From positions 1-54,098 of the forward strand of contig CASERY010000063.1 in the NCBI GenBank assembly GCA_949290385.1: a DNA stretch of 54,098 nt, written 5' to 3'. Positions 1 to 54,098 of the stretch are shown here, one piece after another. Under the pieces are notes generated by a model, which saw only the letters and a program-made list of their open reading frames with translations, ran no database searches and was not told the DNA's origin. Source of the stretch: an uncultured bacterium. GTDB lineage: Bacteria > Verrucomicrobiota > Lentisphaeria > Victivallales > UBA1829. Numbering within the stretch: position 1 is the first letter of the stretch; the number at the start of each line of letters is the position of its first letter. The translations under genes and the position numbers were made by a program.

Positions 1-1188
1 AGCTCTTCCCTGATTGAAACAGGATGAAGCAAGAAGTGGAATGGGATCGGATGCGTCGTTTGCGGGAGCTGTAATTTCCGGAAGAGGACAGTCCCTGGCA
101 ATGACAGCGGGTGCTGTCTGTTCCGGAATTCTATGAAAACAAGATTCTTCTGTTGGGAAAGGAGCTCTTCCGGCACAGACAGTATCCCATTCAGAAACAT
201 GCGCATGATGTCCGAACACTGGAAACGGCTGGGCTATTCTTTGCCAGAGAAGTGCCTGTTTGATTCCGGGATCAGAAAGGGCATTCGGGTTTGCCGGATT
301 CATTTCGTTGCGGATCCCGACTGCGCAGCCAAGAACTGCAGCTGGAACCGGATCCGTTTCTGAAAGCAGAAATCCCTGAACTTCGCTGTATGCCGGTTCA
401 AAGGGTTCCCGCAGAACTTCCCCTGTTCGCTGGAAAAGGGTACAGCGTGAAAGTTCATGAGGAGTTTCAGAAAGCAGAAAGAAGTCGCAAAGCGGTACGC
501 ACTGACGGATGATTTGCAGCTGTCGATGTTCTTCTTCCGGACTCTGATCCGGAGCCGGAGGATTCCATGGTTTCCTGGGAAGCGTATGAAGAATTCGGGT
601 CTGGGGGGCATACCGGCGCAGAAGCCTTGTGGTAAGGTTCCTGTACTCTGCCTGATCTGAAAACGGAGCCCAGAGAATTTTCCAGAAGAGAATGCCGGCC
701 CGGGCAGAACGGATTGCTTTTTCTGTCCAGTATTTTTCAAAGGCTTTCAAGGAAAATGTTTTGTGGTCCGTGCAAAAGTTTTCCAGGGGGGGTGGATGAA
801 TTTCCAATCCAAGGCCCTGGAAGCCAGAATCTTTGATTTTCTGAATCAGCTTTTTCATGCTTTCTTCCGGGTATCCGGGGACATGAAAAGATGGGAAGCA
901 GCACAGATCCAGCGGTGCCGCTGAAGAAGTTTTTCCCCCTGCATTCGGCAGATCCCAGACGTCTTCCAGCAGAACGGTCAGACTTTCACGGAATTCCTGA
1001 AGCACAGGATTGTACAGCCCGTTTTCAGAAAACAATTCCTTTTCTGAAAGGTGAAGAGCTCTTGTGAAAGGATCCACCGGACATTGATCCCGCGGCGTGC
1101 AGGAATTCCCGGGAAACGGCACTGCCGGCAGAGGAGCCCAGTAATTTCCCTGAAAATCTGAGGATACTGTCTGCGGAATAAGATTCAT
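1..1188 (-). CDS. Hypothetical protein, C-terminus beyond window edge
   Basis: A reverse-strand frame of 396 codons without any stop, including TAG, runs off the left edge, so the C-terminus is missing. The first ATG (1186-1188) is taken as start; no strong ribosome binding site precedes it. I do not recognise the family. The product is rich in Pro, Cys and Trp and has no obvious signal peptide. Hydrophobic strand-like stretches alternate with helices around residues 117-185 (SGFQGLGLEIHPP, then ILFWKILWAPF), which would suit a beta/alpha-barrel fold, but that is a guess. Shorter frames on both strands in this interval are shadows. It lies downstream of another unrecognised reverse-strand gene (1464-1982), with a 275-base gap. 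Confidence 0.65.
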   Translation of the reverse strand, partial: MNLIPQTVSSDFQGNYWAPLPAVPFPGNSCTPRDQCPVDPFTRALHLSEKELFSENGLYNPVLQEFRESLTVLLEDVWDLPNAGGKTSSAAPLDLCCFPSFHVPGYPEESMKKLIQKIKDSGFQGLGLEIHPPPLENFCTDHKTFSLKAFEKYWTEKAIRSARAGILFWKILWAPFSDQAEYRNLTTRLLRRYAPQTRILHTLPRKPWNPPAPDQSPEEEHRQLQIIRQCVPLCDFFLLSETPHELSRCTLFQRTGEVLREPFEPAYSEVQGFLLSETDPVPAAVLGCAVGIRNEMNPANPNALSDPGIKQALLWQRIAQPFPVFGHHAHVSEWDTVCAGRAPFPTEESCFHRIPEQTAPAVIARDCPLPEITAPANDASDPIPLLASSCFNQGRA

Positions 1189-1463
1189 GGCTGTAAAATA
1201 AAAGCCCCTGTGCATGGTTAGAAATTTAGATGGCAAAAACAGATGTATTCAGCTATATTCAACTGTATTCCGATAGAATTTTTCGGATGATTTTCCTGTG
1301 TTATCCTCTTTTTCTCTCTCCCCTCCTGGTGTTCGGAGTACTTCCCGGAAACAAGGGCTTCATTTTGCGATTCATACAGAAGAAAGCGGCATTCTTCGGC
1401 AGGATGGACACCTTTTCCTAAGCACATCTTCAGAATTGATTCCGGGGCTGACGTTTTTCTAAA

Positions 1464-1982
1464 TCAGCTGTCCTGCTGGCTGCTGCAAACTTCAGGAACA
1501 ACATCCTGAGGCGTGGAAAGGATCCACACACTGCTGACTGTTCCCGATACCAAAAGATGAAACTGTACGGCATGAATGGTTGCTCCCATGCCCATCATCA
1601 TCTGTTCAAACTCAAAACCGCGGAGCGTTCCGGAAAAGTCCAGTGCTACCTGGTCTGCCTGGATGCCGTGGGATTTTTCCATCGCTTTCGGCCGGCGGAC
1701 CGGAACAGAACAGGCCAGATCCAGTACCCTGGTTTGAGAAGGAATTGCGATACTTGCATCTTTGTCTGATCCGGTGTGCTCCGTGTAGGTAATGACAAGA
1801 CTTTTGATTTCCAGGGAAAGATGGCTTGTAATCTCTGCCCGAGCAGAAGCCTTTGCGGGATCACAGACCGGGAAAAGACTGTTGATTACAGCGGAGGAGA
1901 CTTTTTCATCCAGGATTTTCTGGACTTCATTTTTAATTCTTTCGGCAATCAGATTGCTGCCGAGTTTACTGAAAAGGTTCAT
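1464..1982 (-). CDS. Hypothetical protein, 172 aa
   Basis: The frame reads from ATG at 1980-1982 to a TGA. A TAA two codons upstream of the ATG rules out a longer protein. The N-terminal 40 residues look helical and amphipathic (NLFSKLGSNLIAERI). They are followed by alternating hydrophobic strands (LSLEIKSLVITYTEHTG, then FHLLVSGTVSSVWIL) consistent with a beta-rich domain. A Met/Gly run EQMMMGMGA lies near residue 127. No signal peptide, metal motif or known family is recognised. No clear ribosome binding site was found. Codon use resembles the neighbouring genes, which is the main argument that it is real. Confidence 0.5.
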   Translation of the reverse strand: MNLFSKLGSNLIAERIKNEVQKILDEKVSSAVINSLFPVCDPAKASARAEITSHLSLEIKSLVITYTEHTGSDKDASIAIPSQTRVLDLACSVPVRRPKAMEKSHGIQADQVALDFSGTLRGFEFEQMMMGMGATIHAVQFHLLVSGTVSSVWILSTPQDVVPEVCSSQQDS

Positions 1983-2018
1983 GGATTAAATCCGATCTGC
2001 TTGCTGAATAGGGGTTGA

Positions 2019-2360
2019 CGAAATTCAGAAATCCAGTGGTCTGCTGCGGACGGAGTTCTCCGGGTGGCCGATGGACCAACTGAAAACTGAAAGAAGCAAT
2101 ACGGGGAAATAATAAAGGATGAAATGAGATTTTTCAAGTTTTTTATCCGTCAGGATTGAGCGGATCTTAGAATATTTTCAAAAAAAGATGTTTTTTTATT
2201 TTTTCAGAATTCCCTTGTGGATTTTTTCATGCCTCCCCGTTATATTGCAGTGAAAGGCCTTAGACTGCAGTTTTTCTGCGTGACGGAAGATCTGAATATC
2301 CGGTTCCGTAGAAACTCTGTGAAACTGAAACTTGCCCATTGGTGAGAGGGAGGCAAAATC
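2019..2360. other. Intergenic region, 342 bases, divergent promoters expected
   Basis: This gap separates the reverse gene ending at 1982 from the forward oxidoreductase. It is AT-rich between 2110 and 2230. A TATATT hexamer followed by G (2241-2246) matches the -10 box seen at other promoters in the window, but no good -35 box lies 16-17 bases upstream. A GGGAGG ribosome binding site sits just before the start at 2361. Nothing else was seen. Confidence 0.4.
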
Positions 2361-3353
2361 ATGAATGTTCTGGTTGTGGGATCCGGCGTTGCCGGCGTTT
2401 CGGCGGCTCAGAGAATCCTCAAGAATGATCCGTCTTCAAAAGTGTGTTTGTGCGATGCTGAAGGAATGGGGCTTTATGCAAGAATCCGCCTTCCGGAGTA
2501 CGCGGGAGGTTCTCTGACAAAGGATAAACTGACTCTTTATTCCCCCGATGTCATTCAGAGCTGGGATGTGGAATATCTGGCAGATGCTGTTGCGGAAATT
2601 GATCTGGCGGAGAAACAGGCCCGGTTTGTCTCAGGCGTTGCAAGACGCTTTGACAAGCTTCTGTTCTGTACTGGTGCTGATGCTCGCAGAATTGAGCTGC
2701 CGGGAATGGACAAGGCGGAAGACCGGATTTTTACCCTGCGCTCGCTGAAAGATGCGGACACCATTATCAAGGCCGCTGAGACTGCCGGAAAGGCCATCGT
2801 GCTGGGCGGCGGCGTGCTGGGCCTTGAAATTGCCTGGCATTTGAGACAGCGGGGACTTCAGGTTGTTGTGCTGGAATGCTTGGAACGCCTCCTGCCGCGT
2901 CAGTGCACCGCGGAGGGATCTGCACTCCTGAAACAGCGTCTGGAGGAAGCCGGGGTGTCTGTGGAACTGAACTATGTGTCCGAGAATATATCATGCGGGG
3001 AAAATCAGTCCGGGCTTTCTCTGCATGCTAAAGACGGAAGAGTCTGCAAGGGAGATTTTCTTCTGATTTCTGCTGGAATGGCTCCCCGGAAAAGTCTTGC
3101 GGAAAAAAGCGGTATTGCCTGCAAAAACGGCATTCTGGTCAATGAAAGACTGGAGACTTCATGTCCGGACGTTTATGCCGCAGGCGACTGTGCGGAAGGC
3201 CCTGTTCGGAATCCGGGCATGTGGATCTGTTCCAAAGAGCAGGGAGAAGGCGCAGCGGATATCCTGACTGGAAAGCTGGAAAAATTCACATTCCGGGAAC
3301 GGCAGCCCATGCTGAAAATCGGTAGTCTGGATCTGACGGGAATCCGCAGCTGA
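2361..3353 (+). CDS. FAD/NAD(P)-dependent pyridine nucleotide-disulfide-family oxidoreductase
   Basis: This 330-residue flavoprotein has two dinucleotide-binding folds. The FAD motif GSGVAG lies at residues 7-12, the NAD motif GGGVLG near 149-154, and the second FAD motif AAGDCAEG near 273. It lacks the redox CxxC of disulfide reductases and the dimerisation domain. This matches the compact NADH:rubredoxin/nitrite-reductase-type (NirB N-terminal-like) reductases that pass electrons from NAD(P)H to a small redox protein. No partner protein is adjacent, so the acceptor is unknown. The start is the ATG following a GGGAGG ribosome binding site at 2347-2352. The stop is TGA. It appears monocistronic. 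Confidence 0.85.
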   Translation: MNVLVVGSGVAGVSAAQRILKNDPSSKVCLCDAEGMGLYARIRLPEYAGGSLTKDKLTLYSPDVIQSWDVEYLADAVAEIDLAEKQARFVSGVARRFDKLLFCTGADARRIELPGMDKAEDRIFTLRSLKDADTIIKAAETAGKAIVLGGGVLGLEIAWHLRQRGLQVVVLECLERLLPRQCTAEGSALLKQRLEEAGVSVELNYVSENISCGENQSGLSLHAKDGRVCKGDFLLISAGMAPRKSLAEKSGIACKNGILVNERLETSCPDVYAAGDCAEGPVRNPGMWICSKEQGEGAADILTGKLEKFTFRERQPMLKIGSLDLTGIRS

Positions 3354-3596
3354 AAAACGTTGCAGTCCCGGCCGGATGTCGGTACAATGGAGGGAAGGAC
3401 GGCAGCTTCGGTGGTATAGAAGGCCTTGAATCCCGAAAATGTCGCAGAATTCAGGCGACAGAAGATCCTGAATTCCGGAATGCTGCAGGGCGTGATGCGC
3501 GGGAGAGTTTTTGATTTTAAGAGAAGAAAAAGGTCCTGCCGTCCGGAAGGCATAGTAAAGAATGGAAATCTGAAAAGAAGAAGTTTTCAGATTGAA

Positions 3597-4151
3597 ATGC
3601 GGAGCATGATCGTGGAAAGAAATTTTTATCTGGATGCTAAAACCCGGGTCACGGATCAGTTGATTACAAAGGATGGAAAATTCATATTGCAACTTCCTCA
3701 GGTGGAATCTGTGGAAGTTAAAACATCCAGGAAGAGCTTTTACGGAGCATAGATTTGTCTGCCTCTTTCGTTCCTGGGATTTTTCATCAATGGCTTTGTG
3801 GGAATTGCGCTCTGCTGCGCTGCCTACTGCTGGTTTCATTATGCGTACATGTTCTTTGCTTCTGTGCAGGTGAAAATGAAAGACGGACAGATTTATACGC
3901 TTCGTAATTTTGCGTATCACTGCAGACACAACGCTTACGATCTTGCAGATGCTGTTCAGATGGCTCGGAACGAGTCGGGCGGAAAGCTCCGGAAGGAAAA
4001 GGATCTGGAACTTTCAGAAACCCAGCGCACTGCACGGCTCAAGGAAATGCTGCAGAAGACGGATGTGGAGAAAACTCCTGAAATGGAGCAAATTCTTGAA
4101 AATCATTTGAATGTGGAAAATCATAAGCATCATGAGGAAGGGGCCCGCTGA
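3597..4151 (+). CDS. DUF6232-like membrane protein with one in-frame UAG
   Basis: The frame is 185 codons ending in TGA, with one in-frame TAG at 3750-3752 (codon 52). The N-terminus (ERNFYLDAKTRVTDQLI, LPQVESVEV) looks like the small beta domain of DUF6232 proteins. It is followed by a hydrophobic segment of roughly 25 residues (LSFLGFFINGFVGIALCC) and a cytosolic tail that ends in a charged helix. The TAG falls exactly in the linker joining the beta domain to the membrane segment, so reading it as an amino acid restores the expected domain order. The start is uncertain: ATG 3597 or 3606 fits the family, although the same frame is open back to an ATG at 3387, with another TAG at 3417. Function unknown. 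It is followed by a CYTH gene 3 bases on. Confidence 0.6.
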
Positions 4152-4154
4152 ACA

Positions 4155-4661
4155 ATGGGTGTTGAAATTGAACGAAAATTCATTCCTTCTGATGATTCCT
4201 GGAGACAATCTGTCTCTTCTCGTTCCAGCCTGAAGCAGGGCTATATTGCCACTGTGAACGGTCATACTGTGCGGGCGAGAATCTCAGACGGTCAGGGATT
4301 CCTGACCCTGAAAAGCCATGCACACGGTATTTCCCGGGATGAGTTTGAATACAGAATTCCAGTGGAAGACGCAGAACAGATTCTGGAAAGTTTCTGTGAA
4401 AAGCCATTGATTGAGAAATATAGATATATTGTTGTATTTCAAGGATTCACATGGGAGATTGATGAATTTTTCGGAGAAAATCAGGGTCTGATTCTGGCGG
4501 AGATAGAACTGCCTTCGGAGGATACGGCATTTGAGATTCCTCCTTGGATTGGAAAGGAAGTAACTCATCTTGGGCGTTACTATAATTCAAACCTGCGGAA
4601 ACATCCTTTTTCCCGGTGGAGTCCAGAGGAAAAGGCGGGACTGGATCTGAATGGATGCTGA
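4155..4661 (+). CDS. CYTH domain protein (triphosphate tunnel metalloenzyme)
   Basis: The product (168 aa) carries the CYTH signature ExExK near the start (E4, E6, K8 in EIERKF) and the alternating basic and acidic strands of the tunnel, for example VRARIS, GFLTLK, IEKYRY and WEIDEFFG, then ILAEIELPSE. Family members hydrolyse inorganic triphosphate or make cAMP. The short single-domain form without a CHAD domain is more often a triphosphatase, so that is the likelier activity. The ATG follows the stop of the upstream gene by 3 bases, which indicates co-transcription. The stop is TGA. Confidence 0.85.
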   Translation: MGVEIERKFIPSDDSWRQSVSSRSSLKQGYIATVNGHTVRARISDGQGFLTLKSHAHGISRDEFEYRIPVEDAEQILESFCEKPLIEKYRYIVVFQGFTWEIDEFFGENQGLILAEIELPSEDTAFEIPPWIGKEVTHLGRYYNSNLRKHPFSRWSPEEKAGLDLNGC

Positions 4662-4718
4662 CAGACCTTTTCCGGAATATGCAGAAATGATCGCTTTTCA
4701 GGAACATCTGTATGTACG

Positions 4719-4815
4719 GATGCAAAGGGCGCTTTGAATCGGGATGGGATTGTTAGCAACCTTCTAAGAATAAATCTCTTCTTTAGATGCAAGGGGCGCT
4801 TTGAATCGGGAACGG
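4719..4815. repeat. Two-copy direct repeat, period 67
   Basis: Copies lie at 4719-4748 and 4786-4815. They share 25 of the first 26 bases (core GGGCGCTTTGAATCGGGA). The roughly 37-base interval between copies is unrelated to the flanks. The spacing matches the other repeat pairs in this window although the sequence is different. Confidence 0.7.
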
Positions 4816-5240
4816 GGGCCAGGCAGGATCTTTTCCCCGGCAGAGGTTTTTTGCGGGGGAAGTGCGAGAGGGTTGAGAATGCATATTTTTGCTCTTTTAT
4901 ATTCTGCTGCTTCTGCAGAATATAAGTATGACGTGAGGGCACCTTCTGCGGTTTTTCCGAAGGATGTCAATGTGTATCCGGAGAGTCGGGCACAGCAGGG
5001 CAGAGAGAGGTATTTTCTGGATCTCGCCAGTGGTACTCCAGAATAATCATGGGAGCATGGGCAGAGTTATAAGATTGAGATAGAATGGAAAGGGATGGGA
5101 CAAGGTATTTTTAGAAAATAAAGTGTTAGTTTTCTGTTAGCATATGGAAAAACAGAAGTTATAAGGAGGGATCAGCAATGTTGTTGGAAACGGCCCGGGA
5201 AAGGGGCCTTTTCGGACTGTATTTTGATCCTGAAAGCGAA

Positions 5241-5268
5241 TTGACAAGAACTGTTGGACTGTTATATT
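5241..5268 (+). promoter_or_regulatory. Sigma70-type promoter for beta-ketoacyl-ACP synthase
   Basis: TTGACA (5241-5246), a 16-base spacer, then TATATT (5263-5268), located 54 bases before the start codon. TATATT is a recurring -10 hexamer in this window. Confidence 0.6.
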
Positions 5269-5322
5269 ATAGTATAAGTTTGTACAACAGAGCCGATAAT
5301 CTTTGAGAGAAAGTGAACAAAT

Positions 5323-6564
5323 ATGGCAGCTAAAAAGGTGGTAATTACCGGACGCGGTCTGGTCACTCCGATCGGTTTCGGACTTCAGGAAAATATAGAC
5401 GCCCTGAAGAGTGGAAAAAGCGGTATCGTCTATCTTCCTGAATGGAAAGAAGCCGGCTTGGAATGCAATGTGGGCGGCAAGGTTTCTTATGAATATGACT
5501 GTCCCATGTTTGACCGGAAAAAACTCCGTTTTATGCCGGAAAATGCAAAAATGGCTGTGGCCGCGGCTTATGAGGCAATTCTGGATGCCGGTTATACGCC
5601 TGAAACTTTGCCCAGATCGGAAATGGCTGTGCTGAACGGTTGTGCAGGAAGTGCTTACAAGGAAGTGTGTACATCGGTCAGTATTTTTGAGGCAACAAGA
5701 AATCTGCGGAAAATTTCTCCTTTTGCTGTGCCGCGTACAATGCCGTCATCTGCTGTTGCGAGCATGTCTCTGATTTTCGGGATTACGGGGGAGAGCTATG
5801 ACATCAGCTGCGCATGTACAAGCGGAGCCATGACTTTGATTGCAGCTGCACGTCTGATCCTTTCCGGTGAATACGATATTGTTCTGGCCGGAGGTTCTGA
5901 AGAGCTTTCCTGGCAGCAGGCCCTGGGTTTCAATGCAATGAGGGCTATCAGCCGGAGCAGAAACGATCATCCGGAACAGGCCAGCCGTCCGTTTGACAAG
6001 GGGCGGGATGGCTTTGTCATGGCAGAAGGTGCCGGCATGATGATCCTTGAGAGCGAAGAACATGCCAGAGAACGAGGCGCAAAAATTCATGGAGTGATTT
6101 CCGGTTTTGCATGTAACAGCAATGCCACGGATATGGTTGCTCCAGACCGGGCATCCAGCGCGGATGTGATGCGCATGGCTGTGAAACATGCAGGTCTGAA
6201 GCCGGAGGACATCCGGTATATCAATACCCATGGCACCAGCACGCCGGTGGGGGATCCTATTGAAATGGAGGCTATCTATGATGTCTTTTCCGGGAATCCG
6301 GTTCTGGCGGTGAACAGCACGAAGTCTCAGACAGGCCATATGATTGGAGCCACTGGTGCAGTGGAAGCCATTTACACCAACCTGATGGTGGAGCACTCTT
6401 TTGTAAGCGGAACAGTCAACCTGACAGATCCGGAAGATGAGTTTGCCTGGGCTGATCTGGTGCGGGAAACCCGTGAAAATTTCCCGATCAGTCACGCATT
6501 GAGCAACAGTTTCGGGTTCGGGGGAACCAACGCGAGCATTGTGATTTCCAAATACGAAGCATGA
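5323..6564 (+). CDS. fabF: Beta-ketoacyl-ACP synthase II family protein
   Basis: The product (413 aa) is a full-length condensing enzyme, which extends acyl-ACP with malonyl-ACP in fatty acid synthesis in the cytosol. The catalytic triad is intact: nucleophile Cys165 in ACTSG, His in THGTSTPVGD, and Lys/His in KSQTGHMIGATGA. The hallmark RPFDKGRDGF and the C-terminal glycine loop SFGFGGTNAS are also present. FabF is the best match, though a specialised paralogue cannot be excluded because no other fab gene or acyl carrier protein is nearby. The start ATG follows the promoter at 5241-5268; the ribosome binding site is weak (GAGAGAAAG). A Dus gene begins 12 bases after the stop. Confidence 0.85.
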   Translation: MAAKKVVITGRGLVTPIGFGLQENIDALKSGKSGIVYLPEWKEAGLECNVGGKVSYEYDCPMFDRKKLRFMPENAKMAVAAAYEAILDAGYTPETLPRSEMAVLNGCAGSAYKEVCTSVSIFEATRNLRKISPFAVPRTMPSSAVASMSLIFGITGESYDISCACTSGAMTLIAAARLILSGEYDIVLAGGSEELSWQQALGFNAMRAISRSRNDHPEQASRPFDKGRDGFVMAEGAGMMILESEEHARERGAKIHGVISGFACNSNATDMVAPDRASSADVMRMAVKHAGLKPEDIRYINTHGTSTPVGDPIEMEAIYDVFSGNPVLAVNSTKSQTGHMIGATGAVEAIYTNLMVEHSFVSGTVNLTDPEDEFAWADLVRETRENFPISHALSNSFGFGGTNASIVISKYEA

Positions 6565-6576
6565 GTGAGAATCTGA

Positions 6577-7617
6577 GTGACAGAAACTTTTTCTCAGAAC
6601 GAGAGAGCTGTTTATCCTGAACATGCTGTGATTATGGCTCCCATAGCGGGTCATACGGATGTGCCGATGCGTGCAGCATCGGCACGGCATGGCTGTGCTT
6701 TTGCCTTTACGGAGATGGTGGATGCGGGGTCTCTGGTTTATTCTGTAAAAAAAACGGGCCGGCTGGTGATTCGTGGAAATCATGAAAAATTTCTTGGAAT
6801 TCAGTTGGTCGGATCTGATCCGGATATCCTGAGGAAGGCTGTCGAAATCATCAATGACATGGATTTTGACGTGCTGGACTTTAATTTAGGCTGTCCTGCT
6901 CCGAAAGTTGCCAAAAAGGTCGAAGGTATTGCACTTGCACTGAAAAATCCAGATCTTGCAGTCCGATGTGCTGAGACCCTGGTTGCTTGTTCGAGAATTC
7001 CTGTGACTGTGAAAACTCGGATCCAGAGCGAGACGGACCCGGAAGAGACCGTGCGTTTTTGCCGACGGCTGGAAGGTACGGGTATTTCCGCCTTGACACT
7101 CCATGGGCGGGTGATGAAAGTTTTTTATTCCGGACCGGTTTTTTATGAACACATTCGTTCCGTACGAGAATCTTTGAAAATTCAGGTGATTGCCAACGGC
7201 GGAGCCCTTACAGAGCGTTCTTACCGGGAACTGCTGGAGCGGACAGGCTGCAGTTGCGGCATGATTGCAAGAGGTGCTTTGGGAAATCCATGGATTTTTG
7301 AAGCGGTGAAGGGAGTCGGGAAATATCCTCCGTCTGTATCTGAATTCGCGGATGAGCTGGATCGGCATGTCCATGAAATGATTGATTTCTACGGAATGGA
7401 GCAGGGATTTAAAATCGCACGCAAAACAATTCTGGAATATCTGAGAGGACGAGGTTTTGCTGGTTCTCTGCGGGCTTCCGTCTCTTTCCTGTCCGGATTC
7501 GATGACTTCAGTCGTCTGATGGAGGAAGTGCGTCGCGGGCCTTCTCCGCGTTACTGGGAATTCCTGGAAAAACATCCGGAGGATGTGGAGCGTCCTCTTC
7601 GGAAGGAATCCTGTTGA
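6577..7617 (+). CDS. dus: tRNA-dihydrouridine synthase family protein
   Basis: The product is a 346-residue FMN-dependent Dus-family enzyme that reduces uridines in tRNA D-loops. Landmarks are the N-terminal APIAGHTDVPMR phosphate/FMN segment, the catalytic cysteine in NLGCPAP near residue 107, HGR after strand 6, VIANGGA, and the GMIARGALGNPWIF FMN-binding loop. The usual CRxR-type motif after the flavin segments is altered (LTLHGRVMKVFYSG), as in some divergent Dus branches. The start is taken as GTG at 6577, because no in-frame ATG lies upstream of the conserved N-terminus. It is likely co-transcribed with the synthase. The stop is TGA. Confidence 0.85.
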   Translation: MTETFSQNERAVYPEHAVIMAPIAGHTDVPMRAASARHGCAFAFTEMVDAGSLVYSVKKTGRLVIRGNHEKFLGIQLVGSDPDILRKAVEIINDMDFDVLDFNLGCPAPKVAKKVEGIALALKNPDLAVRCAETLVACSRIPVTVKTRIQSETDPEETVRFCRRLEGTGISALTLHGRVMKVFYSGPVFYEHIRSVRESLKIQVIANGGALTERSYRELLERTGCSCGMIARGALGNPWIFEAVKGVGKYPPSVSEFADELDRHVHEMIDFYGMEQGFKIARKTILEYLRGRGFAGSLRASVSFLSGFDDFSRLMEEVRRGPSPRYWEFLEKHPEDVERPLRKESC

Positions 7618-7637
7618 GTGGATGCCGGATTTTTGCC

Positions 7638-7738
7638 GGGCAGAGAAGTCATTCACATGAAAGAGAAGGAGGGAAGGCCAGCAGTATTCAGGAGAACCAT
7701 TTGCAGGGGGGCAGAGAAGTCATCCACCCGGAAGAGAA
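7638..7738. repeat. Two-copy direct repeat, period 71
   Basis: Copies lie at 7638-7667 and 7709-7738, sharing GGGCAGAGAAGTCAT and a degenerate AGAGAAG tail. Further partial GGCAGAA copies occur at about 7744 and 7816. Confidence 0.55.
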
Positions 7739-7947
7739 GATTGGGCAGAAGAAGGAAGAAAGATTCTTTTTTGCAGCAGCTTAGCCGTAAATGGAATCCG
7801 GAGCAATGTTTTCCCGGCAGAAGGAAATAGGACTTCTGAAAATGGTTTCAATATGTCCGGAACTGTTCTGATTCCTGATCGGAAAAGGGGACAGATTTGT
7901 GCCGGCTTTATGAAGAAAAGCGTTTCTTCCAGTTAGAACACCAAAAT

Positions 7948-8060
7948 GCTGGCAGTTCTATGCATATGCTGTTGTTGAGGCCAATAACATGCAGTCATAA
8001 TCTTTTTAATTGCAAATCAAACTTATTTCCAGTGCTGGCAGTTCTACGCTATGCTGTTGT
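7948..8060. repeat. Two-copy direct repeat, period 85
   Basis: TGCTGGCAGTTCTA begins at 7948 and again at 8033. In both copies it is followed by an ATGCTGTTGT block. The period differs from the roughly 66 bases seen elsewhere. Confidence 0.5.
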
Positions 8061-8103
8061 GCAACAAATCAGAATTTCTTTTAGGGAGAGTACCAGCGTG
8101 CCT

Positions 8104-8199
8104 GAAAAGAGGAATCCCATGAGAGATTGAAAGTCCTATAGAATAGGAAGTTAACCTGGCTCCGGAATAGGAAAGAGAAATCCCATGAAAGATTGAAAG
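8104..8199. repeat. Two-copy 30-bp repeat with CRISPR-like ATTGAAAG end, period 66
   Basis: Copies lie at 8104-8133 and 8170-8199 (30 bases each, 3-4 mismatches) with a unique 36-base interval. Both end in GATTGAAAG, the 3' tail typical of many type I and III CRISPR repeats. Two repeats and no cas genes make this at most a relic or a minimal array. Confidence 0.5.
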
Positions 8200-8410
8200 A
8201 GCATCAGGGTGGGGGAAAAATAGACCATTTTTTAACGGATATTCAGACCTTTTTGCCGGACAGGAATCGTGGTATGACAGAGTGGCATGGCAGAGCTTGA
8301 TCCTATTAACAAAGCTTTTTCCCCGTGCGGACAGAATAAAGGACCGCTTTATTTTCAGAACTGTTTGGAAACCTTGTTTCCAGCTCGGGACAGTAGAAAA
8401 ATCCTTCGGC

Positions 8411-8438
8411 TTGCAATCAGAATGAAATTCGTTATATT
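8411..8438 (+). promoter_or_regulatory. Promoter of secreted hydrolase operon
   Basis: TTGCAA (8411-8416), a 16-base spacer, then TATATT (8433-8438), 91 bases upstream of the ATG at 8530. Confidence 0.5.
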
Positions 8439-8529
8439 GGAGCAAATGCAGGGCTGTTTTTTTGCCGGCTTTTTGCCGCAGGAAATCCTTCCAGTCCTTG
8501 GTTTGATAGAATTACCGGAGAAAAATTGT

Positions 8530-10371
8530 ATGAAAAAATGCCGATGGTTGGAATTATAGGTGATGCTTTCCTTGAGTTTTACCGGACTGAGCACGCTTCA
8601 CGGTGCAGATCCGGCAGAATCGGGAAGACGTCAGGTGTACCCCTTGGATGCAGGAAAAGTCCGGATCAATGCGGAGCTTGTGGCCGGAGATCTGAAGAAT
8701 ATCCCGGAGAAGGATCAGCATATGCCGGCAGTCTGGTATATTATTCCTGCATTAAGCAGTATTAAGCGTCTTCCGGATGCTTATCCAGAGGATGGGGAAG
8801 TTCTGGGAGATTTGACCTTTATTGCAGCCAGAGGCGAATATGAACCGGCATCTTTTGTGCTGTATCCGCAGCAGGATGTGGATCGGCTGACATTTACGGT
8901 GTCTGATCTGGTGCACGAAAAAAGCGCAGAGAAAATCCCGGCTGACTGTCTAGATTTGAAGCTTGTCAAGATCTGGTATCAGCAGGGAACCGCCTGGTAT
9001 TCCTATTTCGGGGACAATTTCGGACGGGTGCTCTGTCCGGAACTTCTGGTCAATGATGAAAATCTCATTTATGTGGACCCGGAAACCCGGGATAATTATG
9101 TGCGCTACAGCAATGCGGACGGATCCGAGTCTTATGTCTGGAACAGCGCCAGTTTCATGCTTACAGATTACAAGAGAGATGCACAGGTCTGCACCGCCAT
9201 GGTTCAGGATGCGCCGCAGCTGCAAAGCGTTGTGCTGAACAGGAATGAATGGAAACAGTTCATGTGCACTCTTCATGTCCCGCAGGATGCTGGTGAAGGA
9301 CTTTACCATGGGACTATCCGGATTCAGGCAGATGGTATTCCGGCAGGAGAAATTCCTGTTCTTGTCCGGGTTCTTCCCTTTTCTCTGCCGGTACCGAAAA
9401 CCAATTACGATCTGGACAAGGAATTCTATCTGACTTTTTATGGAGCAGGCACAGGCAATCCCAAGGTTTTGAAGAACCTTGCCGCGCATAACATGCGTCA
9501 GCCCCTGTGGTTTCCCCTGATAGATCCGCTGAATCCGGACAGAATGCAGCAATATGCCGATGCCGGACGCAAGGCGGGGCTTCCTTTAAAACCGGCTTTT
9601 GCCGCAGGCCCGGGAGCCGGGATCGAAAAAGATCTGGAAGACTATGAGGCGCGTGTTCGAAAATAGGCGGATGTGTCAATGGAAATCTATGGACACTCCG
9701 ATATTTACAACTATGCCATTGACGAGGGTGGACTTTCGATTGTCAAGGCGGAACGCCCCACATGGATGACCGCGCACAAGGGCGGATAGAAAGTCATGGC
9801 ATCGACAACATCAAAACCCCGCTATCTTTTTGCGCTGGATTTTATGAATATGCCATGTGCACCGGATGAAATCCGTGCCCGGGAAATCGCCCGGTTCCAC
9901 AGTTCGAATCCGGATGGAATCGCATGCTGGTATGCTACACCGCATACAGGTCCGGAAAACCCGGATTATATGCGAAGAACCCATGGGATTTATGCCTACT
10001 TGTTCAATTACGACGGGAGTGCCAATTACTGTCTGTACCGTGCGGACTGGAACGACTGGGCGGGACCCTATGAGCCTTTTCTGAGAGGTCTGCTCTGCGT
10101 GTATGCCACACGGGATTCCGTCCTGGATACGCTCGCCTGGGAGGGAATCCGGGAGGGACTGGATGACGTGCGTTATGCCACACTGCTCAAGGAAAAGGCC
10201 ATGGAGGCACTGAAGAGTCCGTCTTCTGAGGTGTACTTCACCGGGCGCGAGGCCTTGAATTTCATTGCTTATTTCGATCCGTACAGAGACAGCGCAGATC
10301 TGTTCCGCATGGAATGTATTGACTGGATTCTCAAACTGGATGAAGCGCTGAAAGGAGACAAAACAAAATGA
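8530..10371 (+). CDS. Secreted GH123/DUF4091-type glycoside hydrolase with three in-frame UAGs
   Basis: Reading TAG as sense gives one 613-residue protein ending in TGA. In-frame TAGs lie at 8557, 9664 and 9787 (codons 10, 379, 420). The ATG at 8530 opens a signal peptide (MKKCRWLEL, UAG, then VMLSLSFTGLSTLHGADPA), and a GGAG site precedes it. The C-terminal region matches DUF4091, found in GH123 beta-N-acetylgalactosaminidases and relatives (CVYATRDSVLDTLAWEGIR, then EGLDDVRYATLL). The probable catalytic Asp-Glu pair (D398, E399 in YAIDEGG) lies between the second and third TAG, so no functional enzyme exists unless both are translated. Substrate is unproven. The stop overlaps the ATG of the next gene (ATGA), forming an operon with the CBM9-like protein. 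Confidence 0.8.
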
Positions 10372-12869
10372 TGCAGAATAAAAGAAACACTGTTCTGTTT
10401 GGATAGATGGCCCTGGCTTTACTCAGCTGCGGACCGTGTTGTTTTTCAGAAGGACATTATGGGTTGTCTGCTGCAGAGATGTCCGTTCAGGAAAAAGATG
10501 CCTCCGGAACGGCTGCATCCGCATCGGATGAAAAGACCGAAAAGCTTTCTCCCGAGGATTTCCAGAAAAGACTTGCTGCCATACGCGAACTGCGCCGGAA
10601 TGGATCCATGGACGCTTATGTCCGTGCTGCTTTGGAACTTGCAGCGAATCCGGATTTGGATAATACGCAACAGATTTCAATCCTGAACGAGACGCTGAAT
10701 GGTGCCGTTGAAAAAAAGAATACGGCTGCTTTGAATCAGATAGGTGATGCTGTTTTAAATCTGTCTGCTGAGAATCGTGCGTTCCTGGGAGGAGAATTTA
10801 TCCAGAAGGCATCTGAATATGCACTGGAACAGTAGGACCGGATCTATGCAGCCACTTCAGAAGAATGGGATGTTGTTCGTCTGCCGGGCCTGGTTTCAGT
10901 TCTTGCCCGTACTTCTGTAATGAAGAACGAACCGGAGCTTTTTAAAAAGTATTATGCTCTTCTTCATGATATGACCCCGCCGGAAAACAGTGATCCGGAA
11001 AGCGCAGCCTAGCTGGAGACACAGAAAGCGGCAGAACTTCAGAAGACTCTTGAAGTGGTTGCATCTAAAGATTTTTCTTTGGCGGAGGAACTTGCCCGCG
11101 ATCCTGTTTTTGCCGGACAGCCGCTGGAAACCTTGCAGTCTCTGGCTTCCGGCGCCGTGAAAGGGGAAAACAGAAAGGCTTTGGATTCTGTTCTTGAAAA
11201 AATTTCCCAGAGCCATGATCCTGAAAAAATTCCTGAGATGATTCGTCTTGTCAACGGTCCGCTAACCAAAACGCCGCTTCTCCGGGAAAAAATTCTGCAT
11301 GAACTGCTGGAGCGGGAAAAGGAATATCCTGCGGAACAGAGAATTGAACTGTGGGCTTCTCTCCGGCCTGTTCTACCCGGGGAGCTCGGATTCGGCCTGG
11401 AGGATGAAAGCGGTCTTTATGAAACCTACAAAGCGGCTTCGGAAAGAATCTTTCAGATTGCCGCTGAGAATCCGGAGATGACCGATTCCATTGCCGTCTA
11501 CCGGAAGAATCTTATGGATGCTGCATGGCGTTTCGGAGATTATACCATGCTGGAGAAGCTCCTGCCGGAACTGCGCAGGGAGATGTCAGAGGATCCTGAA
11601 GTTCAGCGCATGGCTTTGATCCATGCCGTATGGAAGAACGATCTTGAGGATGCAGACAAGATTCTGCAGGGATCCACATTTCATTCTTAGAAGGCGGATT
11701 CTCTTGAATACCTCGCCTGGCAGGGACTTCTGCTGTATCTGAGAAATCAGGCGGATAAGTTGGATGAGAAACTCTATGGAGCGGACTTCCGAAATGTTTC
11801 CCTGAAAGAGCGTTTTGCCCTGCGTAGAAAAATCAGTCGTTTTGCGGTAATGACGCGCCATTATCCGGTCAGCCGGGAGATCGAAAAGGAAATTATGCGT
11901 GATTTCCTGAAATCTCCCGGAACAGATATGCATTATATGGTAACTTATCAGGCAGATGCCCCTCAGTCCGCCGCGGCCTGGGTCATGACTCCAGCCTATT
12001 CCGACTGGAACAGCATGGAGACCAGAATGTATCCTGTGAATCAGTATTTCCAGAGTGCTGCGCGGGATGAGGCCCTGCTTAAAGATGTTCCCGTACAGAA
12101 AGCCAATGACGCATATAAGACGGGCCTTTCTATTGTTTATGATCTGGAAGGAGTCCATATTTACATTCGGGCGGAGGATCCGGATGTGGCAGACGCACGG
12201 CTGGGAAAAAAGAAGTCCCGGGAGTTTGAGATGTTTATTCGACCTGGACCGGATTCGGTTTACAATTGGTTTTATTTGTCGGATGTGCCCGAGTGTCCGG
12301 ATACAGGTGGCACTGTGGAGTGGAGTTCTCCGGGCAGAGATCACAAAATGACTTATGACTATTTAAGAAAAGACGGCTGTTTCACCGAAACCGGCTATGC
12401 TTTTCATGTCTTGATCCCGTGGGAGATGTATGCGGGAAAACTGCCTTCTCCGGACCGCCAGTGGACTCTGGGATGCATGGGCAATGGCATGACGCTTAAT
12501 GGAAATGTCCATGAACTGAGCCGTGCGCTGAAAATAGATTTTCAGTTTTCTCCGGAGACATTGATTGCTATTCAGAAGAATACTGCGCTGAAAGCATACT
12601 ATGCTTATAAAAAATATTCTACGTCTCCATATGAAATGATTCAGATATGGGAATCGGATACTGATATTGGAGATCCGGACTTTTACCAGGAAAAACTGGA
12701 AAGTCTGATTCAGGAGCTGGATGAAGCCGGAGAAAGGCTTGAAAAAACGGAGGAATCTGCGGAAATCGATGAAATATACCGGAAGTATGTCCCGTTGTGG
12801 CAGAATATCCGTTATGAAGCTGCAGACCGCAGGGTCCATTATTTGCGCGACCGGTTCCTTGGACGGTGA
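10368..12869 (+). CDS. Secreted helical-repeat protein with C-terminal CBM9-like domain, four in-frame UAGs
   Basis: The 834-codon frame ends in TGA and contains TAGs at 10404, 10833, 11010 and 11688 (codons 13, 156, 215, 441). A short basic N-terminus (MMQNKRNTVLFG), a UAG, and a hydrophobic stretch with cysteines (MALALLSCGPCC) form a signal or lipoprotein-type peptide. Residues about 40-460 are helical and Ala/Glu/Leu-rich, resembling a tetratricopeptide-like solenoid. From about 520 to 750 strands such as YDLEGVHIYIRAEDPDV and GYAFHVLIPWEMYAG, with FEMFIRPGP between them, resemble CBM9/DOMON carbohydrate-binding domains of exported PVC-group proteins. A charged helical tail follows. ATG 10368 overlaps the hydrolase stop, with AAAGGAGA upstream. 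A role in carbohydrate binding beside the hydrolase is inferred. Confidence 0.75.
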
Positions 12870-12952
12870 AAGCACCATCATACGGTGTTTTCCTGTAGAG
12901 AACAGAATTTTTTCCGAAGAATAACGATTCGCCATCCTGTAGAAAGACAAAA

Positions 12953-13011
12953 AATCACAAGGCTGTACCAGTCCCGGAAAAACGGAGAGGACAGTCTTGT
13001 GATTCTTTTTT
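12953..13011. terminator. Bidirectional intrinsic terminator between convergent genes
   Basis: A 14-base arm AATCACAAGGCTGT (12953-12966) pairs, with one mismatch, with ACAGTCTTGTGATT (12991-13004). It is followed by a run of T (13006-13011) and preceded by A-rich sequence, so it can serve both the CBM9-like gene and aroC. Confidence 0.8.
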
Positions 13012-13152
13012 ATGGACAGAACACGCACAGGAATTTATTGCGTTTCCTGAATCCGGAATGCCATATTTCTGTGGCGTGCTGCCGGTGACGGTTGAAACGA
13101 TTTTATTTCCCCGGATCACTCTCCGGAGACCTGATTGTTTTCCCCGATGTTT

Positions 13153-14205
13153 TTAAAGTTTTGAACTGCGTGCACGCAGAAGGAGATCCGCCGTGACAAG
13201 CGCTGCCATGGCTTCCACAACAGGGACAATGCGGGGAACCAGGCAGGGATCATGACGTCCTCCCACTCTGATTTCCACTTCATTGCCATTCCGGTCAAGA
13301 GTCCGCTGAAGAACTGAAATAGAAGACGTAGGTTTCACTGCAATTCTGAATTGAACCACATTGCCGCTGGATATGCCACCCAGAACACCACCTGCGTGGT
13401 TCGTAAGGAATCCTGAAGCCGTCATAGGATCATTGTTTTGAGAACCGGCGGATTCGGCGGCAGAGAAGCCGCTGCCGATTTCAAAGCCTTTGACACCACC
13501 AATGGAAAGCATGGCATGGGCGAGAAGGGCATCGAATTTATCGAAGACAGGTTCGCCCAGTCCCGGAGGAACACCCAGAATTTCTCCGCGGATAATGCCT
13601 CCAATGCTGTCGCCTTTCTGCGCCTGGGTGCGGATGAGACAGGCCATGGCATCCGCAGCAGAGGGATCTCCGCAGCGGACAGGATTCTGTTCAATCTGAG
13701 ACCAATCGATTTTTTCGGCCCGGATGGAGCCGATTTGTTCCGTGCAGGCACGAACCGAGATGCCGAAGTGCTTCAGAAGGAGTTTTGCCACAGCACCGGC
13801 AGCTACACGGGCGGCAGTTTCGCGTCCGGAAGACCGTCCTCCGCCGCGGTAGTCGCGGATTCCGTATTTCTGCTGGAAGGTATAGTCTGCATGGCCGGGA
13901 CGGAAAACATCTGCCAGATTGTTGTAGTCCCCGGAACGCTGATTCGTATTCCGCAGCATGATGGCCAGAGGAGTTCCTGTGGACTTCCCTTCAAAGACTC
14001 CGGAGAGAATTTCAATAGTATCCGATTCCTTGCGTGCAGTGGTTACACGGGACTGTCCGGGTCTTCTCCGGTCCATTTCCGACTGGATGAATGCCTCGTC
14101 AATTTCGAGTCCGGCCGGAAGACCGTCAATAACAACTCCCAGGGCATTCCCATGGGATTCTCCAAAGGTTGTAATGCAGAAAAGGGTTCCAAATGTGTTG
14201 TTCAT
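13153..14205 (-). CDS. aroC: Chorismate synthase
   Basis: The 350-residue enzyme converts 5-enolpyruvylshikimate 3-phosphate to chorismate, the last step of the shikimate pathway, using reduced FMN. Family signatures are present: GESHGNALGVVIDGLPAG near the N-terminus, RRPGQSR, YRGGGRSSGRETAARVAAG, and the C-terminal GGRHDPCLVPR. The length is typical. Its ATG overlaps the TGA of the tyrA::aroK fusion (ATGA), so it is translationally coupled. It is the last gene of the reverse-strand aromatic cluster. The stop is TAA. No in-frame TAG. Confidence 0.97.
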   Translation of the reverse strand: MNNTFGTLFCITTFGESHGNALGVVIDGLPAGLEIDEAFIQSEMDRRRPGQSRVTTARKESDTIEILSGVFEGKSTGTPLAIMLRNTNQRSGDYNNLADVFRPGHADYTFQQKYGIRDYRGGGRSSGRETAARVAAGAVAKLLLKHFGISVRACTEQIGSIRAEKIDWSQIEQNPVRCGDPSAADAMACLIRTQAQKGDSIGGIIRGEILGVPPGLGEPVFDKFDALLAHAMLSIGGVKGFEIGSGFSAAESAGSQNNDPMTASGFLTNHAGGVLGGISSGNVVQFRIAVKPTSSISVLQRTLDRNGNEVEIRVGGRHDPCLVPRIVPVVEAMAALVTADLLLRARSSKL

Positions 14206-15620
14206 AAGACCATATCCTTATAAGCTGAGAGAATGTGGAGTGCCACATCTCTGGGGGTGGTTTCAAAATCAGCAGGCCGGATGACTGTGTCGGCCTCTTT
14301 TTTGAAGACTTCCATGCGTTTTCGATTGGATTCGCAGAATGCTTTGAAAGGATCCTCCTCATGCTGGAGAAAAGGTGGAAGTCCGTGTTCCAGAATGCGC
14401 TGATAGGCAATGTCATCACGGACATCAAGACAGCAGATGAACCCGAGTTTTTCACGGTCCTGCTCTGTGATGAACGGATTGGAAAGAGCGCCTCCGCCCA
14501 GGGCAATAACTCTGGTTTTTCCGTCGGAACAGAGATCCCGCACAGCACGGGCCTCCAGCTGCCGGAATGCCGTTTCCCCGAGTTTTCTGTAGATCTCCCG
14601 GACAGATGGCTTTTCTCCGTGTTCCTTTTCATACAGATTTTGAATTGCATCATCGGAATCTGCAAAATCCAGCGCCATGATCCGGCTGAGTTCTTTTCCC
14701 GCAGAGGTTTTTCCCGCATGTTTGATTCCGCAGAGGGTGATATTCCGGGGCAGAGGATTGGCGGCTTTATAGCAGAGCCAGGAATCCCTGAGATATTTGC
14801 CGCGGGTGAACAGGATTTCAAAGTCATCAAAACGGGATTCCTCCAGGCTTTTGCGCATGGCTTCCAGACGTTCGCCGAAGGCATCCAGTGCCTGGAGAAT
14901 GGCCGGAACGTTGCTGCTGCAGATCTGTCTCCACATGACTGGCGAACTGGAGGCAATGCGGGAAGTGTCTCTAAATCCGGTGGCGCATCCGGCATAATGG
15001 CGCCGCTGTGCCTGATAATCCTTGGCATCCAGAATGCTCTGGGAAAGGGCAGAGGCTATGATATGAAGCATGTGGCTTGTATTGGCCACAAGACTGTCGT
15101 GATCCTCCGGCAGAATGAAACGTACATGGGTATGGATGGATTCCCAGAAATCCTTTAAAAAGTCTGTGTCCTGCTGCTCCGCATGAATGGGCGGGGTCAT
15201 GAATACATCCGCATTTTCAAAGAGTTCGGGGAAGGCCGCATAGGGGCCGCTCTTTTCGGTCCCCGCCATGGGATGGCTTCCGATAAAGCGCAGATTCGGT
15301 ACGGATTCAGCTGCCTGACAGATGACGCCTTTGACACTGCCGATGTCGGTTAAGAGTGCACCGGGTTTCTGAAGAGGGCCGTAGCGGAGAATAAAATCGG
15401 TAATGACCGGGATCGGAAGACAGAGGCACAGCAGATCGCTTTCTGCAAAAGCCTGTTCCGGAGATTCGAAGCACTGTTCTGCAATGCCCTGATCCAGGAC
15501 CCATCGGGCTGTTTCCGGATTGCGGCACCAGGCTGTGATTCTGTACTTGCGGGAATCCAGCGCCATGCAGAGGGATGTGCCGAGAAGGCCAAGACCTGCA
15601 ATGCAGACGGTTTTTCTCAT
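14202..15620 (-). CDS. tyrA-aroK: Prephenate dehydrogenase fused to shikimate kinase
   Basis: The single 472-residue frame joins two pathway enzymes. Residues 1-290 are a TyrA-type prephenate dehydrogenase: NAD motif GLGLLGTS, DIGSVKG, catalytic-region GSHPMAGTEKSG, and the helical C-domain with HMLHIIASAL and GFRDTSRIASS. Residues about 295-472 are a shikimate kinase with a P-loop GIKHAGKTSAGK, DFADSDD for shikimate and Mg binding, and GGGALSNP. The P-loop reads GxxxxGKTS, which is acceptable for the family. It thus supplies shikimate 3-phosphate upstream of chorismate and 4-hydroxyphenylpyruvate downstream, in one polypeptide. The start overlaps the aroB stop (ATGA) and the stop overlaps the aroC start. 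Confidence 0.93.
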   Translation of the reverse strand: MRKTVCIAGLGLLGTSLCMALDSRKYRITAWCRNPETARWVLDQGIAEQCFESPEQAFAESDLLCLCLPIPVITDFILRYGPLQKPGALLTDIGSVKGVICQAAESVPNLRFIGSHPMAGTEKSGPYAAFPELFENADVFMTPPIHAEQQDTDFLKDFWESIHTHVRFILPEDHDSLVANTSHMLHIIASALSQSILDAKDYQAQRRHYAGCATGFRDTSRIASSSPVMWRQICSSNVPAILQALDAFGERLEAMRKSLEESRFDDFEILFTRGKYLRDSWLCYKAANPLPRNITLCGIKHAGKTSAGKELSRIMALDFADSDDAIQNLYEKEHGEKPSVREIYRKLGETAFRQLEARAVRDLCSDGKTRVIALGGGALSNPFITEQDREKLGFICCLDVRDDIAYQRILEHGLPPFLQHEEDPFKAFCESNRKRMEVFKKEADTVIRPADFETTPRDVALHILSAYKDMVL

Positions 15621-16711
15621 GATCTCACCTCGGCAAGGTATTTCCGGAGAAACATTTCAAGTTTTTTCGGGTCCGGGATTTCCTGCACCAGCACAGTGCC
15701 GACCGATTCCGGAAGAATGACACGGATTTTTCCATGACGGTTTTTCTTGTCATGGAACATTGCCCGGAGAATTTCCTCCGGAGAAAGACCGTTGCCTGCA
15801 TTCAAGTCAAATCCATAACGCTGGAGAAGTCCCCTCTGGGAGAGCAGGAACTCTCTGCTGCAGAGTCCTTCCTCAAAGGCATACTGGGCGGCCATGTCCA
15901 TGCCGATGGCTACCGATTCCCCGTGATTCAGAGAGAAGCCGGAGAGAAGTTCCACGGCATGTCCGAAGGTATGCCCGTAGTTCAGCCGAACCCGGATGGA
16001 GCTGTGTGTTTCACATTCGTCCTGTTCCACGATGCGTCTCTTGAGATCACAGGCCTGAAAAACAGCTGTTTCCAGAAGTGTTCTGTCTGCGCGGAGTTTT
16101 TCCATGGACGTCTGTTTCAGCATTCTGTACAGTTCAGGTGCGCCGAGAACGCCGGCCTTGATGATTTCCGCCATACCGTTGCGGAACTGGCGTTCCGGCA
16201 GGGTCTTCAGAAAATCCGTGTCAATATAGACAGCCAGGGGCTGATGAAATGCACCAATGAGATTTTTGCCGAAGACCGTGTCGACAGCCGTTTTCCCTCC
16301 GATGGAGGAATCCACCATGGCCAGCAGGGAAGTCGGAATCTGGATAAATGGAATGCCGCGCATGTAGATTGCCGCAGCAAAACCTGTCATATCGCCGCAG
16401 ACCCCGCCGCCGAACGCTATAAAAAGAGCATCCCGGCCGAAATTTGCACGGGAGGCCTGCTCAATCATGCGCAGAACCGTGTCAATGGTTTTCGATGCCT
16501 CTCCTGCTGGGAAGGTGAAGCATTCAAGATGCATGGCACTTTTTTCAATGAGATCCAGAACAGGTCTTTGCCATGCCCGGGTGTTGGAATCAGCTGCAAA
16601 CAGCACATTCCTTCCTGCGCAGAAACGGTCCAGAGACGGTCCGGACTCTGCAACAGGTCCCAGAAAAATCGGATAGGACTTTTCTGCAAGATGAACAGTC
16701 AATGTATTCAT
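15617..16711 (-). CDS. aroB: 3-dehydroquinate synthase
   Basis: The 364-residue enzyme converts DAHP to 3-dehydroquinate with NAD and a divalent metal. Diagnostic segments are the nucleotide-binding FGGGVCGDMTGFAAAIYMRG, IPTSLLAMVDSSIGGKTAVD, KNLIGAFHQP, the metal ligand region NYGHTFGHAVE, and HGESVAIGM. The length is normal. It lies 177 bases downstream of pheA, with several G+C-rich inverted repeats in the gap, so it may have its own transcription signals. The stop TGA overlaps the ATG of the next gene. No in-frame TAG. Confidence 0.97.
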   Translation of the reverse strand: MNTLTVHLAEKSYPIFLGPVAESGPSLDRFCAGRNVLFAADSNTRAWQRPVLDLIEKSAMHLECFTFPAGEASKTIDTVLRMIEQASRANFGRDALFIAFGGGVCGDMTGFAAAIYMRGIPFIQIPTSLLAMVDSSIGGKTAVDTVFGKNLIGAFHQPLAVYIDTDFLKTLPERQFRNGMAEIIKAGVLGAPELYRMLKQTSMEKLRADRTLLETAVFQACDLKRRIVEQDECETHSSIRVRLNYGHTFGHAVELLSGFSLNHGESVAIGMDMAAQYAFEEGLCSREFLLSQRGLLQRYGFDLNAGNGLSPEEILRAMFHDKKNRHGKIRVILPESVGTVLVQEIPDPKKLEMFLRKYLAEVRS

Positions 16712-16888
16712 AAAAAGATTCTCCGCTTGTCTTCCGGAACGGAAGTGCTGCTTCAGTTTCGGAGGTCATTTCAGATTCGGATGCACAGCATGGGAAAAAC
16801 GGGCCTTTACCCGGTTGTTTGAACTGAGGACTTTCCGCAAGAGGAAAAGTCCGGATCCGGACTGCCTGTATTCCGTTGTCTTCTGACG

Positions 16889-18034
16889 TTATTCTTCCAT
16901 GTAGTTGCCGAGGAAAATGAATTCTCCGTCATCCTGATCGAGTTCCGCCAGAAGTTTCAGCACTTCCGGATCCGCGACAGAGGCTTCAAAGTCGAAGTAG
17001 AACATGTATTCAAAATCCTTGCCGGGTATGGGTCTGCTTTCGAGTTTGGTCAGATTCAGTCCAAGCACGGAAAAGCGTGAGAGCATCTGATACAGGGCCC
17101 CGGGTTTGTGTGGCAGAGACGCCATGATGCTGATCCGGTTGGATCCCGGAAAGATTTCCGGCTCCTTGGCAATACAGATGAAGCGCGTATAATTGAAATC
17201 GCTGTTCTGAATGGCGTTCCGGAGCTGGACAAGTCCGTAGATGCCGGCGCAGTCTGAACAGGCAATGGCTGCAATATCCTTTCTTCCGGATTCGGCAGCC
17301 GTCCGTGCGGCCAGAGCCGTGGAGCTGCAGGTCGTGATTTTTACCCCGGGCAGTGTGCTGAGGAATTTGCTGCACTGTTTGATGGCCTGTTCGTGGGAGA
17401 TGATTTCCTTGATGTCTTTGAGCTCGGTTCCCGGATTCACCAGGAGGGAGTGCTTGATCTGGAGACGAAAACTGCGGACAATATAGAAATGATGGTCTTT
17501 CATCAGATCATATACGGCATCCACGGTTCCGGCAGTGGAATTTTCAATGGGCAGCACCCCATAGTTGCAAAGCTGTTTTTCAACGGCCTGGAAAACTCCG
17601 GAAAAATTGTTGAAGTAGGTCAGATCCGCCAGCTGGAAGAGTTTGTCTGCCGCAACCTGCGCATAGGCTCCCGGAATGCCACAACAGGCTACTTTGGCGG
17701 TTTTCGGGAAAAGGGCAGGTGTTTTGGCAAGGGATTCACGGATTTTGCGGAGGAACGGAGAGTCGCTGGAGTCCATTCTTCTCTGATAGGCTTTGCTCAA
17801 GTCAATTAAGGTGGAGAAGAGCACACTGGCACAGTTACCCAGTTCAGAGCCTGCGGATTGCCAGACTTTCAGAAGGATTTCGCGCTCTCGTTCCGGATTT
17901 TCGATGGGCAGGGCATTGGCCTGTTTGAATTGTCCGATTTTTCTGCATTCGTCCATGCGCTTGATGAAGAGCTGAAGAATTTCCTCATCAATTTGATCAA
18001 TATTTTTACGGGCTTCGCTTAATTCGTTGTTCAT
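16889..18034 (-). CDS. pheA: Bifunctional chorismate mutase / prephenate dehydratase (P-protein)
   Basis: The product (381 aa) makes phenylpyruvate from chorismate. Residues 1-90 form an AroQ-type chorismate mutase helix bundle (RKNIDQIDEEILQLFIKRM). Residues about 110-290 are prephenate dehydratase with the catalytic Thr-Arg-Phe motif (NYTRFICIA) and SHEQAIKQC. Residues about 300-381 are an ACT domain with HKPGALYQML and LESRP, the phenylalanine feedback site. Allosteric inhibition by Phe is therefore expected in addition to attenuation. It follows aroF by 148 bases that contain an 11-bp inverted repeat. The stop is TAA. Confidence 0.96.
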   Translation of the reverse strand: MNNELSEARKNIDQIDEEILQLFIKRMDECRKIGQFKQANALPIENPEREREILLKVWQSAGSELGNCASVLFSTLIDLSKAYQRRMDSSDSPFLRKIRESLAKTPALFPKTAKVACCGIPGAYAQVAADKLFQLADLTYFNNFSGVFQAVEKQLCNYGVLPIENSTAGTVDAVYDLMKDHHFYIVRSFRLQIKHSLLVNPGTELKDIKEIISHEQAIKQCSKFLSTLPGVKITTCSSTALAARTAAESGRKDIAAIACSDCAGIYGLVQLRNAIQNSDFNYTRFICIAKEPEIFPGSNRISIMASLPHKPGALYQMLSRFSVLGLNLTKLESRPIPGKDFEYMFYFDFEASVADPEVLKLLAELDQDDGEFIFLGNYMEE

Positions 18035-18090
18035 TTGCTGATACCTTGATGTTGATTGAGATTCAGGTTGGGATTTGTTTTTTATATCCT

Positions 18091-18163
18091 TCCCTCCTGA
18101 AAGAAGGAGAATGTGTTGTTCATGGCAGAATATATCTGTATGACGGACGGCCTTCAGGAGGGA
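18091..18163. repeat. 11-bp inverted repeat between aroF and pheA
   Basis: TCCCTCCTGAA (18091-18101) is perfectly complementary to TTCAGGAGGGA (18153-18163), with a 51-base loop. On the transcribed (reverse) strand one arm carries an AGGAGGG ribosome-binding-like core. The structure could tune pheA translation or mRNA processing. Confidence 0.5.
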
Positions 18164-18182
18164 TTATATGGCTCCTTAATAG

Positions 18183-19193
18183 TTATTTACAGGAATCACA
18201 TGCCTCCTTGAGCACATGGATTTTTTTCATAAGATGGTCGAAGTCCTCCATAGTCAGAGACTGGAGACCGTCGCAGAGTGCATGCGGCGGATCGTTGTGC
18301 ACTTCAATAATCAGTCCGTCTGCACCCGCCGCTACAGCGGCCATGGACAGCGGTGCCACAAACCGGGCAATGCCGGCCGCATGGCTCGGATCTATGATAA
18401 TCGGCAGATGGGAAAGTGTTTTCAGCGCGGGAATTGCAGAGATATCCAGCGTATTTCGTGTGTAGGTCTCAAAGGTGCGGATTCCGCGCTCGCAGAGAAT
18501 GACCTGTTCATTGCCGGATGCCATGATGTATTCCGCACTCATGAGCAGTTCCTGGTATGTGTTGGCAAGACCCCGTTTCAGCAGAATGGGTTTACGGGTG
18601 CGACCCAGCTGCTTGAGCAGTTCAAAATTCTGCATGTTGCGGGCACCCACCTGGATGACATCCACTTCATCGAAAAGGTCCAGCTGGGAAAGGTCCATAA
18701 TTTCAGTAACGATGGGCAGACCTGTTTCTTTTTTTGCTTCCAGAAGCAGTTTGATTCCGTCGCCCCGGAGACCCTGGAAGGCATAGGGGGAGGTTCTGGG
18801 TTTGAAGGCACCGCCGCGGAGAAGAGTGGCTCCGGATTTTTTTACACTCCTGGCTACAGTGATAATCTGTTCTTCGGATTCCACGGAGCAGGGACCGGCG
18901 ATAACTGTCATGCTTCCACCGCCGATTACGGCGTTGCCCACATGAATGACGGTGTCCAGGGGGTGGAATTTGCGGTTCGCATTTTTGAAGGGTTCCTGAA
19001 CTCGCTTGACATCTTCAACGATTTCCATCTGCTTGATGAGGTCGATGTCAATTTTTGAGGTGTCGCCCACAAGACCGAGGATTGTCTGATGCAGTCCTTT
19101 GGAAGTGTGCAGGGAGATTCCCTGATTTTTCAACCATGTGGTCAGGTTGTTCAGTTGTTTTTCATCCGGATTTTCTTTGAGAATAACAATCAT
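18183..19193 (-). CDS. aroF: 3-deoxy-7-phosphoheptulonate synthase, class I-beta type
   Basis: The 336-residue enzyme condenses phosphoenolpyruvate and erythrose 4-phosphate, the committed shikimate step. Residues 1-65 form the ferredoxin-like regulatory domain of Thermotoga/Bacillus-type enzymes, which confers Tyr/Phe inhibition. The catalytic barrel includes VIAGPCSVESEEQ, RGGAFKPRTSPYAFQG, QVGARNMQNFELL, KRGLANT, and the metal ligand segment DPSHAAG. It is the first gene after the Phe/Tyr-rich attenuator and is followed by pheA. Its class differs from the aroG product upstream, so two unlike DAHP synthases sit in one cluster. The stop is TAA. Confidence 0.95.
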   Translation of the reverse strand: MIVILKENPDEKQLNNLTTWLKNQGISLHTSKGLHQTILGLVGDTSKIDIDLIKQMEIVEDVKRVQEPFKNANRKFHPLDTVIHVGNAVIGGGSMTVIAGPCSVESEEQIITVARSVKKSGATLLRGGAFKPRTSPYAFQGLRGDGIKLLLEAKKETGLPIVTEIMDLSQLDLFDEVDVIQVGARNMQNFELLKQLGRTRKPILLKRGLANTYQELLMSAEYIMASGNEQVILCERGIRTFETYTRNTLDISAIPALKTLSHLPIIIDPSHAAGIARFVAPLSMAAVAAGADGLIIEVHNDPPHALCDGLQSLTMEDFDHLMKKIHVLKEACDSCK

Positions 19194-19253
19194 TTTTTCT
19201 TCTGCCTTATATCATTTGTGTGTGCTAAAAATTTCTTCTGGGAAAACGAGGCA

Positions 19254-19296
19254 ATAAAAAAAGCCCCGCAAACGATTTTCTTCGCTGCGGAGCTTT
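19254..19296 (-). terminator. Attenuator terminator upstream of aroF
   Basis: On the reverse strand AGCTCCGCA (19285-19293 complement) pairs with TGCGGGGCTT (19261-19270 complement) and is followed by TTTTTTT. The left arm can alternatively pair with GCGGAGC inside the leader ORF (19368-19374 complement), forming an antiterminator. Confidence 0.8.
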
Positions 19297-19337
19297 GCAA
19301 TTGCCTGTTGTATAACTTGAATCAGTTCTGTTCTTTC

Positions 19338-19439
19338 TCAGAAAAGGGAAACAGCAGCAATCGCTCGGCTCCGCTTTGTAAAGTAAAAAGCAAAGTCGAA
19401 ATAAAAGTAAAAACGAAAGCTGAAACTGTTCAAATTCAT
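19338..19439 (-). CDS. Phe/Tyr-rich attenuation leader peptide of the aroF-pheA operon
   Basis: The 33-codon ORF runs from ATG (19437-19439) to TGA with an AAAGGA site 7 bases upstream. Its product has a striking alternating run, SFSFRFYFYFDFAFYF, giving 9 Phe and 3 Tyr among 33 residues. It lies directly downstream of a perfect promoter and upstream of a terminator before aroF. The AAGCGGAGC segment just after the Phe/Tyr run is complementary to the left arm of that terminator. A ribosome stalled for charged tRNA-Phe or tRNA-Tyr leaves this segment free to form the antiterminator. A ribosome that reads on covers it and lets the terminator form. This is the logic of pheL-type attenuation. Confidence 0.85.
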   Translation of the reverse strand: MNLNSFSFRFYFYFDFAFYFTKRSRAIAAVSLF

Positions 19440-19463
19440 TCTTGAATCCTTTGATTTGCGTTT

Positions 19464-19492
19464 AAGATAATCCGTGACAGGGAAAATGTCAA
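19464..19492 (-). promoter_or_regulatory. Promoter of attenuated aroF operon
   Basis: On the reverse strand, TTGACA (complement of 19487-19492), a 17-base spacer, and TATCTT (complement of 19464-19469) precede the leader ATG by 24 bases. It shows that aroF-pheA is transcribed independently of the trp-aroG genes upstream. Confidence 0.75.
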
Positions 19493-19547
19493 CTCATTTT
19501 TTGAGAAAAAAACAAAAAAAATTTTAAATTCTGTTGCGAATTCATCT

Positions 19548-20576
19548 TTAAATGCTCAGAAGAAGCTGTTCTGTCTCCTCCCAGGAAATGCAGCCGTCCG
19601 TAATGGAACAGTCATAGGCAGGCCTCAGTCCCGGAATCAGTTTCTGGTTGCCTTCCTTCAGATAGCTTTCCAGCATGATTCCGCACAGATTCAGACAGCC
19701 GTTTTTGCGTTGGCGCATGACTTCATGGAATACTGTACTCTGCTGCCGGTAATCCTTCCGGGAATTGCCATGGCTGCAGTCCACCACAAGATGCGTGTTC
19801 AAATGGTGCTGCTGGAGCGCAAGGACGGCGGCTTTCACTGCTTCTTCTGTATAGTTGACTCCGCTGGCACCTCCGCGGAGAACCAGATGGGCGGAAGGAT
19901 TGCCTTTGGTCCGGAAGATGCCCGTATGGCCGTTTTCGAGAACTCCAATGTAACTGTGGGAGGACTGGACTGTAATCATGGCATTGATGGCGCTTTCGAG
20001 ATCCCCTGAAGTGCTGTTTTTGAACCCGACAGCCATAGGCAGTCCACTGGCAAGCTGCCGGTGCACGGGGGATTCCACCGTGCGTGCGCCGATGCCTCCC
20101 CAGCAGATCATTTCGGAAAGGTAGGCGGATGTTACAGGATCCAGAATCTCAGCAGCTGCAGGAAGACCTGCCTGAAGAACTTCCAGAAGAATCTTTCTTG
20201 CGAGGTGGATTCCAGCCGGAATCTGACAGGAACCGTCCAGCATGGGATCATAGATGAGACCTTTCCAGCCGAGGGCTGTTCTGGGTTTTTCAAAGTAAAC
20301 ACGCATCAGGATATAGGCTTTATCCTGGATTTTATCCGCGAGTTTCTTGAGTCTGGAGGCATATTCCAGAGCGCCCTGTTCACTGTGGACCGAGCAGGGG
20401 CCGGCAATGACCAGAAGACGTTTGTCCCGTCCATGGATAATGTCCTTGACGGTTCTGCGCTGGAGCCTGATCTGTTCCTGAAGCTCCGGAGAGAGCGGAA
20501 GCTCCCTGCAGACTGTCCCGGGGGACGGAAGAAGCATTTCAGACTGAAGGTTGATTTTCTGATCATTCTGCAGCAT
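19548..20576 (-). CDS. aroG: 3-deoxy-7-phosphoheptulonate synthase, class I-alpha type
   Basis: The product (342 aa) is the E. coli AroF/G/H type of DAHP synthase. Landmarks are LLVIAGPCSVHSEQGALEYA, MRVYFEKPRTALGWKG, WGGIGARTVESPVHRQLASG, VGFKNSTSGD, LRGGASGVNY, and VVDCSHGNSRKDY, covering the substrate phosphate and metal sites. The ATG lies inside the end of trpA (14-base overlap), so it is the terminal gene of the trp operon and may be the Trp-regulated isozyme, in contrast to the Phe/Tyr-attenuated aroF. That regulatory division is inference. The stop is TAA. Confidence 0.95.
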   Translation of the reverse strand: MLQNDQKINLQSEMLLPSPGTVCRELPLSPELQEQIRLQRRTVKDIIHGRDKRLLVIAGPCSVHSEQGALEYASRLKKLADKIQDKAYILMRVYFEKPRTALGWKGLIYDPMLDGSCQIPAGIHLARKILLEVLQAGLPAAAEILDPVTSAYLSEMICWGGIGARTVESPVHRQLASGLPMAVGFKNSTSGDLESAINAMITVQSSHSYIGVLENGHTGIFRTKGNPSAHLVLRGGASGVNYTEEAVKAAVLALQQHHLNTHLVVDCSHGNSRKDYRQQSTVFHEVMRQRKNGCLNLCGIMLESYLKEGNQKLIPGLRPAYDCSITDGCISWEETEQLLLSI

Positions 20577-21345
20577 TCAGACTCTCCCGGATTTCTTTGA
20601 CAAAGGCTCCTTCACTGCCGTCGCCGCAACGTTTGACAAAGGCGGATCCTACGATCACGCCATCTGCAAAACTGCCCACATAATGAGCTGTTTTTCCGTC
20701 GGCAATGCCGAATCCCACTGCGATGGGGATGCTGGAGAGCTTCTTGAGGTCAGAGACTTGCTGTTTGAGTTCATGGGGAAGTTCATGGCGGGCACCGGTG
20801 ATGCCGCGGACAGAAACATAATACACAAAACCGTCTGCATTTTTCAGAATGCGTTTAGCCCGTTCTTCCGGAGTTGCCGGTGTGATCAGAGGAATCAGGC
20901 AGAGGCCGTTTTCCCGGCAGGGCGTGAGCATTTCAGGTTGTTCCTCCAGGGGAAGATCCACAGCAAGAATGCCGTCGATGCCTGCGTCGGAAGCATCCTT
21001 GCATACGCGTTGTTCGCCGTAAGCGTACAGAACATTCATGTAGCTGAAAAGGATAAGGCCGGTACGGGGGAACTTCTGGTGGATTTCTGCGGCCAGCTTT
21101 AAGATGTCGGCCAGGCAAGTGCCGTTCTAAATGGCTGTCTGGGAGGCTTTGCAGATGACGGGTCCGTCGGCCATGGGATCGGAAAATGGAACACCCAGTT
21201 CAATAATGTCTGCTCCGTTCTGAATGGCGGCTTCCACTGCTTTTCTGCTGTCTTCAAGGGTGGGATAGCCAAGACTGACAAAAAAGATGCAGGCGGCACG
21301 TTTTTCCTGTCTGCACTGTTGAAAAATTTCCTGAAGATGGTTCAT
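20563..21345 (-). CDS. trpA: Tryptophan synthase alpha chain with one in-frame UAG
   Basis: Translating a TAG at codon 73 (21127-21129) yields a full 260-residue TrpA, which cleaves indoleglycerol phosphate to indole. The first part contains the catalytic Glu region ([18 protein letters not shown]), then [14 protein letters not shown]. The second part contains the catalytic Asp region ([14 protein letters not shown]), VRGITGAR, and the phosphate-binding GFGIADGKT and VIVGSAFVK. Homologues have a variable polar residue (K, E, Q, A) at the TAG position, so Gln fits. The ATG overlaps the trpB TGA (ATGA). The stop is TGA, overlapping aroG. Confidence 0.93.
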
Positions 21346-22520
21346 GATCTGATTCCTTTTTTGTAATTTCTGATGCTGTCCATATCTTTGTCGCCGCGTC
21401 CGGAGAGATTGACAATAATCAGGTCTTCCGGTCCGTAATTCCGGGCATTTTTCATGGCCTGGGCAAGTGCATGGGAGCTTTCCAGTGCCGGAATAATGCC
21501 TTCCTGACGGGCCAGAATTTCAAAAGCGGCCACGGCTTCGTCATCACAGATGACGTCGTAATGCGCTCTGCCGGTATCGGCCAGCAGGGCATGTTCCGGT
21601 CCGACGCCCGGATAATCGAGTCCAGCTGAAATGGAATGCGTTTCCATGATCTGGCCATTGGGATCCTGCAGGAGATAGGTTTTGGCTCCGTGGAGGATGC
21701 CGGGTTTTCCGCCGTTGATGCTGGCTGCATGTTTGCCGGAGGCAATGCCGCACCCGCCGGCTTCTACACCGACCAGGCGCACGGACGGGTCATTTTCAAA
21801 ACCGGAAAAGATGCCGATGGCATTGCTGCCGCCTCCGACGCAGGCAATGACTTCCCGGGGAAGTTTACCGAACTGTTCCAGGCATTGGCGTCTGGCTTCC
21901 TTGCCGATGACAGACTGAAAATCCTTTACAATCATGGGATAGGGATAGGGTCCGGCCGCCGTGCCAATGAGGTAGAAGGTATCCCGGGAACAGGCTGTCC
22001 ATTCCCGGATGGCTTCATTCATGGCGTCTTTCAATGTGCAGGATCCTTCCTTGACGGAACGGACTTTTGCACCGAGAATTTCCATGCGTTCCACGTTGGG
22101 CGCCTGGCGCTCCACGTCCACGGATCCCATGAAAACTTCGCATTCGAGGCCCAGCAGGGCTGCCGCTGTAGCTGAGGCTACGCCGTGCTGGCCGGCTCCG
22201 GTTTCAGCAATAATGCGTTTTTTGCCCATGCGACGTGCCAGAAGGGCCTGTCCCAGAGCGTTGTTGATTTTATGGGCGCCAGTGTGGTTCAGGTCTTCGC
22301 GTTTGAGCAGAATCCTGGCGCCGGAGCAGTAACGGGTCAGACGTTTGGCTTCATAGAGGGGGCTTTCACGTCCGACGTAGTTTTTGAGGAGATCCTCAAA
22401 TTCAGCGAGAAAGGCCGGATCGTTTTTGGCTTCAGTGTAAGCGAGTTCAAGTTCCTGAAGAGCGGGCATGAGCGTTTCCGCAATATATTGTCCGCCGTAA
22501 ATACCGTAGTGTGTGTTCAT
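21342..22520 (-). CDS. trpB: Tryptophan synthase beta chain
   Basis: The 392-residue PLP enzyme joins indole and serine. The PLP lysine lies in THTGAHKIN-type context ([18 protein letters not shown]), followed by [11 protein letters not shown], the phosphate-binding glycine loop [12 protein letters not shown], and LEAG-type C-terminal PLP contacts with LSGRGDKD. This is a standard TrpB1 of full length that partners TrpA by channelling indole. The start overlaps the trpF stop and the stop overlaps trpA, so translation is coupled through the operon. No in-frame TAG. Confidence 0.97.
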
Positions 22521-23137
22521 TGGATACTCCTGACTGTATGAATCATTTTCTTTATGACTGCAAGATTTTTGATGCCGGGTGAAATTTCTGTGCCGCTTCC
22601 AGCATCAATGCCGCAGATGCCGGGAACGCGGAGGGCTTCTTCCAGATTTTCCAGACGGATCCCTCCGGCAAGCATGACCGGTCTGATCTGCGCCAGGCGC
22701 CGGACTAGAGACCAGTTGCATGTCCTGCCGGAACCTCCGGATTCCGCATCGGCAAGAAAACGCTCGCAGCGGTACTGTTCTGCGAAGGCGAGGTCCTGCG
22801 GAACGCGCAGGGGAAGAGCCTTCCAGACACGCACCTTTTCTGCATACGAACAGAGCATGGAAGGATCCTCTCTGCCGTGAAACTGAATAACATCCGGATG
22901 AATGCGTTCGAGAATCTCCTCCAGAAGGTCCTGCGACGGATCCATGACAACACAGACCTTTCCGGTGCTTCCCGGAAGGTTTTCAAAGAGTTCACATGCC
23001 TTGTCCACAGAAACCGCCCTGGGGGATGAGGAAACCAGTATAACGCCTGCATAATCTGCGCCGTTTTCTGCAGCGGAAAGAATATCCTCCCGACGCGTGA
23101 ATCCGCAGATTTTCAACTCCAGATGTTTGTTCAGCAT
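22517..23137 (-). CDS. trpF: Phosphoribosylanthranilate isomerase
   Basis: The product is a 206-residue TIM barrel performing the Amadori rearrangement of phosphoribosylanthranilate. The catalytic Cys lies in [11 protein letters not shown] near the N-terminus. Later come [21 protein letters not shown], the phosphate site [14 protein letters not shown], and the catalytic Asp in GIDAGSGTE. The start overlaps the end of trpC by 7 bases and the TGA overlaps the trpB start. The length is typical. No TAG. Confidence 0.95.
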
Positions 23138-23907
23138 AGAGACCTCAGTGCTTTCCCGGGGGACCCGCTTTTCATGAGAGTTTCGCCGATCAGAAATCCT
23201 TTTGCTCCAGCTGCACGGAGACGGAGGATGTCTTCTTTAGTGACAATGGCGCTTTCAGCCACGGCAATTCTGTCTTTCGGAACGAGGCGGATCAGAGACT
23301 CGGAGAGATCCAGCGAGGTGTGGAAATCTCTGAGGTCCCTGGCGTTGACGCCAAGAAGATCCACGCTGGTCTCCAGCAGCACTTCCAGCTCTTTCTCGTG
23401 ATGGCTTTCTCCCAGAACCTCCAGCTGCAGAGAGTGAGCCAGTTCTGTCAGATCCCGTATCTGGGCAGGTTCCAGCATGGCGGCAATCAGAAGAATGGCC
23501 GATGCCCCGCCGACTTTTGCCTGATAAATCTGATACGGATCGAAGATGAAATCCTTGCGCAGAACAGGGATGGAAACGTGCCGGGCAATTTCCCTGAGAT
23601 AGTCGAATTTTCCCAGAAAAAACTGTTCTTCAGTGAGAACGGAAAGCGCGGCAGCCCCGTTTGCTTCGAGTTCTTCCGCATATGCCAGATACGGGAAGTT
23701 CTACTAGATGATCCCTCTGGATGGAGAGGCTTTCTTGAGTTCGGCAATGATTCCTGAGGAGTTTTCTTTCAGGAGGGCCTGTTTCAAGGAGGGTTTCTGC
23801 CGGATGCTTCTGCACTGTTCACGAAGTTCGGAAAGGGGTAGAAGATGTTTTTCCTGTTTCAGACGGATTTTTTTTGCATCCACAATTTTCTGAAGAATAT
23901 CAATCAT
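23131..23907 (-). CDS. trpC: Indole-3-glycerol phosphate synthase with tandem UAG UAG
   Basis: The frame is 258 codons long and contains two adjacent TAGs at 23701-23706 (codons 68-69). Before them is the substrate- and catalysis-bearing ELKKASPSRGII. After them come NFPYLAYAEELEANGAAALS, VLRKDFIFDPYQIYQAK, LLIAAML, the catalytic Glu region LEVLGESHHEKEL, GVNARDL, and AESAIVTKED. Without readthrough all catalytic residues after the SPSRG loop are lost, yet the downstream half is fully conserved. Homologues have R/Q/N then D/E/P/Q at these positions. The ATG (23905-23907) overlaps the trpD terminus, and the trpF start overlaps the TGA. Confidence 0.94.
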
Positions 23908-24916
23908 TTCTGCCTGCCTGAATTTGAAGCTGAAGTTTTTGCAGTGCTTTGCCGGAGTCAATGGATTCTTCTGCACGCTGCACACCTTCCTGCAGATCCT
24001 TGGCAACCCCGGCCACATAAATGGCCGCTGCTGCATTCAGCAGGCAGATGGCCCGGGCAGCGCCCCGGATTTCTCCGGAAAGAACCCCTTTGAGAATGAC
24101 GGCATTTTCCCGGGGAGTGCCGCCCTGGATTTCTTCCAGAGGATAGGATTCATGAATCAGCAGTTCCGGATAAATATCGTAGGTGGTGATGGTGCCGGAC
24201 CGGATTTCCGAGACCCGGGTCGGGCCGGAACAGGAGATTTCATCGAGCCCGTCATTGCCGTGGACGACCATGGCCCGTCTGGTGCCCAGGTCCATCAGGG
24301 CCCGGGCGTAGAGCCCGGTCAGTGATGCATCATAGACGCCGGCTACAATGTGACTTACTGCTGCCGGATTTGCCAGCGGTCCCAGAAGATTGAAGATCGT
24401 CTGAATGCCCAGTTCCCTGCGCATGGCAGCGACCTTGCCCATAATCGGATGAAGTTTCTGGGCAAACAGAAAGCCTATGCCGATGGTGTCGATACATTCT
24501 TCCACCTGTTCCGGAGGCATTTGTATGTTGACTCCACATTCAGCCAGAACATCCGCGGCTCCGCTTTTTCCGGAAACGGCTCGGTTCCCGTGCTTGGCCA
24601 CGGTGCATCCGGCTCCGGCGGCAATAAAGGCGGATGTGGTGGAGACATTGAAGGAAATCCCGCCATCTCCGCCTGTTCCGACAATGTCCACGGCATGGGG
24701 ATCCCGGCAGTGAATTTTTATGCCGTACCGACGGAGCATTCTGGCGCCGCCTACAAGTTCGGCGGCGGTTTCGCCCTTCATCTGGAGGGCTGCAAGGACA
24801 GCGCCTGCCTGAAAGCAGGAAATATCACTGCGGGTGAGAAGTCCGAGCAGCGTGCAGGTTTCATCGGCGGTGAGATCGTGCCCCTGAAGAAGGCGTGTCA
24901 GATAAGGTTTCAGCAT
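23900..24916 (-). CDS. trpD: Anthranilate phosphoribosyltransferase
   Basis: The 338-residue enzyme transfers phosphoribose from PRPP to anthranilate. The PRPP-binding GTGGDGGISFNVST lies near residue 81, followed by AKHGNRAVSGKSGAADVLAECG and the second metal motif region GLDEISCSGPT. In most homologues the HGN loop continues SVSS; here it is AVSG, a mild substitution. It is separate from TrpG, unlike the E. coli fusion. Its ATG overlaps the trpG TGA. No TAG. Confidence 0.96.
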   Translation of the reverse strand: MLKPYLTRLLQGHDLTADETCTLLGLLTRSDISCFQAGAVLAALQMKGETAAELVGGARMLRRYGIKIHCRDPHAVDIVGTGGDGGISFNVSTTSAFIAAGAGCTVAKHGNRAVSGKSGAADVLAECGVNIQMPPEQVEECIDTIGIGFLFAQKLHPIMGKVAAMRRELGIQTIFNLLGPLANPAAVSHIVAGVYDASLTGLYARALMDLGTRRAMVVHGNDGLDEISCSGPTRVSEIRSGTITTYDIYPELLIHESYPLEEIQGGTPRENAVILKGVLSGEIRGAARAICLLNAAAAIYVAGVAKDLQEGVQRAEESIDSGKALQKLQLQIQAGRND

Positions 24917-25512
24917 GGGAGGACTCCTTTGCGCTGGAATTCATCCATTTCTTCCAGGAAATTTGCAATCTGCTGGGCTCCGCTGGTGGTGAGAATGGAT
25001 TCCGGATGATATTGAATACCCTCAATCGGAAGGGTCTTGTGACGGATTCCCATGATTTCGCCGTCATCGGTTCTGGCGGAGATTTCCAGTTCTTCCGGAA
25101 GGGTGGATTCGTCCAGGACAAGGGAATGGTAGCGGACTGCCTGGAATGGATTGCGAATACCGCTGAAAATCCGCTTCCGGTCATGGGTGATTCTGGAAAG
25201 TTTACCATGGACAATCTGTCGGGCTGGAATCACTTTCATGCCAAATGCCTGACCGATTGCCTGATGACCGAGACAGACACCCAGCACAGGAATCCGGTCC
25301 CGGATTGCCGCTTTCAGAAGATCCGGCATGATTCCGGCGTTTTCAGGTCTTCCGGGGCCTGGAGAGAGAAGAATGCCGTCGGGATGAAGGGAGAGAACCT
25401 CATCGACGGAGATTTCGCGGTTGCGTTTTACAATCGTTTCAACCTCCAGAGAATAAAGAAGGTGAACAAGATTATAGGTGAATGAATCGTAATTGTCAAG
25501 TACAAAAATCAT
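24910..25512 (-). CDS. trpG: Anthranilate synthase component II (glutamine amidotransferase)
   Basis: The product (200 aa) supplies ammonia to TrpE. The class I amidotransferase triad is intact: nucleophile Cys in GVCLGHQAIGQAFG, and His and Glu in YHPESI. The N-terminus FVLDNYDSFTYNLVHLL and LSPGPGRPENAG are typical of TrpG/PabA. It follows trpE by 27 bases with an AAAGGC site. A dual role in folate synthesis (PabA) is possible because no other copy is visible. The stop TGA overlaps trpD. Confidence 0.95.
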   Translation of the reverse strand: MIFVLDNYDSFTYNLVHLLYSLEVETIVKRNREISVDEVLSLHPDGILLSPGPGRPENAGIMPDLLKAAIRDRIPVLGVCLGHQAIGQAFGMKVIPARQIVHGKLSRITHDRKRIFSGIRNPFQAVRYHSLVLDESTLPEELEISARTDDGEIMGIRHKTLPIEGIQYHPESILTTSGAQQIANFLEEMDEFQRKGVLPC

Positions 25513-25539
25513 GATGGAATGCCTTTCGTTTTTACTGTG

Positions 25540-27024
25540 TCAGAGATCCAGATTGTCTGCCGCGAGCCGGATAGCCTGGAACATGGCGGCGGCCTTGTTC
25601 AGTGTTTCTTCGTATTCTTTTTTCGGCACGGAGTCGTACACAATGCCGGCGCCCGCCTGAATGAAAAGGGTATCGTGACGGATTTCCACGGTCCGGATGG
25701 TGATCTACATATCCATGTTGCCGTCATAGCTGAAATAGCCGACTGCGCCGCCGTAGACGCCGCGGGCGCTTTTTTCCAGGTCATGAATGAGTTCCATGGC
25801 ACGGACCTTCGGGGCTCCGGAGAGGGTTCCAGCAGGCAGTGTGGTGCGCAGGAGGTCCAGGGCATCCTGATCCTTTTTGAGCTGGGCCTCTATTTCGCTG
25901 ACAAGATGCATGACGTGGGAATAACGTTCCACTTTCATAAAATCCTTTACCTGAACGCTTGCAGGCTCTGCTGTGCGGCCCAGATCATTGCGGCCCAGGT
26001 CTACGAGCATCAGATGTTCTGCGCGTTCCTTTTCATCATTGAGCAGTTCCTGTTCCAGAACGGCGTCCTGTTCGGGAGTTTTTCCACGTCTGCGGGTGCC
26101 GGCAATGGGGCGCAGAGAGGATATGCCGTCCGTCAGCTTGACCATGGTCTCGGGGGAGGAGCCGACCAGACATTCAGAACCAAGCTTCAGATAGAAGGTA
26201 TAGGGGGATGGATTGACTTGCCGGAGTGCACGGTAGATGGTCAGCGGCGAGGCGGGCAGTTTCGCTGAAAAACGCTGGGAAAGTACAATCTGGATAACGT
26301 CGCCTGCAATAATGTGCTGTTTGGCTTTTTCAACCATGGAACAGAACTCGTCGCAGGTAAGCTCCGCTTTCAGTTCACACGGATGCTTTTGCCCATGAGG
26401 GAGCATTTCTGTGGAAACAGGCCGGGAAATGCGCTGTTTGAGTTTTTCTATTTTCTGCTCTGCTTCCGCGTAGGCTTGTGCCGGGTTTTTGATCTGATCC
26501 CGGTGAACCATGACCATGACTTTCATGGTATGACGCAGGTTGTCAAATGCGATCATTTCATCGGTGAGCATGAAGCGGCAGACCGGATTTTCAGGATGGG
26601 TTTTCGGTTCCGGAAGTTCCTCAAAAAGATTGACGGTTTCATAGGAGAAGAATCCTGCTGCGCCTCCGGCAAGGGGAGGTACTCCGGGAACCTGGGCAAT
26701 TTTTCCTTTATGAATGAATTTCCGGAGTGCGTTTACCGGGTTTCCTTCAAATGGAAGTTCCTGCATGTGATCCGCTGTCGGCCCGAAAAAGGCTTTGCGG
26801 CCGCGCACTTCAAAAATGCCGTAGGGATTCACACCAAGAAAAGAATAACGTCCGATACGTTCTCCTCCTTCCACACTTTCCAGCAGAAAAACATTTTCAT
26901 CTTCCGAAAAACGCGTGAGAATGGAAACAGGTGTTTCCATATCGGCAAGCATTTCCGAGTAGACCGGGATCAGGTCAGCATTCCGGGCGAGTTTCTCAAA
27001 TTCCTTGAAATCTGGTTTCAACAT
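25540..27024 (-). CDS. trpE: Anthranilate synthase component I with one in-frame UAG
   Basis: The 494-residue enzyme converts chorismate to anthranilate. Landmarks are the N-terminal Trp feedback element ([18 protein letters not shown]), [71 protein letters not shown] and [19 protein letters not shown] then occurs at 25705-25707 (codon 440), followed by [11 protein letters not shown] and the conserved C-terminal [17 protein letters not shown], ending in TGA. The active-site IxIRT segment lies just after the TAG, so readthrough is required. It is the first gene of the trp-aroG operon. No convincing Trp-rich leader was found upstream. Confidence 0.95.
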
Positions 27025-27320
27025 GATAAAGAGTCTCCTGAGCGATAGTCAGGCTGTATCGTGTGACAGTGTTTTTTCCGATACAGCGTTTTTGTTATGA
27101 AACTGTAGCAATAAGCAACGGATAAACAGAAAAATAAACGGACTGAATCCGCTTGAAGCATATCCTTCCAGACATTCTGAATGAGCTGGGAGCGGATCTG
27201 CTTCAGTTTCCAATTTTTCCGCACCATCGGAAGGAATTGTTGTCTTGGATAATGTGGCAGTGCATGTTTAATGTATCCTTGCTGATCTGTGAACGTTTTT
27301 TTCTTTTTGATTCTGTGAAT

Positions 27321-27361
27321 AAAAAAAGCTGCATTCCTGCTCAATTCGGCCGGGATGCAGC
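27321..27361 (-). terminator. Terminator-like hairpin upstream of trpE
   Basis: Reverse-strand GCTGCAT and ATGCAGC arms, with inner CC/GG and GC/GC pairs, are followed by TTTTTTT. It could be a second terminator for the M16 gene or an attenuator for trpE, whose start is about 300 bases on. Confidence 0.7.
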
Positions 27362-27364
27362 AAT

Positions 27365-27406
27365 AAAAAAACGGACTGAAAAAAAGGGAAACTTTTTTCA
27401 ATCCGT
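27365..27406 (-). terminator. Terminator of M16 protease gene
   Basis: A long reverse-strand stem, ACGGATTGAAAAAAG paired (one mismatch) with CCTTTTTTTCAGTCCGT, is followed by T7. It lies about 210 bases after the M16 stop. Confidence 0.75.
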
Positions 27407-27612
27407 CAAAGCAATCTTTTTCACTATGTCCGCATTACGAAACATAAAGAAATTCCCCGGCCTTGACGATACTGCGCCAACGCCACCAGTAGAATTCCTG
27501 AATTATATTTGTGTATGCGTGAGTTTTCATAATGGCTATATATTACCATGGAAGTGGATATTTGTCAATGAAAAAATCAAAAAAATCAAAATTTTTCATG
27601 AAAGGCCATTTT

Positions 27613-30600
27613 TTATTGGACTACTTTCCACTGAGAATCGATTTTTTTCAGATGCAGCGTTTGAACACTGACACGGCCGGCCTCGTCGGTGATTTCCAGT
27701 CGGACTTCCGCTTCTGTTCCGTTTTCCGAAAGTGTTTCGGAGAGCAGCTTCACCTGAAAATGGCTGAAGGTATTAGCCATTTCCTTTTTTACACTGGGAG
27801 GCATATTCCGGATGCTGTCAAGGAGTTCTGCGGCAAGGGCTTCATCAAAGAATTCGGCAATGGCGTTTTCGTCGTAACGGTAGAGAGCATTTTGTGCATC
27901 CCGGGCGGTTTCACCAGGGGTGGGGGAAATGCCGGAGGAGGGGACAGACTTTGCGGATGAAGGACTGTCCTTGAAAATTTCATCAAGATCCAGATAATGA
28001 ATGGTTCCGAGACCGTCCAGATCTTTTTCCTGAATCGTGGAGAGATCCTAAATAATCAGAATGATCTGGGGTTTTCCTGCGGTATGTTCCGCAGAGAGAT
28101 TCAGAAATTTTCCGGAGTCAATGGAGGGTAGTTCCTCGTAGATGATTTCGCGGCTTTCACGGTTCAGTCCAAGACGCTGGAGAGTCCGCCAGACAAAATA
28201 ACGGTCTTCCTCTTTAAGTTTGCTGGTCCTGCACTGACGGAGAATTTTGTCTTTGGCGGCATCGAAGAAGGATTCGTCCATGGGAAGACGGTCCATGAGC
28301 TGAATGAGCCCGTCGAGTGCTGTCCGGAGTTTGTCCGGTTGGGTGCTGATGTAGCCCATGGCAAAGGAATAGTTGTCCAGCGTAATATGCGGACAAATAT
28401 AGCCCTACGAAGCTACATAGCCCAATCCCTGTTTTTCCCTGAGTTCCCGCATGGCTGACTGCTGCGCATAGGCATTGTAAAGGGCTGAAAATGCCAGAAG
28501 CGGCGGATTGCAGATTTCATCCGGACGCAGCAGCATGACTGTGGCATTGGAAGCGGAAGGATAATTTACAAGATAAATCTGGTTCTCTTTCGGGGGGACA
28601 ATGGTATAGTGAACCGCTTCCGGGAAAGATTTGACTGGATCGGTATTTGCATAGAGCGGCGCAAGTCCCTCCTGCAGATCAGACAGAACCGATTCTGCCG
28701 GTCCGTAGTAGACAATATCGTGCAGATAGGAAGGCAGTTCATGAATCAGATCTGTGAGTTCCTGCGGATTTGTCTGCAGGATTTCATCCCGGCTGAGACG
28801 GTGGGTGAAATAATTGTCCGGAGATCCGTAAAGCGCTCTGGCAACGGCGGCATTCTGAATGGAGGATGGGTCTTTTTTCTGATCGGAAAGATTTTTACAG
28901 CAGGCTTCGGCAAATCCCCGGTATGCTTCCGGATCATTTTGCGCATGAAGAATCAGTCCACAGAAAAGGGGCAGGGCGTCCTTGAAGTTCTGCTGAAGAC
29001 CGGAAATGCTCAGACATACGCTGTTTTCAGAAACAGAAAAGTCAAACGAGAGTGCCTTGGCATATTCCGCAAGGCTCAGATCATTGGCCGAAAGAGAGTC
29101 TGTGCCGAGATACCGCAGATAGCCTAGCGCCAGTTCGAGTTTTTTCTCATTCAGCGTGCCGAACGGGAAATAGAAGGAAAGTTTGAAGCGGTTGTTCTGC
29201 GTGTTTTTGAAGGAATACACAAGAACGGATTTTTCCCGATCCCCATAAAGACGCTCTCCGGAAATCCCTTTGGAAAAGTCCGTAAAGACTGGATCCGGAT
29301 CCGGAAGAACCGGCATCGCGGCAATTTCCTTTGCGTACGAAGAGAGTTCGGAGGGAATGGAAACAGGGGTGATGTGCGGTTTTTCCGCTTTCACCTTGTG
29401 TTTCGGTTCCCCATTGCGCTTATAGACAATGGCATAGTTCTGATAGTTTTCCCGGACGAAATCTGAAAGCATTTCACGGGTAATGTGTCCGGCGCATTCC
29501 GTCTGATTCAGGGCGTCGGCAATGGAAATCCCCTCGATGAAATTGCTGACCATGCCTACGATATTGCCCCGGTTTTCTGCAGAAAACTCCATATCCTTTT
29601 TCATGTTGTTGCCGACGGCTTCCAGAAGAATGCCGTCCGGATCAAAATCGCCCTGTGCTACTTTCTGGAGTTCTGCAAGAAGAAGATCCTTTGCCTCTTC
29701 AAGAGATTGGCCCTCTTTGGGGGAAACCTAAAATACATGGTAAATGGAATCACGCTGGACCTGGGGAAATGATCCGGCATCCTGCACTTTCTGCGGTCGG
29801 AGGAGGTCTTCATCAAGAATGCCGCATTTGCCGTTAAGCAGTACGGCAGAAAGCACGCGCATGAGAACTTTGTTCCGGGGGGTTGGATCCAGTCGGAATC
29901 CTATATACAGAAATTCCGGTTCCGGACCGAAAATTTCTGCGGCAGTTTCCATCTGCGTGAGCACAGGCATCCCTTCAGATGCCTGCGGACGCCTGGAGGT
30001 ATTTTTTGTGCAGACAGCGCCTTCCTGATTCCGGAGTTTGCCGAAAGTTTTTTCCACCAGATCTACAGTCTGTTCAAAGTCCAGGTCCCCGCAGAGGATG
30101 AGCGCCATATTGCAGGGATTGTAGTATTCGCGGAAAAATGCCTGAATGTCCTTCATGGACGGCGCCTTCAGGTGTTCCGGGTATCCGATGACGGGACGGC
30201 CGTAGGGATGGCTGCCGTACAGAAGTTTCAGCAGGGCGAAATAGGCTGAACGGGAGTCGGAATCCTGCCCGAGATTGAATTCCTCATAGACGGTCTCAAG
30301 TTCCGTGTGGAAACGGCGGAGCGCAATGGAACTGAATCGTTCAGCTTCCAGAGTCAGAAAGCGTTCCAGCTGGTTGGATGGAATATCGGTCATATAGACG
30401 GTTTCATCAAAAGAGGTCCAGGCATTGGTTCCGGAGCCGCCCATCATATTGTTGAGTGTCCAGTATTCGTTATTGGAATACTGGGAGGCCTCTGCGGAGA
30501 GACGGTCGATTTCAGCGTAAAGTTCCTTGCGTTTTTCCGGATCCTTTTCAGCTCTGTGCTGTTCATAGAGATCGGCAATTCTGTCCAGAAGGGGTTTTTC

Positions 30601-31044
30601 CTTCTCCCAGTTCAGAGATCCGATTTTGTCATTGCCTTTGAACATCATATGTTCAAAGTAATGGGCAAGACCTGTGGATTTTTCCGATTCATCGGCAGAG
30701 CCCGCGCGCACCGCTGTAAAAACTTTGATTCTAGGCTCAGTATCGCATTTGGATAAATAGAGTGTAAGACCGTTTTTCAGGTGATAAACTCTGGTTTTGA
30801 ATGGGTCTCCTGGAACATATTCGTAGGAACGGTTTTTTGCATCAGTTCTTGTCTCCGTTTTGAAGACATCCGGACAGGGGAGATTTGCGGACGTGCTCAG
30901 GCTGTTCTCTGTCTGTTCCCCGCACGGCTGGATGGATTCAGCTTTCTCAGATGGTTCCTCTGCAAAAGCCCGGACGGAGAAAAGAGGACTGCTCAGAATG
31001 GAGAACAGAAGGCCCTATAAAAAAACAGAAGGTAAAAATTTCAT
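27613..31044 (-). CDS. Secreted M16 zinc metallopeptidase (two-lobed) with four in-frame UAGs
   Basis: With TAG read as sense this is one 1143-residue protein ending in TAA. TAG codons are 10 (31015), 439 (29728), 880 (28405) and 999 (28048). A signal peptide (MKFLPSVFL, UAG, then GLLFSILSSPLFSVRAFA) starts it. The inverzincin motif HYFEH, with the third zinc ligand Glu in ELETVYEEFNLG, marks the active lobe. The inactive second lobe has REKQGLGYVAS just before the third TAG, the classic Arg/Tyr substrate motif. The last 110 residues (AIAEFFDEALAAELLDSI and following strands) resemble an NTF2/DUF4878-like domain. Such enzymes degrade peptides in the periplasm (PqqL-like). The promoter lies at 31116-31143 and a terminator follows at 27365-27406. 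Confidence 0.9.
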
Positions 31045-31115
31045 TGCTGCACTGCTCCTGAATAAATGAGATGAATCCTGCATACAGATGGCACAATAAG
31101 GCTGTCATGAAGGAT

Positions 31116-31143
31116 AGTATACCATGTTCTGAAATTTTTGCAA
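31116..31143 (-). promoter_or_regulatory. Promoter of M16 protease gene
   Basis: On the reverse strand, TTGCAA (31138-31143), a 16-base spacer and TATACT (complement of 31116-31121) lie 72 bases upstream of the start codon. Confidence 0.65.
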
Positions 31144-31610
31144 TGAATTTTTTCCCGGGATGCAGTTCCTTGCTTTTTCCGGGAGATAAAGGCGTGATTT
31201 CCTGCTCTGCTGTATTGCAGGCTGAATCGGATGAATTCAGCAATGCAGGGTGAGGAAAAAAAGCTGTTTGGGAAGAGTCCCCGGTTTTTTTCTGCTCCGA
31301 TTGATTTCTGTGCAGAATTGTTTGGTAACTAAAGAATGTTATAACAGGGCTGGGAGGGCAGGCAGACTGATGAAGTTTCCAGAGGAGGGCGATTGCAGAA
31401 ACTTGAATCGTCTGTTATATTGTCCTGATTCCTGCAGGGAATGAATGGATGAAGTTCATTCGGAGCAGGGAATCGTCTTTGTGCAGAAAATCCGCACGGA
31501 TTGTTCAGGGAAAAGGATGCGGCTGCGGACTGGATTTTTTTCTGAAAAGAACGCGGATCTGTACAGAAATGAAAATGGAATCAGATTGCGGAAAACAAGG
31601 AGAGACAGGC
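31144..31610. other. Intergenic region before zinc-ribbon gene
   Basis: Several short frames overlap here but none has a recognisable product or good ribosome binding site. The only clear element is the promoter at 31393-31421. Confidence 0.4.
31393..31421 (+). promoter_or_regulatory. Promoter upstream of zinc-ribbon gene
   Basis: TTGCAG (31393-31398), a 17-base spacer, then TATATT followed by G (31416-31421), in the form shared by other promoters in the window. Confidence 0.45.
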
Positions 31611-32009
31611 ATGAAAGCCGGAGATTCATGGGAATGTCCCTATTGCGGGAAAAGTTCGTTTCTGAAAAAGGAATCCGTTATGGACGGTTGGAAGAAAACA
31701 GGGGAAGTCCTGCGTTGTGCGGCCTGTTCCGCTTTTGTTGAAAATGTTGTGGAGTCTTCTGCCTCCGGGAAATCCTGTCCGGACGGGGCCGGAGATTCGA
31801 AGAAGGCCTTTCTGGCTTTTCTGGGAGAGGATGAAGAGGAGAAACAGGCGGCATTTTCTACGATGGAGCGGGAGGAATGCCGTTTCTGCAGAGACTGCAA
31901 ATACCGGGTCATGACGGCTTTTCAAATATTCTGTACGAAACATGAAAAAGAAGTGGGACCGATGGAGGATTGCCCGGATTTTATCCGGCGGCCGGATTCA
32001 GAATCATGA
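31611..32009 (+). CDS. Small zinc-ribbon protein, 132 aa
   Basis: The start is fixed by AAGGAGAG 7-8 bases before ATG 31611; the frame is open further upstream but without a site. The N-terminus has a CPYCGK knuckle paired with CAACS about 27 residues later, forming a zinc ribbon. The C-terminus has a second cysteine set (ECRFCRDCKY, FCTKHEKEVGPMEDCPDF) that resembles small iron-sulfur or zinc proteins with CxxC and C-x-H ligands. A flexible Gly/Asp/Ser-rich linker joins the two. Function unknown; such proteins often act as adaptors or RNA/DNA-binding factors. The stop is TGA. Confidence 0.7.
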   Translation: MKAGDSWECPYCGKSSFLKKESVMDGWKKTGEVLRCAACSAFVENVVESSASGKSCPDGAGDSKKAFLAFLGEDEEEKQAAFSTMEREECRFCRDCKYRVMTAFQIFCTKHEKEVGPMEDCPDFIRRPDSES

Positions 32010-32340
32010 AAACGGGTCCTTTACAGTCGGAAAAGAATCTGCATGGCGGTTGTTTTGAGAAATACGGAATGCTTTACAAATCAAGTGAAAATAAAAAAGT
32101 TTTTGAGAATCCTGAAAATCCGGTTATATTGTAAGAAGGGTATTTTCAGTCGTGCCCGGAAGTTGGGGGTGCTGTCTTCCTGCAAGGGATGGATGCCCAT
32201 GAATGGCTGCAGTCCTGGGAAGATCGCGGAGATTTTGAAATAAAAAATAAACGATAAAAACTATAAAAGATGAAAGGCAGCGGAGACATTCCGGAAAATA
32301 TCTGAATGTTTTTCTGCCGGCAGTCAGTGAGGTGATTGTT
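32010..32340 (+). other. Upstream region of MBL-fold gene with promoter
   Basis: A promoter-like TTGAGA (32103-32108), a 16-base spacer and TATATT (32125-32130) lie about 210 bases before the MBL gene. The intervening leader is untranslated as far as I can see. A GAGGTG ribosome binding site precedes ATG 32341. Confidence 0.45.
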
Positions 32341-33099
32341 ATGCTGAAAGTATTATGGGCTATGTTGATGCTGTGGGGCCTGTCTGCCTATGCCGATGTT
32401 CAAATTTTTGATTATCCGGATTATAAAATTTATGCTGTCCAGGATGCGTCGAATCGCTTTCCGGCATCTTTATTTTCCAGTACGGATCCACAGGAGCGTT
32501 TTACGCAGACTGCTAAAGGTTATCCGGGTTCGGTCAATGTGTTTATTGTGGAGTTCAAAGACGATGGAAAGCGGGTTATGATTGATACGGGTTACGGCCC
32601 GGGAAAGGGAAAATTGCTGACCGAGATGAAAAAAGCAGATATTCTGCCGGAAAGCATTTCTGATATTCTTATTACTCATATCCATCCCGATCATGTCGGC
32701 GGGTTGCAAAGTTTTCCGAATGCGAAAATTCATATCGCCAGGGAGGAGTATGAAGCCTGGGAAAAAGATGATTCCAGAAAAGCGTTGGCCCAATGTCTTC
32801 CAGTAAAAGAAGCTCTGGATTTGTTTGAATACGGCACGGAAGCGGTGTCCGGTTTAACGGCGCTTAAATTTGCCGGGCATACACCGGGACATACTGTTTT
32901 TCAAATGAAGGATGACTGTTATTTCGTTGGAGATATTGTCCATGCCGCAGATCTGCAAATTGCGCATCCGTCTTATTGTGCCCGGTATGATATGAATCCG
33001 GAAGCCTCTGTGGCGAGCCGCAGAAAGGCCTTGAAAGAGCTTTCCGGTAAATGGTTTGGAGCGCATATCCCGTTCCCGGGTCAGTTTATGAATCCGTAA
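32341..33099 (+). CDS. Secreted metallo-beta-lactamase-fold hydrolase
   Basis: The product (252 aa) begins with a signal peptide (MLKVLWAMLMLWGLSAYA), so it acts outside the cytoplasm. The dinuclear metal site of the MBL fold is present: ITHIHPDHVGG (HxHxDH), GHTPGHTVF, and a C-terminal FVGDIVH Asp/His region. VMIDTGYG is the typical strand before it. The N-terminus resembles the lactonase/AttM-type subgroup, so a lactonase or esterase role is possible, but the substrate is unknown. ATG 32341 with GAGGTG upstream is preferred to GTG 32332. The stop is TAA. The 3' end resembles repeat units found just downstream. Confidence 0.8.
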   Translation: MLKVLWAMLMLWGLSAYADVQIFDYPDYKIYAVQDASNRFPASLFSSTDPQERFTQTAKGYPGSVNVFIVEFKDDGKRVMIDTGYGPGKGKLLTEMKKADILPESISDILITHIHPDHVGGLQSFPNAKIHIAREEYEAWEKDDSRKALAQCLPVKEALDLFEYGTEAVSGLTALKFAGHTPGHTVFQMKDDCYFVGDIVHAADLQIAHPSYCARYDMNPEASVASRRKALKELSGKWFGAHIPFPGQFMNP

Positions 33100-33156
33100 G
33101 CATGTACTGAGCATGTATGATGAATAAAAGTGTGGAAGTGGAGATATGAAGCCTCT

Positions 33157-33252
33157 CCGGGACAGTTTATGAACCTGTAGGCTGATTTCTTCAAGAAATG
33201 TTAATGTGAGATTTGCTCGTCCCCGGATCCGTTGATGAACTTATAGATGGTT
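33157..33252. repeat. Degenerate direct repeat, period 66
   Basis: Copies at 33157-33186 and 33223-33252 share CCGG, TGATGAAC or TTATGAAC, and TATAG/TGTAG blocks. A third similar unit (CCGGGTCAGTTTATGAA) is inside the end of the MBL gene at 33076. The copies are weaker than at other loci. Confidence 0.45.
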
Positions 33253-33449
33253 TATATTCGCATGTCCGAAAAAGACAGAGAAACGATTCCCGGGGAAAAG
33301 CTTTTCTGTCGTGTTATCACTGCCGTCGGTGGTCCAATCTTTGCATTTGCCGGTAGCAGTAGGGGGGAGATTATTGCGGTTTCGCATAAATTTGAGCGCA
33401 GAAACCGGAGAAATGTCTGATTTTTTTCGCTTTTTTTAATCAAACGCAT

Positions 33450-33477
33450 TTGACAAGTTTGTGCCGGATGATATAGT
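33450..33477 (+). promoter_or_regulatory. tRNA operon promoter
   Basis: TTGACA (33450-33455), a 16-base spacer, TATAGT (33472-33477), 21 bases before tRNA-Val. Confidence 0.75.
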
Positions 33478-33498
33478 AAGGGCATGGACAGAAATGAA

Positions 33499-33575
33499 GG
33501 GCGTATAGCTCAGTTGGTTAGAGCGCCACGTTGACATCGTGGAGGTCATAGATTCGAGTTCTATTACGCCCACCA
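33499..33575 (+). tRNA. tRNA-Val (GAC)
   Basis: The 7-bp acceptor stem GGGCGTA/TACGCCC, D-arm with TTGGTTA, anticodon loop TTGACAT (anticodon GAC at 33533-33535), T-loop TTCGAGT and encoded CCA are all present. It is the first of a two-tRNA unit. Confidence 0.95.
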
Positions 33576-33594
33576 AACCCTTCCATAACAATCT

Positions 33595-33670
33595 GGCGTG
33601 ATGGTCGAGCGGCTAAGGCAACGGTCTGCAAAACCGGTTCCGGTGGGTTCAACTCCCACTCACGCCTCCA
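33595..33670 (+). tRNA. tRNA-Cys (GCA)
   Basis: Acceptor stem GGCGTGA/TCACGCC, anticodon loop CTGCAAA with anticodon GCA (33628-33630), T-arm GGGTTCAACTCCC and encoded CCA. It lies 19 bases after tRNA-Val and is followed by a terminator. Confidence 0.93.
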
Positions 33671-33683
33671 TTTCTTTGAGTTC

Positions 33684-33709
33684 AAGCGTCTTTCAAGGAC
33701 GCTTTTTTT
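33684..33709 (+). terminator. Terminator after tRNA-Cys
   Basis: AAGCGTC and GACGCTT arms with a 7-base loop, followed by T7. Confidence 0.85.
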
Positions 33710-33755
33710 ATATTCGGAAGCAGGGGGGGGAAAATAGAAGGGTATAGCTTATAGC

Positions 33756-33851
33756 GTACTACAACTATATTCCGCTGAAGAATCCGTTTCATTCAGATTC
33801 TTTGTTTGGCGGCTTATATCCGTGCTACAACTATATTTCGCTGAAGAATCC
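33756..33851. repeat. Two-copy 30-bp repeat, period 66
   Basis: Copies at 33756-33785 and 33822-33851 are 30 bases each with two mismatches (shared CTACAACTATATT and CGCTGAAGAATCC). The 36-base interval is unique. This is CRISPR-like geometry with no cas gene nearby. Confidence 0.65.
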
Positions 33852-34639
33852 CCAAAGAACACATCTGTTCTGTCCGGCCCGAGTGAAATGCCACGGAACA
33901 TCATGGAAGAATGATTCCTTCTCAGAAGCATAGAGACTCTTCTTTTACATTATTGCCGGTCAGAATCATGTGGAATGAATAAAATTCGTTTTCGCAACTC
34001 AAAAGGAAATGTCATTTCCACAGTTTTTTCGGGGAGAGCTGTGACTGCAACAAGGAAAGAAGCATCCAGTGAAATTTTTTTGTTTTCTTCTCATAACCCG
34101 GGAGAAGAATCCTTTTTTTAGAAGAGCAAATAACTGAATCAAGTTGTTTTTTTATTTCAATATTTAAAAATCTTTCTTGCAATATATATAGATATATAGA
34201 AAGAAAAAAATAAAAGGTTTGCAAGTCCTTTTTAATGCCTCTTTGATGGATCTTTTTTTCTCCCTGTTTCAAACAGGGAAAAAACGGTTTTATTCCGAAA
34301 GGATATCCAGCCAGTTTTTTACTTTTGTGCGGATGAATGGATCCATCATAATCATAATGAAGCCCTTCTGTTTTTTTGACGGTTTCAGTATCACACGTCA
34401 AATCAAGAAAAGAGCAAACTGAAAGAAAAAATTATCTTCATTGACCTACCTTTTATTTTTTATAAAGGATTATTCGGGATATGGAATACAGGCGCAGTCT
34501 TGCCGGGTGCTGCAAAAGAAGCTTTTTTGTATTTGAGTTTTGTTTGCTGTAAAAGGTGGATGGAGATGGAAAAGACCCTGTGGAATTGCGCTGGATCCTC
34601 AACTTTTGCATTTGTAATCGCTGTTGAAAGATTCAGCGT

Positions 34640-34667
34640 TTGATTTTTGTTGGAAGCAGATTATATT
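34640..34667 (+). promoter_or_regulatory. Promoter of small lipoprotein gene
   Basis: TTGATT (34640-34645), a 16-base spacer, TATATT (34662-34667), 64 bases before the ATG. Confidence 0.5.
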
Positions 34668-34731
34668 CTAGTTTCAGGAAGAGTACCGTGGGGGTGCTCG
34701 AAAATCTCAATTAGAGGAAAGGACTCAAATC

Positions 34732-34905
34732 ATGAAAAAGATTCTTCTCTTTGTTGCCATTGCTGGAATGGTATGTATGTTGACCGGATGCGGATCTCTG
34801 CGGACTCCTGCTTCCGGAGAAAACAGCGAAAAAGTCTATTACAGCACCTTCTACGGAATTTCGATTGAAAGCCTTGTCTATGGAGACGGACTCATCGTCA
34901 AGTAA
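34732..34905 (+). CDS. Small lipoprotein, 57 aa
   Basis: The ORF has a GAGGAAAGG ribosome binding site and ends in TAA. The product has a classical lipoprotein signal: basic MKK, a hydrophobic stretch (ILLFVAIAGMVCM), and the lipobox LTGC with the lipidated Cys at residue 20. The mature part is about 38 residues, polar, with aromatic residues (VYYSTFYGISIESLVYGDG). It is reminiscent of small entericidin-like or OsmB-like lipoproteins, but no family is assigned. A strong terminator follows. Confidence 0.8.
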   Translation: MKKILLFVAIAGMVCMLTGCGSLRTPASGENSEKVYYSTFYGISIESLVYGDGLIVK

Positions 34906-34966
34906 TCCGATTCTTTTTGCCGCCGGCGGAAGTGCGAAGAGTGTTTCCGATCCGGCAGGACTGGAG

Positions 34967-34999
34967 GCGTTTCCGGGAAACCGGAGACGTCTTTTTTTG
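34967..34999 (+). terminator. Terminator of small lipoprotein gene
   Basis: An 11-bp stem (GGCGTTTCCGG with CCGGAGACGTC on the other arm), a GAAA tetraloop and T7. Confidence 0.85.
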
Positions 35000-35391
35000 T
35001 ATCGTTTCATTTTGATTGTAAAAAGAGATGGGATGTTAGAAATCTGTCCTTTTTCGATGATTATGGAGGGGATTTTTTATCGAAAGAGGTGTTATGAACG
35101 GCCATGGAAGAATGAAGAAACAAAGAACTCCCCGCACATGCAGGGACATACCGAATGGTCATCTTTTCCCTGCCTTTGCCAATTAATCCCTGATGAAATT
35201 TCTGAAGAGCAGGATGTTTCAAAAAACCTGAAACCAAATTCAGATAGAAGATTTGCCGAAGTCATCCGGATAATCTTTGGCTTGAACAGGATGAATCTAT
35301 ACTCGAACATGATTCTATATTCGTGGGGTAAGAAGGGGCCAATCCTGATCGTGAGGACAACCTCTTTGCAGAATATTGCTTTAAAGGACGA

Positions 35392-35615
35392 GTTTCAACG
35401 AGTCTACGGTATGTTGTATGCCAAGACTGCACTGTAAAGGCTTTCAGAGGGATGTCTGAATACTGGGTCTACGGTATGTTGTATGCCAAGACTGCCCGCA
35501 AGCATGCCGCCGCCGAAAAGAGTTTCAACGAGTCTACGGTATGTTGTATGCATGTCCTGTTTTGAATGGATGCAGAAAAGAAAAAAGGAAGTTTCAACGA
35601 GTTTACTGTATGCTG
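35392..35615. CRISPR. Small CRISPR-like array, four repeats
   Basis: Repeats begin at 35392, 35457, 35522 and 35591 (steps of 65, 65 and 69). The unit is about 30 bases: GTTTCAACGAGTCTACGG followed by TATGTTGTATGC. The second copy is degenerate in its first 10 bases and the last is degenerate at its 3' end, as terminal CRISPR repeats often are. The three intervals (35, 35 and 39 bases) differ, although the first two share CAAGACTGC at their start. Read on the other strand the repeat ends in CGTTGAAAC, like many type I/III repeats. No cas gene is in the window, so this may be an orphan or decaying array. Confidence 0.5.
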
Positions 35616-35961
35616 AAATAAAACTTACTTCTGGCATTGCCGTCATAATATGGGTTTCAGAAGGCAATTTCTTATTCTGAAATGAACAACGCAGGTTTTT
35701 ATTGCCTTATGGATTTTTCTTGATCTGAGCAGTTGGTGTGAACAATATTTGAATATTTAACTTATCTGTAAGCGGAAGAATACGTTGTTTGAGATCATAC
35801 TCCACACGTTTGATCGTCTGATATCCAGTAAATACACCGGTAAATACATGCTGCAGGCCCGAGTCCCGGATTCAGATCAGAATACTGCCTCCACTGCAGA
35901 CTCGGATAAAAGTACAGAGAAAACGTGAAATTTCCATACCGGAAAAAAGAAGGAAAAAAAG

Positions 35962-36047
35962 TGGTGCCGACGATAGGATTTGAACCTACACCTCCGTGAA
36001 GAGACTGCGACCTGAACGCAGCGCGTCTGCCGTTCCGCCACGTCGGC
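35962..36047 (-). tRNA. tRNA-Leu (CAG), copy 1
   Basis: An 86-base class II tRNA with acceptor stem GCCGACG/CGTCGGC, long variable arm (TCTCTTCACGGAGG region), anticodon CAG (complement of 36012-36014) and encoded CCA. Identical to the copy at 36164. Confidence 0.93.
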
Positions 36048-36163
36048 ATTCTGAACGAAAAAATCAAAAAATCTGCAATGAACGCCACAGCATCCTTTTT
36101 CTTTCACATATCAGTTCCCCTGTGCTGTCAATCCACTTTGAGGACCTGTCCGAAATGAAAAAG

Positions 36164-36249
36164 TGGTGCCGACGATAGGATTTGAACCTACACCTCCGTG
36201 AAGAGACTGCGACCTGAACGCAGCGCGTCTGCCGTTCCGCCACGTCGGC
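36164..36249 (-). tRNA. tRNA-Leu (CAG), copy 2
   Basis: Identical in all 86 positions to the copy starting at 35962, 202 bases away, with largely different spacer sequence. Probably a recent tandem duplication. Confidence 0.93.
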
Positions 36250-36367
36250 ATCCATTGCGAAGCAGTGCAGTGAATTGACTGCCGCTTCATAGAAGTGCTA
36301 ATATACTTCCTGAAACCCTGCCGTCAAGCACAAAGAACAAAAAAAATGAAGTTTTTTCAAAAGAAGA

Positions 36368-36395
36368 TTGATGTTTGCATTTATTCTGGTATATT
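36368..36395 (+). promoter_or_regulatory. Promoter of recJ
   Basis: TTGATG (36368-36373), a 16-base spacer, TATATT (36390-36395), 37 bases upstream of the ATG. Confidence 0.55.
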
Positions 36396-36432
36396 TCCTT
36401 TGTGAAAGTAAATAAAATAAAGAAAGTCAGGA

Positions 36433-38163
36433 ATGGATAAAAAAATATGGAAATGTGCGTCTGACGGAAAAGAAAATATCATTGACGAACTGATTCGGAA
36501 TAAATTCCTTCCGCGCCCGGTTGCTTTTTATCTGGCTGCCAGGGGAATTACTCAGAAAGAAGTGGATTCTTATTTTAACGCCTCTTTCTCAGACTTGTCG
36601 GATCCGTTCAGGTTTCCAGGCATGGAAACTGCCGTCAAACGTTTATGGAAGGCAATCCGGAACCGTGAACGTATTCTGATCCACGGAGATTATGATACGG
36701 ACGGAATTACTGCAACTGCACTTCTTGCATGGGTGCTGGAAAAAAATGGAGCTACAGTATCCTCCTTTCTGCCGCATCGTTTTGACGATGGATACGGTTT
36801 TACCCCGGATTCCCTCGCAAAAGCACTCGAAGCCGCCGGAGGCAGCTGCGGGGTGCTCGTAACCGTGGACTGTGGCATCAACAGCGCAGAAGCTGTCAGC
36901 GAGGCGGGAGCCAGAGGAATTGACGTGATCATTACCGATCACCATGAGCCCGCCAATGAACTTCCGGATGCACTGGCCATTGTGAATCCGAAAGTTCATG
37001 AATGCGTTTCAGATTTGAGAAATCTTTCAGGAGTAGGTGTAGCCTTTAAGTTGGCTCATGCGTTTATTCTTTATGGAAGGACGCATAACGAAGGCGGCTA
37101 TACCACGGATTTGCAGGATGTGCTGGACTACGTGGCCCTTGGAACGATTGCAGATATTGTGCCGATTCTGGGGGAGAACAGAATTCTGGTTAAGTACGGT
37201 ATGGAAATTCTACGCAGACAACTGCGTCCAGGTGTGCGTGCCCTGATTGAGGTGGCTCATGTAAATTCCAGAATGAATCCTTCCGATATTACCTTTAAAC
37301 TGGCTCCCCGGCTGAATGCCGCAGGCCGTCTGGGCAACGCCGTAAGCGCACTCCAGCTGATGACCGCGAGCAAAATCGTGGATGCATATCATTATGCAGA
37401 TATGCTGGAAAAATTCAATCAGAAGCGTCAGGCCAAGGAACAGGAGATTTTTCAGGAAGCCAAGAATCAGGTGGAATCTGATCCTGCATTTGCTTCATCC
37501 ATGACCATTCTTGCGGCAGGTGAGGACTGGCATCAGGGGGTAATCGGCATTGTAGCTTCACGCTTTGCCCGGGATTATAACCGTCCGGCCATTGTGTTGA
37601 CGATTCAAGGGGAAGAGGCCCATGGGTCCGGCCGCAGTGCAGGGGGAGTGAACCTGATCAAAATTCTGAGCAAATGCTCTCATCTGCTGACCCGCTACGG
37701 GGGACACCCTATGGCGGTAGGGCTGGGTCTGCATAAAAGTCAGATTCCTGCTTTTTAGAAGGCTTTTGAGGAATGTGTTCGGGAAGAGACCCGGCCTGCG
37801 GATCTGGTGGACAGCATCAGTTATGATGGTGTCGTGAATATCGCAGATCTGGGGGATGACTTTTTCAACTACTACGATGCACTGGGACCTTTCGGCCATG
37901 GCAATCCCCAGCCTATGTACCGGTTGAATCAGGTGGAGGTGATCCGCACATTCCCGATCAAGTCAGGACATACCAAAGGAATTCTGCGGGACAGCCGCGG
38001 GGATACCTGCGACTTTATTGCATTTAATATGACAATTGCACCTCATACGAAATGGGATGTCATTGCTGCGCCCCATATCAATGAATATTACGGGGAAAAA
38101 CGCAGACAGCTCCAGATTGCCGATTTCCGCACTTCAGGTCTGGATGATACTCCGTCTGCATGA
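36433..38163 (+). CDS. recJ: Single-stranded-DNA-specific exonuclease RecJ with one in-frame UAG
   Basis: The 576-residue 5'-3' exonuclease acts in recombination and mismatch repair. Motif I HGDYDTDGITAT, the DHH motif IITDHHEP, and the DHHA1 elements GSGRSAGGVNL and GGHPMAVGL are intact. A TAG at 37756-37758 (codon 442) follows HKSQIPAF; the frame then continues KAFEECV and through the C-terminal OB-fold (ALGPFGHGNPQPMY), ending in TGA at the usual length. E. coli RecJ has FQQRF here, so Gln at the TAG is the simplest reading. The downstream lipoprotein gene begins within the stop region. Confidence 0.94.
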
Positions 38164-38189
38164 CCAATCCGCTGAATAGGAGCATGATG

Positions 38190-38900
38190 ATGAATCAAAG
38201 AAAAAAGTATCGAACCATTGCAAGGTTGAATGCAGCGGTAAGTTTTTTCCTTTTGTTTGCGGGACTGCTGTTCTGCGGAGGCTGTTCATCTGAGGACGGA
38301 AACGCATCCGGCGGCAACGAAGCGGAAATTCCAGAGCGCAGAGATCTTTCTCCTGTTGAAATTGCAAAGCTGGGGCTGGAAGGCCTGAGCCAGATGGATA
38401 TCGATGTAAGTCTTCCTTACATGTACGGTTCAGCCCTGACTGCAATGCAGGAGAATGCTGGGCGCTTCAGAACAATGAAAATGGCCGCTGATGAAGGGGA
38501 TATAAAAGGTTTCCTGGTGGCATTCGGGACATCCCCGGAAGATGCTGCAAAAATGGAAGACCAGATTCTGCGCTCAAATCAGGAAATTGTTTTCTGGGAT
38601 GGAATTCGAAAGCGGTTTAAGGAATATGATCCATCTGAAATCATTTTTACGGAGAAAATCGAGGGCGATACTGCGGTGGTTACCCGGACCCGGGATGAAG
38701 ATTTCGATATGGTCTACTTTATCCGAAAAGATGGATTGTGGTATTTTGTTTCTCCTGCGGATTATCGCGCATTCCTGGCGGAGAAGGCTGGTTCTGTCGG
38801 GCAGACTTCTGCTCCAGAGACGATGCCGACAGAAAAGGAAAAAACTGTTTCCGCAGAGCAGGAGGATCCTTTTGCAGGACTTGAAAAAAAAGCAGAGTAA
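38190..38900 (+). CDS. Lipoprotein with NTF2/DUF4878-like domain
   Basis: Three in-frame ATGs occur at 38184-38192; the third is best spaced from AGGAG at 38178. The signal sequence (FFLLFAGLLFCGGC) has a GGC lipobox, followed by an acidic linker. Residues about 50-200 alternate helices and strands (LSPVEIAKLGLEGL, DTAVVTRTRDEDFDMVYFIR, DGLWYFVSP), the pattern of DUF4878/NTF2-like lipoproteins. The C-terminal 35 residues are Glu/Thr-rich and disordered. It is co-transcribed with recJ, probably by position only. The stop is TAA and a strong terminator follows. Function unknown. Confidence 0.75.
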   Translation: MNQRKKYRTIARLNAAVSFFLLFAGLLFCGGCSSEDGNASGGNEAEIPERRDLSPVEIAKLGLEGLSQMDIDVSLPYMYGSALTAMQENAGRFRTMKMAADEGDIKGFLVAFGTSPEDAAKMEDQILRSNQEIVFWDGIRKRFKEYDPSEIIFTEKIEGDTAVVTRTRDEDFDMVYFIRKDGLWYFVSPADYRAFLAEKAGSVGQTSAPETMPTEKEKTVSAEQEDPFAGLEKKAE

Positions 38901-38950
38901 GAAAATAAAAAAGAGGAAAGAAAAAATTTTTTTCTGTATGTCAGACTGTT

Positions 38951-38985
38951 AACCTTCCGGAGAATGAGTCCGGAAGGTTTTTTTT
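38951..38985 (+). terminator. Terminator of recJ-lipoprotein operon
   Basis: AACCTTCCGGA (38951-38961) pairs perfectly with TCCGGAAGGTT (38969-38979), followed by T8. Confidence 0.9.
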
Positions 38986-39587
38986 ATGCCAGCATTCGAA
39001 AGGAATGGTGTGAGAGAAATGAGAGCCGATGAGAACAGATGAGAACAGACAGTCAAGTTTACAACTGGGAATGGAAATGAATCGATGAGGCATATACAGA
39101 AAACGGAAAAGGTTTCTGCATGAGGAGATCCTGAAGACAATCAGACAAAAGTTTTCTGGTACTGCGTCCGTCTGTGTCGCTTCCGGTTATGCCGGATCTC
39201 ATGACGAAAAATATAGGCAAAAGGAGATTGCAGCCATACTGGGAAACATTCGGAATGGAGAAGAAGCCCTCTGAATGGACACATGCCAGCGCAAAAAAAA
39301 CTGTAGAATCAGAGTATTTCTCAGGGAAAGAAGTTTTTTGAAAAATCCCCATGCCTTATTCTTGCAAAGTCACATACAACTTTTTATCAGATGAAAAAAT
39401 CCTTCAAAGAGTTCCCATGCCCGAAACGCCCGTGGCATGAAGAGAAAGACTGAACTGGATGGATTGCCGTCTGTACAGAAAAAGCATTTCTTATCGAGAA
39501 AAAATAGAATGCAATTTCCGGATTTCGCATGAATAATACTCCGGTATCTGCACAGAAGAAGTGTTTCAGTTTGTTTGCCGGACGGGA

Positions 39588-39684
39588 GTATGAACGGAAC
39601 CTATAGGCCGATGGAATAGTTCGTGATTCTGCGCATTGACTCTGGCTGAATCGAGTATGAACGGAACCTATAGGCCGATGGAAT
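39588..39684. repeat. Two-copy perfect 30-bp repeat, period 67
   Basis: Identical copies at 39588-39617 and 39655-39684 (GTATGAACGGAACC then TATAGGCCGATGGAAT), with a GA immediately upstream of both. The 37-base interval is unrelated. Confidence 0.75.
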
Positions 39685-40021
39685 GGAGTTGACAGGCTCA
39701 GAAAAGCGATTGTTGAAACGCATCTGAATGCTGAATGCTAAATGCTAAATGCGGTTGGCAACCGGAAAAGTTCTGCAAATGTGTATATGGTCAGGGAAAT
39801 CAAAAAATGCAGGCGAAACAAAAATCCCTGCAGGATAGGATAAGGTAGATTCCGTGGATATTCCCAGATTTATCTATTGTTTTTTGTTCCTGCGATTATT
39901 CCTGTAGAAAAGGAGGAGGGCCTTCAAGTTATTTGCAGGACAATAATCTTTTCAAGGCCGGAAAGAAGAAAATACAGAAAATTTTTATGGGATTTTTTCC
40001 ATATTTCCTGGATTTTGGCAA

Positions 40022-40049
40022 TTGCTTTATCTGTTTCGGTGCCTATAAT
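40022..40049 (+). promoter_or_regulatory. Promoter of ABC transporter operon
   Basis: TTGCTT (40022-40027), a 16-base spacer, consensus TATAAT (40044-40049), 89 bases before the ATG. Confidence 0.6.
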
Positions 40050-40138
40050 ATTAGGCAGGCGGTGAAAAGTTGTATTCGCAGCTGTTTGCCGGAAAAATTT
40101 CCCCCCTGAAGTCATATAGGAGTTTTAAAAAAAAGACT

Positions 40139-41929
40139 ATGGGAAAAATTTATGAGTTCGCAAAGCCGTACTTGGGATTGTGTCTGGTATCCGGAGTCGC
40201 GCTTTTGATCTTCACCTTTTTCGGCATCCTGACGCCGTGGTATCTGAAAGTGATTATTGATACCTGTCTGCCGTCAGGAAATCAGGGTTTTTTGATCCTG
40301 ATGCTGCTGGCAATCCTTCTGACTTACTGCCTCCGGGAAATTTTCTTTTATATAAGTCATTATCTGCTGTACTATACAGGAGCAAGGACGCTGTTTGGCC
40401 TTCGCATCAAACTGTTCAAGCATCTGCAGACGCTTTCTCTGAGGTTTTATCAGGAGTACAGAACCGGTAAGCTGATCTCCAATATCCTCACAGACGTGAA
40501 TATGCTCAACGGGCTGATTTCATCTGTTCTTGTGAACCTGGTGATCCATTTATTTACGATTCTATGCATTCTGGTGGCGCTGTTCATGATGAGCCCGAAA
40601 CTTTCATTGCTTTCCATTGTGATGATTGTGTTTCAGTTCGTAAATTTCACCTACTTCAGAGGAAAAATTCAGAAAAACTAGAAGCATTTACGTGAAATGA
40701 TGTCGGAAGTTTCTGCAAGCCTTACGGAAACCATTAACGGCATCAAAGTGGTGAAGTCTTTCGGAAAAGAAAGGTTTGAGAATCGGTCTTTTGTAGAAAA
40801 ACTGCGTCCGGTATTTGATGTCAATATGACGGTATGCATGAACAGCGTATATTTGTGGATGATTGCTGAAGCCATTAATATCATTTGTATTGTTATTGTG
40901 CTGGGAGTCGGCGGAAGCATGGTAATCAGACATCAGATGAACATTGGTGAACTGGTCGCATATTATACCTATTTTTCCATGCTGACGGGCCCCATTTCAT
41001 CCCTGAGCAGCCTTACAACAACAATCAGTGAGGGCATGGTTTCTGTGGAGCGTCTGAGCAAACTGCTGAATGCCATTCCGGAGATTCGGGAATAGGAAAA
41101 TCCCAAGGAACTTCGGAATGCCAAGGGGCATTTGCGCTTTGACCACGTTTCCTTCGGGTATGAAAAAGACAAGCTGGTTCTGAAGGACTTTACTCTGGAT
41201 GTGCCCCCGGGTAAAAAAGTGGCTCTTGTAGGACCTTCCGGAAGTGGAAAGTCTACAATAGCCAGTCTGCTGATGCGCTTTTTTGACGTGAGTTCGGGAG
41301 CCATCAGCATCGATGGAATCAATGTCAAGGAAATGAGTCTCAATTCTCTGCGAAACAATGTGGGTATCGTGCTTCAGGAGTCGTTCCTTTTCAGCGGTAC
41401 CATTGAGGATAATATCCGGTACGGCCGGGAGGAGGCAACACATGAGGAGGTCGTGGCGGCAGCAAAGATGGCCAATGCCCATGACTTCATTATGGATTCT
41501 CCAAAGGGGTATTATTCCCAGGTGGGAGAAAACGGTGTCATGCTTTCCGGCGGCCAGAAACAGCGTCTGGCCATTGCACGTGCGATTCTGAAAAATCCTT
41601 CGGTGCTGGTGCTTGACGAAGCTACATCCGCGCTGGATACCATGTCGGAGGCGGTTGTGCAGGAGGCTCTTGATAAATTGATGGAAAACCGTACAACGGT
41701 GATTATTGCTCATCGTCTGTCCACGGTCCGCAATTCCGACTTGATCTGCGTCTTGAAAGACGGTGTTGTGGAAGAGCAGGGTTCTCATGCGGAACTGCTG
41801 ATGAAGGACGGCCTGTACCGGGAACTGTATGCTATGCAGTTGCGGGATCACAATAACGTGAAAAGCGATCTTTTTTCGGTAGGGGAATCCTCCGGTCTGC
41901 ATGGGTCGGCTGCCTCAACAAAAGGGTGA
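40139..41929 (+). CDS. ABC exporter, fused membrane and ATPase domains, two in-frame UAGs
   Basis: The frame is 597 codons with TAGs at 40679 (codon 181) and 41093 (codon 319), ending in TGA. Residues about 15-300 form six membrane helices of an MsbA/HlyB-type exporter. The first TAG lies in the long cytoplasmic loop (GKIQKN, UAG, KHLREMMSEVSASL), a polar position in homologues. The second joins membrane and ATPase domains. The ATPase has Walker A GPSGSGKST (365-373), Q-loop VLQESFLFSG, signature LSGGQKQR, Walker B VLVLDEATSALD and switch His in IIAHRLST. Neither half works without readthrough. ATG 40139 is preferred over TTG 40070. The adaptor gene follows. Confidence 0.92.
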
Positions 41930-41988
41930 GCCGGAAAAAATTGCAGCAAGGTCAATAAGATCAAAAAATACTACAGGAATTGAGTCAT

Positions 41989-43305
41989 ATGCATGAGCAT
42001 GCCCGATATCGTTTAAGATCCAGTCTTAAAGTTTTTATTCTGCTGATTGTGATTGCGCTTCTGATGATTCCGCTGGCCGGGATTCTTCTGTTTGTGTTTG
42101 AAGTGGAGGATTCCGTGATCTGTGAGGGAGAAGTAAGTCCGGAGGAGGAATATGAGATCGTTTCCCATTTGAGCGGCCGCCTGATGTCCCTGAATGTCCA
42201 CACGGGACAGAAAGTCTCCAAAGGAGATGTCCTGGCAGTCATTGATTCCACGGAGTTTGAAAACAGTCTGATTACGTTGCAGTCTGAAATCCGTCAGCTT
42301 GAAGCGGAACAGTCTGTAGCCCAGGTTGCCCTGGCGAACGAGAAAGCCGATCCTCTTCCACAGGATCTGTGGCACGCAGAAACCAATCTCCAGGAATGCC
42401 GGGAAAAAGAAGCCAAAGCCAAAGACAAGCTGGAACGTTACACCCGGTTGCTGGAACAGAATGCCGTGGCAAAGGTGGATCTTGAAAATATTGAACTGGA
42501 ATATATTGAAGCGGAAGCCGCCTTATAGCGAGCCCAGGAGAATTACGATCACGTTCAAAACGGTCTTGCTGAGCGCAATATCCTGAAAGCCCAGAAGGAT
42601 CTGGAACTTGTAACAGCTCATCTGGAGAGTAAGAAATCCCTGATTCCAATGTATGAACGAAAAATTCAGGACTGTACGTTGCGTGCTCCTGCAGATGGGG
42701 TTATTGTCAAAATCCCGTGCCGGAACTCCATGTATGTTACAGAAGGTGAGACTGCCGTCGTGATGGTGGATGGACAGGAAACCATGGTCTGGGCTTTTGT
42801 GGATGAGGCCTTTATCCGAAAAGTGAAAGTGGGGCAGTCCGCACTGGTCCGGAGCGAGGTTTACACGCATTTGCAGTATGGTAGCTTTGATGCCGAGGTT
42901 GTCAAAATTTCAGCAGTTCCCATCAAGGATGCCTCTGGGGCAGTGAAATATCCGGTGCGTCTGCATCTGGATACGGACAACTTTGATATTAAATACGGAT
43001 CCAAAGTGACTGTCACAATTATTATCGGCAATACGCCGGCTATTTATACACTGCTGAATATTTCTGCAGAGGATGAAATTATTTAGAGACGCCTGGAAAA
43101 TCTCCGGAAGAAATATGAAAGGAAATCAGCAGAGGCTACCGAAAAGGCCCGGGAACTGGAAAAAAGTCAGTCCCGTGATGAAAATGAAAGCGCTCGTGAT
43201 TCCGAAGATGAATACAGTTCGGGAAAAATTACTTCTGCCTCAGATCTGGAGGATGAATATCCATTAGATTCTCCTAGTTCTGAGCCGGAATATAAAGGAT
43301 ATTGA
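41989..43305 (+). CDS. HlyD-family membrane fusion protein with two in-frame UAGs
   Basis: Reading TAG as sense gives 438 residues ending in TGA. One N-terminal transmembrane helix (FILLIVIALLMIPLAGILLF) anchors it in the inner membrane. A lipoyl half-motif (VSHLSGRLMSLNVHTGQKV) is followed by a coiled-coil hairpin interrupted by a TAG at 42526 (codon 180; EAEAAL, UAG, RAQENYDH). The second lipoyl half is CTLRAPADGVIVKIP, followed by beta-barrel strands. A second TAG at 43084 (codon 366) precedes a 72-residue charged tail (RRLENLRKKYE, then Asp/Glu/Ser-rich), unusual for the family. The partner is the ABC exporter upstream. ATG 41989 has AGGA ahead. Substrate unknown. Confidence 0.9.
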
Positions 43306-43317
43306 TTTCAGCTTCTA

Positions 43318-43356
43318 CCGGGATCCCTGGTGAAAAAATGGCATAGGGGATCCCGG
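43318..43356. repeat. Perfect 10-bp inverted repeat after hlyD
   Basis: CCGGGATCCC (43318-43327) and GGGATCCCGG (43347-43356), with a 19-base loop, 13 bases after the stop. No T-run follows, so it may stabilise the mRNA 3' end rather than terminate. Confidence 0.6.
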
Positions 43357-43382
43357 ATGTACAGAAAACGTATGTTCATGGA

Positions 43383-43478
43383 GCCGCCTGAAGTAACCAT
43401 GCATCGGTCTTTCAGAATTGTGCCGGAGTGTATTGATCTCACCGTTAGGCAGCCTGAAACAACCATGTATCGGTGTCC
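43383..43478. repeat. Two-copy direct repeat, period 66
   Basis: Copies at 43383-43412 and 43449-43478 share GCCTGAA, AACCATG and ATCGGT blocks with isolated substitutions between them. Confidence 0.6.
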
Positions 43479-44063
43479 ATGCTTCATCGGAGAATATGAA
43501 CGGGATATGCTGTTGTATGAATCAGAAGGATGATGCTGCGGAACGGAAATGGTTTTCTTGACAGGCAAGAAAAATCGTGCATTTTTTCGACTTCAGCATA
43601 AGACCGGACGGAAGAAGTGCGGCCAGAGAATATGGTCGTGCACGATGAAAATGTGTCCCCTGTAAGATTTGTGCTTGATCTTTTCTGCGGGAGAGCTATC
43701 CAGATAAAAGGATTTTGTAGAAAACTCCCCCACCGAAAAAAGTTGCAAATCTACAGAGACGGAAAAAGATGGAGCTCCCTTTCCCTGGGGAAAGGATCCG
43801 GAATATTCGTTATATAACATCCTATTCGCGGCTGAATCCCCACAGAGTATATAAAAACTTGGGACAGTTGCATACCCCCCTATCCCTGGATCTTATCCGG
43901 TTGAATGAATCGAATCCTTTTCCTATGGAGGAGCCTGAAGCCGTGGATTTTTGATTTTGGGGAGGATAAACCGACTTTTCGGTTCAGGATGTTTTTCTTC
44001 TAAATCCATCCGATGTAAAATCTTCATATAAGATATAAAAAGAACCTTTTTTTGAAATTTGAT

Positions 44064-44092
44064 TTGAATTTTCTTAGAAAAAGGTTTACTAT
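44064..44092 (+). promoter_or_regulatory. Promoter-like site upstream of sugar kinase operon
   Basis: TTGAAT (44064-44069), a 17-base spacer, TACTAT (44087-44092). It lies 314 bases before the kinase ATG, so a long leader or another promoter is possible. Confidence 0.35.
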
Positions 44093-44406
44093 TACAGATG
44101 TTTATTAAAAATGGAACCTGTATTTCTTTCCCGCTGTCTTCAGGATTGTTGTCCGAGCCGGAGGAGAATGTGGATTCCCGGACAGGACTTGCTTTATGAC
44201 AAAGTGCATGGATAGCCTGTACAGCTCGGGAGACGCAGCAGACCCCATTTGAATTTATGAATATATCGTTTTCAGAGAACGGGTGGAGCACAGCGGTTGC
44301 AGACGTTTTTCTGATTCGATGGGAGACAGCGGCAGTTCGCGGACTTGTGTGCCGCATCAGAAGAATGGTTTCAGTGACCTTTTACTCAGGAAGGATTCAA
44401 TCTGCT

Positions 44407-45519
44407 ATGACAAAATTCCAGAAAATATCTGAAAATTTTTTAATTTTTGGAGATTACCTGCACTCTGAACCCTTTGGGAATGGCCATATTAACGATACGT
44501 TTATCAGCATATACAATCAGGCTGGACATCGTCTGACATACATTTTTCAGCGAATCAATACCAAAGTCTTTAAAAATCCGGATGAGCTGATGGAAAATAT
44601 TTCCCGGGTGACCAATCATCTGCGGAAAAAATATTCCAACCGGCGAGATTCATCCAGAAGAGCGTTGACCATTGTGCCGACGAAGAACGGCAAGGGATAT
44701 TTCAAAGATTCCGAAGGCAAATGCTGGAGAAGCTATCTTTTTATTGAGCGCGCACTTTGTTATGATATTCTGGAAACGCCGGAGCAGGCGTACAAGGCCG
44801 CGAAAGCTTTTGCCGAGTTCCAGCATCAGTTAAGCGATCTTCCTGAGCCGAGACTTCACGAAACCATCCCGAATTTTCACAATACTCCAATGCGAATGGG
44901 GGCTTTTGACGAAGCTTTGAGAAAGGATGCCCGGCACAGAGCGGGTGGGATTCAGGACGAGATTAATTTTGTGAACAAGCTTCGTCCCCAGGCCTCACGG
45001 CTTGTGGATCTGGAAGCGACCGGCAGGATTCCGGAACGGATTACGCACAATGATACAAAACTGAACAATGTTATGCTGGATGATATTACCAATGACGGCA
45101 TTTGCGTGATTGACCTGGATACCGTGATGCCCGGACTTTCCCTGTATGATTTTGGAGATTTGATCCGGAGCAGCATCAGTCCAGCAGCGGAAGATGAGAC
45201 GGATCTTTCCAAAGTATGCATCCGGAAAGACATCTTTGAAGCTGCTGCAAAAGGTTTCATTGAGGGATATGCAGGCGAATTGTTGGAAACAGAAATTGAC
45301 AATCTGACTTTTGCGGCCATTTTGATTACCTATGAGAACGGAGTACGGTTCCTGACAGACTATCTGCAGGGGGATACATATTTTAAAATACGTTATCCCC
45401 AGCATAATCTTGACCGAGCAAGAAACCAGTTCAAGCTGGTTCAGGAAATGCTGGATCATCAGCAGGAACTGGAAGATTTGGTCCGCAAGGTTCATCGTGA
45501 ACTGAAAAACGGAAAATAA
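44407..45519 (+). CDS. NahK-like phosphotransferase (N-acetylhexosamine kinase family)
   Basis: The product (370 aa) has the choline/aminoglycoside kinase fold of N-acetylhexosamine 1-kinase. Signatures are the N-terminal FGNGHINDTFIS nucleotide loop, TYIFQRINTKVFKNPDELM, the catalytic-loop RITHNDTKLNNVML with Asp, and the Mg-binding CVIDLDTVMPG, then DFGDLIR. It would phosphorylate GlcNAc/GalNAc at C1. That fits the two downstream nucleotide-sugar genes, since the product can feed UDP-HexNAc synthesis. The start is ATG 44407 after AGGAAGG; a longer N-terminus from 44257 lacks homology. The stop is TAA. Confidence 0.85.
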   Translation: MTKFQKISENFLIFGDYLHSEPFGNGHINDTFISIYNQAGHRLTYIFQRINTKVFKNPDELMENISRVTNHLRKKYSNRRDSSRRALTIVPTKNGKGYFKDSEGKCWRSYLFIERALCYDILETPEQAYKAAKAFAEFQHQLSDLPEPRLHETIPNFHNTPMRMGAFDEALRKDARHRAGGIQDEINFVNKLRPQASRLVDLEATGRIPERITHNDTKLNNVMLDDITNDGICVIDLDTVMPGLSLYDFGDLIRSSISPAAEDETDLSKVCIRKDIFEAAAKGFIEGYAGELLETEIDNLTFAAILITYENGVRFLTDYLQGDTYFKIRYPQHNLDRARNQFKLVQEMLDHQQELEDLVRKVHRELKNGK

Positions 45520-45551
45520 GAGCTTGCTTTTCCGGGGAAGTGTTGTGAAAT

Positions 45552-46838
45552 ATGCTCGATGCAATTAAGAACGGAACTGTTAAGGTCGGCCTGATCGGTC
45601 TTGGATATGTAGGGCTTCCACTTGCGGTTGAATTCGGGAAAAAGTACGACACGGTTGGTTTTGATATCAAAGAGTCCCGTCTGAAGATGCTGCGTGCGGG
45701 CCAGGATCTTACACTGGAAACTGCGCCGGAAGATCTGAAGAGCGCCCGTTTTCTGCGGTATTCCGGGGATTTGAATGATCTGCGGGACCGGGACATTCTG
45801 ATTGTGGCGGTTCCAACGCCGGTTGACCGGTACAATAATCCAGATCTCACTCCGCTTTATAAGGCGAGCGAGACTGCCGGGAAAGTGCTTCATAAAGGCA
45901 TGGTGGTGGTGTATGAAAGCACGGTTTATCCGGGGTGTACGGAGGAGGACTGTGTGCCGGTGCTGGAAAAATTCAGCGGATTGAAATTCAATCAGGATTT
46001 TTTCTGCGGCTATTCACCGGAACGTATCAATCCCGGGGACAAGGAGCATACGCTGACACGGATCAAAAAAATTGTATCCGGCTCGACTCCGGCTTCAGCG
46101 GATGTGGTTCAGGCTTTATACGATTCGATTCTAAGCAGTGGCACGTACCGTGTAAGCAGCATCAAGGTTGCGGAAGCCGCTAAAGTCATTGAAAATTCGC
46201 AGCGGGATTTGAATATAGCCTTTGTAAATGAGCTCGCGAAAATATTTCATCTTATTGGCATCGATACCCATGAAGTTCTGGAAGCAGCAGGCACGAAATG
46301 GAATTTCCTGAAATTTCAGCCGGGTTTGGTAGGCGGACACTGCATCGGGGTGGATCCTTACTACCTGACGCATAAGGCACAGGCACTGGGATATCATCCG
46401 GAGGTGATTCTTGCTGGACGCCGGATTAATGACGGCATGGGTAAATATGTGGCGGAGGCAGTGGTGAAACTTATGATCCGGAAAGGATATAAGATTTTGC
46501 ATTCCAAAGTGCTTCAGCTGGGGATAACCTTTAAGGAAAATTGTCCGGACATCCGTAACAGCCATGCGGTGGATGTTGTGCGAGGACTCCAGGAATTCGG
46601 ATGCGATGTGGATGTATGTGATCCCCTGGCAGATCCGGCAGAAGTCATGAATGCTTATGGCCTTGTGTCGCACAGGAAACTAAGTGATACGGATTTCAGA
46701 AAATATGATGCCGTGATTCTAGCAGTAGCACACAAGGAATTTCAGAACCTGGATTTGCGGACTGCAACCGGAGAAAATGCCGTAATCTTTGATGTGAAGG
46801 GGATTCTGCCGAGGGAACAGGTGGATGGACGTCTTTAA
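45552..46838 (+). CDS. UDP-N-acetylhexosamine dehydrogenase (nucleotide sugar dehydrogenase)
   Basis: The 428-residue enzyme performs two-step NAD oxidation of the C6 hydroxyl to a uronate. It has Rossmann GLIGLGYVGLPLAVEFG near the N-terminus, VPTPVD, YESTVYPGCTEE, CGYSPERINPGD, AAKVIENSQRDLNIAF, the catalytic cysteine in GGHCIGVDPYYL, and the C-terminal GITFKENCPDIRNS. The sequence resembles the TviB/WbpO group (UDP-GlcNAc or UDP-GalNAc 6-dehydrogenases). It lies 32 bases after the kinase and 87 before the epimerase. The stop is TAA. No in-frame TAG. Confidence 0.92.
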   Translation: MLDAIKNGTVKVGLIGLGYVGLPLAVEFGKKYDTVGFDIKESRLKMLRAGQDLTLETAPEDLKSARFLRYSGDLNDLRDRDILIVAVPTPVDRYNNPDLTPLYKASETAGKVLHKGMVVVYESTVYPGCTEEDCVPVLEKFSGLKFNQDFFCGYSPERINPGDKEHTLTRIKKIVSGSTPASADVVQALYDSILSSGTYRVSSIKVAEAAKVIENSQRDLNIAFVNELAKIFHLIGIDTHEVLEAAGTKWNFLKFQPGLVGGHCIGVDPYYLTHKAQALGYHPEVILAGRRINDGMGKYVAEAVVKLMIRKGYKILHSKVLQLGITFKENCPDIRNSHAVDVVRGLQEFGCDVDVCDPLADPAEVMNAYGLVSHRKLSDTDFRKYDAVILAVAHKEFQNLDLRTATGENAVIFDVKGILPREQVDGRL

Positions 46839-46925
46839 AATAAAGTCTTCTAAGAGAAGATACAGGCAGACGCCGTCTTGAGGGAGACCGTATTGGATGG
46901 AACGATTTTCAGGGAGAATCAGAGG

Positions 46926-47933
46926 ATGACAAAAGAACCGCAGAAAAAGAAAATTCTGATTACAGGCGGAGCCGGATTTATTGGATCCAATCTGACGGAA
47001 TATTTTCTTGCCGAAGGATACAAAGTCACAGTGCTGGATAATTTTCTTACCGGATATCGTGAAAATTTGAAGCCGTTTATGGATCATCCGTGTTTTACCC
47101 TGATAGAAGGGGATATCCGGGATTTTGACTGTTGCCGCAATGCCGTGAAAGATGCTGAATATGTGCTGCATGAAGCGGCACTCGGATCTGTTCCGAGGTC
47201 GATGAAGAATCCACAGATGAGTCTTGAAATCAATGAAGGAGGATTCATCAATATGCTGGAAGCCGCCAGAGAGCAGAGGGTGCGGAGATTTATTTATGCG
47301 GCAAGTTCTTCGGTTTATGGAGATGACACCCATGCTTTCAAGCAGGAGGATTGTACCGGCAATGTACTCAGTCCTTATGCCCTCAGCAAGAAGCTCAATG
47401 AGATTACGGCATTCAACTACAGCCGGATTTTCGGGATTGAGACGATCGGTCTTCGTTATTTCAACGTTTTCGGACGCCGTCAGGATCCTGACGGTGCATA
47501 TGCCGCAGTCATTCCCAGATTTCTGCTTTCTCTTATTCACCATGAAGCCCCGACCATTTACGGTGATGGAAGCAGCAGTCGTGATTTTACCTATATAGAC
47601 AATGTCATTCAGGCGAATGAGAAGGCCATGCTGACAGAGAATCCGGAAGCTGTGAATACCGTTTATAATATTGCTTGCGGAGCGGAAACAACGCTGAATG
47701 AACTTTTTGCAGTTCTTCAGGAGAATCTTGCAGAAAAGGATTTGACTATAAGATCTGTTGCAGTACAGTATGGGCCTCCCCGGAAAGGGGATATTGCACA
47801 CAGTTTGGCAGATATCAGCCGTGCAGTCAAACTTCTGGGATATGTGCCGGAAATAGATGTTGCCGAGGGGCTGAAAAGAACGGTGGACTGGTATTGGAAT
47901 GAGTACGGTTGTGCAGAAGAGATAAAAGAATAA
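46926..47933 (+). CDS. UDP-N-acetylglucosamine (uronate) 4-epimerase, SDR family
   Basis: The 335-residue extended short-chain dehydrogenase has NAD motif GGAGFIGSNL, LHEAALGSVPRSM, AASSSVYGD, the catalytic Tyr-Lys pair in YALSKK, and RYFNVFGRRQDPDGAYAAVIP. The sequence is close to the WbpP/TviC group, which interconvert UDP-GlcNAc/GalNAc or their uronates. Together with the preceding dehydrogenase it would make UDP-GalNAcA as in Vi antigen and O-antigen pathways. The start is ATG 46926 with AGGGAG upstream. The stop is TAA. The polysaccharide it serves is not in the window. Confidence 0.9.
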   Translation: MTKEPQKKKILITGGAGFIGSNLTEYFLAEGYKVTVLDNFLTGYRENLKPFMDHPCFTLIEGDIRDFDCCRNAVKDAEYVLHEAALGSVPRSMKNPQMSLEINEGGFINMLEAAREQRVRRFIYAASSSVYGDDTHAFKQEDCTGNVLSPYALSKKLNEITAFNYSRIFGIETIGLRYFNVFGRRQDPDGAYAAVIPRFLLSLIHHEAPTIYGDGSSSRDFTYIDNVIQANEKAMLTENPEAVNTVYNIACGAETTLNELFAVLQENLAEKDLTIRSVAVQYGPPRKGDIAHSLADISRAVKLLGYVPEIDVAEGLKRTVDWYWNEYGCAEEIKE

Positions 47934-48424
47934 TGATGTCCTGCAATGTTGTCGTGAGATGGGGTGTGAAGGAAAATTTGCGCCCTGTAAATCGCTGAAT
48001 TCATTTTAATCTGTGCAGATAGTACCAGACGGGAGCAGGAGAGAATTGAATGCAAGCGGTGTTTTCATACAGATCTTCAAAGATTGCAGCAGATTGAGCG
48101 TTTTTTCCTCTGATATTTTTCCCTTCTGGGAAAAGATGATGCAAAAAGGTTTGGAAAAAGAAGAGTACGAGAAGGAAAGAACCTTTCCTTAAAAGGTTTT
48201 TCTTTCTCGCATTATAAGTCTCGTTTACAAAACCTGTCCTCCTTTGGCATAGGCTCTTATACAACTGTATAAAAATATTCTTATCTTTTCCCTTCTGGGA
48301 AAAGATGATGCAAAAAGGTTTGGAAAAGGAAGAGCGCGAGAAGGAAAGAACCTTTCCTCAAAAGGTTTTTCCTTCTCGCATTAATATTTTTCATTCTTTA
48401 TTTCTTCCCTCAAAAGGCAGTTAA
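47934..48424. other. Convergent intergenic region with duplicated hairpin
   Basis: Between the forward epimerase and the reverse Nif11 gene. It is dominated by the two 98-base hairpin copies listed separately. No gene seen. Confidence 0.5.
48117..48383. repeat. Tandem copies of a 98-base double-hairpin element
   Basis: Copies lie at 48117-48214 and 48286-48383 (period 169) with only a few substitutions. Each holds a short hairpin (TTTTCCC/GGGAAAA) and a long one in which GCGAGAAGGAAA pairs with the complementary end of TTTTTCCTTCTCGC, and inner GAACCTTT pairs with AAAAGGTTT. In the second copy the outer stem is perfect; the first contains a G-T wobble. They probably act as back-to-back terminators. 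Confidence 0.75.
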
Positions 48425-48676
48425 TCAAGACTTGCTGGAGGAAGAGTCCGTGGAAGTTGCACGGGCAGGTTTTTCAACTTCCCGTGCATTTTCATACATG
48501 ACCTGTATGAATTCTTCAAGGGTAAAAGGAAATCCTTCCCGTTGAGCCAGCAGGATAAAAGCATTGATAACTTCCTCCTGTCCGGCATATTGATGCTGTA
48601 AAAGCAAGGCTTCCTGCCGGATACGGGGATTGCGTTCCAAATGCAGATAAAATTCTTTTACATTGGCAATGCTCAT
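48425..48676 (-). CDS. Nif11-domain small protein, 83 aa
   Basis: The sequence fits the Nif11 family: N-terminal helix SIANVKEFYLHLERNPRIR, then AFILLAQREGFPFTLEEFIQVM. These domains occur in nitrogen-fixation-linked proteins and as leader regions of ribosomally made modified peptides. The last 18 residues are Ser/Thr/Lys-rich with no Gly-Gly cleavage site and no Cys, so a peptide-natural-product precursor is unlikely. No modification enzyme is nearby. ATG follows GGAG about 11 bases upstream. The stop is TGA. Confidence 0.7.
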   Translation of the reverse strand: MSIANVKEFYLHLERNPRIRQEALLLQHQYAGQEEVINAFILLAQREGFPFTLEEFIQVMYENAREVEKPARATSTDSSSSKS

Positions 48677-48791
48677 AAAACTGAAGCTCCTTTTCTTTGG
48701 AGAGATAGTGTACGGTGTCTCTCCTATTTTTCAAGAACAAAATGAGAAAAACGGAAGGATTTTCAAGTTTTTCATACGTCCATAGCTTCTT

Positions 48792-49976
48792 TCAGTCTAA
48801 TGAAGGGAAAAGCCCGTCGTTGTTTTGAAATCCCGCCTGAGGACTGCTGGCCTGTGGAACAGTTTTTGTGTCCGGAATCCCCAGAACATCCGCATTTTCA
48901 TTTCCCGATGGCTCGACGGGATCATTGGGAATTTCCGGCAGATTTTTCCAGGATACAAGCTGCGGATCAGAAGGATTGTAACTCCAAATGGGATTGGTCC
49001 ATTCGCCAGAAACAGCAGTTGAATCGGCATTTTCTGAATTGCTGTCCGAAGAGATCCCCTGAATATCTGTTTCAACTTTGCAGGGAATGAGCTTATCCGG
49101 AGCTGTCATTGGATTGCTGGTCCAGAGATCTGTCCACCAGGGCTGTTCGGCAACAGGTGCTGAAGCACTGCGGGGAACCGTGTGCATGGCCTCGTTCAGG
49201 AAAAATGCATGGGACGGCATTCCGGTGAATGCACCCGGTTGTGCCGGATGTATCTGGAACGGCAGGCTCCTGCCGACCCCCTCAACAGAGACGAAGTACC
49301 ATCCACATTCTGTAAGTTCTGAAATATCAAGGGCATAAAGATGTTCCTGCGGATATTCCATGGCAGATGGAGCATAAACTGATTCGGGATCCTGAATGAG
49401 AGTTGCTTTGCCCTGAAGGACTTTTCTGCCAGTTTTCTGGTTGTAGACGCTGAAAACAGGGGCTTCTGAAAATGCGAGGGAAAGTTTCGAGGAATCCTTC
49501 ACGAGAGATTCCGGCTGAATATCTGCAATTTTGAACTGTTCCGAAGCATGAGTAGTCAGAGAGCCCATCCATTTCCCCAGATAAACAACTTTGACCGGCG
49601 CATTGGCAATATAACCATATTTGCTTGTTTTAAAAGAGCTTGAAACAGATGACATGGAATCGAATACGAAATGTGCTGTTGCAACGGAAAAGATGGATTC
49701 GTAGCGGTAATCTTCATACCAGGGTTCCTCTTCCTCATCTTCATTCTCATCCTCATTTTCATCATCGACCCAGACCCAGCGCTTATCCTCATCTCCAAAC
49801 CATTCAGGGTCGAACTCGTAGGTGTCCAAAGGCACTGCAGCCGTAAGGATGTCGCCGTCTTTTAACTCCTGGTCGAGCTGGAAGAATAAGTCGGTCCTGT
49901 AGATGGGATACATCTCTGTTCCCCAGGGGCAGTAAGCGTCCACTGCCTGGCGGGCGGAAATCAATTCAGCATTCAC
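48792..49976 (-). CDS. Protein with GH9-type N-terminal Ig-like domain, GTG start; probable second part of a split gene
   Basis: The frame starts at GTG 49974-49976, overlapping the TGA of the upstream gene (GTGA), and ends in TGA (394 aa). Residues about 200-240 (LYALDISELTECGWYFVSVE, then GVGRSLPFQIHP) match the CelD_N Ig-like domain found before GH9 catalytic domains. No GH9 domain follows. An acidic insert (DDENEDENEDEEEEPWYEDY) lies near residue 71. It has no signal peptide although the domain belongs to exported enzymes, which suggests that the upstream gene supplies the N-terminus and that the two were, or still are, one protein joined by frameshifting. Confidence 0.65.
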   Translation of the reverse strand: MNAELISARQAVDAYCPWGTEMYPIYRTDLFFQLDQELKDGDILTAAVPLDTYEFDPEWFGDEDKRWVWVDDENEDENEDEEEEPWYEDYRYESIFSVATAHFVFDSMSSVSSSFKTSKYGYIANAPVKVVYLGKWMGSLTTHASEQFKIADIQPESLVKDSSKLSLAFSEAPVFSVYNQKTGRKVLQGKATLIQDPESVYAPSAMEYPQEHLYALDISELTECGWYFVSVEGVGRSLPFQIHPAQPGAFTGMPSHAFFLNEAMHTVPRSASAPVAEQPWWTDLWTSNPMTAPDKLIPCKVETDIQGISSDSNSENADSTAVSGEWTNPIWSYNPSDPQLVSWKNLPEIPNDPVEPSGNENADVLGIPDTKTVPQASSPQAGFQNNDGLFPSLD

Positions 49977-50884
49977 CTTTCCCCGTTTCTGGTGAAAACG
50001 ACAACATCTTGCTGGCAGAGATCCTGAAATTTTCCTTCTACACCGAAACTTACCTGGACAATGCCGCTGCCGACACTTTCAATGCCTCTGAAACCGTCAA
50101 TCTGCTCATTAAGACCTACGAAAAGACCCGTGAAAAAGTCATAGGCGTTCCAGGAGTCAAGGGATTTTCCGGAAGAGGATACTTTGAAAGTAATGGCATT
50201 TCTGCCACCTGTAAGGATTTGCCCTTCCCAGGGAAACAAGGCAAGGACATAGTGCGTATCGGGTTCCAGCGGTTTCTGAAGTTTCAGGGAAATATACTGA
50301 TATTCAAGCTCATAAGGTTCCCCTTCAGTCCAGTGGGGTGCGCAGTCGTCTACTACCGGCTGAGGCTTCGGCAGGAACAGAAATCCATCCGTCCTATCCA
50401 TGGGGATAGCCTCTGCAGCAGTCACTGGATAGTAGTCCTTGATGGTCCCGTCTGGATTCAGAGAATACAGTTTGTAATAATGGATATTGTCCGGATTCTG
50501 ATTGCAGCTGAGTCCTATCTAGATAAACAGATCATAATCGCCATAAGTCTCACCTTCGGGAATAATGGCAACTGCCTGGATCCCGTAAGATGCTCTGATT
50601 TCCAGGGAACGGAAGGGTTCAATCATCACCAGGTTGACGGATTCATCCGGGAAGTCTGCTGAAGTGTCATCGACCAGGGGAGGCATACCGAAAGAATCAT
50701 CCTGCGCAAATGCAGCAAAATGCCCCATGCCGCAGACCAGAAGAACCATGATTCCGATCCTGATTCCCTGGGAAAGAATCCTGTATGGCAAGTTGACCGC
50801 GGATGGCGCGAATGAAGTGAATGAAGTGAATGAAGTGAATGAAGAAGAAAGGCACACTCTTGGGAAAATCTTGAATAAACTCAT
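49973..50884 (-). CDS. Secreted protein N-terminal part with one in-frame UAG
   Basis: The 304-codon frame ends in TGA and has a TAG at 50519-50521 (codon 122; GDYDLFI, UAG, IGLSCNQNPDN). A long N-terminus contains a Phe-Thr-Ser tandem (SSFTSFTSFTSF, from repeated 9-base AATGAAGTG units at 50812-50840) before a hydrophobic segment (GIMVLLVCGMGHFAAFA) that looks like a signal peptide with an uncommonly long n-region. The true start may be the internal Met of this segment. Downstream strands (YELEYQYISLKLQKPLEPDT, THYVLALFPW) suggest Ig-like or beta-sandwich domains. Its stop overlaps the next gene's GTG after a GGGGAAAGG run, a plausible frameshift site. Confidence 0.65.
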
Positions 50885-51039
50885 AAAACACCATTTCCTT
50901 TCTGGATGGAGATTTAGATTTTTGCAGAGATCAATCTATTGAATCCGCAAATTATTTTATGAGTGCCCAGCTGTTTCTTAGACACTGAATATTTATTCAA
51001 ATTTCAGAAGGATCCCGGAATGAATGGAATTTTTTTCAT

Positions 51040-51783
51040 TTACTGCACTTTTTTTGCGGTAAGATTAAGCGTATTCCTGAGGACCCGGCAAAGATCCGGG
51101 TACCAGGGCGGCGCATCCGGACCGCTGAGAACAGGATCCGGTTTCACACGCAAATCCCGGGGGGCAGAAATGATTGTAACCCTTTTCAGATCATGAATTT
51201 TTTCAGCGGTATAAAAAAGTTCTTCAAGGGCTTTGTTTTCAAGCATTACATTAGCAGATTCATTCGGAAGCCTTCCATGAATGACAAACGTTCCTTCAAG
51301 TATTTTCTCCGGATTCCCTGCAGCAACAAGATTCTGCCTGTCGAAATCATTGGGGTAATCTGCTTCTATTGCAAGATAGCCGGCGCCTGCGTTCGGATCC
51401 AGGGCCTTCAGAGAATAAATGCCTTCAGGAATCCGCGGGTCTGTATCTGCGAGTCTGGTTCCCGGAGGACAGTCTGTATTGAGCATATCGTATTTCCCGA
51501 GCATTTTCCCGTCAGCCCAGAGCTCCACTTTGCGCTCTTCCTTGAGAATGACAATGACTGCACTCCAGGTATAGGGTTCCAGAAAATCTTTCAGCTCACT
51601 GCGTTTCGTTTCGAGTTTCTGACAGAAACTTTCCGGCGTGTCATAGGATTGGAGAATTCCAAGCTTTTTGGGAATGGAAGGGAAGAATGTCATCAGGCAA
51701 GCGGCAGAAACCAGCAGGAAAAGAACAACAGAAGTTACTGCAATCAAAATAGATTGAAATCTGAGTTTTCTTTCACTTTTCAT
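51040..51783 (-). CDS. L,D-transpeptidase (YkuD)-fold protein lacking the catalytic cysteine
   Basis: The product (247 aa) has one N-terminal membrane anchor (ILIAVTSVVLFLLVSAACLM). Residues about 70-200 have the YafK/YkuD pattern: VIVILKEERKVELWADGKML, GTRLADTDPRIPEGIYSL, DFDRQN and FVIHG. In active enzymes the next element is SxGCxP; here it reads ESANVML, so Gly and the nucleophilic Cys are replaced by Asn and Val. The fold may persist as a peptidoglycan-binding pseudoenzyme. ATG overlaps the uxaA stop (ATGA). The stop is TAA. Confidence 0.75.
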   Translation of the reverse strand: MKSERKLRFQSILIAVTSVVLFLLVSAACLMTFFPSIPKKLGILQSYDTPESFCQKLETKRSELKDFLEPYTWSAVIVILKEERKVELWADGKMLGKYDMLNTDCPPGTRLADTDPRIPEGIYSLKALDPNAGAGYLAIEADYPNDFDRQNLVAAGNPEKILEGTFVIHGRLPNESANVMLENKALEELFYTAEKIHDLKRVTIISAPRDLRVKPDPVLSGPDAPPWYPDLCRVLRNTLNLTAKKVQ

Positions 51784-53243
51784 AGAGTGACTCCATTTTT
51801 GAAAATGGCAATTTCCTGATATCCGTAAATTTCATTTTTTGCCTTTTGTCCGGAACAGATTCTGAGAACCAGGTCAAACAACTCATCGGCCAGTTCTTCG
51901 GGGGGAGTTCCTGCAAGAATTTTTCCGGCATCAAAATCAATCCAGGTATTTTTTTCCTGCTGAAGACGGGTGTTCGTGGAGATTTTCAGAGTCGGAACAA
52001 CTGTGCCGAAGGGAGTCCCCCGTCCGGTTGTAAACAGTATGAGCTGACAGCCTGCAGCCGCAAGGGCTGTTGCGGCCACCATGTCGTTGCCAGGCCCGGA
52101 AAGAAGATTCAAACCGGGACTGTTCTGAATGCGTTCCGCATAGTCGCAGACATTGACAACCCGGGAGAGTCCGCCTTTCTGGACACAGCCAAGAGATTTG
52201 TCTTCCAGTGTGGAGATGCCGCCGTCCTTGTTACCTGGGGATGGATTTTCATAGACCGTCTGCCCATGCCGGGTAAAATAGTCTTTGAAGTCCTGAACCA
52301 TGCGCACGCATTTGCGGAAGATGTTTTCATTTTCACAGCGGTTCATCAGAAGGGTTTCCGCCCCGAACATTTCAGGCACTTCTGTAAGCACAGTGGTGCC
52401 GCCCTGAGCGGTCAGCATGTCGGAGAAACGCCCCGTCAGAGGATTTGCCGTAATTCCGGAAAAGCCGTCGGATCCTCCGCATTTGAGCCCGACTTTCAGT
52501 TTGGATACAGGAATGTTTGTGCGTTTCTGCTTCAGAGCGTGTTCCCGGAGTTCGCAGATCAGCGTCCAGGCTTTCTGCATTTCATCGCCCGGATCCTGCG
52601 CCCGGAGAAAGCGGATATTCAGTCCGGAAAGATCCCCCAGGCGCTTCCGGAAAGATTCCAATGTATTGTTCTCACATCCCAGGGCAACAACCAGAACACC
52701 GCCGGCATTGGGATGGCGGCAGAAGTCTGCCAGAATCTGTGCAGTCTTTTCATGATCCTCGCCGAGCTGGGAACAGCCGTAGGGATGGGTCAGGGCAAGA
52801 GCCTGCATGGTATCGTCATGGAACTCCCTGTTGAAACGGAAGGCAAGAGACCGGGCAAGCTGATTGATGCAGCCGACCGTCGGAATGATCCAGATGTCAT
52901 TGCGAATGCCTGCATTGCCGTCCGGCCGGAGATATCCGGAGAAGGTATCACCCTGTCTGGTGGAAGATGGACAGGCCGGGGCTTGTTCCGGATGGTATTC
53001 GTATGCACCATTTTCATTCAGGCGTGTTTTTAAATTGTGGGTATGAACGTGCCCGCCTTCAGGAATGTCCTGTGTAGCGATTCCGATGGGCATTCCGTAT
53101 TTGATGACATTTTCGCCTTTACAGATGGGCCGGAGCGCAAATTTGTGGCCCTGAAGAGGACCGTCCAAGGCTACAGCCACATTATCCAGAGGATGAATTT
53201 GAAAGAGTTTGTGATGAGTGGAATTCATCGAAGAAGACTCCAT
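51780..53243 (-). CDS. uxaA: Altronate dehydratase
   Basis: The 487-residue iron-dependent enzyme converts D-altronate to 2-keto-3-deoxygluconate in galacturonate catabolism. An N-terminal SAF domain (residues 1-90; NVAVALDGPLQGHKFALRPI) precedes the dehydratase core with GYLRPDGNAGIRNDIWIIPTV, HPYGCSQLGEDHEKT, LGCENN, KCGGSDGFSGITANP, and FTTGRGTPFGTVVPTLKIST. Full family length. It follows uxaB with an overlap and the pair is a classical hexuronate module, so pectin-type uronates are likely substrates. The stop is TGA. No in-frame TAG. Confidence 0.94.
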   Translation of the reverse strand: MESSSMNSTHHKLFQIHPLDNVAVALDGPLQGHKFALRPICKGENVIKYGMPIGIATQDIPEGGHVHTHNLKTRLNENGAYEYHPEQAPACPSSTRQGDTFSGYLRPDGNAGIRNDIWIIPTVGCINQLARSLAFRFNREFHDDTMQALALTHPYGCSQLGEDHEKTAQILADFCRHPNAGGVLVVALGCENNTLESFRKRLGDLSGLNIRFLRAQDPGDEMQKAWTLICELREHALKQKRTNIPVSKLKVGLKCGGSDGFSGITANPLTGRFSDMLTAQGGTTVLTEVPEMFGAETLLMNRCENENIFRKCVRMVQDFKDYFTRHGQTVYENPSPGNKDGGISTLEDKSLGCVQKGGLSRVVNVCDYAERIQNSPGLNLLSGPGNDMVAATALAAAGCQLILFTTGRGTPFGTVVPTLKISTNTRLQQEKNTWIDFDAGKILAGTPPEELADELFDLVLRICSGQKAKNEIYGYQEIAIFKNGVTL

Positions 53244-54098
53244 GCAGACGCACGAATGCCGTCTGTCTTGATCTGTTTAAGGTTTTCAGAAACCTGCCGG
53301 GTCATACCTGGAATCTGGTTCAGATCCATATCCCAGAACTCCTTCTTTGCCAGAACACTTTCAGCAATTTTTCCCGGATCTCCGCTGAACTGCTGAAACA
53401 CCTCTTCAAAAAAGCGCACAATTTCAGGTGAATCCGAGACAGGATAAGCATTGACTCTGTTGATGCCGGTTCCATTTTTATTTTCATAGAATGCAATGAG
53501 CGCCGCCATGGAAAAGGTCAAAAGTTTCGGCAGAACTCCGTTCATCCGCACATAGTCCAGAAGCGACGGAAGAACACGCACTTTCCATTTGGATACGGAA
53601 TTCAGCGAAATGGAAAGCAGCCGGTGCATGGCAAACGGATTGGCAAAGCGTTCCAGAACCGCTTCTGCAAAAGCCTGTTTTTCTGGATCGGGAAGAGGTA
53701 CTGTAGGAAAGACTTCCTTGAAAAGAACCTGCTTCAGATATTTTCCAAACAGTTCATCTCGAACCATTTCATCCACGTAGTCAAAGCCGGCCAGATAAGC
53801 CGCCAGAACACTGGCAGTATGGGCACCATTCAGAAAACGGACTTTGCGCGTTCTGTAAGGGGTCTGGTCCTGAACAAAGACCACATTGAGTCCCGCTTCA
53901 CGGAAGGGCAGTTCCTTTTCAATGGATTGAGGTCCTTCAATAACAAAAAAGTGGAAGGGTTCGCCGCAGTCCAGCAGATCATCCCGGTAGGAGAGCTTCT
54001 GCCAGATGTGCTCCGCTTCGCCCCGGGGAAAACCTGCTACAATGCGGTCCACAAGTGTACAGCAGAAAATACATTCCTTTTCAACATATTGAACAAAT
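53225..54098 (-). CDS. uxaB: Tagaturonate reductase (mannitol dehydrogenase family), N-terminus beyond window
   Basis: The frame is open to the right edge, so the NAD-binding N-terminus is missing and 290 residues are visible. CTLVDRIVAGFPRGEAEHIW, FVIEGPQ, the segment around VRFLNGAHTASVLAAYLAG (catalytic His in NGAHT), and FANPFAMHRLLSISLNSVSKWKVR with its catalytic Lys are typical of UxaB. It reduces D-tagaturonate to D-altronate, the substrate of the downstream altronate dehydratase, which overlaps its stop. The stop is TGA. Confidence 0.92.
   Translation of the reverse strand, partial: FVQYVEKECIFCCTLVDRIVAGFPRGEAEHIWQKLSYRDDLLDCGEPFHFFVIEGPQSIEKELPFREAGLNVVFVQDQTPYRTRKVRFLNGAHTASVLAAYLAGFDYVDEMVRDELFGKYLKQVLFKEVFPTVPLPDPEKQAFAEAVLERFANPFAMHRLLSISLNSVSKWKVRVLPSLLDYVRMNGVLPKLLTFSMAALIAFYENKNGTGINRVNAYPVSDSPEIVRFFEEVFQQFSGDPGKIAESVLAKKEFWDMDLNQIPGMTRQVSENLKQIKTDGIRASAWSLLR

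Follow-up and report, generated by a model that had tools for sequence, protein, structure and literature searches.

The window, a stretch of 54,098 nucleotides, is one contig of an incomplete draft metagenome assembly, here designated G000, that comprises 2.68 Mb in 168 contigs at ~49% GC and is 78.5% complete with 2.0% contamination. The gene for indole-3-glycerol phosphate synthase, trpC, sits within an intact trp operon in this window and contains two adjoining UAG codons (Table 1). Positions 23701-23706 of the plus strand read ctacta, which is TAGTAG on the minus strand, and the two consecutive in-frame UAG codons that a preliminary description had placed in trpC, without giving the strand, are thereby confirmed on the minus strand. 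With UAG read as sense, the trpC reading frame starts with an ATG at 23905-23907, closes with a TGA at 23131-23133, encodes 258 amino acids and contains no internal TAA or TGA; the product reads ...ASPSRGII-UAG-UAG-NFPYLAY... around the pair. It matches the Pfam IGPS domain over its full length (1-254 of 254, 258 bits) and has homologues in the PDB with E values down to 9e-52. The possibility of a second intact trpC, raised in the preliminary description, was followed up by searching the genome (78.5% complete), and only the one IGPS gene was found.

Table 1. Genes and codons of interest in the window, with their internal UAG codons.
Feature	Positions	Strand	Internal UAG	Basis
GH123-N-like protein	8287..10371	+	three	weak Pfam match
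Protein without assigned function	10368..12869	+	four	ORF
trpA	20563..21345	-	one (codon 73, 21127-21129)	Pfam Trp_syntA
trpB	21342..22520	-	zero	ORF; 70-77% identity to Kiritimatiellota relatives
trpC, indole-3-glycerol phosphate synthase	23131..23907	-	two	Pfam IGPS; sole copy
UAG UAG pair, TrpC codons 68-69	23704-23706 and 23701-23703	-		sequence and frame translation
trpE	25540..27024	-	one (codon 440, 25705-25707)	Pfam; Ala in 3/3 relatives
M16 peptidase-like protein	27613..31083	-	four	Pfam
recJ	36433..38163	+	one (codon 442)	Pfam DHH/DHHA1/RecJ_OB
ABC exporter	40070..41929	+	two	Pfam
HlyD-type membrane fusion protein	41980..43305	+	two	Pfam

The nearest named relatives of TrpB come from the RUG12186 genome ("uncultured bacterium") and from a goat-reticulum Kiritimatiellae MAG, and on this account the host is read as Kiritimatiellota-like and as probably gut-associated. 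Two adjoining tRNA-Leu(CAG) genes are also present in the window (35962-36047 and 36164-36249, minus strand); the Asp, Arg-ACG and Glu-UUC tRNAs of the genome likewise occur as tandem duplicates.

The use of UAG outside trpC was evaluated by comparing ~0.62 Mb of G000, including the window, to ~1.6 Mb of a relative from the same family, G016. Unfiltered six-frame comparison resulted in false TGA and TAA counts from antisense reading frames, which in G000 were removed by keeping only homologous stretches in which identity reached 45% (n = 50). The 19,844 codons of these stretches included 25 in-frame TAG, no TAA and no TGA. In the reverse comparison there was no TAG in 30,173 codons of G016, together with 8 TGA and 1 TAA that are most likely matches to antisense reading frames. 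Among 58 homologue-backed genes of G000 (25,013 codons), 42 internal TAG were counted, or 1.7 per 1000 codons, distributed over 25 genes, and the stop codons of homologue-backed genes were UGA (30) and UAA (26). Single-copy core genes with internal TAG include rpoC, secY, recB, recC and the gene for RF2. The recC and recB genes are adjacent (L147:604-8025, plus strand) and carry two and one internal UAG, respectively, and the RF2 gene (L157:4416-5510, minus strand) carries one at codon 42, meaning that synthesis of the remaining release factor itself requires decoding of UAG. The N-terminal region of UvrC (L255:14521-16014, minus strand) is 89% identical to that of the family member G006 and ~80% identical to those of other members, possibly on account of horizontal transfer.

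UAG is thus, with near certainty, a sense codon across the G000 genome. An ordinary stop codon, with trpC and similar genes being pseudogenes or the TAGs being sequencing errors, might be suspected in a draft metagenome assembly, but this is exceedingly improbable and is refuted by the count of 25 TAG to 0 TAA to 0 TGA, since decay or error would bring TAA and TGA too, while rpoC, secY and RF2 are single core genes and the rest of the TrpC frame is intact. Because many genes, among them rpoC, secY, recB and that for RF2, have UAG in frame, because RF1 was not found and because there is no second trpC, UAG must be decoded routinely and not leaked through. The claim of dedicated decoding in place of leaky readthrough therefore stands; the argument on which the preliminary description had based it, namely that the codons lie back to back, does not. 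At the genome-wide TAG frequency, ~0.07 adjacent pairs would be expected among the 58 homologue-backed genes and ~0.67 in all sampled reading frames. The adjacency in trpC is accordingly about what frequent use of TAG brings with it, a by-product of that use and not special in itself; it is the use of TAG as such that lies far outside chance.

RF1 terminates translation at UAG. A search of the 78% complete assembly did not find RF1. Among the other members of the family, 33 of 35 genomes have the factor, and so do 108 of the 110 genomes sampled across the order, with 107 matches exceeding the curated cut-off. Three further genomes, G008, G021 and G046 (69-78% complete), are also without a strong RF1 match; rpoC of G046 contains zero TAG, and no match to rpoC was obtained from G008 or G021. 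RF2 is present in G000 with its SPF and GGQ motifs. We infer that RF1 has truly been lost from the genome, with its absence from an incomplete assembly counting as support and not as proof.

In order to determine which amino acid UAG specifies, loci of family relatives were aligned to the UAG sites, and 41 sites with good local conservation were scored for candidate residues using the replacement profiles that these alignments gave for the sense codons of G000 itself. Alanine was the residue that relatives most frequently had opposite UAG at the 41 sites (~40%) and gave the highest log-likelihood (-107.7), followed by serine (-123.5), glutamine (-129.8), glutamate (-130.7) and lysine (-134.3). 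It was best in 96% of gene bootstraps, and the ranking was stable at all filters tried, with alanine best in 64% of bootstraps under the strictest (19 sites). At 6 of the 21 UAG sites with at least three relatives (29%) the facing alanine was invariant, as in FucI (5/5 relatives), Ugd (4/4), NnrD (4/4), TrpE (3/3) and MlaE (3/3), and the best PDB match to FucI (4c22) has alanine at the UAG position too. By the same measure, invariant alanine faced 45% of the genome's own alanine codons, 3% of its serine codons and 0-1% of its Gln, Glu, Lys, Arg and Thr codons. As alanine is not one base from UAG, this pattern goes beyond what mutation alone would give. At the trpA site alanine is found in the closest relative and is the commonest residue across 74 diverse bacterial loci (26/74).

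The sites are not uniform, however, and are less alanine-like than real alanine codons; ~30-45% of them are unlike old alanine positions. A mixture of 55% alanine (bootstrap 36-67%) with glutamate, glutamine and lysine and a few others fitted better than pure alanine by 12.8 log units, whereas mixtures fitted to real codons in control draws gained at most 7.1. The trpC pair is among the sites unlike old alanine positions, with relatives having arginine (10/10) and then mostly glutamate at the two codons. A conserved charged residue also faces UAG in L160 (arginine, 6/6), and in a HyfF-like subunit (L257:10259-11737, minus strand) UAG faces lysine in the only relative aligned, a site that appears awkward for a reading of UAG as alanine. 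Since GAG, CAG and AAG are each one base from UAG, the glutamate, glutamine and lysine component fits a recent arrival of UAG at tolerant positions.

This component would also fit ambiguous decoding, in which UAG is read partly as alanine and partly as glutamate, glutamine or lysine, or by more than one tRNA, for example through near-cognate decoding of a codon left unassigned after RF1 loss. Besides the two-component pattern, such decoding would be in line with the lack of a cognate tRNA among the 46 found in the incomplete assembly. Near-cognate reading does not predict a majority of alanine, however, given that alanine is no one-base neighbour of UAG; recent mutation from the one-step sources GAG, CAG and AAG explains the second component; and slow decoding would be costly in the core genes where UAG occurs. 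We regard ambiguous decoding as rather unlikely, although it is the rival that keeps most of its ground.

Serine, or another small residue, is second-best by likelihood and its codon UCG is one step from UAG. It nevertheless falls 16 log units short of alanine over the 41 sites, and the genome's own serine codons face invariant alanine at 3% as compared to 29% for UAG, which makes this assignment improbable. Where phages and nuclear genomes have reassigned UAG, the usual outcome is glutamine (PMC9523058, PMC8629427), as in NCBI code 15 of recoded gut phages. Glutamine would be inserted by a tRNA-Gln(CUA), as the preliminary description had supposed, and is represented in the mixture. Its likelihood is ~22 log units below that of alanine on the 41 sites, and invariant alanine faces none of 314 own glutamine codons as opposed to 6 of 21 UAG sites. 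The tRNA-Gln anticodons found are CUG and UUG only, with no CUA tRNA seen. Glutamine was accordingly rejected on residue likelihood and we give it a slim chance, slightly below that of serine.

All 46 tRNAs identified in the assembly could be assigned and none had a CUA anticodon, either by ARAGORN or by pattern search, in what is a 78% complete assembly; in particular, a tRNA-Ala(CUA) with a G3:U70 pair was not present. As tRNA-Ile and several serine and alanine isoacceptors are missing from the set as well, this absence is weak evidence. Of the pattern matches to a CUA tRNA, one on contig C100 proved to be tRNA-Arg(UCU) and the remaining one was no tRNA, and C154 opens with a partial tRNA that was assigned as tRNA-Glu(UUC). 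Many phage contigs of IMG/VR (L324-L371) carry CUA tRNAs, some of them two in a row, and were not tied to the host of G000. The other sense meaning that UAG is known to take naturally in bacteria is pyrrolysine (PMC8318568), and the missing ~22% of the genome could contain pyl genes, but the search for PylS in the 78% complete assembly returned nothing above cut-off (best match 20 bits at a cut-off of 178 bits), on which ground pyrrolysine throughout the proteome was rejected; ARAGORN, which reports CUA tRNAs as Pyl, and the pattern search both gave no such tRNA, and UAG sites favor alanine and not lysine, so that this reading is very improbable.

Alanine is probably the main meaning of UAG in G000, judging by the residues that face it in relatives. 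In the code we propose, RF1 would have been lost, so that termination would fall to RF2, at UAA and UGA, and a tRNA-Ala with its anticodon changed to CUA would read UAG. Alanyl-tRNA synthetase recognizes the G3:U70 pair of the acceptor stem and not the anticodon, and because of this a tRNA-Ala(CUA) would continue to receive alanine, which makes the route an easy one. Under such a code the trpC pair would stand for Ala-Ala, and TrpC would carry these residues instead of Arg-Glu directly after its SPSRG loop. On balance we lean towards a full reassignment to alanine, through loss of RF1 and gain of tRNA-Ala(CUA), that may be at a recent stage, with many UAG codons still at former glutamate, lysine, glutamine and arginine positions.

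If true, the reassignment would be the first from a stop to alanine in bacteria. Found in a genome of ordinary size and ~49% GC, it would show that stop codon reassignment is possible without genome reduction or extreme AT bias, and engineered E. coli lacking RF1 would have its counterpart in nature. The mixed pattern of UAG sites may make the spread of a new codon meaning directly testable. In practical terms, standard annotation would cut ~40% of the genes of G000.

The literature searched, with most subscription papers outside its reach, contained no report of a bacterium in which UAG serves generally as a sense codon. Known bacterial reassignments include UGA to tryptophan in Mycoplasma, UGA to glycine in Gracilibacteria and changes of CGA and CGG (PMC8629427), and according to a 2021 screen of more than 250,000 genomes all those known earlier concerned UGA, while the new codes of the screen itself all concerned arginine codons (PMC8629427). 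These changes are genome-wide like that of G000, with loss of a release factor in the UGA cases, but the latter involve another stop codon and release factor and tiny, AT-rich genomes, in contrast to the multi-megabase genome of ~49% GC described here. Pyrrolysine-using bacteria such as deltaproteobacteria (PMC8318568) share in-frame UAG with G000, which differs in that no PylS was found, UAG extends across housekeeping genes and the sites are alanine-like. Phages using NCBI code 15, for example crAss-like phages (PMC9523058), resemble G000 in their genome-wide in-frame UAG and gut-type setting; their UAG specifies glutamine, however, whereas G000 is a cellular genome with a bacterial operon and bacterial core genes in which the residue is apparently not glutamine. 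The nearest precedent is provided by the mitochondria of Hydrodictyaceae and Neochloris green algae (PMC6821328), organelles whose few genes and mutated mtRF1a contrast with a 2.7-Mb bacterial chromosome from which RF1 is apparently absent. No common origin is implied, but in these mitochondria UAG is a sense codon for alanine and termination proceeds without it, as proposed here for G000.
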